Assembly (NCBI GenBank): GCA_021604765.1
Contig: BQJP01000024.1
Coordinates: 1 to 41,519, forward strand
DNA: 41,519 nucleotides
DNA from: Thermodesulfobacteriota bacterium
Lineage (GTDB): Bacteria > Desulfobacterota_D > UBA1144 > Nemesobacterales > UBA2774
Direction: 5' to 3'
Part shown: piece after piece, positions 1 through 41,519 of the stretch
Layout of the letters: every line of letters starts with the position of its first letter
Position numbering within the stretch: the stretch's first letter is position 1
Translations under genes and position numbers: made by a program
The notes under the pieces: generated by a model
Databases searched by the model: none
Told to the model about the DNA's origin: nothing
The model's input: the letters and a program-made list of their open reading frames with translations, nothing else

Positions 1-4
1 GTTA

Positions 5-316
5 GTGAAAAACTTACTAACTATCACAGCGTTAGTTCTATTTTTAAGTATTGCTTCTCCCTCTTTTGGTCTCGACAATATGTCTTTATATACAGAGACG
101 CCCTTGAGGGTTGAGATAGCAAGTGAAGTAAATATGGATCACGTGGAAGAAGACTTTATGGATTTCTATATAGATACTTTGCATCCACAACTCGACGAGA
201 CGAACCTCGAGCCGATAATTTTAGCCGAAGGAACTGGTATAGAGGAGTTAGAGGAGGACTATATCAACATATTCGGCGTTCAGGTTCCGACCAATAACAA
301 GAGCGGCACGATATAG
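5..316 (+). CDS. Small secreted acidic protein, unknown function
   Basis: The ORF starts with GTG and encodes 103 residues. Residues 1-22 form a classic Sec signal peptide (MKN, a hydrophobic stretch LLTITALVLFL, then a likely cleavage after SFG). The mature part is short and very acidic, with many Asp and Glu residues and no cysteine. I recognise no domain. Only four bases of upstream sequence are visible, so the ribosome-binding site cannot be seen and the gene could begin further left. A GC-rich hairpin follows 36 bases after the stop, so it is probably the last gene of its transcript. Confidence 0.6.
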   Translation: MKNLLTITALVLFLSIASPSFGLDNMSLYTETPLRVEIASEVNMDHVEEDFMDFYIDTLHPQLDETNLEPIILAEGTGIEELEEDYINIFGVQVPTNNKSGTI

Positions 317-352
317 GTGTTCACCCTTGCTAGACCTAAGGGCAATAACCAT

Positions 353-383
353 CCCCCCGGTGGTTGGATAAACTGCCGGGGGG
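353..383 (+). terminator. GC-rich hairpin, terminator-like
   Basis: CCCCCCGG (353-360) pairs perfectly with CCGGGGGG (376-383) around a 15-base loop. No T-run follows, so it is not a textbook intrinsic terminator, but it sits just after the stop of the first gene. Confidence 0.45.
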
Positions 384-412
384 ACATAAAATATTCATTA
401 ATCTTATTGCAT

Positions 413-442
413 TTGACATCTTAATTGAATTTGTATTATTAT
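413..442 (+). promoter_or_regulatory. Candidate sigma-70 promoter of the Tat-signal protein gene
   Basis: A perfect -35 box TTGACA lies at 413-418. TATTAT at 437-442 (18-base spacer) is the likely -10; an overlapping TATTAT at 434-439 gives 15 bases. The start codon is at 471, giving a leader of roughly 20 bases. Confidence 0.5.
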
Positions 443-470
443 GAATACAGGTAGGGTTTAACATAATAAG

Positions 471-1205
471 ATGGGTATTCACAGAAGACAATTTCTAAGT
501 TTAGCAGTTAAGACAATCGGCGCTGCAGGTCTAATCAAAGCGTACGGTTTTAAAGGTGTGTTTGCATTTGCCGACGAAACCAAGAAAGCAGCACCCTCCC
601 CTGCACCTAAAGTATGGTCAAGCAACAAAATGGTTATAAACACAAACTCCGGTGTAGTACACTGGCCGCACCCAGAGGTGTTTAAAATAACTACATATAG
701 TGTAGCACCTCATAACGCTAAACAGCTTGAAGTTGACGATTCACACGAAAAAGTAGCCAAGAATCCTAAATTACATTTTGATAAAAGTAAGAGTGGTGTT
801 ATTTACGAACATCTTGCTCTATCAGAGATAGAAATTGAAGACGAAAAAACTTTAAGTTTTGATAATGGAAGCATTAACGAGAGCATAGAAATACTTAAAA
901 TTGCTGTTAACGAGCCTGGCAATTCAAACAATTGGCGTATATATGACTTAATAGCTAGGCTGGTTAGTCTCAAGAATGAGCAAGATCCCGATAAAGCCCG
1001 AGCTGAAATAGTTGAAATTTTTAGCAATTCAAAAGTATCTGGAGATTGGAATAAAAGAGACAATCTTTCAAAAATTAGTGATAAAGATGAATTTGAAAAA
1101 TGGCATACAAAAACCGTAGACAAAACACATGGAGATTATAGAAAAAAATTAATAAACAGGGTAAATTCCTCAAAGAAACTAACTAACGACACATTAAAGA
1201 ACTAA
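471..1205 (+). CDS. Tat-signal secreted protein, unknown function
   Basis: The product has 244 residues. The N-terminus MGIHRRQFLSLAVKTIGAAG fits a twin-arginine signal (R-R-x-F-L followed by a moderately hydrophobic helix to about residue 33), so export of a folded protein is likely. Tat signals usually mark cofactor-containing proteins, but no metal or heme motif is obvious. After an Ala/Pro-rich linker (residues 40-48) comes a segment with NTNSGVVHWPHPEVFK and HNAKQLEV, then a long charged, Lys/Asp-rich helical region to the C-terminus. I do not recognise the family. It has its own promoter candidate and no co-oriented close neighbour. Confidence 0.65.
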   Translation: MGIHRRQFLSLAVKTIGAAGLIKAYGFKGVFAFADETKKAAPSPAPKVWSSNKMVINTNSGVVHWPHPEVFKITTYSVAPHNAKQLEVDDSHEKVAKNPKLHFDKSKSGVIYEHLALSEIEIEDEKTLSFDNGSINESIEILKIAVNEPGNSNNWRIYDLIARLVSLKNEQDPDKARAEIVEIFSNSKVSGDWNKRDNLSKISDKDEFEKWHTKTVDKTHGDYRKKLINRVNSSKKLTNDTLKN

Positions 1206-1306
1206 TAAATCTTCGGGTCTTCTAAATTTTTAAGATACTCAGGTATGAGAGATGAACTTTTCCCCGTCACGCAATATTAGTCCTTAGCTTGTAAAACTAA
1301 AACTCT

Positions 1307-1423
1307 CTATCTAACTAGAGACTTTGCGAATTCCTCGCCTAGCTCAACTCCGGCGCAGTGTTTTTTGTAGAGATCAAGTACTTCAAGACTATCAATTCTA
1401 AGACTTTTCCAGTACTCAGCATA
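1307..1423 (-). pseudogene. Possible relic of a decayed gene (38 codons, no start)
   Basis: Reading leftward between an in-frame TAA (1424-1426) and a TAG (1307-1309), 38 codons give a strikingly protein-like peptide containing RIDSLEVLDLYKKHCAG and VELGEEFAKSLVR. There is no start codon or ribosome-binding site. A second open stretch in another frame of the same strand (with SSSLIPEYLKNLEDPKIY) ends at 1202-1204. Together they may be the eroded 3' end of a gene. The family is not recognised and chance cannot be excluded. Confidence 0.3.
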
Positions 1424-1483
1424 TTATTAATGTATAGTTGTATCATCAGATATCTTAAGAATCCAATTAAGTATGGGAGGCTA

Positions 1484-1906
1484 ATGATGAAATACCACAC
1501 AATAATGATATTAACTTTGGCGCTATTGCTGCCATTTAGTTTCGGGTGTGATAATGACAATAATAGTAACGCTCAGGATATGGATGATTTAGGGATGCCA
1601 GGACCCATGACTGAAGAGTGCCCCTGTTTTACGGAACTAGAGATCCTGGAAATGGGGAAAAATGAGGTAAATAATTCTTGTATCAATACAATCTGGGGAC
1701 TAGATTTCTTACCTTCTATCGATAAGAATATTATCTTTTCAGCTTCGTGTATGCCCGATGGCACTTCTTGCGAATGTCAAAATGGCACGACGATCACTAA
1801 CAACATTAGTGCAAATGAAGTGGGAATGTGCATGGAGAACATTCTAGGAGGCATGTTACTACTTAGTAGTGAGGGGTTATCAATAGAATGTGGTTTTACC
1901 CCTTAG
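1484..1906 (+). CDS. Small Cys-rich lipoprotein, unknown function
   Basis: I chose the ATG at 1484 because GGGAGG lies four bases upstream; the ORF can be read from 1358 but those residues are not signal-like. The 140-residue product begins MMKYHTIMILTLALLLPFSF and has a Cys after SFG, so it is probably a lipoprotein with a slightly imperfect lipobox. The mature part starts with an Asn/Asp linker and contains about eight further cysteines (ECPC, SC, SCEC, MC, EC), which suggests a disulfide-stabilised extracytoplasmic domain. No known family is recognised. An intergenic stretch of about 300 bases follows. Confidence 0.6.
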   Translation: MMKYHTIMILTLALLLPFSFGCDNDNNSNAQDMDDLGMPGPMTEECPCFTELEILEMGKNEVNNSCINTIWGLDFLPSIDKNIIFSASCMPDGTSCECQNGTTITNNISANEVGMCMENILGGMLLLSSEGLSIECGFTP

Positions 1907-2223
1907 GGAGAACACGGTCATAAACGGAACTACTATGGACTGTGTTAATATTACCATGACCAGTCTTGATACCAGTTAAATACCTATTCACTACCTAGAA
2001 ATCGCATATCTGCAGATACTATCCGCTTTCTAATTATTCCCCACTATGTTCAGAAAAGTCTCGCTTGCCCTATAGGCAACTATATCTACAAATCTAAAGA
2101 CAAAGTATTAAGGATTTTCTCCTTCGAAAACCTGAGGATTTAAAGGTTTTTTTAACTCAAAAAAAATTTTCTAAGAAATCCTAGAAATATATGTTAAGTT
2201 TTTATCAGTTAAAGGCGGGTGAG
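1907..2223. other. Intergenic region, no gene supported
   Basis: This 317-base AT-rich stretch holds no ORF with a ribosome-binding site. The only structure seen is the weak terminator-like hairpin at 2127-2153. A short minus-strand open stretch of about 20 codons near 2030-2095 looks faintly coding but is flanked by stops and has no start. Confidence 0.5.
2127..2153 (+). terminator. Weak intrinsic terminator candidate
   Basis: AAAACCT (2127-2133) can pair with AGGTTTT (2144-2150), and the T-run continues to 2153. The stem has only two G-C pairs, so the call is tentative. Confidence 0.3.
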
Positions 2224-2856
2224 ATGAAACTATTTAAATATAAGGCTCTTATACTACTAATACCTATATTATTTGCAGCAAGCTGCGGAAGCGGAGGAAT
2301 TTACTATCCTGGCAAAAAGAAAACGGTAAATGTGCCTCCTCCCAAGACTGAAAAACCTGCAAAGAAAGAACCAGTTAAAAAAGTTAAGGTAGATACTAAC
2401 GCTGAAAATGTTTTCAACGCGCCGTTTATCGATGTGTGGCTTGCAGCAATAGAAAGCACAAAGTGGATTAAGTGGAATATCGCATTTATTGATGAGCGCG
2501 AAGGCGTTATCAGATTAAAAGAAGCTTACGCATACAGAAAAGGAGGCAAGTTGTTAAGGACATACGCCTGGCCCACCAAAGAAAACCTTCAAACCTCCAG
2601 CATAAACGACTATCTTGAAAAAGTAGGTCGCTATAACCCAGGGCAATCTAACACGGTATTCACTCAGGAAAACTTGAAGATGACTGTAACCAAAGTCTCC
2701 GCCGATGTTACCAAAGTGGACATCGACTATACGATCAGACCCTACACATTCTCCGGCAAGATAGGTTATCAAATAGATTCAAACGGATTTATTGAGTCCC
2801 TAATGCTTGAGAGAATTAAAGAAAACCTTGACCGGAGCCCGGTTGCCAAGAGATAA
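2224..2856 (+). CDS. Lipoprotein, unknown function
   Basis: The start at 2224 is preferred over an upstream in-frame start at 2191 because it puts GGCGGGTGAG directly upstream and gives a proper lipoprotein signal: MKLFKYKALILLIPILFAAS followed by Cys (lipobox A-A-S-C). The mature protein of about 190 residues begins with a Gly/Lys/Pro linker (KTEKPAKKEPVKK) that may span the periplasm or cell wall, then a folded domain (from NAPFIDVWLAAIE) with alternating strand-like segments. No catalytic motif is seen and the family is not recognised. The next gene starts six bases after its stop, so the two are probably co-transcribed and translationally coupled. Confidence 0.65.
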   Translation: MKLFKYKALILLIPILFAASCGSGGIYYPGKKKTVNVPPPKTEKPAKKEPVKKVKVDTNAENVFNAPFIDVWLAAIESTKWIKWNIAFIDEREGVIRLKEAYAYRKGGKLLRTYAWPTKENLQTSSINDYLEKVGRYNPGQSNTVFTQENLKMTVTKVSADVTKVDIDYTIRPYTFSGKIGYQIDSNGFIESLMLERIKENLDRSPVAKR

Positions 2857-2862
2857 TATCTT

Positions 2863-3366
2863 GTGACCACTATTTTACTTTCTATAGGAATAATCGCAGC
2901 TTTTGCCATACTTTTCTGGCTCGACAAAAAACAGGGCCCTGAACCCACACCTGCGATTGTACACGTCTTTGATGTTCTAAGAAATCTGAATTGGGATATG
3001 AACGAAAACGAAATCAAGAACACTTTCCAGGGTTCTAAGAAGGGAACCTCTACCAGGTTAAACAAAAAATCAATATTGACTCGTAAAGAGAATTTTGGAG
3101 GGCAGGAAATTTATACTACATTTAGTTTTCCAAATGATAATGCAGGCAGGGTAAGCAAAGCCGAAATAAGGCTTTCAAGGATCAGCCAAAAAGATATTGA
3201 TCAGCTTTTTCGTACAGTGTGTAAACAATACGGACAGCCAGGGCAACATGATTCGAATATTGAAGGCTCGGTAAAGTGGGCTACGGAACCCGGAATTTTA
3301 ACTCTTGAGAACACAGCTCCTGAAGAATATACACTTACTATAAAAGAGGAAGATATTAAGGTTTAG
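2863..3366 (+). CDS. Single-pass membrane-anchored protein, unknown function
   Basis: The GTG start at 2863 lies six bases after the stop of the lipoprotein gene, with no strong ribosome-binding site of its own, which suggests coupled translation. Residues 4-20 form one transmembrane helix (ILLSIGIIAAFAILFWL), followed by a charged domain of about 145 residues containing LNWDMNENEIKNTF and a C-terminal strand-rich region. No conserved motif is recognised. It probably works with the lipoprotein encoded just upstream. It ends four bases before the 3' end of the convergent trpS gene. Confidence 0.6.
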   Translation: MTTILLSIGIIAAFAILFWLDKKQGPEPTPAIVHVFDVLRNLNWDMNENEIKNTFQGSKKGTSTRLNKKSILTRKENFGGQEIYTTFSFPNDNAGRVSKAEIRLSRISQKDIDQLFRTVCKQYGQPGQHDSNIEGSVKWATEPGILTLENTAPEEYTLTIKEEDIKV

Positions 3367-3370
3367 AACT

Positions 3371-4375
3371 CTACGGCTTGAAAAGCCCCATAGCGCTTAT
3401 GATCTGATCCATAATTCCGTGCGCTTTCTCGCGCGCTCTATTAGTCCCTTCTCTTAAAATATCACGAACGTCATCAGGGCGTTTCTCATATTCAGCGCGC
3501 TTATCTCTAAAGGGCTGAAGAAGCTCGTTAATAGCAGCTGCAAGTTTTTTCTTAACTTCTACATCCCCGACGTTTCCGGTTCTGTAGCGCTCTTTAAGAT
3601 CTTCAATTTCAGGGATTTTCGTATTAAATGCATCGTGATATATAAACACAGGGTTCCCCTCTACTTTGCCGGGAATATCCGCTCTGATGCGGTTAGGATC
3701 AGTGAACATACTCATTACTCTTTTATTAACCTGTTTTTCGTCATCTGAAAGATAGATACAGTTATCAAGACTCTTACTCATCTTCCTGTCGCCGTCTGTG
3801 CCGACTAAACGTGAAGTTTTGCTGATCACAGGATCGGGCTCTTCAAAAAACTCGCCATATAGATGGTTGAATCTTCTTGCTAGCTCTCGTGTGAGTTCAA
3901 CATGGCTCAGCTGGTCATCACCTACCGGAACCTTTGTGGCTTTAAACATTAATATGTCCGCTGCCATGAGCACCGGGTAGCCCAGAAGTCCAACGGAGTA
4001 GTTGTCCCCTACCCCCATGTCCTGTATCTTTTCTTTTAATGTAGGAATTCGCTCTGCTCTGGGAACTCCGCATATCATAGCGAGCATTGCATATAGTTCA
4101 GTGATGTAGGGAATTTGCGACTGTACATAGAAAGTCGACTTATTCGGATCCATTCCAACGCTAAGCCAGTCCATAACCATCTCTAGTGTATTCTGCTCAA
4201 CTTCTTTTACTTTATCGTAATGAGTAGTAAGCATATGAAGATCTGCCACCAAAAAGTAACAGTCATATTCATCTTGAAATGCGATACGGTTATAGAGTGA
4301 ACCAACTAAGTGCCCTAGATGTAGCCTGCCCGTTGGTCTGTCCCCGGTCACGAGTATTGGTTTAGCATCAGCCAT
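3371..4375 (-). CDS. trpS: Tryptophanyl-tRNA synthetase
   Basis: The 334-residue product has the normal length for a bacterial class Ic tryptophanyl-tRNA synthetase, which activates Trp with ATP and charges tRNA-Trp in the cytoplasm. The HIGH-type motif is TGRLHLGH (residues 15-22) and the KMSKS motif is intact at residues 198-202 within GDRKMSKSLDN. The segment PVLMAADILMF matches the family's Trp-pocket region. The ATG at 4375 is preceded by an AGGAGG sequence about nine bases upstream on the minus strand. The gene stands alone and converges on the 2863 gene with only four bases between stop codons, leaving no room for a separate terminator. Confidence 0.97.
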   Translation of the reverse strand: MADAKPILVTGDRPTGRLHLGHLVGSLYNRIAFQDEYDCYFLVADLHMLTTHYDKVKEVEQNTLEMVMDWLSVGMDPNKSTFYVQSQIPYITELYAMLAMICGVPRAERIPTLKEKIQDMGVGDNYSVGLLGYPVLMAADILMFKATKVPVGDDQLSHVELTRELARRFNHLYGEFFEEPDPVISKTSRLVGTDGDRKMSKSLDNCIYLSDDEKQVNKRVMSMFTDPNRIRADIPGKVEGNPVFIYHDAFNTKIPEIEDLKERYRTGNVGDVEVKKKLAAAINELLQPFRDKRAEYEKRPDDVRDILREGTNRAREKAHGIMDQIISAMGLFKP

Positions 4376-4547
4376 GATTTAAATAATCCTCCTAAATCTA
4401 TTCGAGACATAATAAGAGTGCATTTAGAGAAATAACGCAATGTGTCTTAATTAGCCCAGTAATATACACGTTCTATGAGAAATTGGGATATTTTTTATTA
4501 TAGAAAACGTCTAATCCAAAATGTCTCTTGGATCTATAAGATTGAAT

Positions 4548-5180
4548 CTACTTAGGCTGGTTGAGTTGATAACCGCACACAAAGTCGGCTACCTTTGAGC
4601 TTACAGTGCCGTCTATTATCGGAAGCGCCTCATAGGGTGTGGACTGTCTATCAACAAGCCTTCCAAGACCATCATAAAATTTTGAATCAGTATAGGAATA
4701 GGTCTGTTCGTCACAATCCACAGCTGAGTTAATCTGCACACTCTGGTATGACAAACCATCTTCATCACGCTGGGTTTTCTCAAACTCAAGCTTGCTCCAA
4801 GATGTGGTCAAACCGTTTTCAGTCTCTATCGTTTCGGGATCTACAAAGACGGAGTACACTCTTTCACCTGTAACTCCTCCGACAAGAAACCAGGATTCTT
4901 CTTTATTTATAGTTTTATATCTCTTAATTTTATCAATCTTAGGATATGTTACTGCAGTTTCCTTATCTTCGGGCTTTGCAGTGATCTGCTCTATAACAGT
5001 CTTGTTCTCAGAGTCCTCAGTTACTAACGGTTCTACGTCCACAGTATTATCAGTTGCATTTTCAGTTATAGGAACATCCTGAACAACTGGGGGCTCCGCA
5101 GTTTCTTTTTGAGCACAACTAACAATAACAATTATCATAATTAGTAAAGCTAAAATCTTAGTATGATTAAGAGGTTTCAT
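4548..5180 (-). CDS. Lipoprotein with surface-adhesin protein E-like domain
   Basis: The start at 5180 is chosen because GAGG lies about nine bases upstream and the product opens with a lipoprotein signal, MKPLNHTKILALLIMIIVIV-S-C. The longer reading to 5282 adds residues that do not look like a signal. After a Pro/Thr/Glu-rich spacer (residues 25-85), the C-terminal half has ESWFLVGG...VFVDPETIE...TTSWSKLEF and a YQSVQINSAVDCDEQTY segment. The Trp, Asp-Pro-x-Thr/Ser-Ile, W-x-K and Cys-containing strands resemble the surface-adhesin protein E (CNP1-like) family. The exact role is unknown, and outer-membrane or surface attachment is inferred. Confidence 0.7.
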   Translation of the reverse strand: MKPLNHTKILALLIMIIVIVSCAQKETAEPPVVQDVPITENATDNTVDVEPLVTEDSENKTVIEQITAKPEDKETAVTYPKIDKIKRYKTINKEESWFLVGGVTGERVYSVFVDPETIETENGLTTSWSKLEFEKTQRDEDGLSYQSVQINSAVDCDEQTYSYTDSKFYDGLGRLVDRQSTPYEALPIIDGTVSSKVADFVCGYQLNQPK

Positions 5181-5322
5181 TTTTTTATACCTCAACGAGA
5201 AACGTATAGAATGATATTTTGGGTTCAATCTGCCAGGAAAAACGATAGGATAATGTATGCACTTTCCCCCCAAAGTACTCATGCATACATTCCTATCATG
5301 TATTCATTAGGCCTTCAAAATC

Positions 5323-5904
5323 TTATTTGCTTTTAGTAGTAGTATCTTTTGCAGCTTCCTGAGTTTGCATCTGTCTTTTAGCCCTCTCTTGTCTTAACTG
5401 TATGAGCGCGTGCCTGTTTACTTTTTTAAGAGTTTTTAGTCTAGCAAAGTTCTCAGGACCTATAGTTTCTTTTATTTCAGCGACACCGTCTATGAAACTA
5501 TTAGCAGCTTTTAAATTCGCTGCTTCTATATCCTTAGAGAGAGTCTTTAATTCCAAAGGATCAAACTCACCACTTTGTAAAGCTTTCAGGAATTTTCTTT
5601 GAAACTCACGTGATTTGTTCTCATCATCTATTATTGTTTCAGAATATTTTTCGGAAATCTTGCCAAGGGCATCTTTCTGTTCATTACTTAAATCTAGTTG
5701 TCTGGTTTGACCTGAGATGCTAAGAAACATCCGGCTAAATTTACCGCCTCTCAACCTAGCTACTCTCTCTTGCTTAAAACCTTCAGCCGGTTTTTGAGCA
5801 GCCGGCCTTTTAACTACAGGCTTTTGTTCTTTGTCCTCATTTTCCGCTACAGCAAAGCCTGCGGTAAGAATAAAAACAATTAATGGCAATAATGCTGACC
5901 TCAT
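5323..5904 (-). CDS. Spy/CpxP-like periplasmic protein
   Basis: The product has 193 residues with a Sec signal (MRSALLPLIVFILTAGFAVA). A strong AGGAGG lies eight bases upstream of the ATG on the minus strand. The mature protein is almost wholly helical and charged. It carries two LTxxQ-like motifs, LDLSNEQKDAL near residue 75 and IGPENFARLK near residue 149, the arrangement seen in Spy/CpxP/ZraP-type periplasmic proteins. Family members are chaperones or stress/metal sensors; which applies here cannot be told. The C-terminus ends in a Lys/Thr-rich tail. Confidence 0.65.
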   Translation of the reverse strand: MRSALLPLIVFILTAGFAVAENEDKEQKPVVKRPAAQKPAEGFKQERVARLRGGKFSRMFLSISGQTRQLDLSNEQKDALGKISEKYSETIIDDENKSREFQRKFLKALQSGEFDPLELKTLSKDIEAANLKAANSFIDGVAEIKETIGPENFARLKTLKKVNRHALIQLRQERAKRQMQTQEAAKDTTTKSK

Positions 5905-6022
5905 ACAGATAAACCTCCTGGATCTAAAGTGCTTATATATTAACCTATTGTTATTGTTTTACATATTTTTATTATAGGAAAGTAATTTCTCGGAATTTAT
6001 TCAAGCTTTTATTAAATTTCTA

Positions 6023-7042
6023 TCAAATAGATAATTGTCGCTTACGGATAATAATAAAAGCGGCCATTCCCAATATCCCAGACATTAAAATTAAACCCCA
6101 CACCGAGAGTGTGGGAACATTTACTGGAAGAGATATCGCGTTTATTATCACATCATCCATAATTAATTCAGTAGCTTGTCCACGGGTCCAGCCTATTGTA
6201 CCTTCAGTAGAGCCAAAGTGCCCCCAGTTAATAAAGGAGACATTCATTTCAGTAGCGGTCGCTACAAATTCCAAAGTGTATACATGAAACTCGTCAGTGC
6301 CGAAAACATGTGGTGCATCTACAGGCTCCGCAGAATTTCCTGCGGGCACAGCAAGATATAAAAGATCATAGCCTTCAAGTTGAACACCCATAATGCCATC
6401 ACCAGCGGTTGCTCCATTAGGAGAACTTGCGAATCCTTCATTTGACCATTCTCCTGAAACCCAAAAGCTCATTCTATAAACACCGTCTGGAACAAGACCT
6501 GTTACAGTCTGGGTTATGGTCATTGGTTGCGGCCCATATTCCGGTCTAAGAATAATAGTTGGCGGCGAGGTAAAAACTACTTCGCCGTTAGACATGTACT
6601 GTGGTACTTCTGAAATCTCAGCCGGTGTGAAGTTGCCTAAATAAATTGATCTTTCCCCATTTATCTCGGTAGATGACCACGCTTGTCCTGCTATAGGCAA
6701 GCCGGCGGCCGGCAAAGCATTTATATTATTCCCCCACCTTGAGTAGGTATCTACTCCCCCACCTGTGGTTGTCCATCTGTCTGGCGTGGCAACTGGCGTT
6801 AAAGTCGTATTTGGTGAAAGATAATAATATCCATCTCCATCAATGCCTGGTAAGAAACCATCAAAATCAGTACCATCTTCAAGATGAGGCTCTTCAAAAC
6901 TACCGTTAAATACAAGATTTCGTGAACTGTCTAAAGGATCAGCGTCTGTGATAATTGTGGGTGTCGCGGCATAAACAATACTTGGATTACAAAAAACAAC
7001 AGCAAAAAAGATTATAAAAGCATATCTTCGGAAATTATTCAT
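6023..7042 (-). CDS. IPTL-CTERM surface protein with DUF642-like domain
   Basis: The ATG at 7042 is preferred because GGAGG lies seven bases upstream, giving 339 residues; the reading from 7060 places the start before that site. The N-terminus has a Sec signal ending near VYAA. NLVFNGSFEEP near residue 43 is the hallmark opening of DUF642/galactose-binding-like surface domains, and the central region is a beta-rich jelly-roll with many Trp and Gly residues. The C-terminus is a sorting tail: VPTLSVWGL, a hydrophobic helix, then IRKRQLSI. This is the IPTL-CTERM type, recognised by exosortase XrtH in other bacteria. It is one of four such proteins in the window. Confidence 0.85.
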   Translation of the reverse strand: MNNFRRYAFIIFFAVVFCNPSIVYAATPTIITDADPLDSSRNLVFNGSFEEPHLEDGTDFDGFLPGIDGDGYYYLSPNTTLTPVATPDRWTTTGGGVDTYSRWGNNINALPAAGLPIAGQAWSSTEINGERSIYLGNFTPAEISEVPQYMSNGEVVFTSPPTIILRPEYGPQPMTITQTVTGLVPDGVYRMSFWVSGEWSNEGFASSPNGATAGDGIMGVQLEGYDLLYLAVPAGNSAEPVDAPHVFGTDEFHVYTLEFVATATEMNVSFINWGHFGSTEGTIGWTRGQATELIMDDVIINAISLPVNVPTLSVWGLILMSGILGMAAFIIIRKRQLSI

Positions 7043-7118
7043 TAATATCCTCCGCCTCAAGGTTATCTAAATGCTTCGATATTTTATAATATTTCGATCA
7101 ATTAGTAAATAAAAGCTA

Positions 7119-7559
7119 CTAATTATCAGCATAGCCTTTCATCCATGTTCTTTCTATATCATGGTTTCTGAGGTCCACTCCAAAATCAAGAGCAGCTTTC
7201 ATTGCCATAAGAACAGAAACCCAGCCTGCGGTCATCTCGTTTTTAATAGATCTATCGACTTCTTGAGCAATTAATTGCATATCTGTGCCACCATTGCCAT
7301 CATTTTTTATATTAAACATTACTATAGAGCCAAAATACTCAAGCTTAAACATTTGCCCAGGGATACTATCCAGAATTTTAGACTTAAAAGGAGAATAGCC
7401 TAAAATCCGAAATTCAATTACACCATTTTTTTCTTCCGCGGACTCTGCCCAGTACTTAGCCCTTGCTTCAGCATTTGCTAACCCTTCATATACCACTTGA
7501 GGCGATGAGTTAAAATGTATTTTCCATTTGATTACACCCTCTTCTTCCTGAAATGCCAT
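7119..7559 (-). CDS. AHSA1/SRPBCC-fold protein
   Basis: The start at 7559 is preferred because a G6 tract lies seven bases upstream; the reading from 7574 has no site. The product of 146 residues begins MAFQEEEGVIKWKIHFNSSP and includes VVYEGLANAEARAKYWAES and a C-terminal helix with MTAGWVSVLMAMKAALDFG. This is the layout of the Activator-of-Hsp90-ATPase-like (START/SRPBCC) fold, which binds hydrophobic ligands or client proteins. No substrate can be inferred. It lies 45 bases downstream of the DUF4186 gene on the same strand, so it is likely the third gene of a small operon. Confidence 0.7.
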   Translation of the reverse strand: MAFQEEEGVIKWKIHFNSSPQVVYEGLANAEARAKYWAESAEEKNGVIEFRILGYSPFKSKILDSIPGQMFKLEYFGSIVMFNIKNDGNGGTDMQLIAQEVDRSIKNEMTAGWVSVLMAMKAALDFGVDLRNHDIERTWMKGYADN

Positions 7560-7604
7560 ACTTAAGCCCCCCATCTGTTATTTGTTCTTTTACAAAAGGA
7601 TCAA

Positions 7605-7958
7605 TCACATATAATTGCTTATCCATCGTTCTAAAACTTCTAACACATAATTTTTCTCATCGTTTGAAAGCTCGTGATCTTTGGATGGTATGCCGTGCCA
7701 TTTCTGAAGACAACCACGGCAGCAAGTGGCTGTAGCGTGTTGTGCAATAAATATGGGGTGGTTACGCATTGGGGTCTGTTTGCCGTCATTGTGAGGGTTG
7801 GCAGGGGCAAGCCTTGCATCTATAAAGTCCCGCCCATGTTCAAGAATTATAGAGACACCTTTGGAATTTAGATACTCTAGCTCTTTGCCCTTCAGTTTAA
7901 AGCTTGATCTAAAACGAGACTTGGCTAATTTCTCAAATAGCAGATCCAAATCAGTCAT
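7605..7958 (-). CDS. DUF4186 protein
   Basis: The 117-residue product closely matches my knowledge of the DUF4186 family. Seen in the sequence: FRSSFKLKGKELEYLNSKG, then DFIDARLAPANPHNDGKQTP, MRNHPIFIAQHATATCCRGC and LQKWHGIP. The conserved His/Cys cluster (HATATCCRGC and KWHG) suggests metal binding, but the function is not established. Its start overlaps the stop of the DUF2721 gene by four bases (ATGA), the usual sign of translational coupling. Confidence 0.9.
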   Translation of the reverse strand: MTDLDLLFEKLAKSRFRSSFKLKGKELEYLNSKGVSIILEHGRDFIDARLAPANPHNDGKQTPMRNHPIFIAQHATATCCRGCLQKWHGIPSKDHELSNDEKNYVLEVLERWISNYM

Positions 7959-8377
7959 CGGGAATCGTTGTTCTTGTCCTCATGCCGCTTGGCATGGCGT
8001 TTAATGATATCTAGGGATAGAATGGATTCGGCAGCAAGTGTTGATACTGCAAAAACAATACATCCTACGCCTACAACAGTTGCAATTTCAAGTACGGTGG
8101 TTGAAGTTGTAATACCCCATGCGTTTACAAGAAACGCGACGAGTGAGCCAAGAGAAAAAAATGCAACGCTTAAATAAAGCGCGAGTAAGCTATTTCTGAA
8201 TAGATGCGCTCTTCTTATTTCTTGTTTAACCCTCTCTGTCTGTATCCTGCACTCCTCATCTGAGAACTCATGGATAGTGCTGTTTACATATGAATACCTT
8301 TGCGAGGTGGACATTATAAGTAGAGCGACACCGGGTATATAAGTAAGGGGTATAAGCAGTTCAAGCGCCATATCCAT
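7955..8377 (-). CDS. DUF2721-like inner-membrane protein
   Basis: The ATG at 8377 is chosen because AAGGAG lies eight bases upstream; a GTG at 8386 overlaps that site. The protein of about 140 residues has three hydrophobic helices: residues 3-20 near ALELLIPLTYIPGVALLIMS, about 63-82 (LLALYLSVAFFSLGSLVAFL), and about 96-117 (LEIATVVGVGCIVFAVSTLA). A charged segment with RVKQEIRRAHLFRNS lies between the first two. This layout matches DUF2721, a family of small membrane proteins of unknown role. It is the first gene of the operon with DUF4186 and the AHSA1-like gene. Confidence 0.75.
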   Translation of the reverse strand: MDMALELLIPLTYIPGVALLIMSTSQRYSYVNSTIHEFSDEECRIQTERVKQEIRRAHLFRNSLLALYLSVAFFSLGSLVAFLVNAWGITTSTTVLEIATVVGVGCIVFAVSTLAAESILSLDIIKRHAKRHEDKNNDSR

Positions 8378-8529
8378 AATTAACACTCCTTAATTGAAGA
8401 TAAGAACCTATATTACCACATATTAGATCAAATTTGATTAAAGAGGTTTCTCTAAATTCACGGCCTTAATATCAAAGTTGAAAATTTATTCTATCGTTTT
8501 TCTTATTACTGAATTATAATAGTGGACCC

Positions 8530-9315
8530 ATGTTTAAAAGACGCACTTTATTTCTGTTTTTGCTCCCGATAATAGCGGGAGCAATTATAGGAGTATTCTT
8601 CTTATATCCTATTAATGAATTTGTATATTTCCATGAGCATGATCCCAACGTGGGCCTCGGTTTTGAATATACACTTGAGCAATTATGGCTTGGAATTACA
8701 GGGCATTACCCTATTAAAGTACCTTTCTATGCTGGAGTCGGCGCATTTTTGGGATTGCTGGCGGCATTCTTTTTTAATTCCTTATATAAAAGTACCGCAC
8801 AGATTAAGACACTTAGCAATGAGCTTCAAAAAGACTTACTCGCACTCATCTCACATGGTGAAAGTTCAAATGTGGAGTTTAAATCTTCATTTAAATGGGA
8901 CTTAAAGGAATCTAAACCAAATAAAGCGCTGGAAGATGTAATCCTAAAAACACTTGCAGGGTTTATGAATGGAGAAGGTGGCTCGTTGATAATAGGTGTA
9001 GCTGATGACGGAGAGATTCTAGGTCTTAAAAACGATTACAACATACTTAAGAAAAAGGACCGGGACGGTTTTGAACAGTCAGTTATAGCGGCTGTAGCAA
9101 GCAAACTGGGAACTGATGCCTGCCAGTATTTACAGCTCGTATTTCACGACATTGATGGAAAGGATGTATGCCGCGTAATAACCTCTAAATCCCACCGTCC
9201 TATCTATATCAAAGAAGGAAACGACCTTAAGTTCTACCTCCGCACCGGCGTCAGCACACGTGAGCTAAACGTGCAGGAAGCGGTTGAGTACATCTCCACT
9301 AGATGGGGGAAATAG
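8530..9315 (+). CDS. Membrane-anchored AlbA_2 (Schlafen-type) domain protein
   Basis: The 261-residue protein has two transmembrane helices (residues about 8-27 and 65-83) and then a cytoplasmic AlbA_2 domain from about 110 to 245. Seen motifs are ESSNVEFKSSFKWDL (111-125) and FMNGEGGSLIIGVADDGEI (145-163), which are the family signatures. AlbA_2 domains occur in putative transcription regulators and in nucleic-acid-related proteins; membrane anchoring is less common and no DNA-binding helix-turn-helix is present. The C-terminus contains RTGVSTRELNVQEAVEYIS. A decayed second copy of this tail lies 1.5 kb downstream at 10831-10911. The upstream region has an ATTATAAT -10-like box at about 8513-8520, close to the ATG. 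Confidence 0.8.
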   Translation: MFKRRTLFLFLLPIIAGAIIGVFFLYPINEFVYFHEHDPNVGLGFEYTLEQLWLGITGHYPIKVPFYAGVGAFLGLLAAFFFNSLYKSTAQIKTLSNELQKDLLALISHGESSNVEFKSSFKWDLKESKPNKALEDVILKTLAGFMNGEGGSLIIGVADDGEILGLKNDYNILKKKDRDGFEQSVIAAVASKLGTDACQYLQLVFHDIDGKDVCRVITSKSHRPIYIKEGNDLKFYLRTGVSTRELNVQEAVEYISTRWGK

Positions 9316-9450
9316 ATAACACCCTGTTCTATGGCTTCTTATTCATTCAATTTTGATTATAATAATTATTAAGTATTTTGCAGAATTGGGCAAATTACTG
9401 TAGGATGGCTATAGTTATTCTTAAGATCTCATTAGGTGGAGGAAGCCTAG

Positions 9451-10815
9451 ATGAAAACGAGATTCTCAATATTACTTGTAGTTCTTTCATTTTTTGTAAT
9501 ATCCGGTTGCAACAACAATGGCAGCAATAATATCTCAGAAGAGCTCAGACAACTAATAGACGATATTGTTAAGTGCACTATGCTTGAGAAACAACTTCCG
9601 GGTTTAGCAGTTTCCGTTGTGAAGAACGGGGATGTCATCTATCAGGATAGTTTTGGCAAAACTAACATAGCGGCAGGGGATGATGTAGAGGTTGATACCC
9701 CCTTTGCAATAGCCTCTATGACCAAAATATTTACAACATTTTCCGTAATGCAGCTAATCGAAGACGGGCTTGTCACGTTGGATGACCCAATTGGAATGCA
9801 CCTGCCCAACTTACCCAATGAACAATGGAAAACCAGATCTATTCGCAATCTTCTCTCTATGAGTAGTGGTATACCTGAGCTTGCATTCTGCAAAGATGGT
9901 CCAAAAAAAGGTGAAGTTTGTGAAGACAACACCAGATTCAAATTTAACCTCTGCGGTGAGGGTTTTAAGTGTGAAGGCGCAAACCGAGTGCCTTATGAAC
10001 AATTCCTTGAAGGTGCCGCCCAAATCCCTTTACAGTTCGATGGGGGCGCCGAGTACTTCTATTCGAACAGCAATTTTATTATTCTCGGAGAACTTGTGGA
10101 AGCCTTAAGCGGCTCAGAATACAAAACATATCTAAAGGACAATGTTCTCATTCCATTAGGTATGGATAATACCAGACCCAACACGGTACCTCCGCCATCT
10201 ATACCGGGGCTTGCTCTTGGATATAAGCATATAACTGAGAATCCCGGTCCTGACGCTTTTAATTGCATAAGCTTTGAAGAACCGCCAACGAATTGCAAAT
10301 CAGGACCTCCAGCCGGAGTTAAGTGTGAAGCAATCCCGGTTGATGATCTCAGACTTCCTGATCAGTCCTTTAGCGCAGGCTGGCTCGTAACTACCCAACC
10401 GGATATGGTAAAACTAGAAAAAGCTCTTCATGATTTAAGCCCTACTCTTCTTAACTTTCCATCATATGAGGAAATGTGGACCAACACCCAGCTCACAGAC
10501 GGAAGCTTTGAAAGGTTTGGACTTGGGTGGGGAGTATGTTCTGAGTTAAACGATAGTTTCTGCCCAATAGCTCTTGATCTCCTTTCAGGTGGCATAAACT
10601 CAAGTAACCCTAAAACCGAGGCTACCGGACAAGATGGGAAGATTGTCTATAAAGATGGTGGCCTTCCTGGATATGGATCGATAATTGTACGATATCTCGA
10701 CGATGGTCTTACTGTTGTGGTCTTCGTCAATACAAGTCCTGTCCACGAGGGAGATCTAAAATTCGCGCCTTTGGATCTTGCTGCAGAGATAGCGCTAACT
10801 ATAAGAGATAATTGA
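9451..10815 (+). CDS. Beta-lactamase-fold serine hydrolase lipoprotein
   Basis: The 454-residue protein starts with a lipoprotein signal (LVVLSFFVISG-C, Cys20). Family S12 (class C beta-lactamase/DD-peptidase/esterase) motifs are all visible: SxxK as S89-M-T-K92, YxN as Y204-S-N206, and a third motif region KDGGLPGYGS (401-410) where K/H-T/S-G would lie. A Cys-rich insertion at about residues 147-175 (four cysteines) and a second one at about 271-292 (three cysteines) are unusual for the family and suggest disulfides. It may act on peptidoglycan, esters or other amides; antibiotic resistance cannot be claimed. A GGTGGAGG site precedes the ATG. Confidence 0.85.
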   Translation: MKTRFSILLVVLSFFVISGCNNNGSNNISEELRQLIDDIVKCTMLEKQLPGLAVSVVKNGDVIYQDSFGKTNIAAGDDVEVDTPFAIASMTKIFTTFSVMQLIEDGLVTLDDPIGMHLPNLPNEQWKTRSIRNLLSMSSGIPELAFCKDGPKKGEVCEDNTRFKFNLCGEGFKCEGANRVPYEQFLEGAAQIPLQFDGGAEYFYSNSNFIILGELVEALSGSEYKTYLKDNVLIPLGMDNTRPNTVPPPSIPGLALGYKHITENPGPDAFNCISFEEPPTNCKSGPPAGVKCEAIPVDDLRLPDQSFSAGWLVTTQPDMVKLEKALHDLSPTLLNFPSYEEMWTNTQLTDGSFERFGLGWGVCSELNDSFCPIALDLLSGGINSSNPKTEATGQDGKIVYKDGGLPGYGSIIVRYLDDGLTVVVFVNTSPVHEGDLKFAPLDLAAEIALTIRDN

Positions 10816-10830
10816 TAATAACCACGTTGA

Positions 10831-10911
10831 TATCTCATGATAGGGACAGATCTTAACACCCGCGAGCTAAACGTGCAGGAAGCGGTTGAATAGATATCCA
10901 CACACTGGGGA
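10831..10911 (+). pseudogene. Decayed copy of the AlbA_2 gene 3' end
   Basis: In one frame this stretch reads YL, then NTRELNVQEAVE, a stop (TAG), then ISTHWG. The intact AlbA_2 protein ends with STRELNVQEAVEYISTRWG. Twenty-six consecutive bases (10864-10889) are identical to 9262-9287. The rest of the gene is absent; the beta-lactamase-fold gene lies between the intact gene and this remnant. This is a paralogue relic or partial duplication, not a functional gene. Confidence 0.85.
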
Positions 10912-11034
10912 ATCTTCTTTGCTCCCCCCGAGTTTGTTACTTTTTCACAAGTCTATAAGCTAAATATGATTTTCCCTCTATGAACTTTTTTAACCGTAAG
11001 CGCTACTTACTAAAAAAAGACAGGAGGTCTTAAA

Positions 11035-11687
11035 ATGTATAAACAATTATTTAGAAATGCCGTGCTAGAAGTAGGATTAATAGTGTTGTTTCTAATTATT
11101 GGAACATTGATTATCTTAATCAGCTCAAATTCAGCTAAAGCTGAAGTCACACGCGGGTGTAAGGGATATTTTTCGATCGATGTATTAACTAGTTCTAAAA
11201 ATCTTACTACTAGTAATTTCAGCAAAGTGATTGATGAATTTGAGGGCAGAGGTGCCTGTAAGAATAAGTATCACGGAAATACTTGCAGGGAGCGCGCTAA
11301 GGATAACATCTTTAGATGCGCCAATGACATATGGGATAATCGCTGGTATTTAATTGGAGATCCAGATGACGGCAGAACAGACATGATATTGCCTGCTATT
11401 TGCAGAGGAGATAAAACCGGCGCTAGAAAAGTTGGTTTTAGAACCAATCCTTTTGGCAAAGGAACAGTAAGTACTCCATGGAATATCATGCATGTTGCAA
11501 GATGCAGCCAGGCTCAGACAACGTTGATTTGAGACTAAAAGTCACATCTGTAGGTGATAAGGGCTGTGGTCCTAAAGACAAGCTTACTAAGAAATTTATT
11601 GAAATAAGAACGCTAGAAGATAAATATGAAGTAGACTGCAATAAAGTAATAGAAAAAGGATACTGCGCCACACGAACAGGTGGATAA
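11035..11687 (+). pseudogene. Cys-rich secreted protein gene with a -1 frameshift
   Basis: A good ribosome-binding site (AGGAGG) precedes the ATG at 11035. The first frame gives 165 residues with an N-terminal membrane/signal helix (residues 12-32) and a Cys-rich domain (GCKGYF, GACKNKYHGNTC, FRCANDIW, ICRGDK, ARCSQ), stopping at 11530-11532. From about 11505 the coding signal continues in the -1 frame as SDNVDLRLKVTSVGDKGCG to KGYCATRTGG, ending at 11687, again Cys-containing. Joined, they would give about 217 residues. One base appears to be missing near 11505-11520; there is no obvious slippery heptamer. It could be true decay or a sequence error. The family is not recognised. A strong terminator follows at 11730. 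Confidence 0.7.
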
Positions 11688-11729
11688 TCACATAAATATA
11701 TGAATCCAAGCTGATGTGTGGAGGAAATA

Positions 11730-11770
11730 GCCGTCATCCCTCATAATTGAGGGATGGCGGCACTTTTTTT
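11730..11770 (+). terminator. Strong intrinsic terminator
   Basis: A 13-bp stem GCCGTCATCCCTC / GAGGGATGGCGGC (one G-T wobble) with a six-base loop is followed by T7 at 11764-11770. It ends the Cys-rich gene. Confidence 0.9.
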
Positions 11771-11781
11771 ATATTATGAAT

Positions 11782-11883
11782 TTACTTCCTTAGTTTTATT
11801 GTTCTTCCTACAACAATCAGAGCCGGTATCAGACCATATAGCAGAAGAGCCCCAGGCTCTACCTTTTGTTGTATTAGGCCCTG
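11782..11883 (-). pseudogene. PEP-CTERM-like sorting-tail relic
   Basis: Between an in-frame TAG (11884-11886) and TAA (11782-11784), 33 codons read QQKVEPGALLLYGLIPALIV, then VGRTIKLRK. This has the tripartite PEP-CTERM layout: an (V)EPG-LLL motif, a hydrophobic helix and a basic end. No start codon, ribosome-binding site or upstream coding region is visible, so only the tail of a lost gene would remain. It lies directly downstream of an IPTL-CTERM gene on the same strand. Confidence 0.5.
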
Positions 11884-12016
11884 CTATTATCCATCTCAAT
11901 TATACTTTCTTAGTTCTGACCAATAAAAATTAAAGGAAGTTTGCTAGGAAAGGCTATTTAAGCTTAGGGTTTTTGAAATCTCAGCTATACTCAGAGTTTC
12001 CCAATACTTTTTTGTA

Positions 12017-12048
12017 CTCCGGTCCGGGGCTTTTGCCCCGGGCTGGAG
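12017..12048. terminator. GC-rich hairpin between genes
   Basis: CTCC..CCGGGGC (12017-12030) pairs with GCCCCGG..GGAG (12035-12048) around TTTT. It lies 14 bases beyond the stop of the minus-strand IPTL-CTERM gene. T-runs are weak on both sides, so termination is inferred from position and stem strength. Confidence 0.55.
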
Positions 12049-12061
12049 TTTATTCTAGATA

Positions 12062-13054
12062 TTATATTGAGAGTTTTTGTCTTCTTCTTAGAACTAAAAC
12101 TGAACCTGCTAATAACAGAATAGCAGTCGCGATCAAACCATATTCAGAAAGAGTAGGAACAGGCGAGACGAATTTATCATTGGCAGAAAACACTATCGCA
12201 TCTAGTCCCGGAACTGAAGAGCCCAGAATACTGGTTACTCCATTTGTTTGATTAATTATTACTAGAGAATCAAATTCTGTTTCATTTAATTCTAAATCCG
12301 CTAGACCAACTCCTCTCCTAACTTCAGGTTTGAGTGCCCCATAGAGAACGCCTGTTTGAGGATTAAAATCCAAGGCTCCAATTTTTAGTGGCACATTCCC
12401 CTCACTTCCAGGAATTATTGTTCCTTGTCCAGTATTTCTATTTAAGATTACTAGACCGCCGTTAGCATCATTTGGCACGTGGAATATTGTCCCGTCGGAG
12501 GGTCTTACGGCCATACCGTTGCCACCATCTTCAAATCCCGAAGGGCCTACAAAATTAACATCGGCATTGTTAGGATTGATAATATACAATCCCTCGTAGT
12601 TAATGAATTTGGCTTCCACTTCCATTAGCTCATCTCCACCCCCGCAAAAATCAGAATAGCCAAATAAAGTGCCCGTATTATCGTCATAAGAAATGTCAGG
12701 CATCCTACCACATTCACCTTCATTTGCATTGTTTCCCAGTACTCCGATAAGAGTTCCAGCGCCTGTAGTTTTATTTATCTCTATCAGAACAGCAATAGCA
12801 TTTTCTCCATCATCAGCATTCGCAGAGGCGATCAAGCGGCCGTCCGGTAATATCTCAAGCCCTGTAACACCGTTAAAACCTATAGGGCCAATCAAAGTTG
12901 CACCCCCATTAGCAGGGTTAATCATATAAAGACTGCTTGGCCGGTTACCACTATCGGTTCCCGTTGCGGCTCCATATAGCACCTGAGACTGTGCAAAACT
13001 GGAAGTCACAAACAGTAAAAACAGTACAAATAAAACACGTTGAACATTTATCAT
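12062..13054 (-). CDS. IPTL-CTERM surface protein with propeller-like repeats
   Basis: The ATG at 13054 is chosen because GGAGGG lies eight bases upstream; the ATG at 13069 overlaps that site. The 330-residue product has a Sec signal ending near SFAQS. The body has repeated segments of the form LYMINPANGGATLIGPIGF, LIEINKTTGAGTLIGVLG, LYIINPNNADVNFVGPSGF and LVILNRNTGQGTIIPGS. Each pairs an 'x-I-N-x-x-x-G' strand with a following 'IG' strand, typical of DUF4394/NHL-like beta-propellers. The C-terminus is VPTLSEYGLIATAILLLAGS then LRRRQKLSI, an IPTL-CTERM tail with Tyr in place of the usual Trp. Confidence 0.85.
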   Translation of the reverse strand: MINVQRVLFVLFLLFVTSSFAQSQVLYGAATGTDSGNRPSSLYMINPANGGATLIGPIGFNGVTGLEILPDGRLIASANADDGENAIAVLIEINKTTGAGTLIGVLGNNANEGECGRMPDISYDDNTGTLFGYSDFCGGGDELMEVEAKFINYEGLYIINPNNADVNFVGPSGFEDGGNGMAVRPSDGTIFHVPNDANGGLVILNRNTGQGTIIPGSEGNVPLKIGALDFNPQTGVLYGALKPEVRRGVGLADLELNETEFDSLVIINQTNGVTSILGSSVPGLDAIVFSANDKFVSPVPTLSEYGLIATAILLLAGSVLVLRRRQKLSI

Positions 13055-13235
13055 CAGAACACCCTCCATTGATTTAGATATCTATATAATCATCTAAACT
13101 ACATTATCTCATAAAAATTAAGGGTTTGGAAGGGTATTGTTACAAATTAATTTAAGCTGTATTAGTTGTTAAAATGCAGAAAAGACTTACTGATTATCTT
13201 TAGTTTTACTTTGTTCTTTCAGCGGGTGTTGTGTC

Positions 13236-13640
13236 TTAGAAGGCGCTTTCTTCTGAGCTTCCGCCTTTAGAGGTGATATTGTCCTCAATTCCGAGAACTT
13301 CTAATAGGCGCAAACGAAGTTCAAGCGCTTCAGGAGCCCGGCTCATGGGGAATTTATCTACAGGGAATTTTTCGACAGCTTCTCTTAAACCAAGAAGGCT
13401 ATGGTCTGACGCTGCGAAAATAACTCTTACAAAAGTATGGTGTATTTCTGCATCTAGTTCGATGAAATCGAGGTAAACATGGACGGGAGGGTTGGACATA
13501 ACAGTAAGCGGGTTGCATAACACATCTCTGCCTCTTATTTGTGTATGATCGGCAAAAGGTGTGGGCGCGTGTAAATACCATTCAACCTTGTCCTTATGCT
13601 TTGCAAACTCTTCCATAAATTCATCAACTGTGTTTATCAT
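13236..13640 (-). CDS. Conserved-looking cytoplasmic protein, unknown function
   Basis: The 134-residue product starts at an ATG with GGGGG seven bases upstream. It has no signal or membrane helix. It contains WYLHAPTPFADHTQIRGRDV, VHVYLDFIELDAEIHHTFV and a C-terminal helix EALELRLRLLEVLGIEDN. I do not recognise the family. The last residues are uncertain: in the frame one base over, the DNA after codon 120 reads PLKAEAQKKAPSKTQHPLKE and continues as a Lys/Gln-rich tail to a stop at 13187-13189, so a small frameshift may have replaced the true tail. Confidence 0.6.
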   Translation of the reverse strand: MINTVDEFMEEFAKHKDKVEWYLHAPTPFADHTQIRGRDVLCNPLTVMSNPPVHVYLDFIELDAEIHHTFVRVIFAASDHSLLGLREAVEKFPVDKFPMSRAPEALELRLRLLEVLGIEDNITSKGGSSEESAF

Positions 13641-13748
13641 CTGTAACCCCCGAAATAATTAGCTATTAAGTATGCTTAGAGATAAGATTTTTGCAAATTG
13701 ATAAGGGAGATCATTTTTTTATATGATTCAAGGCAGAAATGCAGGGGT

Positions 13749-14399
13749 TTAAGTATCCTTCCCTTCAAATAGGTCACTTTCAGGCGGTATGCGTGCAGGG
13801 ACATCGTTTGGGATAGGCTCTATTGTCTGCAGGTAAATAAAAATGGACCTTAGCTCAAAAAAACTTAACTGAGAATAGACGTTTACAGGCATTGGAGATA
13901 CAACCTCCGCACCCTCTGCAAAGTGCTTGTTTCCACGAAATATCTCAATAAAGTCCTCTTCGGTTAGGTTACCTATACCAGTCTCAGGATCTGGAGTCAG
14001 ATTAGGAGCAAAACTGACCCCCCACCTTCCAACCCATATAGTAGCATCTGTTGTATAGAATTTATTCTCCGCCTCACCTGCAATAATTTCGGCATAGGGG
14101 AGATCGGGAAGCGGCTCGTCAGAAGGATAACCGGACAGGAACAGATCTTTGTCGGGCTTATAGCCTAGTGCAGTTTTAATTTTTGGAGTATGGCACTGAG
14201 AGCATCCGCCAAGTTCAACAAGCCTCCTGCCGCGTTCAACGTTGTACTTGCGGTACACCTCTTCCTGGTCGTCAGCTTTTGTGGGAGGCTTAGGTTCAAA
14301 CTCTGCTTTTGACCCGCAGCCGATCAGAACCACTGTTAACATCAGAGGAATTATAACTAGACTAAAACTTAATATTGAAAAGCTTTTAGATTTACCCAT
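13749..14399 (-). CDS. Cytochrome c lipoprotein
   Basis: The 216-residue protein has a lipoprotein signal with lipobox L-I-G-C (Cys28), then a Pro/Lys/Glu linker, and a class I cytochrome c fold with the heme-binding CSQCH at residues 66-70. Met170 in SPMPVNVYSQL is the likely sixth heme ligand. Segments APNLTPDPETGIGNLTEEDF and IEIFRGN are typical of cytochromes that pair with dehydrogenases or electron-transport chains. Only one CxxCH is present, so it is a monoheme protein. No partner oxidoreductase gene is adjacent, so its electron donor and acceptor are unknown. Confidence 0.85.
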   Translation of the reverse strand: MGKSKSFSILSFSLVIIPLMLTVVLIGCGSKAEFEPKPPTKADDQEEVYRKYNVERGRRLVELGGCSQCHTPKIKTALGYKPDKDLFLSGYPSDEPLPDLPYAEIIAGEAENKFYTTDATIWVGRWGVSFAPNLTPDPETGIGNLTEEDFIEIFRGNKHFAEGAEVVSPMPVNVYSQLSFFELRSIFIYLQTIEPIPNDVPARIPPESDLFEGKDT

Positions 14400-14529
14400 C
14401 TCGGCACCCTTAAGCTCATTATACCAAAAAATGGGGATTTAAAAAACATGTAATAGATAGCTTTAGAAAATAATAATAAGAACAACTAATCATTCGAAAT
14501 CATTCAACAATTCTGGGCTGATTTCAAAC

Positions 14530-14784
14530 CTAGTCTTTCTTTTCAGGATTATCGATCACAAAACCCGTATGAAGCAGATATATAATCCTGTTAATTGTGT
14601 GGTTGACGTTTACATACTTTTCATCAAGCTGAGACTGCGAAAATTCAAGCCAGTCTATGATCACATCGGTCATAGGAGTATTTCTCTGCTTGGCTTTTTG
14701 CTTTATCATAGCCTCAAGATCATCAAGCGCGATCCCAAACAACTCAACCTGCTTTTCTCTTTCAGTTAACTCATTTTCAGACAT
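14530..14784 (-). CDS. Small helical cytoplasmic protein, unknown function
   Basis: The 84-residue product starts at an ATG with an AAGGAG-like sequence about seven bases upstream on the minus strand. It is mainly helical and charged: ELTEREKQVELFGIALDDLE, then AMIKQKAKQRNTPMTDVIID and a region HTINRIIYLLHTGFVID. No signal or membrane segment is present. I do not recognise the family; the helical pattern could suit a protein-protein interaction role, but this is only inference. Confidence 0.6.
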   Translation of the reverse strand: MSENELTEREKQVELFGIALDDLEAMIKQKAKQRNTPMTDVIIDWLEFSQSQLDEKYVNVNHTINRIIYLLHTGFVIDNPEKKD

Positions 14785-14869
14785 TTAACTATCTCCTTAG
14801 AAATATTAATAAGCCTTTATGTTACCTGATGCGCCGAATTATATTAAGCCGACAATAAAAATTAAGCAT

Positions 14870-14904
14870 TGCTTATCCATGATCGCCACAATATACTATA
14901 TTGT
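14870..14904 (+). promoter_or_regulatory. Promoter with overlapping palindrome, likely leaderless start
   Basis: A -35-like TTGCTT (14870-14875) and a -10-like TATACT (14892-14897) are 16 bases apart. Transcription would start around 14904, at the ATG of the next gene (14905), for which no ribosome-binding site is visible. A perfect 8-bp inverted repeat, ACAATATA-c-TATATTGT (14888-14904), covers the -10 box and ends at the start codon. It could be an operator. Confidence 0.45.
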
Positions 14905-15318
14905 ATGAAGAGAACAATATTAACACTTTTCCTGTTAGTAATTCCCTTTATGATCACAACTTCATTTGCCCAGAATTATAACGACAACACCATGGCGGCT
15001 CATCCGGAATGGTACATTAAAGTGACAGAGTGGAATGTATATGCCACATGGAGCGCCGTTGCCATCATTCATCACGTTACGATTGAGAACAACAGCGACA
15101 TTACTTATAAGGATGTTAAGGTTAGAGTCTGCTATAGTTCAATGTCCACAGGCGGGGCGGGTACAATTGTGAGCCAGGAAGTAGGCGTGCTGCCAGTTAC
15201 AATCCCACCCAGAAGCAAAAAAACTTACCTTACCTCCGGACACACTCTTGGGGCTGCTTCAACATTTATGAACGCTGTAGACCTGCAAGTGCTGAGCGCA
15301 ACACCGATTATAAACTAA
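14905..15318 (+). CDS. Small secreted protein with FxLYD-like domain
   Basis: The ATG at 14905 is chosen because it starts a clean Sec signal (MKRTILTLFLLVIPFMITTSFAQ, written here in part as LFLLVIPFMITTSFAQ); a TTG at 14869 would add residues with no signal character. The mature part of about 115 residues contains HHVTIENNSDITYKDVKVRV, then LPVTIPPRSKKTYLTSG, which resembles the beta-sandwich of FxLYD/DUF3426-type domains that follow extracellular or periplasmic anchors. Function is unknown. No ribosome-binding site is seen; see the promoter entry. Confidence 0.65.
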   Translation: MKRTILTLFLLVIPFMITTSFAQNYNDNTMAAHPEWYIKVTEWNVYATWSAVAIIHHVTIENNSDITYKDVKVRVCYSSMSTGGAGTIVSQEVGVLPVTIPPRSKKTYLTSGHTLGAASTFMNAVDLQVLSATPIIN

Positions 15319-15476
15319 CCGGGGCAAATCGAGTTAAAATCTTAGGCATCCTCACAACCTGCTGCATTCATTGGATATATTGAGATTTTACAATCTTTCA
15401 GAACAGTTTTTGACCAAACATTCCGTAAACAAACATAATTATTTTCACCATTTTTGAATTTTCAAAAAATAAGGGG

Positions 15477-15504
15477 TTACAAAAAAAATATTTTTAGTTA
15501 TAAT
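15477..15504 (+). promoter_or_regulatory. Candidate promoter of the structured RNA / propeller lipoprotein
   Basis: TTACAA (15477-15482) and a perfect TATAAT (15499-15504) are 16 bases apart. The predicted start near 15511 lies just before the structured RNA, and about 250 bases before the lipoprotein gene. Confidence 0.4.
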
Positions 15505-15513
15505 AACTTATAA

Positions 15514-15589
15514 CCGGATGTTACAACCCGAGCCCCATGTAACCGGAAACTAATTGTCTTGGCAGAAATTAGATATAAGGTGGGGCTCG
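15514..15589 (+). ncRNA. Structured RNA candidate with a possible pseudoknot
   Basis: Hairpin 1: CCG..GTTAC (15514-15524, three-base bulge) pairs with GTAACCGG from 15539 to 15546. Hairpin 2: CTAATT (15550-15555) pairs with AATTAG (15567-15572). The loop of hairpin 1 holds CGAGCCCCA (15529-15537), which pairs perfectly over nine bases with TGGGGCTCG (15581-15589). This gives an H-type pseudoknot, or an alternative fold that competes with hairpin 1. The region lies in a 445-base gene-free stretch (15319-15763). It matches no riboswitch or ribozyme consensus I know. It could be a cis-acting leader of the 15764 gene or a separate small RNA. Confidence 0.4.
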
Positions 15590-15763
15590 CTAGGATTAAT
15601 ACTTATATATACTTACTATTAAAGCAGTTGCATTACCGCCGGTTTTGGTTTTAAAAATAGTCAAGCAAAAGAAGAGTTTTGTATACTTCTGGATAAGAGG
15701 ATATGTATAAGTGTATTTAATTCTAGTGTTGCAATCCGTATATTTCTATATAATTTAACTAAA

Positions 15764-17377
15764 GTGATATTTGGCCAGCTTACAAAACCATTTAACCTCA
15801 AGTTAGTAATCATTATTATTTCCGCTTTTATATCTATAGGTGGGTGCGGAGGTGCGGGAGGAAGCTCGCAGAACGGTGGCGGCGGAGATAACCAATCTTT
15901 AGAATCACTTTTAAAACGCTTCCCAATAGACGGATCAGTAGATCTTTCGGCCTTTGTGGGTGTATCTGAAGTTGAGATATTGCTTAGAGATATAGCCGGG
16001 CAAGGAATAAAAACCACAACTCTTAGATACGCTATAGTTAATGACGACAGAAACATATACTTTGCGATGGTCTGGAACGACGACACTTTTAACAATACGT
16101 TTACACTTGAATTTGGCCCAGAGAACTTTGACGGAATATTCATTAGCTTTGATAAGAACGGAAATCAAGACTTCGACAGTGGAGATGCTGCGAATAGTGT
16201 GATATCGGCCAGGCTTGGATCTGTTTATAACGACAACCATGATCCAGAGCTTTCTGAAGATAGCATAGAGGACGGCTTTGGCAGTCTCTCTTATAATCCG
16301 GTTACTAAAATGTATAGTGCGGAATTTCTTATCCCTCTTAACAACGATATAAACGGGCAAGATGTAACTATCACAAACAACACAAGGTTTAATATCTCCA
16401 TATTCGATAATATAACGCTTCCCGAGTTCACAGGTAATACCGGACAGGCATTTGAAGACGGCAATTGGAAAACTATAGAGCTTAAGACAGTTACAAATGT
16501 TGATCACCCAGCTATTCCCAATAATCTGAGCGGACTTATAGCATTTATAAGCGACCATGAAGTTCCCGAAAACGGGGAGATTTATACGTTTAATCCTTCA
16601 ACTTTTGAGGTTAAGCGGATTACAAATATGCCTGAGTTTTTTAAAGACAACGTCTCGCTTTCAAATGACCGCACAAAAGTGGCATTTCATGGCTCTCCGG
16701 ACGCCCTCTCTTTTGGCGAATACGATATTTATACAACAGATATAGCGACAGGCATCATAACACAGCTCACCGATAACGAACCGGTACTTGATGGCCACCC
16801 TGCATGGTCTCCCGATGACTCGGAGCTTGCCTATGCTTCATTTAGACCACAGGGAGGAGCAAGAATAGTAATTATAAATACGTCTGGGAAAATTCTACGA
16901 GATCTTGACGCAGGGGCAGACGATAACGACCCCGATTACTTGCCTGACGGGCGCATAGTTTTTAAAACCGACAGGTTTAATATGCAGCCAAATGTACAGA
17001 TTGCTGTAATGAACCCTGACGGCTCAAATGCAGAACAGCTGACCTTTAAGACGGACATATCAGACCATGACCCTGTTGGGGATAGCTTTTCAGTACTATT
17101 TGAGAGGTTTAACAAAGATACCGATTTCTCAACCGACCCCGATACGGGCCTTACAGCATGGGATATTGTTCTGGTTGATATAGCGAGTAAGTCTGAGAAT
17201 ATACTAGTCGCAGACGGCTGGGTAAACTGGCTGCCAGTTTATTCTCCAGATAAAAAGTACATTGCTTACCAAAAATCCTCTGGTTATACGGATGTCCATC
17301 TAACCGATAAACAAGGTAGTTGTTTTGGCAGACTGATACCCAATATTTCGAGAATACGTTACATAGACTGGAAATAA
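15764..17377 (+). CDS. TolB-like propeller lipoprotein with N-terminal CBM9/DOMON-like domain
   Basis: The 537-residue product starts at GTG and has a lipoprotein signal (LKLVIIIISAFISIG-G-C) followed by a Gly/Ser linker. Residues about 60-240 form a beta-sandwich (NDDRNIYFAMVWNDDTF, FDGIFISFDKNG, KMYSAEFLIPL) resembling CBM9/DOMON-type domains that bind sugars or heme. From about 255 to the end, repeated motifs such as GHPAWSPDDSELAYAS, DPDYLPDGRIVFKTDR and LPVYSPDKKYIAYQKS are PD40/TolB-type propeller blades. No WD or catalytic residues are seen. A weak ribosome-binding site precedes the start. It is probably an outer-membrane or periplasmic binding/scaffold lipoprotein. Confidence 0.75.
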   Translation: MIFGQLTKPFNLKLVIIIISAFISIGGCGGAGGSSQNGGGGDNQSLESLLKRFPIDGSVDLSAFVGVSEVEILLRDIAGQGIKTTTLRYAIVNDDRNIYFAMVWNDDTFNNTFTLEFGPENFDGIFISFDKNGNQDFDSGDAANSVISARLGSVYNDNHDPELSEDSIEDGFGSLSYNPVTKMYSAEFLIPLNNDINGQDVTITNNTRFNISIFDNITLPEFTGNTGQAFEDGNWKTIELKTVTNVDHPAIPNNLSGLIAFISDHEVPENGEIYTFNPSTFEVKRITNMPEFFKDNVSLSNDRTKVAFHGSPDALSFGEYDIYTTDIATGIITQLTDNEPVLDGHPAWSPDDSELAYASFRPQGGARIVIINTSGKILRDLDAGADDNDPDYLPDGRIVFKTDRFNMQPNVQIAVMNPDGSNAEQLTFKTDISDHDPVGDSFSVLFERFNKDTDFSTDPDTGLTAWDIVLVDIASKSENILVADGWVNWLPVYSPDKKYIAYQKSSGYTDVHLTDKQGSCFGRLIPNISRIRYIDWK

Positions 17378-17441
17378 GCTCAGTATATATACAAAAAAAC
17401 AGATGTGATGATATTAAGGAAAAAATGCTGGATTAAAAATA

Positions 17442-17825
17442 TTATTTAGATTTAGATTCTGCCTCTAAACTCTCTCCAATAGATATAACAGTCACGGCTT
17501 TGCCGTCTTTTTCTACTACTCCAGTCTGTGGCGTGGCTTCTTCAGTAACCGCTTCTGGATCATCCACAGGGTTATAGACTTCAAAGTTCATGTCTTTCTT
17601 AGGTGCCCTAATAGTTTGTCGATATTGCCTGGTTCCGGCGCTCTTATTGTAAAAATTTTCACGGTTGAAGGTCTCGTTTTCAAATTCTTCATTATAAAAC
17701 ACTTGAGGTGGTCTCTCAGCAACATCTTCCGGAACAATCTGGCTCGTTAATGAATCCCAGGAATGGCTTGTGATAGAGAAGGGTATTGTGAAAACAAGGA
17801 CTAACAATATCAGGGTATTTCTCAA
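17442..17825 (-). CDS. Small secreted protein, unknown function, TTG start
   Basis: I chose a TTG start at 17825: a perfect AGGAGG sits seven bases upstream on the minus strand, and the product then opens with a normal signal peptide (MRNTLILLVLVFTIPFSITS). The longer reading from a GTG at 17864 would place that ribosome-binding site inside the gene. The 127-residue product has a disordered, acidic mature part (VPEDVAERPPQVFYNEEFEN, later EEATPQTGVVEKDGKAVTVI). No domain is recognised. Confidence 0.6.
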   Translation of the reverse strand: MRNTLILLVLVFTIPFSITSHSWDSLTSQIVPEDVAERPPQVFYNEEFENETFNRENFYNKSAGTRQYRQTIRAPKKDMNFEVYNPVDDPEAVTEEATPQTGVVEKDGKAVTVISIGESLEAESKSK

Positions 17826-17911
17826 CTCACCACCTCCTATGATTCTATAATAAAAGTGTAACACATAAAGCTCTGATATACCTTAAGAATATATTATTTT
17901 AAAATTCCCTC

Positions 17912-17941
17912 TTCACAAACGGTTAACTTTTGTATTATAAT
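17912..17941 (+). promoter_or_regulatory. Promoter of the 18114 gene
   Basis: TTCACA (17912-17917) and a perfect TATAAT (17936-17941) are 18 bases apart. The predicted start falls at the GGG at 17949-17951, giving a 165-base leader. Confidence 0.6.
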
Positions 17942-17948
17942 AACTAAT

Positions 17949-18113
17949 GGGTCAGAGATGTTTCGGCTCCCAAACCGCAAGCATCTCTATTTTTAGTAAT
18001 AGTTAAGTAACTTGAAGAAACAATTTTGTCAGATAGGCTGGGTCGCCTGCTGATAAAAAATAAAACAAGCGGTATGCGCTCTTAACTCATACACGCTTAA
18101 AGGTCGGAAGAAA
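17949..18113 (+). promoter_or_regulatory. Long structured 5' leader, possible attenuator or riboswitch
   Basis: Three hairpins follow each other. First, AGAGATG (17954-17960) pairs with CATCTCT (17982-17988), followed by ATTTTTAG, so it resembles a terminator or attenuator soon after the start. Second, TCAG..AGGC (18029-18038) pairs with GCCT.CTGA (18045-18053). Third, AAGCGGTATG (18067-18076) pairs with CATAC.CGCTT (18088-18098), ending just before the ribosome-binding region. I do not recognise a known riboswitch consensus. The arrangement suits transcription attenuation or translation control of the 18114 gene. Confidence 0.4.
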
Positions 18114-18716
18114 ATGACAAATCAATGGCAATCAATCGGGATTTCTCCTGAAGAACGCTTTTTGGAACTCTATTTTGAGCCAGGAAGCGAACAGTTTCTA
18201 GCACACTTCTACGAACGGCTTGATGAAGGATTTGGGGTTAAGAGTCTTTATGCAAGGCATTTCAACGAGAACGAATATCATAAGATCACACCGGACAGCA
18301 AACAACTGACTTATGAAGATGTTGTTCTTTGTCCGGAAAGTAAGAAGATATTTGTAAACGTATTTAAACTTAAGAAAAGACAGAACAAATATCAGGGATA
18401 CCAGTGGCATTCCCTTGAGATGATCGATGCCAATACAGGTGAGGTTACAGAAGTGCTAAAAGCTGGTCAGTTAGACAGTGAGCTTCCATATTCCAAAGTA
18501 TGGATCACTGAGCTTAGACTGTCCAGACAGAAAGGTGAGCAGCTTGTGTGCACTATGGCTTTTGAGAAAAAATCCAAAAAAGGCGCGATTGAAACAGAAT
18601 ACTATATTTGTAAGGTCTTCACTAAAACCGGGCTTTACAAAAGAGTAACCAAGCTTGAGAACAATATGCCTCACGCTTCTAAGACAGGCATAATTGAGCA
18701 AAAAGCGGCTGTATAA
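18114..18716 (+). CDS. Cytoplasmic protein, unknown function
   Basis: The 200-residue product has no signal or membrane helix. It reads as a mixed alpha/beta protein with ISPEERFLELYFEPGSEQFL near the N-terminus, and strands such as ESKKIFVNVFKLKKRQ, WHSLEMIDANTGEVTEV and EQLVCTMAFEKKSKKG. I do not recognise the family. It is preceded by a 165-base structured leader from a good promoter, which suggests tight regulation. AAAGG and GGAAG sites precede the ATG. It faces the convergent lysozyme gene with 23 bases between them. Confidence 0.65.
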   Translation: MTNQWQSIGISPEERFLELYFEPGSEQFLAHFYERLDEGFGVKSLYARHFNENEYHKITPDSKQLTYEDVVLCPESKKIFVNVFKLKKRQNKYQGYQWHSLEMIDANTGEVTEVLKAGQLDSELPYSKVWITELRLSRQKGEQLVCTMAFEKKSKKGAIETEYYICKVFTKTGLYKRVTKLENNMPHASKTGIIEQKAAV

Positions 18717-18739
18717 TCTAATGCAATCAGCTTACTAAG

Positions 18740-19465
18740 CTATTGAGCTCTGGAAGAGATAAACTTTTGAAACTCTTCAGAGCTTCCGTTGTATACGTTT
18801 AAGTCGACGAAACCGTTAATACCATGAAGGCGCCCACGGTGTGTAAATTGCCAGAAGTCCCACTTTGCGCCGTCACGCAATGTTGGCTCTGAATAAATGT
18901 CCCTGATCCAGATTGGATAACCCAGATCCTCTCCTTCTAAAAAGGCCAAATAAGAGTCATTAGTTGTATAAATAATTGGAGTTTTCCCGTATCTCTGCTC
19001 GACTAATTTAGCAAAAGCGTTAATTTCTTGCTGAACTTCCTCTTTTGACGGTCTGGCCTGACAGTTGCCGCTGAACTCAAGATCAATTGCCGGAGGCAGT
19101 GAGTTCTTATCTACCGGAACAGTTTCTATAAAGTTCTGAGCCTGCTCACTTCCACGCTTACAGAATGTAAAAAAATGGTAAGCGCCTCTAACCAAGCCAA
19201 TATCCCCTGCCCTTTGCCAGTTTCGATGAAACTTGGTGTCTTTATGATCGCCACCTTCAGTCGCTTTGATAAAAGCAAAATCAAGACCTGAACGTTCTAG
19301 AACATCCCAGTCTATAACGTCCTGATGGTGCGATATATCGATCCCTCTTACTGGAAATTTAGACTGATCGGGGTAGTTAAAACGGATGTATCCAAGCTCA
19401 AAGAATATTACCGCTATAAGTCCTAAGAAAATTGCGGATCCAAGTAGTACGATTAATCTAGTCAT
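18740..19465 (-). CDS. Membrane-anchored GH25 lysozyme-like protein
   Basis: The 241-residue product has an N-terminal membrane anchor (residues 4-25), then a glycoside hydrolase family 25 domain. Visible family motifs are GIDISHHQ (41-48), FAFIKATEGG (63-72), GAYHFF (94-99) and PPAIDLE (124-130), whose D128-x-E130 is the catalytic pair in GH25. Near the end WDFWQFTHRGRLHGINGFVD matches the family's last strands. GH25 enzymes cleave the beta-1,4 bond between MurNAc and GlcNAc in peptidoglycan. The anchor suggests action in the periplasm. No ribosome-binding site is clear; a TATAAT-like box lies about 30 bases upstream. Confidence 0.93.
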   Translation of the reverse strand: MTRLIVLLGSAIFLGLIAVIFFELGYIRFNYPDQSKFPVRGIDISHHQDVIDWDVLERSGLDFAFIKATEGGDHKDTKFHRNWQRAGDIGLVRGAYHFFTFCKRGSEQAQNFIETVPVDKNSLPPAIDLEFSGNCQARPSKEEVQQEINAFAKLVEQRYGKTPIIYTTNDSYLAFLEGEDLGYPIWIRDIYSEPTLRDGAKWDFWQFTHRGRLHGINGFVDLNVYNGSSEEFQKFISSRAQ

Positions 19466-19539
19466 AAGTTAGTTGTAGTTAGATATATATTATACTTATA
19501 ACCCTTGAGAATTACAGAAGGTTTATTTTATAAAGACTT

Positions 19540-20766
19540 TTATGATTTAGGACTTGAAGGTCTGTAAACTACATACCAGATCAGTGCAATAAGTTCGAGT
19601 GCCACAAGAGCCGATAACCCAACTTTGAACCCCTCTGCGATATCAGAACCGGTCATTCTTGGCCAGTAATGAACTACGACACCAAACAGGTACTGTACGA
19701 CAAAAGCAAAGAGGAAAACCAGGATATTTGCTGCCGTTAGAGCCCTTCCGCTTATTTTTGGCCCGAAATGCTGCGCTAAAATTGAATAGTTAACCAGAGT
19801 AACCTGTGCAAAATAACCGAAAATAAACCAGATCAAATAATGCAGTGTTAATATGTTTAATATTATGACAAATTGGGTCAGGATATGAATTCCAATACCA
19901 ATTACTACTATTGTCGCAAGTGAAAGACCTAACCTAGAGGCAATCTTTGAAAACAGCCCGCCACTCAGAAAACCAAAAATCATAGAAACTGCGATGACAA
20001 GCAGATAGTTAGCGCTTTGTAAATGTGTTAAATCTACTACACGGTGAAGCCATGGACCTAGCCAGAGACCCTGCATTGCAATAAAACCGCCTAGGGAAAA
20101 TATTAATAAAGGTGAGATTCTCCAGAAAAAGCCATTTTTATATATCGAGATTAAGCCTTTTACGTTTCCACTTAAGCTTTCCTTCTCATTTCCAACTTTG
20201 TCATCTTTGTTTATAACAAAAATAAGAACCGCGATGAGAAAAGTCATTAGACCAAGTAGATAACACAAGTTTCGCCAGCCAAAATCAATCTGGAACAACT
20301 TAGCAGGGGTTGTTGCTAAAAGTGCCCCTACTCCACCAAATGCAAGGATAATCCCAGTGTAATAAGGGATTTTTTCACTTTCTACCCTATCTGTTATCGC
20401 TTTCACCGCACATATAAAACTTCCAGCCATTCCAATTCCCAAAAGTGCCCGAGTTATAGAAAGCCAAGTTTCGCTTGAAGACAGACCAAACAACACACTA
20501 GCCACTGCAGCAATTATAAAAAGTGAGACTTGAGTTTTTCTAGCACCCCATGAATCAACAATCAGTCCGAGTGGTATCTGGAAAATAGCAAAAGCCAGCA
20601 CAAAAGTAGATGTAATAAAACCGATCTGTAAGTGATTAAGAGAAAGGTCTTCCATTATCGGATGAGAAAGCACAGCGTTTACGGAGCGGAACACCATATT
20701 AATAAAATAGCCCAGCCCAAATGGAATTATGGTTGTTATCCAGAGGTTTGTATAGTTTTTATTCAA
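19540..20766 (-). CDS. MFS transporter
   Basis: The 408-residue protein has about twelve hydrophobic helices. The loop GLIVDSWGARKT (about residues 67-78) is the MFS motif A (G-x-x-x-D-x-x-G-x-R-K). The second half has GFLSGGLFSKIASRLG, the matching loop of the C-terminal bundle. The sequence resembles the nitrate/nitrite, sialate or DHA-type families only in general, so the substrate is unknown. It stands alone on the minus strand. A clear ribosome-binding site is lacking at the ATG at 20766. Confidence 0.88.
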   Translation of the reverse strand: MNKNYTNLWITTIIPFGLGYFINMVFRSVNAVLSHPIMEDLSLNHLQIGFITSTFVLAFAIFQIPLGLIVDSWGARKTQVSLFIIAAVASVLFGLSSSETWLSITRALLGIGMAGSFICAVKAITDRVESEKIPYYTGIILAFGGVGALLATTPAKLFQIDFGWRNLCYLLGLMTFLIAVLIFVINKDDKVGNEKESLSGNVKGLISIYKNGFFWRISPLLIFSLGGFIAMQGLWLGPWLHRVVDLTHLQSANYLLVIAVSMIFGFLSGGLFSKIASRLGLSLATIVVIGIGIHILTQFVIILNILTLHYLIWFIFGYFAQVTLVNYSILAQHFGPKISGRALTAANILVFLFAFVVQYLFGVVVHYWPRMTGSDIAEGFKVGLSALVALELIALIWYVVYRPSSPKS

Positions 20767-20831
20767 TTCACAAATCCAGAAAAATATTTGGAATAAGATA
20801 ACACAAAGGGGTTAATTATTACACTTGAAAC

Positions 20832-20858
20832 TTGATTTATATTCTTTTAGATTATAAT
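20832..20858 (+). promoter_or_regulatory. Candidate promoter of the cupin gene
   Basis: TTGATT (20832-20837) and a perfect TATAAT (20853-20858) with a 15-base spacer lie about 47 bases before the ATG at 20906. Confidence 0.4.
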
Positions 20859-20905
20859 TATAGTTTTTAATAGATGGCAAGTAATCAACTTGGAGGAAAC
20901 AAATC

Positions 20906-21343
20906 ATGCGATATACCGTTATTACAGGATTAACAGCTCTTCTTTTTATTATATTTCTCAGTTCTCATACGACTCAGGCTTCTGATGAACCTGTTGCCGT
21001 GCCTCATAATAATATGGAATTTGATGAGATGGCTCCATATGTCGATATGGCTAATGCACATGGGAACATGAAAGAGGGAGCGCATGGCACAGTTGGCAAA
21101 ATGAAGGCTGATTCCAAAACCCCTCGACACTATCACAGCAATCCATATCACGGAGTTGTTATATCAGGAACTATGGTTCACGAGTTTGACGGAGAAGAGA
21201 ACGCTCCAAAATTGACAGCAGGATCATACTGGTTTACACCTGCTGAGAAAATACACTTCACAACTTGTCTACCTGGTGAAGAATGTGTTTTTTATATACA
21301 TGCAGATGGAAAGTTTGATATGACTGAAGTTGAAGAGAAATAA
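20906..21343 (+). CDS. Secreted DUF4437-like cupin
   Basis: A TTGGAGG site precedes the ATG. The 145-residue product has a Sec signal ending near TQAS. The core is a cupin: HYHSNPYHGVVISGTMVHEF supplies conserved histidines (H75, H77, H82), then AGSYWFTPAEKIHFT carries H117, and a second barrel strand VFYIHADGKFD follows. These histidines would bind a metal. The pattern of HGTVGKM then HxHxxxxHGVVISG resembles DUF4437 cupins. The reaction is unknown. It converges with the 21357 gene with 13 bases between the stops. Confidence 0.82.
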   Translation: MRYTVITGLTALLFIIFLSSHTTQASDEPVAVPHNNMEFDEMAPYVDMANAHGNMKEGAHGTVGKMKADSKTPRHYHSNPYHGVVISGTMVHEFDGEENAPKLTAGSYWFTPAEKIHFTTCLPGEECVFYIHADGKFDMTEVEEK

Positions 21344-21356
21344 ATTAGGTTAAAAA

Positions 21357-21875
21357 CTACTCGACTTTCAGACGGTATTTTTTCTCCATCTTGTTGCCGT
21401 TTATGTCTTTAATGCTAACACCGACTTTATAATGCCCTTTTGGAATGTGAATTCCCTTTGCATGAAGAACGGCACCTTCTTTATTGGTTTTAAAGTATTT
21501 GAGCACTCTGTCGGTAACATCTATATGTACAAAGAATTTCTCCCCCCAGACTTTTAACGTGCCCGGATCTAAGGGAGAGTCATTTTGTTTTATTATAATA
21601 AACACATTTGCTGGATCCACTGCTATAATCGTGGGTCCTTTATCTGTATCCACAACATCAGGCTCTTCAAATATAATGCTAGGGCGGTCGAGAGTGTCAG
21701 GCTTGTGTTTAGGAACAGTTTCCTTCCCCCAGTCTTTGTCCGAGTACCTAAGCTGCTTGGCTTCATCTTCTGTGAAGAGATCTGTCGAACTTTCATCTGA
21801 GAATGCCACGCTCAGAAAAGCGAAAGTAGTAATTGTCAATATTATCAGTAGGTGTGTGGGAATTAATTTATACAT
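21357..21875 (-). CDS. Secreted Ig-like/beta-sandwich protein, unknown function
   Basis: The 172-residue product has a Sec signal (LIILTITTFAFLSVAFS) and an acidic linker, then a beta-rich C-terminal domain of about 95 residues: GPTIIAVDPANVFIIIKQND, LKVWGEKFFVHIDVTDRVLK and YKVGVSIKDINGNKMEKKY. This resembles a bacterial Ig-like or macroglobulin-type beta-sandwich. No catalytic or metal motif is evident. A family assignment is not possible. Confidence 0.6.
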   Translation of the reverse strand: MYKLIPTHLLIILTITTFAFLSVAFSDESSTDLFTEDEAKQLRYSDKDWGKETVPKHKPDTLDRPSIIFEEPDVVDTDKGPTIIAVDPANVFIIIKQNDSPLDPGTLKVWGEKFFVHIDVTDRVLKYFKTNKEGAVLHAKGIHIPKGHYKVGVSIKDINGNKMEKKYRLKVE

Positions 21876-21992
21876 AAGTTTAACGCTCGGGAAATATCAT
21901 ACTCAATAATAGGTTAAAGATACAACTCTATTGAAAAATAACGGTTGTAGTATTTAATTCATAGTTATTAATTGAGGTGGGAAACTAAATGA

Positions 21993-22087
21993 GATGCCGA
22001 TCTTTCGGACTTTATATGCACTGACTGTGACTTCCTGGCGCTGATTTTACAGGGGCCAATCTTGAAGGAGCTACAGGAATAGAATAG
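21993..22087 (+). pseudogene. Pentapeptide-repeat gene relic
   Basis: In frame from 21993 the DNA reads DADLSDFICTDCDF; from 22037, in the -1 frame, it reads GADFTGANLEGATGIE then TAG. Joined at about 22034, this is six exact pentapeptide units (ADLSD, FICTD, CDFLG, ADFTG, ANLEG, ATGIE). No start codon or intact frame exists, and a TGA precedes the first unit. One base is apparently missing. A second open stretch with KEFEEIPLLIDPANQNRML ends at about 22170 in a third frame and may belong to the same dead gene. The 307-base region 21876-22182 holds nothing else. Confidence 0.7.
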
Positions 22088-22182
22088 TTGATTCTTCGCT
22101 AAAGGAATTTGAAGAGATCCCTCTTTTGATAGACCCGGCGAATCAAAACAGAATGTTGACTAGGAAATAGGATAATACGACA

Positions 22183-22587
22183 TTATCTCCCGCAGAATTC
22201 TTTTATGAGTTCAGTTGTGCCTGGAAAGCCCATTTGTTCTGCCTTAGCAAGATCTAAACAACCAGATTCTTTCTGTTGGAGATATAATTTAGAGACTCCC
22301 CTGGACTTATAAGCTTCTGAATCAGAGGGTTTTAGATCAATGGCTATATTAAAATCCTGTATTGCTCTGTAGTGATCACCCAAAATACCAAGAACAATAC
22401 CCCTATTGTTGTATGCTTCTACACTGCTAGGATCTATTTCTATTGCTTTGTTGAAATCCTTTAATGCCGCTTTATAGTCTCCGTCCACAATGTGTTCGTA
22501 ACCTTTATTAATATAGTCTTGGGCACTATTAGAACAAGATAGGATTGGGATTAGCAGAATTAACAAAATTAGAATTAATTTTTTCAT
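22183..22587 (-). CDS. Small TPR lipoprotein
   Basis: The 134-residue protein has a lipoprotein signal (KKLILILLILLIPIL-S-C, Cys18) and about three TPR units: SAQDYINKGYEHIVDGDYKA, VEAYNNRGIVLGILGDHYRA and SEAYKSRGVSKLYLQQKESG. The last helix departs from the TPR consensus as SGCLDLAKAEQMGF and ends with IKEFC, a Cys-Cys cap shared with the TPR proteins at 38950 and 39452. TPR proteins serve as protein-binding scaffolds; the partner is unknown. Confidence 0.85.
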   Translation of the reverse strand: MKKLILILLILLIPILSCSNSAQDYINKGYEHIVDGDYKAALKDFNKAIEIDPSSVEAYNNRGIVLGILGDHYRAIQDFNIAIDLKPSDSEAYKSRGVSKLYLQQKESGCLDLAKAEQMGFPGTTELIKEFCGR

Positions 22588-22608
22588 TGTTAAGACATTA
22601 TAACACTT

Positions 22609-23016
22609 TTACCCAACTTCTAATTCTAGCCAGTGCATGAGGTCAGTATGGTGACTTATTACTTTCCAAGCACCGTTTTCTTTTCTGTAAACAGTGGTTG
22701 CTCTGATATTTGGATGGACCTCTTTGCCGTTAAGAACATGGTTTGTACCCCTAATATAGTTATAGCAAACCCCGATGTTTTCACCTTCCACAATGCTCAT
22801 TTCAACAGGATCGACATGTCCGCCTAAATTGAGTTCCGCCTGCTTTCTCCAGGAGTCAATTGCAGCTTCATATCCTACAAGAATTCCACCTATCGGGCTC
22901 ATATATGTGACGTCGTCAGAGTGTGACCAGACCTCTTCCATAGGAGCCAGATTACCGACAAATATTTCATTGTGAGCAATATAGAATTTATTGATTGCTT
23001 CTTTTAAAGTCGCCAT
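22609..23016 (-). CDS. SnoaL-like (NTF2-fold) protein
   Basis: The 135-residue cytoplasmic protein has the NTF2/SnoaL layout. It starts with a helix (LKEAINKFYIAHNEIFVGN), then EEVWSHSDDVTYMSPIGGIL, a helix with AAIDSWRKQAELNLGG, and strands including RATTVYRKENGAWKVISHHT. DUF4440 and SnoaL proteins with this pattern act as ketosteroid-isomerase-like enzymes or in stress/binding roles. The substrate cannot be inferred. An AGGCGAGAT sequence lies just before the ATG. Confidence 0.8.
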   Translation of the reverse strand: MATLKEAINKFYIAHNEIFVGNLAPMEEVWSHSDDVTYMSPIGGILVGYEAAIDSWRKQAELNLGGHVDPVEMSIVEGENIGVCYNYIRGTNHVLNGKEVHPNIRATTVYRKENGAWKVISHHTDLMHWLELEVG

Positions 23017-23037
23017 TTTATCTCGCCTATAATTTTG

Positions 23038-23535
23038 TTATCCACCGTGACGCTTTCTTCTGAACTTCATCAGGAGGAAGATTACGACAACAAAAGCCGC
23101 CGCTAATATTACCCAGTCTATGAATCCTGATGATTTAGCGGAAGGACCGCATTCAGGAATTGCTGAACAGGCAGTGCCCTCAAACCAATGCTGGCCTGTG
23201 CAACTATTAAAGTTCACGTCATCTGAGCACTGTGTTTGCGCAGTTACACAGCATCCGGAAGTTTGTGGATCGTAGCATTCTGCTTGTCCTGCAACTGGGC
23301 TTTGCGCGCAAACCTGACCTAGAGAAAAATTGCTTGTTTCAGGACAGAACTGACCGTCAATTGCGCATTTAAGCCCCCCGTCTCCACAACCTTCACAAGC
23401 AGGGGTGCCTTCAACAGTTTTACAGCATCCTAAGCTTACGCTTTCTTGTGAATATCCAAAATCAGAAGTAGCGAAAAAGAACATTCCGGTAATAAGCAGG
23501 GCAGATAAAAATATTGATTTGCGAATTGTGACCAT
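23038..23535 (-). CDS. Cys-rich secreted protein with C-terminal membrane anchor
   Basis: The ATG at 23535 is chosen for its GGGAG site six bases upstream; the reading from 23565 adds ten non-signal residues. The 165-residue product has a Sec signal ending near YSQE, a mature part with about 15 cysteines (GCCKTVEGTPACEGCGDGG, FCPETS, GCCVTAQTQCSDD, NSCTG, SAIPECG), and a C-terminal helix (DWVILAAAFVVVIFLLMKF) followed by RRKRHGG. The helix plus basic end resembles a protein-sorting tail, but no (I/V)PTL or PEP motif precedes it. It is probably a disulfide-rich, membrane-tethered surface protein. The family is not recognised. Confidence 0.7.
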   Translation of the reverse strand: MVTIRKSIFLSALLITGMFFFATSDFGYSQESVSLGCCKTVEGTPACEGCGDGGLKCAIDGQFCPETSNFSLGQVCAQSPVAGQAECYDPQTSGCCVTAQTQCSDDVNFNSCTGQHWFEGTACSAIPECGPSAKSSGFIDWVILAAAFVVVIFLLMKFRRKRHGG

Positions 23536-23856
23536 TGTCTCTCCCTTTAGGTTGATAACCACCATTTACATGGTTTCATATTATCATATGACCAGAGCTG
23601 TAATCAAGTGTTCATTGACACTCCCGCAAATTGGGACTATCTGAGAATTGCTCAATCCTGTTTTACTCTTATTTCATAGCTCAAAATTACTAAAATATTT
23701 TCGGGTATAGGCTCTCATACTTACAATCCTACTATGAAGGTCTTGCCTAAGCGGATAATTGCGAGGGTTAATTATGTGTGATAAAGTGACAACAAAAGTG
23801 TTTAGATATAAACGGATTCTGCGAAACTCAGAACATTTATTTCGATAATAATCCTC
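23536..23856. other. Intergenic region between divergent genes, no gene supported
   Basis: This 321-base stretch separates the minus-strand Cys-rich gene from the plus-strand MFS gene. It should hold both promoters, but I see no clear pair of boxes; a GATAAT (23844-23849) lies close to the MFS ATG. Only very short ORFs without ribosome-binding sites are present. Confidence 0.5.
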
Positions 23857-25083
23857 ATGGACAATAAATTTACCGAACATCAACAAAAGTGGGCATTTAG
23901 ACTCGCATTTGCTGTAATTATTTTAAGCTGGATGTCTATTAAGATCTCTATGCCTGCATTACCAAGGCTATCGGAAGTTTTTCACAGCACCCCAGGCGGG
24001 GTGAAACTATCGGTTACGCTCTTTTTTATTTTCTTTGCCCTTTCTCAGCCAATTTGGGGTGCAATTGCCCAACAAAGAGGATGTAGACCGACATTGCTCA
24101 TCGGCATACTTGTCAGTATTGTCGGTTCCTTAATAGCCATGCTCGCTTTTGATCTGCCGACTTATATAATAGGGCGATCTTTAGAAGGATTAGGAATGGG
24201 CAGTGCTTCTCCTGTCGCTAGAACTATACTTACGGATGTTTTTGATCGAAAGAGCCTAGCACGATCGATGGGTACTATTAGCGGAGTTGCATCTACCATG
24301 CCGGCTTTAGCTCCTATTATTGGGGGCTATTTACTGACTTGGATTGATTGGCGTGCAATTTTTGGTTTTTTTCTGATTCTATCAGTTCTGTATCTTTCAT
24401 TGGCTTTTAGAGACTTGCCTGAAACCCGATTTTATTCGGAGGAAAATCCGCGTCCGACAACTTCTCAATTGTTTGGCTATTATCTTTCAATTTTGAAAAG
24501 CTCGTCATTCTGGGGATATGCCCTTTGTTATGCTGTAATGACAGGAGGGATAATTGGGTACTATTCAGCTGCACCTTATTGGTTTGTTTCTCAGCTGGGC
24601 ATTGCTGCCAACCACTATGCTTTTCTCACGGTACCAACAGTTGCACTCTATATATTAGGCCTTTTTATAAATCGCATGCTTTTGAAAAAATATGATTTAG
24701 AAAAACTTCTCTTTCTAGGAATTTTGTCAGCAGTCGTAACAGTTATCATAACTCTTGGTCTTGCGGTAATTAATGTTTCAGGCTTGATCCCTATTATAGT
24801 TTTACTCAGCATGTTTGGATTTAGCACAGGTTTAGTAATGCCAGCCGTTAACGCTGGGGCAATGGCTCATTTTAAGAAAGTGGCCGGACCTGCTTCCGCT
24901 CTGTTGGTAATGACTGTATTCGGCATGTCTTCAATAACTGCAACTTGGGCGATGAGCATTAATATAGACACTCTGTGGCCTATAGCTTTATATTTGGGGG
25001 TTTTATCATTAATTGGATTGTTTGCTAATTTCTTTTGGATATGGCTACCATACAAAAATAGTGCTAAAGAAAAAACCAATTAA
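23857..25083 (+). CDS. Bcr/CflA-like MFS drug-efflux transporter
   Basis: The 408-residue protein has about twelve transmembrane helices. MSIKISMPALPRLSEVFHST near residue 27 is the Bcr/CflA/DHA1 type TM1 and first loop, GAIAQQRGCRPTLLIGI the motif A loop, and ASPVARTILTDVFDRKSLAR the TM4-TM5 region. The DHA1 family exports drugs and small hydrophobic compounds by proton antiport; the natural substrate is not known. No ribosome-binding site is visible. GATAAT ends seven bases before the ATG, so the mRNA could be nearly leaderless. Confidence 0.88.
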   Translation: MDNKFTEHQQKWAFRLAFAVIILSWMSIKISMPALPRLSEVFHSTPGGVKLSVTLFFIFFALSQPIWGAIAQQRGCRPTLLIGILVSIVGSLIAMLAFDLPTYIIGRSLEGLGMGSASPVARTILTDVFDRKSLARSMGTISGVASTMPALAPIIGGYLLTWIDWRAIFGFFLILSVLYLSLAFRDLPETRFYSEENPRPTTSQLFGYYLSILKSSSFWGYALCYAVMTGGIIGYYSAAPYWFVSQLGIAANHYAFLTVPTVALYILGLFINRMLLKKYDLEKLLFLGILSAVVTVIITLGLAVINVSGLIPIIVLLSMFGFSTGLVMPAVNAGAMAHFKKVAGPASALLVMTVFGMSSITATWAMSINIDTLWPIALYLGVLSLIGLFANFFWIWLPYKNSAKEKTN

Positions 25084-25156
25084 AAATATATTGTTCACAG
25101 ACCAACTCCCGTACTTACTTAAAAAAATTATTATAATGGAGTAAACTTTTATAAAA

Positions 25157-25882
25157 ATGACTAAAGTTAAAAGCTCCTGGGAAATAGAGGAAAATGCAAA
25201 GTATTTTCTGGAATCAGAGCGAGGCGCCGTTCCTGGTTCTGATTTACAGCTTGAAATTATGGCAAGTATTGTTCAGCAGTGGTGCCCTACTCCATCTAAT
25301 TTATTAGACTTGGGTTGTGGTGACGGCATTCTCGGTCGTTTTATGATCACATGTTTTCCAGAGGTATATGCTGTATTTGTTGATTTCTCAGACCCAATGC
25401 TTAATGCTGCCAAGGCAAGCCTGTCCCACGTGCCGAATTCGACAATTTTAAAAGCAGACTTCAGCGCCAAAGAATGGCTAGAAGTATTAGAGCCACACAA
25501 GCCCTTTGATGTCATTATTTCAGGCTTTGCTATTCATCATCAGCCAGACCAGCGTAAAAAAGAGCTCTACTCAGAGATATACAATCTACTGTCTAAAGAC
25601 GGAGTGTTTTTAAATCTGGAACATGTCGAGTCCTCTACACAGGAAGTGAGCATGTTATTCGAAGATTATTACATCGAGCATCTTCATAACTTTCAGCTGA
25701 AGTCTAATCCTGAAACTAGTAAAGAAATTGTTGCCGATGGGTTTAGAAACCGCCCTGATAAAGATGAAGATCAATTAGCGCCCGTAGGAACACAGTGCAA
25801 ATGGCTTAGAGAAATAGGTTTCAAAGATGTAGACTGCTTTTTCAAACAGTTTGAGATTGCGCTATTTGGCGGAAGAAAATAA
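25157..25882 (+). CDS. Class I SAM-dependent methyltransferase
   Basis: The 241-residue protein has the Rossmann methyltransferase motifs. Motif I is LLDLGCGDGILG (49-60), the acidic residue after strand 2 is in VYAVFVDFSDPMLNAAK, motif II is near KPFDVIISGFAIHH, and YNLLSKDGVFLNLEHVES is the strand-5 region. The substrate is not apparent; the protein could modify a small molecule, lipid, RNA or protein. It begins 73 bases after the MFS gene on the same strand, so the two may form an operon, for instance linking export and modification. GGAG lies about 15 bases before the ATG, which is rather far. Confidence 0.88.
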   Translation: MTKVKSSWEIEENAKYFLESERGAVPGSDLQLEIMASIVQQWCPTPSNLLDLGCGDGILGRFMITCFPEVYAVFVDFSDPMLNAAKASLSHVPNSTILKADFSAKEWLEVLEPHKPFDVIISGFAIHHQPDQRKKELYSEIYNLLSKDGVFLNLEHVESSTQEVSMLFEDYYIEHLHNFQLKSNPETSKEIVADGFRNRPDKDEDQLAPVGTQCKWLREIGFKDVDCFFKQFEIALFGGRK

Positions 25883-25883
25883 A

Positions 25884-25921
25884 AAAGGGAGCCGAAAGGA
25901 CATTTGTCCCTAGCCCCCTTT
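25884..25921. terminator. Bidirectional terminator of the shared family
   Basis: AAAGGGAGC (25884-25892) pairs with GCCCCCTTT (25913-25921, one mismatch), with an inner GGAC..GTCC stem. It lies between the convergent methyltransferase gene and the 25944 gene, and carries the GGGAGCCGAA sequence seen at other terminators here. Confidence 0.75.
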
Positions 25922-25943
25922 CTATCTATAAACCATTAATAGC

Positions 25944-28274
25944 TTAATTATTAGCGATTAAATTTGTAACTACATTGCTTACTCTGCATGTATTTAAATC
26001 TACTGCCTGCGTAAACATTTGATTCTGATTTGAGAGCAGGCCTATATAGAATAGCAGATTAGCCATTTGATCTGAGCCTGCATTAACTACGCCAAGCAAC
26101 AGAAACGGACTAATTCCAAGTTCTAATGAGCCGCAGTCAATAGTAACATCCGCAATTTCGTTACGAAATCCCATTATAAATGCTACAGCTCCATTTGGTG
26201 ACGCGTTTTCGACACTCATGGAATTAACATTACTCGCCACCGAAGGAAATATGGGGTTAAGTTTTAAGGAAAGGAAACTAAATGTCGCTTCACAAATTTT
26301 ATCGGTTTCCATTGTAATAACGCCGTCTTCACAATCGGGGTCACCTGACCAACCAATAAATTGAGAGACATCGTCAGCCGCTGCGCTCAAGATAACAACA
26401 GCTCCTTCCTCGTATATCTCACTGCAATCTCCAGGACAGTCAACTCCAGGAATATCACTGCTTACTGAGCCTCCGCCTTCACCCATAAGATTTACAGTTA
26501 GCTCTACTTCCTTACAGTCTAAAATGCCGTTTCCATTTTCGTCAACCTCTTCCTCACCGCAACCGCATTCTCCCGCTACATTAGGACCAAATGGAATACC
26601 ATCACAATCCGTACATACATCTAGACTTACAGTTGAAGTATCAAGTTGGTTCGGCATAAAATCTTCTCCTATACCTGCATCCACAAAAGAACCTGAGAAT
26701 ATTCTTACATCAAAAGAAAAAGTTTCACATGAATTCGGCTCGAGCATATCCCAGCCTGTCACATTCTGCCAATTATCAATTGAAAACTCTATATCAGGCG
26801 TATCAATTGAGGGTAGTGCAAATAAGCTATTTATAGGATCAATTAACGACTCAAATTTTAATCCGCTGCTAACTGAATCAGTATTTGAATGATTATAAAG
26901 ACCAATGCAGTCATTAAGGTCAAAATCTTGACAGTCTAAAGTTCCTCCAACAGGATTTCCTGCAGGAACACCAGCTATGAGTTCAAATACCCCGTCCTGG
27001 TCCAGATCCATCTCAATAGCTAGAGTTTCTGATTGTGCCATATCAGGTAAATCCTGGCCTCCTATAGATTCTAATTCAGGGCTAGCCACACCTGGATCAT
27101 TACTCCCGTCAGCATCTCCTGCTATACCAAAGTAATCAACCCCAATATAAAGCTCGTCAATATTTGTAAAGAAATAAACTTCTTTAATATCCCACCCGCT
27201 TATTACAGACCCAATCTGGCCTGGAACTCCTACATCAGGTATCGGGGTGCTGTTAGGATCAACAGAATCAGACAATAGAAAAACCCCGTCACCAATAAAA
27301 TCTTCTTCTGGAGCACCTGTGAAGTTTATGGTTTTAACACCGCAGGTGCTATTATCTCCTCCGCATACGCCACATGAATCTACAGTTTGATTGCCGAAAA
27401 TTGTTCCTTCACAATCAGCGCAAACTTCAAGTGATACAGTAGCAGAATTTGATGCATTTGGCATTGTATCCTCACCTATTCCGTCATCCTGAAATGATCC
27501 GGAATACAACCCGACATCAAACGAGAATGTCTCACAAGTGCTCGGTTCAACTCCTCCCCACTCCGAAATTAAGTTCCAGTCATGTATTGTAAATTCAAAA
27601 TCAGGACGCGCCGCGCTTATTGAAGGATTTTGATTAGTTATCGGGTGCTCTAAGAGTGATAAAAATCTGAAGGCTAGTTGATCCACAGAAGCATCAGGGA
27701 AGTAACTATATAGACCAAAACAGTCGTTAATATCATAATTTGTGCACCCGAGAGAGCCTCCGCCAGAATCCCCTCCGGGAACTCCTGCGATAATATCAAA
27801 GACGCCGTCTTGGTCAAGGTCAATCGCAACAGCAATACTTTCAGAGTTTGCCAGGTTTGGAAGATCCTGACCGCCTCTTGTAATAAGCTCTGTGCTAGAA
27901 TTGTTAGGATCACCGTCACCGTCTGCGTCCCCTCCTATACCGTAGTACTCAACTCCTATATGAAGCTGGTTCAAATTGGTATAGAAATATGCTTTCTTTA
28001 TGTCCCACCCACTAGCTGGAAAAGGCCAACCAGGAGGTGTGCCAACATCCTGAAATGTCCCATCTTCCAAAACAACCACGCCTTGGCCTGAAAAATCTGC
28101 CTTCGCATCCCCTGTAAAAATAATTGTCTGAGCGTTACCAGTAAACGCGCCCAACAACAAAATAAAAACTACAAAGAACAAAAGACTAAAACATCGCTTC
28201 AGTGATCGGTTTGCACGTTCACATGAGGTAAATTGGATACAGCTATCCTGTATAGTGTAGAAGTGTGAATTCAT
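25944..28274 (-). CDS. Large secreted protein with a duplicated domain and B-repeat-like region
   Basis: The ATG at 28274 is chosen as the closest start before a Sec signal (core SLLFFVVFILLLGAF); a longer reading to 28394 has no signal features. The 776-residue product holds two copies of a domain of about 240 residues. Copy one has FTGDAKADFSGQGV...PASGWDIKKAYFYTN and IAVAIDLDQDGVFDIIAGVP. Copy two has FTGAPEEDFIGDGV...SGWDIKEVYFFTN and LAIEMDLDQDGVFELIAGVP. Each ends in a Cys pair (VCADCEG, VCTDCDG). Between them is a CGVCGGDNSTC linker. Downstream is an LTVNLMGEGGGSVSS...CEATF repeat of the InlB/B-repeat type, then a C-terminal region with no known motif. It is probably a surface or extracellular protein. 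Confidence 0.8.
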   Translation of the reverse strand: MNSHFYTIQDSCIQFTSCERANRSLKRCFSLLFFVVFILLLGAFTGNAQTIIFTGDAKADFSGQGVVVLEDGTFQDVGTPPGWPFPASGWDIKKAYFYTNLNQLHIGVEYYGIGGDADGDGDPNNSSTELITRGGQDLPNLANSESIAVAIDLDQDGVFDIIAGVPGGDSGGGSLGCTNYDINDCFGLYSYFPDASVDQLAFRFLSLLEHPITNQNPSISAARPDFEFTIHDWNLISEWGGVEPSTCETFSFDVGLYSGSFQDDGIGEDTMPNASNSATVSLEVCADCEGTIFGNQTVDSCGVCGGDNSTCGVKTINFTGAPEEDFIGDGVFLLSDSVDPNSTPIPDVGVPGQIGSVISGWDIKEVYFFTNIDELYIGVDYFGIAGDADGSNDPGVASPELESIGGQDLPDMAQSETLAIEMDLDQDGVFELIAGVPAGNPVGGTLDCQDFDLNDCIGLYNHSNTDSVSSGLKFESLIDPINSLFALPSIDTPDIEFSIDNWQNVTGWDMLEPNSCETFSFDVRIFSGSFVDAGIGEDFMPNQLDTSTVSLDVCTDCDGIPFGPNVAGECGCGEEEVDENGNGILDCKEVELTVNLMGEGGGSVSSDIPGVDCPGDCSEIYEEGAVVILSAAADDVSQFIGWSGDPDCEDGVITMETDKICEATFSFLSLKLNPIFPSVASNVNSMSVENASPNGAVAFIMGFRNEIADVTIDCGSLELGISPFLLLGVVNAGSDQMANLLFYIGLLSNQNQMFTQAVDLNTCRVSNVVTNLIANN

Positions 28275-28571
28275 TTTATACACCGCCTTGTATAAAATTG
28301 GATTTAGACAGACCAACCCCATTTTAAGTTGATTGCCTATATAGACACATATTGCAACATCTATGCCAAACGAACAACCGTTCGAATTTGTCACGACGTA
28401 ACAGTCTGTAATTGTTTGTTTTTTAAGAGGGTACCGCTACTCAGCAGTAAAAAAGCAATCAAACATCAACCACGAATTATCGTAGATTCTATGAGATATC
28501 GTGCGAAGAAAGCAATGCAGTATTTTATTATAAGCTTCTACAGATAGCAAAATGTGAAGCAAGGGAAGGTT

Positions 28572-28928
28572 CTATCTATTATAACCACGGTTATAGTTAA
28601 AAAACTTAGTGCCGTAAGGGGAGAGCAACTCTCTAAGTTCCTGAGAGGCGTTGCCGTAAATTTCACACCTTATAACATCAGATGCTGCAAGCACTCGCCC
28701 TATCCTGCTCTCAGACAACTGGAAGTTTTTAATTATTCCCTCTGAGTTTTTATAAACCTCAAAGGACGCAAAAACAGACTCATCGTCATTTATGTAAAGA
28801 GTAAAAGATAAAGTATCAGGCTCCTTATGCGCGACAGTATCCATTGCCTCGTCGTAAATATCTTTCATCTCCTGCTATTTGCCAGGATGGATTTGAAACT
28901 GCGCAACTAAGGTAATTTCATTGCTCAT
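28572..28928 (-). pseudogene. ABM-domain monooxygenase-like gene with an in-frame amber codon
   Basis: Starting at the ATG at 28928, with AGGAG at about eight bases, the minus strand encodes MSNEITLVAQFQIHPGK, then TAG (28875-28877), then QEMKDIYDEAMDTVAHKEPD and 88 more residues in the same frame. With the amber codon read through, the whole is about 118 residues. It matches the Antibiotic-biosynthesis-monooxygenase (ABM/quinol-monooxygenase) fold: a first strand and 'PGK' turn, a helix EMKDIYDEAMDTVAHKEPDT, and strands LSFTLYINDD and FASFEVYKNSE. It is either a pseudogene, a sequence error, or, less likely, a readthrough gene. The 297 bases to the next gene (28275-28571) show nothing else. 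Confidence 0.8.
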
Positions 28929-29041
28929 ACAAACGTCTCCTAAATTTATTTAATAAAGTTATGAAGAGAAATATTACAGATCACCCCAGGAACTTTAGCC
29001 GAAGTAACATATGAGAATGTCGATTCAACAAATTTTTTATC

Positions 29042-29203
29042 TTAAGAGCTTTCTTTTTTCTCTAACTCATACAAGCGTTTTTCAATCTGAGTGAGCTTAT
29101 GAAGAATTAAGATATGGGTTTTCTTTGCATCTATCCCAACCGGGCTCTCATTGCTGTGAATCAGTTCAGCAATTTCGTTGTATGTCTTTTCATCTATTTC
29201 CAT
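29042..29203 (-). CDS. 53-residue charged helical protein
   Basis: A short gene with a strong GGAGG six bases before the ATG on the minus strand. The product reads MEIDEKTYNEIAELIHSNES, then a linker (PVGIDAKKTHILILHKL), and ends in a Lys/Glu-rich helix TQIEKRLYELEKKESS that could form a coiled coil. It has no signal or membrane helix. Family and function are unknown. It is the first complete gene upstream of the amber-broken ABM gene on this strand. Confidence 0.7.
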   Translation of the reverse strand: MEIDEKTYNEIAELIHSNESPVGIDAKKTHILILHKLTQIEKRLYELEKKESS

Positions 29204-29266
29204 GGATCCTCCGTAATTAATTATAAAGTGATTATATCATTATAATCTCAACTGAAGCATTTAAAA

Positions 29267-29283
29267 TTAATCACGGTTATAAT
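29267..29283 (+). promoter_or_regulatory. Promoter-like element shared with the GH17-like gene
   Basis: TTAATCACGGTTATAAT ends in a perfect -10 box (TATAAT, 29278-29283). It is identical at 16 of 17 positions to 34032-34048. The M23 gene starts 59 bases downstream. Confidence 0.5.
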
Positions 29284-29342
29284 TATTTTATAAGTATCTA
29301 TACACAGGCAACACAAAAAATATTAAAAGTGGAGGACGGAGA

Positions 29343-30701
29343 ATGAGTAAATTGACTAAATCACTCACTATATTTTCAGTGATAATCTTAGCAGGCTTGG
29401 GCATTGCCTTCGGCTTTGCAGGATGTGACTCAGATGGGAACATGGTTAATCTTTTTGATTTTGAGCCCTCCCCAGATGACACAAATGAATTAAAACCTAT
29501 AATTGTTGAAGTGATACAAGAACCTCAGGCTTTTAGGGCCAATGATGGACTTGTTCATCTTGTCTATGAGGTTCAAATTGAAAACTTCACAACTGAAACG
29601 ATAGATTTAAAGGAGCTAAGCGTTTTTGGCGTAACTGGAGATGAAGCTCCTGTGCCACTATTGGTACTTGAAGGTGGAGACCTTATGATTCGCACGCTTC
29701 TACTTCAGTATCATCCATTTAAAAAAGCCCCACTTGATGAAGTCACTATAGACCAGCTTGAACCAGGGCAGACGGGGGTTACATTTCTTGATGTAACTGT
29801 GAGTGATTTTGATTTAGTTCCCGATGAGCTGATAAATATAGTTGAGATTGACGGCCCACCAATCATAGCTGAGTTACTGGGAGAAACCGCTTTGACTACT
29901 ACTATTGATGTTGAGTCTGATCCGGAGAACGTTCTTTTATTGGGTGAGCCGATCAGAGGTGGCAAATGGATCAACCTTAACGGTTGTTGTGATTTTGCCA
30001 ACTCTGCCCACAGGCGTGTGATACGTTCGGTGGATGGAGTTGAGTATTTCCCAGAGCGTTATTCAATTGATATTATGGAAGTTGATGATGAAAACAGACT
30101 ATTTGTAGGCGATCCTAATCTAAACGAGAGTTGGTTAGGTTATGGCAAGGAACTAATAGCAGTGGCTGACGGTGTTGTAAGCCGCGTGGTTAAAGGTCTT
30201 CCTGACAACAAACCGGGGGAATCACCTCCATTTCCAATTAGTCTTTCAGATGGTGCAGGGAACATTGTAATTATGCATATAGGCAATGGCGTATATGTTC
30301 TTTACGCGCATCTGATTCCCGGCAGCAATGACCATCTGGAAGTTGGAGATTTTGTAGCTAAAGGTGAGATGGTTGGGCTTCTTGGTAACACAGGTCAGAG
30401 TGGCGCTCCGCATCTTCATTTTCAAGTAATGGACGGAAACTCAATTGCACAAGCTGAGGGAGTGGCATTTGAATTTGAGCAGTTTGACGATATTGGCAGA
30501 CTGCTGGATGTTGAAGAAGAAGATGGCGATAACGAGGGAGACGGGCTTGACCTTGATGATGTCATTGATCCTGACGCTGAGGAAGAAAATCCTCAAAATG
30601 AGCCTGGAATCATATTGACTGATGTTGAGATATTTCCTAATCCTATTCCAAGAACCAACGAACACCAGCTTCAATTTACCATTATCGAATTTCCAGAATA
30701 A
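29343..30701 (+). CDS. M23-family peptidase lipoprotein
   Basis: A GGAGGACGGAGA sequence precedes the ATG. The 452-residue product has a lipobox F-A-G-C (Cys28), a long N-terminal region of about 170 residues including EVQIENFTTETIDLKELSVF (an Ig-like or extracellular domain), then a LytM/M23 domain. Zinc and active-site features are H223 and D243 (HRR..RYSID), YAHL (H323), and GQSGAPHLHF with H357 and H359. The fold GTG-type loops GNIVIMHIGNGVYVLYAHL and VGDFVAKGEMVGLLGNTG match M23 endopeptidases, which cut peptidoglycan peptide cross-links. A very acidic Asp/Glu tail follows (about 393-430). Confidence 0.88.
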   Translation: MSKLTKSLTIFSVIILAGLGIAFGFAGCDSDGNMVNLFDFEPSPDDTNELKPIIVEVIQEPQAFRANDGLVHLVYEVQIENFTTETIDLKELSVFGVTGDEAPVPLLVLEGGDLMIRTLLLQYHPFKKAPLDEVTIDQLEPGQTGVTFLDVTVSDFDLVPDELINIVEIDGPPIIAELLGETALTTTIDVESDPENVLLLGEPIRGGKWINLNGCCDFANSAHRRVIRSVDGVEYFPERYSIDIMEVDDENRLFVGDPNLNESWLGYGKELIAVADGVVSRVVKGLPDNKPGESPPFPISLSDGAGNIVIMHIGNGVYVLYAHLIPGSNDHLEVGDFVAKGEMVGLLGNTGQSGAPHLHFQVMDGNSIAQAEGVAFEFEQFDDIGRLLDVEEEDGDNEGDGLDLDDVIDPDAEEENPQNEPGIILTDVEIFPNPIPRTNEHQLQFTIIEFPE

Positions 30702-30718
30702 ATTCGACCCAAGATAAA

Positions 30719-30751
30719 TTTCCCACTCATTTCGTATTAGTGAGTGGGAAA
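30719..30751 (+). terminator. Hairpin downstream of the M23 gene
   Basis: TTTCCCACTCA (30719-30729) pairs perfectly with TGAGTGGGAAA (30741-30751). No T-run follows on the plus strand, so efficiency is uncertain. Confidence 0.5.
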
Positions 30752-30844
30752 CCAAATTTAACATATCTTTATATTCTAAAAAGCTATTCAGATTAGTACT
30801 TCTATGAATTATAATGTTTTTAAACAGTAGAAAGGAGGAATCTG

Positions 30845-31972
30845 ATGGCAAAGAAAAAGAATACTAAAAGTACTCGGAAGGCAACAAAGAACGTAAAGTT
30901 ATTAAGCATTGATTTCCCTTTAGATTTATCCAGAATAGCTAGACGTCCATTGTGGAATTTATATCCAGTAACTCCATTATTAGACCCGTCTATATTTACT
31001 AGAACTACTTGCGAAGTCTGCATGCCAGGGGCAGTTCCACAGGTACAGATTATTGCTAGTAAACGTGTAGTCAGAACAGGTGAACCATTTAATATAAAAG
31101 TTCTTGCGAGTTCAAGTATTGGTCTTAGATCATTGTGGTGGTTTGGTATAGATACAGGGCTTAGAAACCTCGACCGGGCGTTCTGGCATGAGCTCACGGG
31201 ACAGAGTTTTCATGAGAAGATTTGGGAAGATATCTCAATAGATGTCCCGGGCATTTACAGACTGGGCGCTAATAGCCGCGATGTTCTCTACTCAGTTGAA
31301 CATGGTGTCCCTCATCAGGCTTCAGAAGGCGCTGGCATAGCCCAATGTGTGGTTGAAGTTAGAGAAGATATATCATACAACGCACAAGTAGAGGTGGTAA
31401 AAGCTAAATATGGAAAGAGCACTTCTTGGAGAAACTGGATGAGAAGTGATGATATAAGAGCACGATATGAACCTGTCTGGAACCGCTGCAGATCCATTCC
31501 TACAACTTTAAAACTTGCTTTTAGGTACGGGGGTGATCCTCTTGCGTACGACCCTGCCTGGGAAAATGAGCATGCGCACATGAACAAGCTTGAGGAAATG
31601 GGATCTTTCCAATTTCCTGGGCTTAATTTTGAATTCCTATTCGGCGCTAATCCCGCAAACACAGATATGTTGATAGAAGTTGGCGGAATAGGAGGCACAT
31701 CCCATGCTGGGGGCAATTATGCCTATCTATATTATGAAACTATCTTTGGTCATGAATTTGGGCATGTATTAGCTGTTCCTCATCACTATCCGGGAGATGA
31801 CTATCTTACAAATATTTTTCTGCCTCCTGGTGAAGAACACTGTACTATGGCAAGAAACTCAAACCAGTACTGCTCAGGGTGCCGTGCAGCTATGCATTTA
31901 GACCTGGATGCTGATACCAGCTCAGAACTTAGCATTGTAACATCAGATATTTTAGGACGTTATCCTTACTAA
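30845..31972 (+). CDS. Metzincin-like zinc metalloprotease without a signal peptide
   Basis: A near-perfect AAGGAGG precedes the ATG. The 375-residue protein begins with a Lys-rich tail (MAKKKNTKSTRKATKN) and no signal peptide. Residues about 60-175 look like a beta-sandwich (VPQVQIIASKRVVRTGEPFN, later VPGIYRLGANSRDV). The C-terminal third holds the zinc site HEFGHVLAVPHH (303-314), which fits the HExxHxxxxxH metzincin pattern with Ala where Gly is usual. A Met-turn-like CTMARNSNQYCSGC (333-346) follows, with Cys333, Met335, Cys343 and Cys346; a similar C-x-M...C-x-x-C arrangement occurs in archaemetzincins. Substrate and location are unknown. Confidence 0.8.
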   Translation: MAKKKNTKSTRKATKNVKLLSIDFPLDLSRIARRPLWNLYPVTPLLDPSIFTRTTCEVCMPGAVPQVQIIASKRVVRTGEPFNIKVLASSSIGLRSLWWFGIDTGLRNLDRAFWHELTGQSFHEKIWEDISIDVPGIYRLGANSRDVLYSVEHGVPHQASEGAGIAQCVVEVREDISYNAQVEVVKAKYGKSTSWRNWMRSDDIRARYEPVWNRCRSIPTTLKLAFRYGGDPLAYDPAWENEHAHMNKLEEMGSFQFPGLNFEFLFGANPANTDMLIEVGGIGGTSHAGGNYAYLYYETIFGHEFGHVLAVPHHYPGDDYLTNIFLPPGEEHCTMARNSNQYCSGCRAAMHLDLDADTSSELSIVTSDILGRYPY

Positions 31973-31977
31973 AGAAA

Positions 31978-32024
31978 AAGGGAGCGGATACTATAAGCAC
32001 CTGCTCCCTTGTAATATTCTTTTT
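31978..32024. terminator. Bidirectional terminator of the shared family
   Basis: AAGGGAGC (31978-31985) pairs perfectly with GCTCCCTT (32003-32010). The A-rich flank (31971-31979) gives a T-run for the minus strand and CTTTTTG lies about ten bases beyond on the plus strand. It serves the convergent metzincin and IPTL-CTERM genes. Confidence 0.75.
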
Positions 32025-32043
32025 GTTCTATCTCGTATTCTAT

Positions 32044-33419
32044 TTAAGCTAATGCTTTCCTTCTTCTCATAACCATAAATCCAAAAATTCCAAGAATAGA
32101 TGCCATTGCGATCAGCCCCCACTCGGAGAGTGTTGGAACAGCAATTACCGGACATTGGTCTGTAAAAAGTAGATAAATTTGCTCTGATTCATTATTAATA
32201 CCACCCGAAACCAGGTCATCATCACTCTCAAAGGCAAAGAAAGTAAATTCGTTTGGTGCAGACAAATCATCTATGTCTGTTCCGGGAGGGAAATTTGCAA
32301 GTGACATGAATGATGGGTTTGCAGGATTGATTATATCAGCCATCACAATAGTTTCTGTGTCGCCGTCTTTTACCGGTGCAAACTGCGGATTTTCCGTGAT
32401 GAAAACAATATTGTTCCCAGCACTGTCAATTTCTGCCGAGGAGGCTGTGAATTCTGCGGATTTAGTAATTCTTGTAAACACAGGATTTTGCGGATCTCCG
32501 ACATCAGCTATAAAAATATCCCGTTCTGGATCAGGACTCATTCCCGTAATAGCATAATTAGAGGCGAAGACAATTCTTTGTCCATCACCTGTCATATCGG
32601 CTCCCTGATTGAAAAAATCATTATCAGGCAGATTAGTTAGCTGAAATAGTGTGTTCGGAGCAGGGTTAGGAGGGTTAAAGCTAATTTCTGATAAATATAA
32701 TTGTCTTGCACCGCTCGCATTCGTACCGGGAGGATTATAATTTGCACTTGCAGTAAAAGCTACTCTTGTAGCTGCTGTATTTGTAACAGGACCTGAAAAT
32801 ATACCACCGCCACTTGGCGAATTAGTTAACTGTTCAAATGGAACTACTAAGTTATTGTCATCAAAAATAAAATATTCAAAACTCTGAAGAGGATTCATTC
32901 CGGTTAAGTCTGCACCCGTACCAACGCCAATCTTTGTTCCATCACCGGATATTCTTGGAAAAAATTCTCATCAACAACATTAGTCAGCTGAGTATAGATC
33001 GGATTATTTGGATTATTTATATCGCCGTAAAATAGCTGATCTTCATTAAGTGGATTACCTCCTGTTAAATCACTTTCAGAACCAAAGGCTATCTTAGTAC
33101 AGTCATCACTTATAGATATTCTACTCTCAGATTCCGGGGTGTTTGTCAGCTGGTAAAAAATAGGATTAAATGGGTCAATTATATCAGCAAAGAATATATC
33201 TATTTGATCTGGGTGACCGTTATTTAATAAATCAGCTCTGGAAAGAAACAGGATTCCAGTCCCGTCGCCACATACAAATGGATCCCGGGAATCTTCTTCG
33301 CCCTGAGTGATTTGAATTACATTACATGCTTTATTTTCAACATCTTGTGAATAACTTAAACTACTGAAGATTAGGACAATACTTAAGACAGTTAAGCTAT
33401 AAATATACTTATTATCCAT
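32044..33419 (-). pseudogene. IPTL-CTERM propeller protein split by a homopolymer frameshift
   Basis: Two minus-strand ORFs (33419-32904 and 32898-32044) are halves of one gene. The first has a Sec signal and blade motifs such as FNPIFYQLTNTPESESRISI and SDDCTKIAFGSESDLTGGNP. The second opens with TGMNPLQSFEYFIFDD and ends VPTLSEWGLIAMASILGIFG then MRRRKALA. At 32959-32964 there are six A (six T on the coding strand). Adding one restores the frame as DENFF, then PRISGDGTKIGVGTGADLTG, an exact blade repeat. The restored protein would be about 458 residues: six or so TolB/PD40-type blades with the pattern DI.NPNNPI.xQLTN, then an IPTL-CTERM tail. Confidence 0.88.
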
Positions 33420-33523
33420 TTTTATCCTCCATACTTATAGAATAGTTGGTTCTATTTTAGTATATATCAATATTAAATGCAATAATTTTTTGACTAATAT
33501 AATGTCCAAAAAAAATATTTCTT

Positions 33524-33853
33524 CTACTCAAATTGAGTTTCAGTAACAGGGTTCATTGGAGGGATTGAGGGGACATCCCCTGTCTTACCTTCACAGCCTT
33601 TTGCAATGTATCTCTCTGCAGTCTCAGCAAAATTTCTTCTTGCATTCACCTCTTGCTGAAAGAGCTCCATCGCTGCAGACATATCTTTACCTTCTGCATC
33701 AACAGCTTTTCTCTTATTAGCAATAGTGATAATATCATTCTGAAGCCCCTGTAATTGGCTTAATAAACCCTTGCAGGTCTCCTCCGAACATCCGACAGCT
33801 ATAAAACTCAGCATCAAAACAGCAAATACAGATAATTTTAATAATCTACGCAT
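33524..33853 (-). CDS. Small lipoprotein with helical body
   Basis: The ATG at 33853 is preferred because GGAGGG lies four bases upstream; the ATG at 33865 overlaps that site. The 109-residue product has lipobox A-V-G-C, then a helical, Glu/Gln/Asn-rich body: ETCKGLLSQLQGLQNDIITI and MSAAMELFQQEVNARRNFAE. Three cysteines are present in all (lipobox, EETC, KGCEG). It could form a coiled coil or helical bundle. No known family is recognised. Confidence 0.65.
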   Translation of the reverse strand: MRRLLKLSVFAVLMLSFIAVGCSEETCKGLLSQLQGLQNDIITIANKRKAVDAEGKDMSAAMELFQQEVNARRNFAETAERYIAKGCEGKTGDVPSIPPMNPVTETQFE

Positions 33854-33970
33854 AGAACCCTCCATTTAGATATGAATTTTTGTGGTGAATCACCTACCAT
33901 CCTTAAATGATATATATCATATTCGAACGACCGTATGCAAGACTATATTTATCTATCGTTATTTAGATAT

Positions 33971-33986
33971 AAAAAAAGGGAGCCGA
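33971..33986. other. Half of a shared-family terminator
   Basis: AAAAAAAGGGAGCCGAA (33971-33987) is the 5' arm of the terminator family, but no matching GCTCYC arm follows. It lies in the 33854-34084 gap and is probably a decayed copy. Confidence 0.5.
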
Positions 33987-34031
33987 AGCTAGCTAAGCTG
34001 ATCAAATAAATTTAGATTCATAAATGCGAAT

Positions 34032-34048
34032 TTAATCTCGGTTATAAT
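34032..34048 (+). promoter_or_regulatory. Promoter-like element shared with the M23 gene
   Basis: TTAATCTCGGTTATAAT ends in TATAAT (34043-34048), 36 bases before the ATG at 34085. It differs by one base from 29267-29283. Confidence 0.5.
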
Positions 34049-34084
34049 ATTATCATATAGAGATAATGGAGATGGAGGGATTTA

Positions 34085-35341
34085 ATGAAGAATATTAACA
34101 AACAGTTTAAAAGTTGTTCAAAGTTTGTCGCATTAATCTTAATATTTGGATTTCTTGCTATAGGCAACATTGGGGGATGCAACAACAATAACTCGGGCGG
34201 CAGTGATAACGGCGGTGGTCTGGGTAGCACAGCAACGTTTATGTTTTCAGGAGGCCAGTTTGGGGTCGACTACTCATGGACAAGTGTATCGCGCTGCAGA
34301 AATAATAGAGATATTAGTATGGACGGATGTGATGTAAACGCAGCTTTTGTAAACAATCCAAGCGCTCCAATGCCTGACTGCACCGGGAGTGCAAACCCCT
34401 TCTGCACTCTTGATGAGTGCGTAGACTGCTATGAAGTAGATACCTCTGAAATGAAGACAGTTGGAGCCAATATCATGAGACTCTATTCACCTAATTATAG
34501 TGTAACGGAGGCAGCGAGCAAGCAGGGTGTTAAAGTTGTTGTGGGAACGGAGAACGGCACAATCGCAATGCTGGCAAATGATCCAAGCTTCGCCACGACA
34601 TATTTGATGGGACAGTTTGGTCCTCCATACATAACCCCGCTTGAGCCGCACATTAAAGACGGCACAATAGTCGGCATTATTTTGGGAAATGAAGTGAACG
34701 GGAGTTTTGGATGCACACCGTGCAGCCCTTCGCTATTGGGAATGGCAGCCACTAACCTTCGTACAGCCCTTAACGCAATTACAGGGGGAAGTAGTGTTAA
34801 GATTGCTACAACACTTGTTGGCATTCCAACCTCACCGACTACACCCACGGCGGAGGAATATTGCAATGCCTCAGATATTGACGCTGTAGGTTTCGATCTT
34901 TACTGTCCCCTTAAAGGTCAGAGTCCCCCGGGAGAAACTACAGTATGCACGGGCAAGAATGTTCCCGCTGGATGTAATACTCCCCCTCAGTGCGTAGACG
35001 TCAGCATAACTGGATGGTATGAAATGAATACCCCGACAGCGTGTCTGGGCAAGTCATTTATAGCCGAGACCGGGTACACCACGGGAGATACGAATAACCC
35101 GGGATCAAACATGACATCCCTCTTTTCCGATCTGACTACAATGCTGGACACATACAAAACATGGGCATGTACAAACCAAATTCAGTCTTTTTACTTTGAG
35201 TGGTTTGACGAGGACGAGAGCAATATCAATGCGCCGAACAAGTTCTTTGGAATTTATGAGTGGACAACTACAGCTGCAACTCAGAATTACCCAGCGGCTA
35301 AATATCAAGACACGGTAAGCAATCTCTTTACGTGCCCTTAG
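34085..35341 (+). CDS. GH17-like glycosidase lipoprotein
   Basis: A GGAGATGGAGGGATT sequence precedes the ATG. The 418-residue product has a lipobox I-G-G-C (Cys32) and an Asn/Gly/Ser linker, then a TIM-barrel-like domain. NIMRLYSPNYSV (129-140), GVKVVVGTENGTIAML (148-163), GIILGNEVNGSFG (197-209, with E203 as candidate acid/base) and FIAETGYTTGD (325-335, with E328 as candidate nucleophile) follow the GH17 arrangement 'GNE...ETG'. FYFEWFDEDESN (about 372-384) is the next barrel strand. GH17 enzymes cleave beta-1,3-glucans. About 15 cysteines in the mature protein (e.g. CTLDECVDC) suggest many disulfides. Confidence 0.75.
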   Translation: MKNINKQFKSCSKFVALILIFGFLAIGNIGGCNNNNSGGSDNGGGLGSTATFMFSGGQFGVDYSWTSVSRCRNNRDISMDGCDVNAAFVNNPSAPMPDCTGSANPFCTLDECVDCYEVDTSEMKTVGANIMRLYSPNYSVTEAASKQGVKVVVGTENGTIAMLANDPSFATTYLMGQFGPPYITPLEPHIKDGTIVGIILGNEVNGSFGCTPCSPSLLGMAATNLRTALNAITGGSSVKIATTLVGIPTSPTTPTAEEYCNASDIDAVGFDLYCPLKGQSPPGETTVCTGKNVPAGCNTPPQCVDVSITGWYEMNTPTACLGKSFIAETGYTTGDTNNPGSNMTSLFSDLTTMLDTYKTWACTNQIQSFYFEWFDEDESNINAPNKFFGIYEWTTTAATQNYPAAKYQDTVSNLFTCP

Positions 35342-35505
35342 ACTGTTCTTCAAGATTTTGGATAAGATAGGTATGGGAATTTAATCCCCTTGTTAGATAA
35401 GTACCACCAGCCACCATCTTGTATGGGGATACTTAATTATCAAGCTAAAATATTTGTTTATGTTTGTCAATATAGCTATGCATGCAACATCATATTGACC
35501 AGTGA

Positions 35506-37059
35506 CTAACGGTGACCGTGTTCTTCTTCGGCAATACGTTTAAGTGTGACACGGTCTATCTTTCCAGTGGGGTTAAGAGGCATTTCTTCGAGAATGACTA
35601 TATCCTCTGGGGCCTTGTAGCCAATGCGCTCACGGGAGAACTTTATTAGATCAAATATAGCAGGTTTAGGGACCCCTTTTTTAAGAGTAATAAATGCGCG
35701 CACATTCTCGCCGTGCATCACATCATGAATACCTACGGCTCCCACCAGTTCAACCGCCTCGTGCTCAAGCAGAGACTCTTCTACCTCCACAGGACTGATG
35801 TTCGAGCCGTCATGTACGATGATCTGTTTCTTGCGGCTTCTAAACTTTAGGTATCCGTCCTCGTCTGCTACAAGCACATCCCCTGTATCAAACCAATCAT
35901 CAATGATGACCTCGTTTGTAGCTTCAATGTTACCCCAGTAGCCTTGCATGATGCTATTTGTTTTAACCCAAGCATTTCCATCTACTTCAGCACCCACTTC
36001 ATTTCCCTCTTCGTCTTTCAATGAAACAACAAAACCTGGATTAGGATTACCAATAGAGCCAATCTTGATGAGACCCGAGGGCGGGTTCAAGGTAGCAATA
36101 CCCATTTCACTTGATCCGTAACCCTCGTCTATTGGATGTCCTGTGAGGTCTATATACTCCTTTTCAAGCTCAAGAGGAACAGTGTCCGCGCCTGCCCGGC
36201 ACATTCTAAGAGAGGAAAAATCGTCACGATTAGCACCATGGTCTCGAATAACTCTAAACAGTGCGGCTGGAATCATGCACATAACAGTAGGTCTATATGT
36301 TCTTAGTAAAGGAATTATTTCATCAGGGTCGATCCTTCTCGCAACCAATACGCGGCCCCCTTTAGATATAGCTGCTAGCGAAAACAAAAACCCGCCAAGA
36401 TGTGATATCGAAGATCCCGGCAAAAGAGTATCTTCAGAAGTAAACTCAAATGCTTCGGCTGCACTGCCCATCATCCACCTCAGAGACTCATGTGTGTGCG
36501 TTACCCCCTTTGCCGGCCCTGTGCTGCCGGAGGTGAAGAAGATAAATGCAGGTGAGTCTGGATTAGTCTCAGGCAACTTTATTTCAGGATTGTTTTGAGA
36601 AATTAGCTCTTCAAATCCTATACTTTCTGAATCTTTATTATCGTGCAAAATTGTTCCAAGAGGTAAACGTCCAACTTGGTCAGATAATTTTAAATCTTCT
36701 AACCTCTCACTGTGAGCAAACAGAATTGTAGCACCGCTGACTTCAAGGGCATGATCTATCTCAGGAGCCATGTAGCGGTAGTTAAGCGGCACCCCGACAA
36801 GCCCTGCCTTAATGCATGCTATGTAGTGTATATAGAGCAGAACCCTATTTGGCATTAGTGAGGCAATTCTGTCCCCGGGAACTAGCCCATGAGCCAGATA
36901 GCCAGCCGCTAAACGAGTTGAGGACTCATCCAGCTCAGCCCAAGTGAGCTGGGTATCAAGCGATACCAACGCATGCTCATCTGGCTTTGTGCTAAGCCCC
37001 AAGCCTAGGAGATCTAAAACCGCTGTAGGATTTTCTAGTTTAGGCCCATGAATTGGCAT
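35506..37059 (-). CDS. Acyl- or aryl-CoA synthetase (AMP-forming)
   Basis: The ATG at 37059 is chosen because AAGGAAA lies eight bases upstream. The product of 517 residues is a full-length class I adenylate-forming enzyme. Motifs are FFTSGSTGPAKG (174-185, P-loop), GYGSSEMG (A5), DWFDTGDVLVADEDGYLKFR (A7-A8), and NPTGKIDR (A10, with Lys500 the catalytic lysine). Such enzymes activate fatty or other carboxylic acids with ATP and load them on CoA. The substrate is unknown, and the acyl-CoA dehydrogenase at the window's end hints at a degradation pathway. The divergent IPTL-CTERM gene starts 62 bases away. Confidence 0.92.
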   Translation of the reverse strand: MPIHGPKLENPTAVLDLLGLGLSTKPDEHALVSLDTQLTWAELDESSTRLAAGYLAHGLVPGDRIASLMPNRVLLYIHYIACIKAGLVGVPLNYRYMAPEIDHALEVSGATILFAHSERLEDLKLSDQVGRLPLGTILHDNKDSESIGFEELISQNNPEIKLPETNPDSPAFIFFTSGSTGPAKGVTHTHESLRWMMGSAAEAFEFTSEDTLLPGSSISHLGGFLFSLAAISKGGRVLVARRIDPDEIIPLLRTYRPTVMCMIPAALFRVIRDHGANRDDFSSLRMCRAGADTVPLELEKEYIDLTGHPIDEGYGSSEMGIATLNPPSGLIKIGSIGNPNPGFVVSLKDEEGNEVGAEVDGNAWVKTNSIMQGYWGNIEATNEVIIDDWFDTGDVLVADEDGYLKFRSRKKQIIVHDGSNISPVEVEESLLEHEAVELVGAVGIHDVMHGENVRAFITLKKGVPKPAIFDLIKFSRERIGYKAPEDIVILEEMPLNPTGKIDRVTLKRIAEEEHGHR

Positions 37060-37121
37060 ATGGTATTTCCTTTTTTTATTTAGATGATAATGTAAATAAC
37101 ATCTACCCGATGGAGGAATGG

Positions 37122-38162
37122 ATGACAATGATCTCAAAATTTATATCTAAAAGTATAACATTAACATTAATTGTAGTTTTTTCAGCAGCTCTCGGCTCAA
37201 CAAGCGCTATGGCTGCACCAATAGGATTACCTTTTGACTTTCCAGTACCAGCTCTAGGTTCTTTAATTTGGGATGACATAGACAATACTTACGGTGATCC
37301 GGTCAATCCTGTTCCTGGCTCACCTTTTACAGGCGATTGTGAGCCTTCAACAGATGCAGGCGCTATAGCTATCAATGACGCTAGATCTTCAGCCGACAAC
37401 GGAGATGCCTATGACACTGCATGGTTAACTTCAGTAGGCGATATGTATGTAACCTCTCCTGCTCAAGGAGATCTGACCGGCAATCTTTTCACAGCAGTCC
37501 CTGTAAATATTTCAGGATTGGATGTTACGTATACGCTCTTTTTCTCAGAAGACGTACAGTGTAACAGATATGTACTTTTTTTAGACAACAATACAGGAGC
37601 TGGCATAAACGAGCAGGTTAGTATTGCTACAAACTTTGGCTCTGATGGCAGTACAATTTTTGAAGCCACATCATCAGGTGACACAATGTTTACAACTACC
37701 GATCGTTGGGCTGTGACCTCCGACACTTTCCCATTTAGTGATCCTATAAATACGACAGTATTTTTTGGACCAGGCGTACCAGAAACCACTCCAAATTTTG
37801 CAACTGATATAGTATGTGATGATGCAAGTGATGAAGGAGTTGGTGTTCGTTACAACGTATTTGTTCCAGCAGGAGAAAGCAGATGCCTAATGCTCTTTGC
37901 GTGTCTTGATAACATTACAGATTCAGGTGAGACAGTAAATGGAGCAATCGCAGGAGCAGAGCTTTTTAACAGCAACGACACAATCCCTGGAGATCTTCTT
38001 AGCGGACTTTCCCAGCAAGATCTAGAACAGTGCGTAAACTGGCAATTTGGGGCACCTTCTTCTACAGTGCCTACTCTCTCTGAATGGGGATTGATCGCAA
38101 TGGCCGGACTTCTTGGAATCGTAGGTTTTATGGTTATCCGCAGACGTCAGGCAACTGCTTAA
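37122..38162 (+). CDS. IPTL-CTERM surface protein, unknown body
   Basis: The ATG at 37122 is chosen because GGAGG lies five bases upstream; in-frame starts upstream at 37053 and 37110 are less well placed. The 346-residue product has a Sec signal ending near AMAA. The body is beta-rich with LPFDFPVPALGSLIWDDIDN, LTGNLFTAVPVNISGLDVTY and LNPLAGAG-type loops; I recognise no domain, and it has about four cysteines. The C-terminus is VPTLSEWGLIAMAGLLGIVG followed by MVIRRRQATA, the canonical IPTL-CTERM tail. A strong terminator follows at 38194. Confidence 0.85.
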   Translation: MTMISKFISKSITLTLIVVFSAALGSTSAMAAPIGLPFDFPVPALGSLIWDDIDNTYGDPVNPVPGSPFTGDCEPSTDAGAIAINDARSSADNGDAYDTAWLTSVGDMYVTSPAQGDLTGNLFTAVPVNISGLDVTYTLFFSEDVQCNRYVLFLDNNTGAGINEQVSIATNFGSDGSTIFEATSSGDTMFTTTDRWAVTSDTFPFSDPINTTVFFGPGVPETTPNFATDIVCDDASDEGVGVRYNVFVPAGESRCLMLFACLDNITDSGETVNGAIAGAELFNSNDTIPGDLLSGLSQQDLEQCVNWQFGAPSSTVPTLSEWGLIAMAGLLGIVGFMVIRRRQATA

Positions 38163-38193
38163 ATTAAACAAGAAAAACAAATAGAAAGATTAC

Positions 38194-38235
38194 AAAAAGG
38201 GAGCTTTGATACGAATAGTGTCGGCTCTCTTTTTT
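38194..38235. terminator. Bidirectional terminator of the shared family
   Basis: AAAAAGGGAGC (38194-38204) pairs with GCTCTCTTTTT (38224-38234), eleven pairs with one wobble. It lies between the IPTL-CTERM gene and the convergent 38266 gene. Confidence 0.85.
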
Positions 38236-38265
38236 AATTGATTCAGATAATTTTTTGGAAGCAAA

Positions 38266-38790
38266 TTAGTTTTCCTGAGATGGCGGGGTAATTTCATACC
38301 CTAGCTGAGTTAATATTGATGCTCTGTTGTTATAATCAAACTGCTCTGTGATCACGCCTTCTTCTATCTGAATTATCCAGACTGCAGAGATTTTAACCTT
38401 TTTATTAGTAGGAGCCATATCACCCCTAGGGCCCATATTTGTTCCTGTAAATGTTATCCGAGCTACAACAGTATCGCCGTCAACATTTAAATGATCAGCG
38501 ACTATTTGCATATCCGGATATGCTTTTCTGATAAAACTTAAATAATCCATAAGCTCTGCTACGCCGTTAATGTCGGGGACATCCTGATCAACCCAGTTCA
38601 TTTTGAAATCCGGCGCATAAATCTGATCTGCTATTGCAGTGTTACCAGTGTTCCAGACTATAATGCTCTGCTTGGCGAGGGACTTCATATCCCCTCTTGA
38701 TTCGGCATTGACTGGATTTATATCAGCTAATACAAGACCTGTAGTAAACAAAATTAGAGCTAAAAATAAATTAAGCGAATAATTTTTCAT
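38266..38790 (-). CDS. Secreted SnoaL-like polyketide-cyclase-type protein
   Basis: The 174-residue product has a Sec signal ending near VNAES. It then follows the SnoaL/NTF2 fold: LAKQSIIVWNTGNTAIADQI, YAPDFKMNWVDQDVPDINGV, LMDYLSFIRKAYPDMQIVAD and AVWIIQIEEGVITEQFDYNN. The pairs D/H and 'FxxNG' typical of ester-carrying SnoaL proteins (carboxymethylenebutenolidase-like, DUF4440 group) are in place, but the reaction is not known. Its presence as a secreted form is unusual compared with the cytoplasmic copy at 22609. Confidence 0.8.
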   Translation of the reverse strand: MKNYSLNLFLALILFTTGLVLADINPVNAESRGDMKSLAKQSIIVWNTGNTAIADQIYAPDFKMNWVDQDVPDINGVAELMDYLSFIRKAYPDMQIVADHLNVDGDTVVARITFTGTNMGPRGDMAPTNKKVKISAVWIIQIEEGVITEQFDYNNRASILTQLGYEITPPSQEN

Positions 38791-38873
38791 AATTTTCTCC
38801 CGCCTTATTTAGTTATTAAAATCCTAACAAATGGGAACTTTGAAAGCAATAGTTTTGAGATGAAGCGATAAAA

Positions 38874-38896
38874 GGCAGTTTCGGCTCTCTTTTTTT
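38874..38896. other. 3' half of a shared-family terminator
   Basis: GGCAGTTTCGGCTCTC and a T7 run match the right arm of the terminator family; the left arm (GGGAGCCGAAACTGCC) is absent. A 22-base stretch here (from TCGGCTCTC) also recurs at 38221. Confidence 0.5.
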
Positions 38897-38949
38897 ATTG
38901 ATGAAGTTTGAAAACATATATGATAAACTCACTTTTAAGGTGAGTGGAT

Positions 38950-39381
38950 ATGAAAAAAGGAATATTAATAGTAGTAGGTGCAGTTTTTGCATTTGTGTTG
39001 ATACGGATGTTTATCATAATTGTGATTTTGCTAACCACGTCTGATGGCGAGATCCATAGACAGGGACTTATTACAGGACACAAAGGCGACTGGAAAACGG
39101 CAATTGAGCATTTTGACAGAGTGATTGAAATGAAGCCTCACCACGAGAAGGCTTACACCACAAGAGCCTTTGCCAAGTCACAGCTTGGGGATCACGAAGG
39201 CGCTATTGAAGACAGCCAAATTGCTATAGACAAATATCCCTTCTACGGCGAATCATATGCAGTGCTCGGAATGGCCGAGATAAACTCTGGGCAGCAAAAA
39301 GACGGCTGCAAAGATCTGAACACAGCTCTTGAGCTTGGATATGAAAAAGCAAAAGAATATATAAATCAGTACTGTAATTAG
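38950..39381 (+). CDS. Membrane-anchored TPR protein
   Basis: The ATG at 38950 is preferred to a GTG at 38944 because AAGG lies nine bases upstream. Residues 5-27 form a membrane helix (ILIVVGAVFAFVLIRMFIII). Then three TPR-like units follow: GHKGDWKTAIEHFDRVIEM, HHEKAYTTRAFAKSQLGDHE and GESYAVLGMAEINSGQQKDG. It ends like its neighbours, DGCKDLNTALELGYEKAKEY and a final YCN. The Cys-x(n)-Cys cap is shared with the TPR proteins at 22183 and 39452. It lies 70 bases upstream of the 39452 gene, so the two may be co-transcribed. Confidence 0.8.
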   Translation: MKKGILIVVGAVFAFVLIRMFIIIVILLTTSDGEIHRQGLITGHKGDWKTAIEHFDRVIEMKPHHEKAYTTRAFAKSQLGDHEGAIEDSQIAIDKYPFYGESYAVLGMAEINSGQQKDGCKDLNTALELGYEKAKEYINQYCN

Positions 39382-39451
39382 AATCTATCCGATATAATTT
39401 CCTTTAGTTGTATTTACAAAACCGAGTCAAAATTTAAAACAGGAGAGTTAT

Positions 39452-40573
39452 ATGAAATACAAATCAGCAATCCTATTAGTAGTTTTATTACTTTTACCTT
39501 TCACCGCATTTGCCCAATCGGCAAGGGAATATATAGATCAGGGAATTACAAAAGGAACCTCGGGCGACCTGGCCGGAGCGCTTTCTGATTTCAATCTGGC
39601 AATTGAGAAAGACCCAAAGTCAGCAGAAGCATATTACAGCAGAGCGGTTACCAAAGCAGCTATGGGCGATCAAAAGGGTGCGCTCGTCGACTACAACAAA
39701 TCAATCGAGCTAAACGATACCTCAGCATACGCATACAATAACAGAGCAAACCTTAAGGATGAGATGGGTGAAAAAGAAGGTGCCGTTGAGGATTATGATA
39801 GAGCAATAGAGCTTGATCCGAAATTTGCTATGGCATATAACAACAGGGGAACAACGAAACGGGAACTTGGCGACATTGAAGGAGCTCTCGCTGATTATAA
39901 TAAGGCAATTGAGCTTGATCCAAAGTTTGCAATGCCCCATAACAATCTTGGAAACCTTAAGGGAAGACAGGGTAAGAGCAAAGAAGCGCTTTTAGATTTT
40001 GACAAGGCGATTAAAATTGATCCTAATTTTACAATTGCATATTTCAATAGAGCCAATACAAAAGACGATTTAGGCGACTACAAAGGAGCGGTTTCTGACT
40101 ACGACAAAGCAATAGAGCTTAACCCGAAGTACTTTGACGCATATAACAACAGGGGAAACTTGAAGAGTAAAGAGAAAGATTATCAGGGAGCGCTTGAGGA
40201 TTACCAAAAAGCTGTAGAATTGAACCCAAAGTTTGCTCTGGGCTACTACAATATTGGGCTTTCTTACTATTATCTCGAGAAGTATGACGATGCAATCTCA
40301 AGCTACAGTAAAGCAATTGAGCTTAACCCTAGATTTGCCCAGGCATACGACAGCAGAGGAAGGAGTAAAGGGCTAATAAAAGACTATCAAGGCGCTTTAT
40401 CTGACTTCACAATGGCAATTGATCTTAATCCCCAAAACGCCAAGGCTTATTATGGAAGCGGTTATGCTAAAATTTTGCTCGATAAGACCGAATCAGGATG
40501 TGCCGACATAAAAAAGGCTCAGAAAATGGGTTATAAGCATGCCGAAGAAACATTAAAGCAGTACTGCAACTAA
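39452..40573 (+). CDS. Secreted TPR-repeat protein
   Basis: The 373-residue protein has a Sec signal ending near FAQS and then ten consecutive 34-residue TPR units. Each has the form AYNNRG.xKxxxGDxxGALxDYxKAIELDPK (shown here in fragments only, such as AYNNRGTTKRELGDIEGALA). The tenth unit is altered to SGCADIKKAQKMGYKHAEET and ends YCN. The repeats are so alike that they could recombine. TPR solenoids present a groove for protein partners; the partner is unknown. An AGGAGAG sequence precedes the ATG at a suitable spacing. Confidence 0.9.
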   Translation: MKYKSAILLVVLLLLPFTAFAQSAREYIDQGITKGTSGDLAGALSDFNLAIEKDPKSAEAYYSRAVTKAAMGDQKGALVDYNKSIELNDTSAYAYNNRANLKDEMGEKEGAVEDYDRAIELDPKFAMAYNNRGTTKRELGDIEGALADYNKAIELDPKFAMPHNNLGNLKGRQGKSKEALLDFDKAIKIDPNFTIAYFNRANTKDDLGDYKGAVSDYDKAIELNPKYFDAYNNRGNLKSKEKDYQGALEDYQKAVELNPKFALGYYNIGLSYYYLEKYDDAISSYSKAIELNPRFAQAYDSRGRSKGLIKDYQGALSDFTMAIDLNPQNAKAYYGSGYAKILLDKTESGCADIKKAQKMGYKHAEETLKQYCN

Positions 40574-40723
40574 TTATTGCAACTTCTTGTTATACTTATA
40601 GTTTATTTCAGAAACAACATGAGATAATATTTTCATCTCTGAGTTTATGTCACTTAGAACTGAAATCTCAAAAACCTTAGTTATAGTATTAACATATTTA
40701 AATAGGTGAAGGGTTTATAAACA

Positions 40724-40751
40724 AAAAAGGGGGGCTTGGGCTCCTCTTTTT
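40724..40751. terminator. Intrinsic terminator, shared-family type
   Basis: AAAAAGGGGGGC (40724-40735) pairs with GCTCCTCTTTTT (40740-40751), twelve pairs with two wobbles around TTGG. It terminates the TPR gene. Confidence 0.85.
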
Positions 40752-40863
40752 ATATCTCAAATATTGTAAATAGAACTCTTTTTATAGATTTATTCTGCAA
40801 TAACCTCCTAAGTCTCTTTTGCACACCAAACACATTCCTAAAATAAACGCAATTAAATCTTTA

Positions 40864-40891
40864 TTGTTATAAGACTTTTGTGCTATATTAG
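40864..40891 (+). promoter_or_regulatory. Candidate promoter of the acyl-CoA dehydrogenase gene
   Basis: TTGTTA (40864-40869) is followed by TGCTATATT (40881-40889), an extended -10, and TATTAG overlaps it. It ends about 30 bases before the ATG at 40920. Confidence 0.4.
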
Positions 40892-40919
40892 AATTTTAAG
40901 CTGATTTTGGGAGAAACAG

Positions 40920-41519
40920 ATGAGACAACTGCCACAGAGGATGAGCGAGAAGCTCTACAAAAATGATTATGTGCCTGAGGAAACTCTAAAACTAAGAAAG
41001 AAATTTAGATCATTTGCAGAGAAGGAACTGTTCCCAATAGCTTACGAGCTTGGGCAGCGAAGGGAGAGTAACGAAAACTTCCCGATGGAGCTTTTTAAGT
41101 CCATGGCAAAAAAAGGCTTCTTTAAAGTTCCACACAAAAAGAAAGACGGGGGCATGGGACTTAAATACCCGGCATGCGCAGCGGCCACTCTTGCTGAAGA
41201 GATGGCCTATATAAGCGCAAGTTTTTCAGGCTCCGTGAATGCCCACTTTCTACTCGCGGGGATGAGTCTTGCTCAAGGATCCAACTATATAAAACGAAAT
41301 TACCTAAAACCGCTTATAGATTGTGAGGCTATAGGCTCGTTCGCTATGACGGAGCCACAGTCGGGCTCAGATGTAAGGTCATCTTCTCTCATAACCAAAG
41401 CTAGCAAAACCAAGAGCGGATATATTATCTCGGGACAAAAACGCTTCATAACCAATGCAGGAATCGCAGACTACACGGCAACTCTTGTGGATCTAAACGG
41501 CAAGTCCTGCATGTTCGTT
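40920..41519 (+). CDS. Acyl-CoA dehydrogenase (N-terminal part; runs off the window)
   Basis: A GGGAGAAACAG site precedes the ATG at 40920, and the ORF stays open for 200 codons to the end of the window. The N-terminal helical domain is seen as FRSFAEKELFPIAYELGQRR and LAEEMAYISASFSGSVNAHF. The middle beta domain has GSFAMTEPQSGSDVRSSS and SGQKRFITNAGIADYTATLV. The FAMTEPQSGSD segment is the family's FAD/substrate-binding signature. These flavoenzymes introduce a double bond at C2-C3 of acyl-CoA. The C-terminal domain with the catalytic base is beyond the window, so substrate class is unknown. Confidence 0.92.
   Translation, partial: MRQLPQRMSEKLYKNDYVPEETLKLRKKFRSFAEKELFPIAYELGQRRESNENFPMELFKSMAKKGFFKVPHKKKDGGMGLKYPACAAATLAEEMAYISASFSGSVNAHFLLAGMSLAQGSNYIKRNYLKPLIDCEAIGSFAMTEPQSGSDVRSSSLITKASKTKSGYIISGQKRFITNAGIADYTATLVDLNGKSCMFV

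Follow-up and report, generated by a model that had tools for sequence, protein, structure and literature searches.

A previously undescribed RNA gene, whose fold is preserved in relatives and whose product would be a real, working RNA, very probably lies in the gene-free stretch 15319-15763 of the window (the whole 41,519-nt stretch of DNA analysed here). The reading that we favour, and consider fairly probable as a whole, is that of a stand-alone small-RNA gene of about 205 nt which has its own sigma-70-type promoter, opens with an H-type pseudoknot at the 5' end and most likely gives a regulatory RNA acting in trans. The features of the locus are as follows.

15476-15504, + strand: putative promoter, with GTTACA at 15476-15481, a 17-nt spacer and TATAAT at 15499-15504; 10 of 12 consensus positions match
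15512-15719, + strand: predicted stand-alone small-RNA gene, about 205 nt, delimited by the promoter and the conservation limits
15514-15517 and 15520-15524, + strand: 5' strand of the outer stem S1 (CCGG and GTTAC), complementarity re-formed in other genera
15529-15537, + strand: 5' strand of the pseudoknot helix S2, CGAGCCCCA; 96% of the S2 cells are paired over 11 genomes
15539-15546, + strand: 3' strand of S1 (GTAAC CGG), from the sequence check and the eleven-genome comparison
15550-15572, + strand: hairpin P2, CTAATT (15550-15555) with AATTAG (15567-15572), from covariation
15557-15565, + strand: conserved apical loop of P2, UCUUGGCAG
15581-15589, + strand: 3' strand of S2, TGGGGCTCG, from the alignment of 11 genomes
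15593-15600, + strand: AU-rich motif GGAnUAWU directly after the knot, in 11 of 11 genomes with small changes
15639-15653, + strand: conserved island CCGGTTTTGGTTTTA within the 3' part, 85% identical in each of the three congeners
15692-15700, + strand: conserved island GATAAGAGG near the putative 3' end, at genus level

Single-sequence evidence and distribution among relatives

The gene-free stretch comprises 445 bases with 32% G+C and is flanked by the gene 14869-15318 on one side and by an ORF starting at 15764 on the other; the host genome has a size of 3.4 Mb and is 95% complete. The first-pass annotation had described here a hairpin whose loop pairs over nine GC-rich bases with a downstream strand, and a sequence check of the window located every element it named exactly where it had been placed. 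When base composition is disregarded, 29% of dinucleotide shuffles of the gene-free stretch contain a nine-base inverted repeat within 80 nt, so that the bare repeat is unremarkable. A repeat with at least seven G+C among the nine bases, in contrast, appeared in none of 2000 dinucleotide shuffles of the stretch. The folding energy of the stretch is ordinary, with a z of -0.71. In view of the chance tests and this ordinary energy, the evidence from the single sequence is suggestive only, and the convincing case is the comparison with ten relatives, in which conservation, covariation and constant promoter spacing come together. The only other GC-rich nine-base inverted repeat within 80 bases in the window, TCCCCCCGG...CCGGGGGGA at 352-384, is a hairpin with a 15-base loop.

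The RNA is present in 11 genomes, which belong to four genera of a single Candidatus Dadabacteria family, and was not found elsewhere. A DNA search retrieved copies with 91-93% identity in three congeners and partial matches in two more. The covariance model R1, built from six sequences (the window and five congeners), revealed five further copies in three other genera of the family with E values of 1.6e-9 to 5.8e-7. The model R2, built from eleven sequences and applied to 58 genomes from the phylum, returned nothing convincing outside the family, the two weak matches having E values of 0.05 and 0.06. Similarly, the RNA is not there at the loci around homologues of the upstream gene in other families of the phylum. 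When the 5' motif was used as a search pattern, four matches beyond the known copies came up, none of them a genuine copy; the candidates L098 and L101 were rejected as lying inside ORFs, and L029/L089 and L031/L090 as lacking the rest of the element. A pattern scan of 84,980 species genomes picked up seven contigs, four of which are titled Candidatus Dadabacteria, while the other three, labelled Deltaproteobacteria (two) and Thermodesulfobacteriales (one), match relatives already placed in the window's genus. The viral contigs, phages and plasmids searched gave no match.

Wherever the contig of a relative shows it, the RNA occupies the same syntenic place. Five genomes of the family without a match are not evidence of loss. 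A close counterpart of the upstream gene was not found in G001 and G013 either, the site in G011 was probably not assembled because the downstream neighbour lies 587 bases from the contig end, and the completeness of G008 and G012 is 77 and 59%, respectively.

Fold of the 5' domain

Helix S2 retains eight or nine of its nine pairs in the eleven genomes. It is formed by CGAGCCCCA/TGGGGCTCG in four genomes and by TGAGCCCCG/CGGGGCTC(A or T) in seven, as exemplified by the variant pairing TGAGCCCCG/CGGGGCTCA. Both end pairs covary in the eleven-genome alignment with changes on both sides; compensatory changes in the nine-base pairing, for which the first-pass annotation had proposed a covariation search, are thereby seen across the 11 genomes. 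The other seven pairs never vary and are therefore silent on pairing, and each of the two variable end pairs may reflect just one or two events. In hairpin P2, three of the four tested pairs show two-sided changes. The stem appears as CUAAUU/AAUUAG, GGGUCC/GGACCC or AAUCC/GGGUU round the conserved loop; judging from the alignment, it has been rewritten several times in sequence with its shape around UCUUGGCAG kept. The loop itself is retained in 9 of the 11 genomes, with single-base end changes in G002, G004 and G010, and is lost in G005 and G006. When S2 and P2 are taken together, 94.4% of the cells in the eleven-sequence alignment are paired. Two-sided changes occupy 19 cells vs. 6.4 in shuffles, the covariation is 0.338 vs. 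0.176, and none of 500 shuffles reaches the observed values. Sliding the register brings the paired cells down to 31-55%.

The outer stem S1 comprises 7 bp in both G010 (CCGGUUG/CAACCGG) and G015 (UCGGUUG/CAACUGA), and reads CGGUUG/CAACUG in G007 and G014. In the window's genus it consists of the CCGG pair and a second short helix of the GUUAC/GUAAC type, and in G009 it is weak. Since the 5' segment is nearly invariant, S1 can be tested from one side only, and its combined shuffle p of about 0.001 was obtained over lineages that are not fully independent. In most lineages the stem seems to have been rebuilt with a different sequence; it is moderately supported and the least certain part of the fold. 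A junction of 1-3 nt separates S1 from S2, and P2 is housed in the long third loop. This geometry (S1, a short first loop, S2, the 1-3 nt junction and the long P2-bearing loop) suits an H-type knot. The pseudoknotted structured RNA suggested earlier is most probably of this type, with S2 and P2 covarying and S1 moderately supported.

A plain long hairpin, in which S2 and P2 make up one bulged rod, S1 does not exist and the 5' segment is either a hairpin GGWUGUUACAACC or single-stranded, is unlikely. It is the structure chosen by thermodynamic folding, which cannot draw knots, and a perfect 5-bp hairpin can be formed by the 5' segment of g2 and G010. However, this hairpin is broken and uncompensated in 7 of the 11 genomes, namely all six of the window's genus and G009, with 3-4 of the 5 pairs left, whereas the complementarity of S1 is re-formed in different sequence and its short junction to S2 suits an H-type knot.

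Promoter, extent and comparison with known RNA families

In each of the 11 genomes, the fold begins 7-8 nt downstream of a TATAAT or TATACT box. Based on this spacing and on the promoter, transcription is predicted to start at 15510-15513, in line with the transcript start near 15511 that had been anticipated. A second promoter-like site, TTGACC-18-CATAAT, lies upstream of the RNA promoter at 15410-15439, in a region poorly conserved in two of the three congeners.

The conserved block 15460-15719 falls to background at both ends. Identity to the three congeners is mostly 0.3-0.6 in the upstream gap and 0.85-1.0 in the core, which is at or above the conservation of the neighbouring protein gene (0.5-0.9 at the gene end). 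On the 3' side of the core, identity is patchy, 0.4-0.9, up to 15719, and 0.2-0.5 after that; a U-rich relative of the island CCGGTTTTGGTTTTA occurs in other genera. The constant spacing of the -10 box, together with the bounded conserved block, points to a stand-alone RNA gene of about 205 nt. The first-pass annotation had placed the elements correctly but had drawn the RNA too small, at 15514-15589 vs. the predicted 15512-15719. The 3' end would fall at the limit of conservation, which is its sole marker, and a terminator scan of the locus found no intrinsic terminator. A length of about 205 nt is compatible with the situation in G010, where the next gene is convergent and has its end 219 nt from the start of the RNA. 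Two other readings of the site were discarded. It is not terminator-like, as an intrinsic terminator of the upstream gene would be, and as a coding element it fails, since the short ATG frame 15518-15553 loses its start in G003 and other genera and there is no conserved ORF.

The first-pass annotation knew of no riboswitch or ribozyme with this layout, and a comparison with the 4227 families of Rfam bears it out: no relevant match was obtained in the window at the gathering score or in seven relatives at E up to 1. A permissive Rfam scan of the window with E up to 10 likewise gave no relevant match, and a tRNA/tmRNA scan of the window found nothing. The RNA was also rejected as the genome's missing copy of tmRNA or RNase P RNA, ordinary ones of both being encoded elsewhere in the genome.

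A diverged 6S RNA, or a functional 6S stand-in binding RNA polymerase, appears improbable. Both RNAs have in common a stand-alone setting, a size of about 200 nt and a strong promoter of their own. No Rfam 6S match above the cut-off exists in any of the 58 phylum genomes, which leaves room for such a stand-in and may reflect either insensitivity of the model or real absence. Furthermore, a closing stem AACCGG/CCGGUU (15512-15517 with 15639-15644) can be drawn in the genus, enclosing an open region as well as an inner stem rich in G+C. However, this stem is lost outside the genus and for that reason was not adopted. The 6S RNA is one rod with a central bubble, whereas the Dadabacteria RNA is a predicted pseudoknot, which is not known as a 6S feature. 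The latter is also confined to one family of the phylum and shows no sequence or structure match to 6S (RF00013), permissive filters included, although the silence of the 6S model means little because it also misses 9 of 14 control genomes.

Other pseudoknotted RNAs resemble the Dadabacteria RNA in part. The ToxI-type antitoxin RNAs of type III toxin-antitoxin systems are likewise small RNAs with an H-type pseudoknot, but ToxI is a tandem repeat adjoining toxN, whereas here there is one copy and no toxN-like neighbour was recognised. The HDV-like and pistol self-cleaving ribozymes also combine a pseudoknot with an extra hairpin, but the helix order differs, the P3 that HDV has between its crossing strands being lacking here, and Rfam gave no match to them at E up to 10.

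Neighbouring genes and proposed function

Most relatives have retained w14869, the upstream gene, next to the RNA, and most have w18114 and w18740 on the downstream side. The protein encoded at 14869-15318 is small and secreted-looking and has no Pfam match. Many genomes of the order carry several copies of it, and longer proteins of about 490 aa match it over a part. The lipoprotein-like ORF 15764-17377, with a PD40 repeat, stands at this place in the window genome alone, the relatives having other genes after the RNA. None of the 15 other genomes of the family has a full-length relative of it, only the PD40 repeats being matched there; the ORF seems to have been added in this lineage, directly behind the conserved block of the RNA.

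The first-pass annotation had left the choice between a cis element of this lipoprotein gene and a separate small RNA. A cis-acting leader, i.e., a riboswitch-like pseudoknot controlling the lipoprotein gene or another downstream gene, is highly improbable. The H-type pseudoknot is known from several classes of riboswitch. The next gene in the window with the orientation of the RNA is the lipoprotein ORF, whose start is 175 nt downstream of the knot, and in G009 the next gene is co-oriented as well. Synteny already largely refutes this reading, however. The lipoprotein gene, unique to the window genome, is absent beside the RNA in 10 of 10 relatives and lies outside the conserved block, which stops at about 15719, ahead of the gene. 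Of the nine relatives where the next downstream gene can be scored, eight have it in convergent orientation, on the opposite strand. In nine of ten relatives, the nearest downstream gene is far off or on the other strand, and 219 nt is the shortest distance between the RNA start and the first downstream gene. No conserved same-strand downstream gene, such as a riboswitch or another cis leader would have, was found. The SAM-II, preQ1 and NAD+-II type riboswitches share the interlocked two-stem fold, but they are leaders right upstream of the controlled gene, whereas the Dadabacteria RNA is preceded by a predicted promoter of its own and is usually not followed by a co-oriented gene. The putative promoter, whose -10 box is present in 11 of 11 genomes, and the convergent gene order argue for the separate small RNA.

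An element acting as DNA (a protein-binding inverted repeat or a recombination site) could account for the invariant inner GAGCCCC/GGGGCTC, but has next to no probability, given that the P2 pairing is kept while its sequence changes, that the element has a single orientation and a fixed distance to the TATAAT-type box, that conservation reaches about 200 nt to one side of this box, and that there is no viral, phage or plasmid match.

For the stand-alone small RNA, the following course of action can be proposed. Transcription from the sigma-70-type promoter would yield an RNA whose 5' end nearly coincides with that of the H-type pseudoknot. S1 (15514-15524/15539-15546) and S2 (15529-15537/15581-15589) would interlock through the 1-3 nt junction, and the hairpin P2 in the long third loop would display the conserved loop UCUUGGCAG. 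The AU-rich 3' part, which is less well understood, would follow the knot. We assume that the knot serves as a rigid scaffold on which the P2 loop, as the likely contact site, and perhaps also the nearly invariant 5' segment are presented to a protein or other RNAs. The result would be regulatory action in trans by a lineage-specific RNA. A bolder version, in which a new structured RNA class of this one Dadabacteria family acts as a global regulator of the housekeeping type, e.g., replacing 6S, with the H-type pseudoknot at the 5' end as its working part, is quite unlikely.

Nearly all knowledge of Dadabacteria comes from metagenomes, and an open-literature search found no paper on their small RNAs. 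The RNA described here provides the phylum with a candidate regulatory RNA of its own, clearly conserved, predicted to be promoter-driven and probably pseudoknotted. The alignment and the covariance model are ready for finding more copies. In general, the locus may offer a compact natural example of an H-type knot beginning at a predicted transcription start site.
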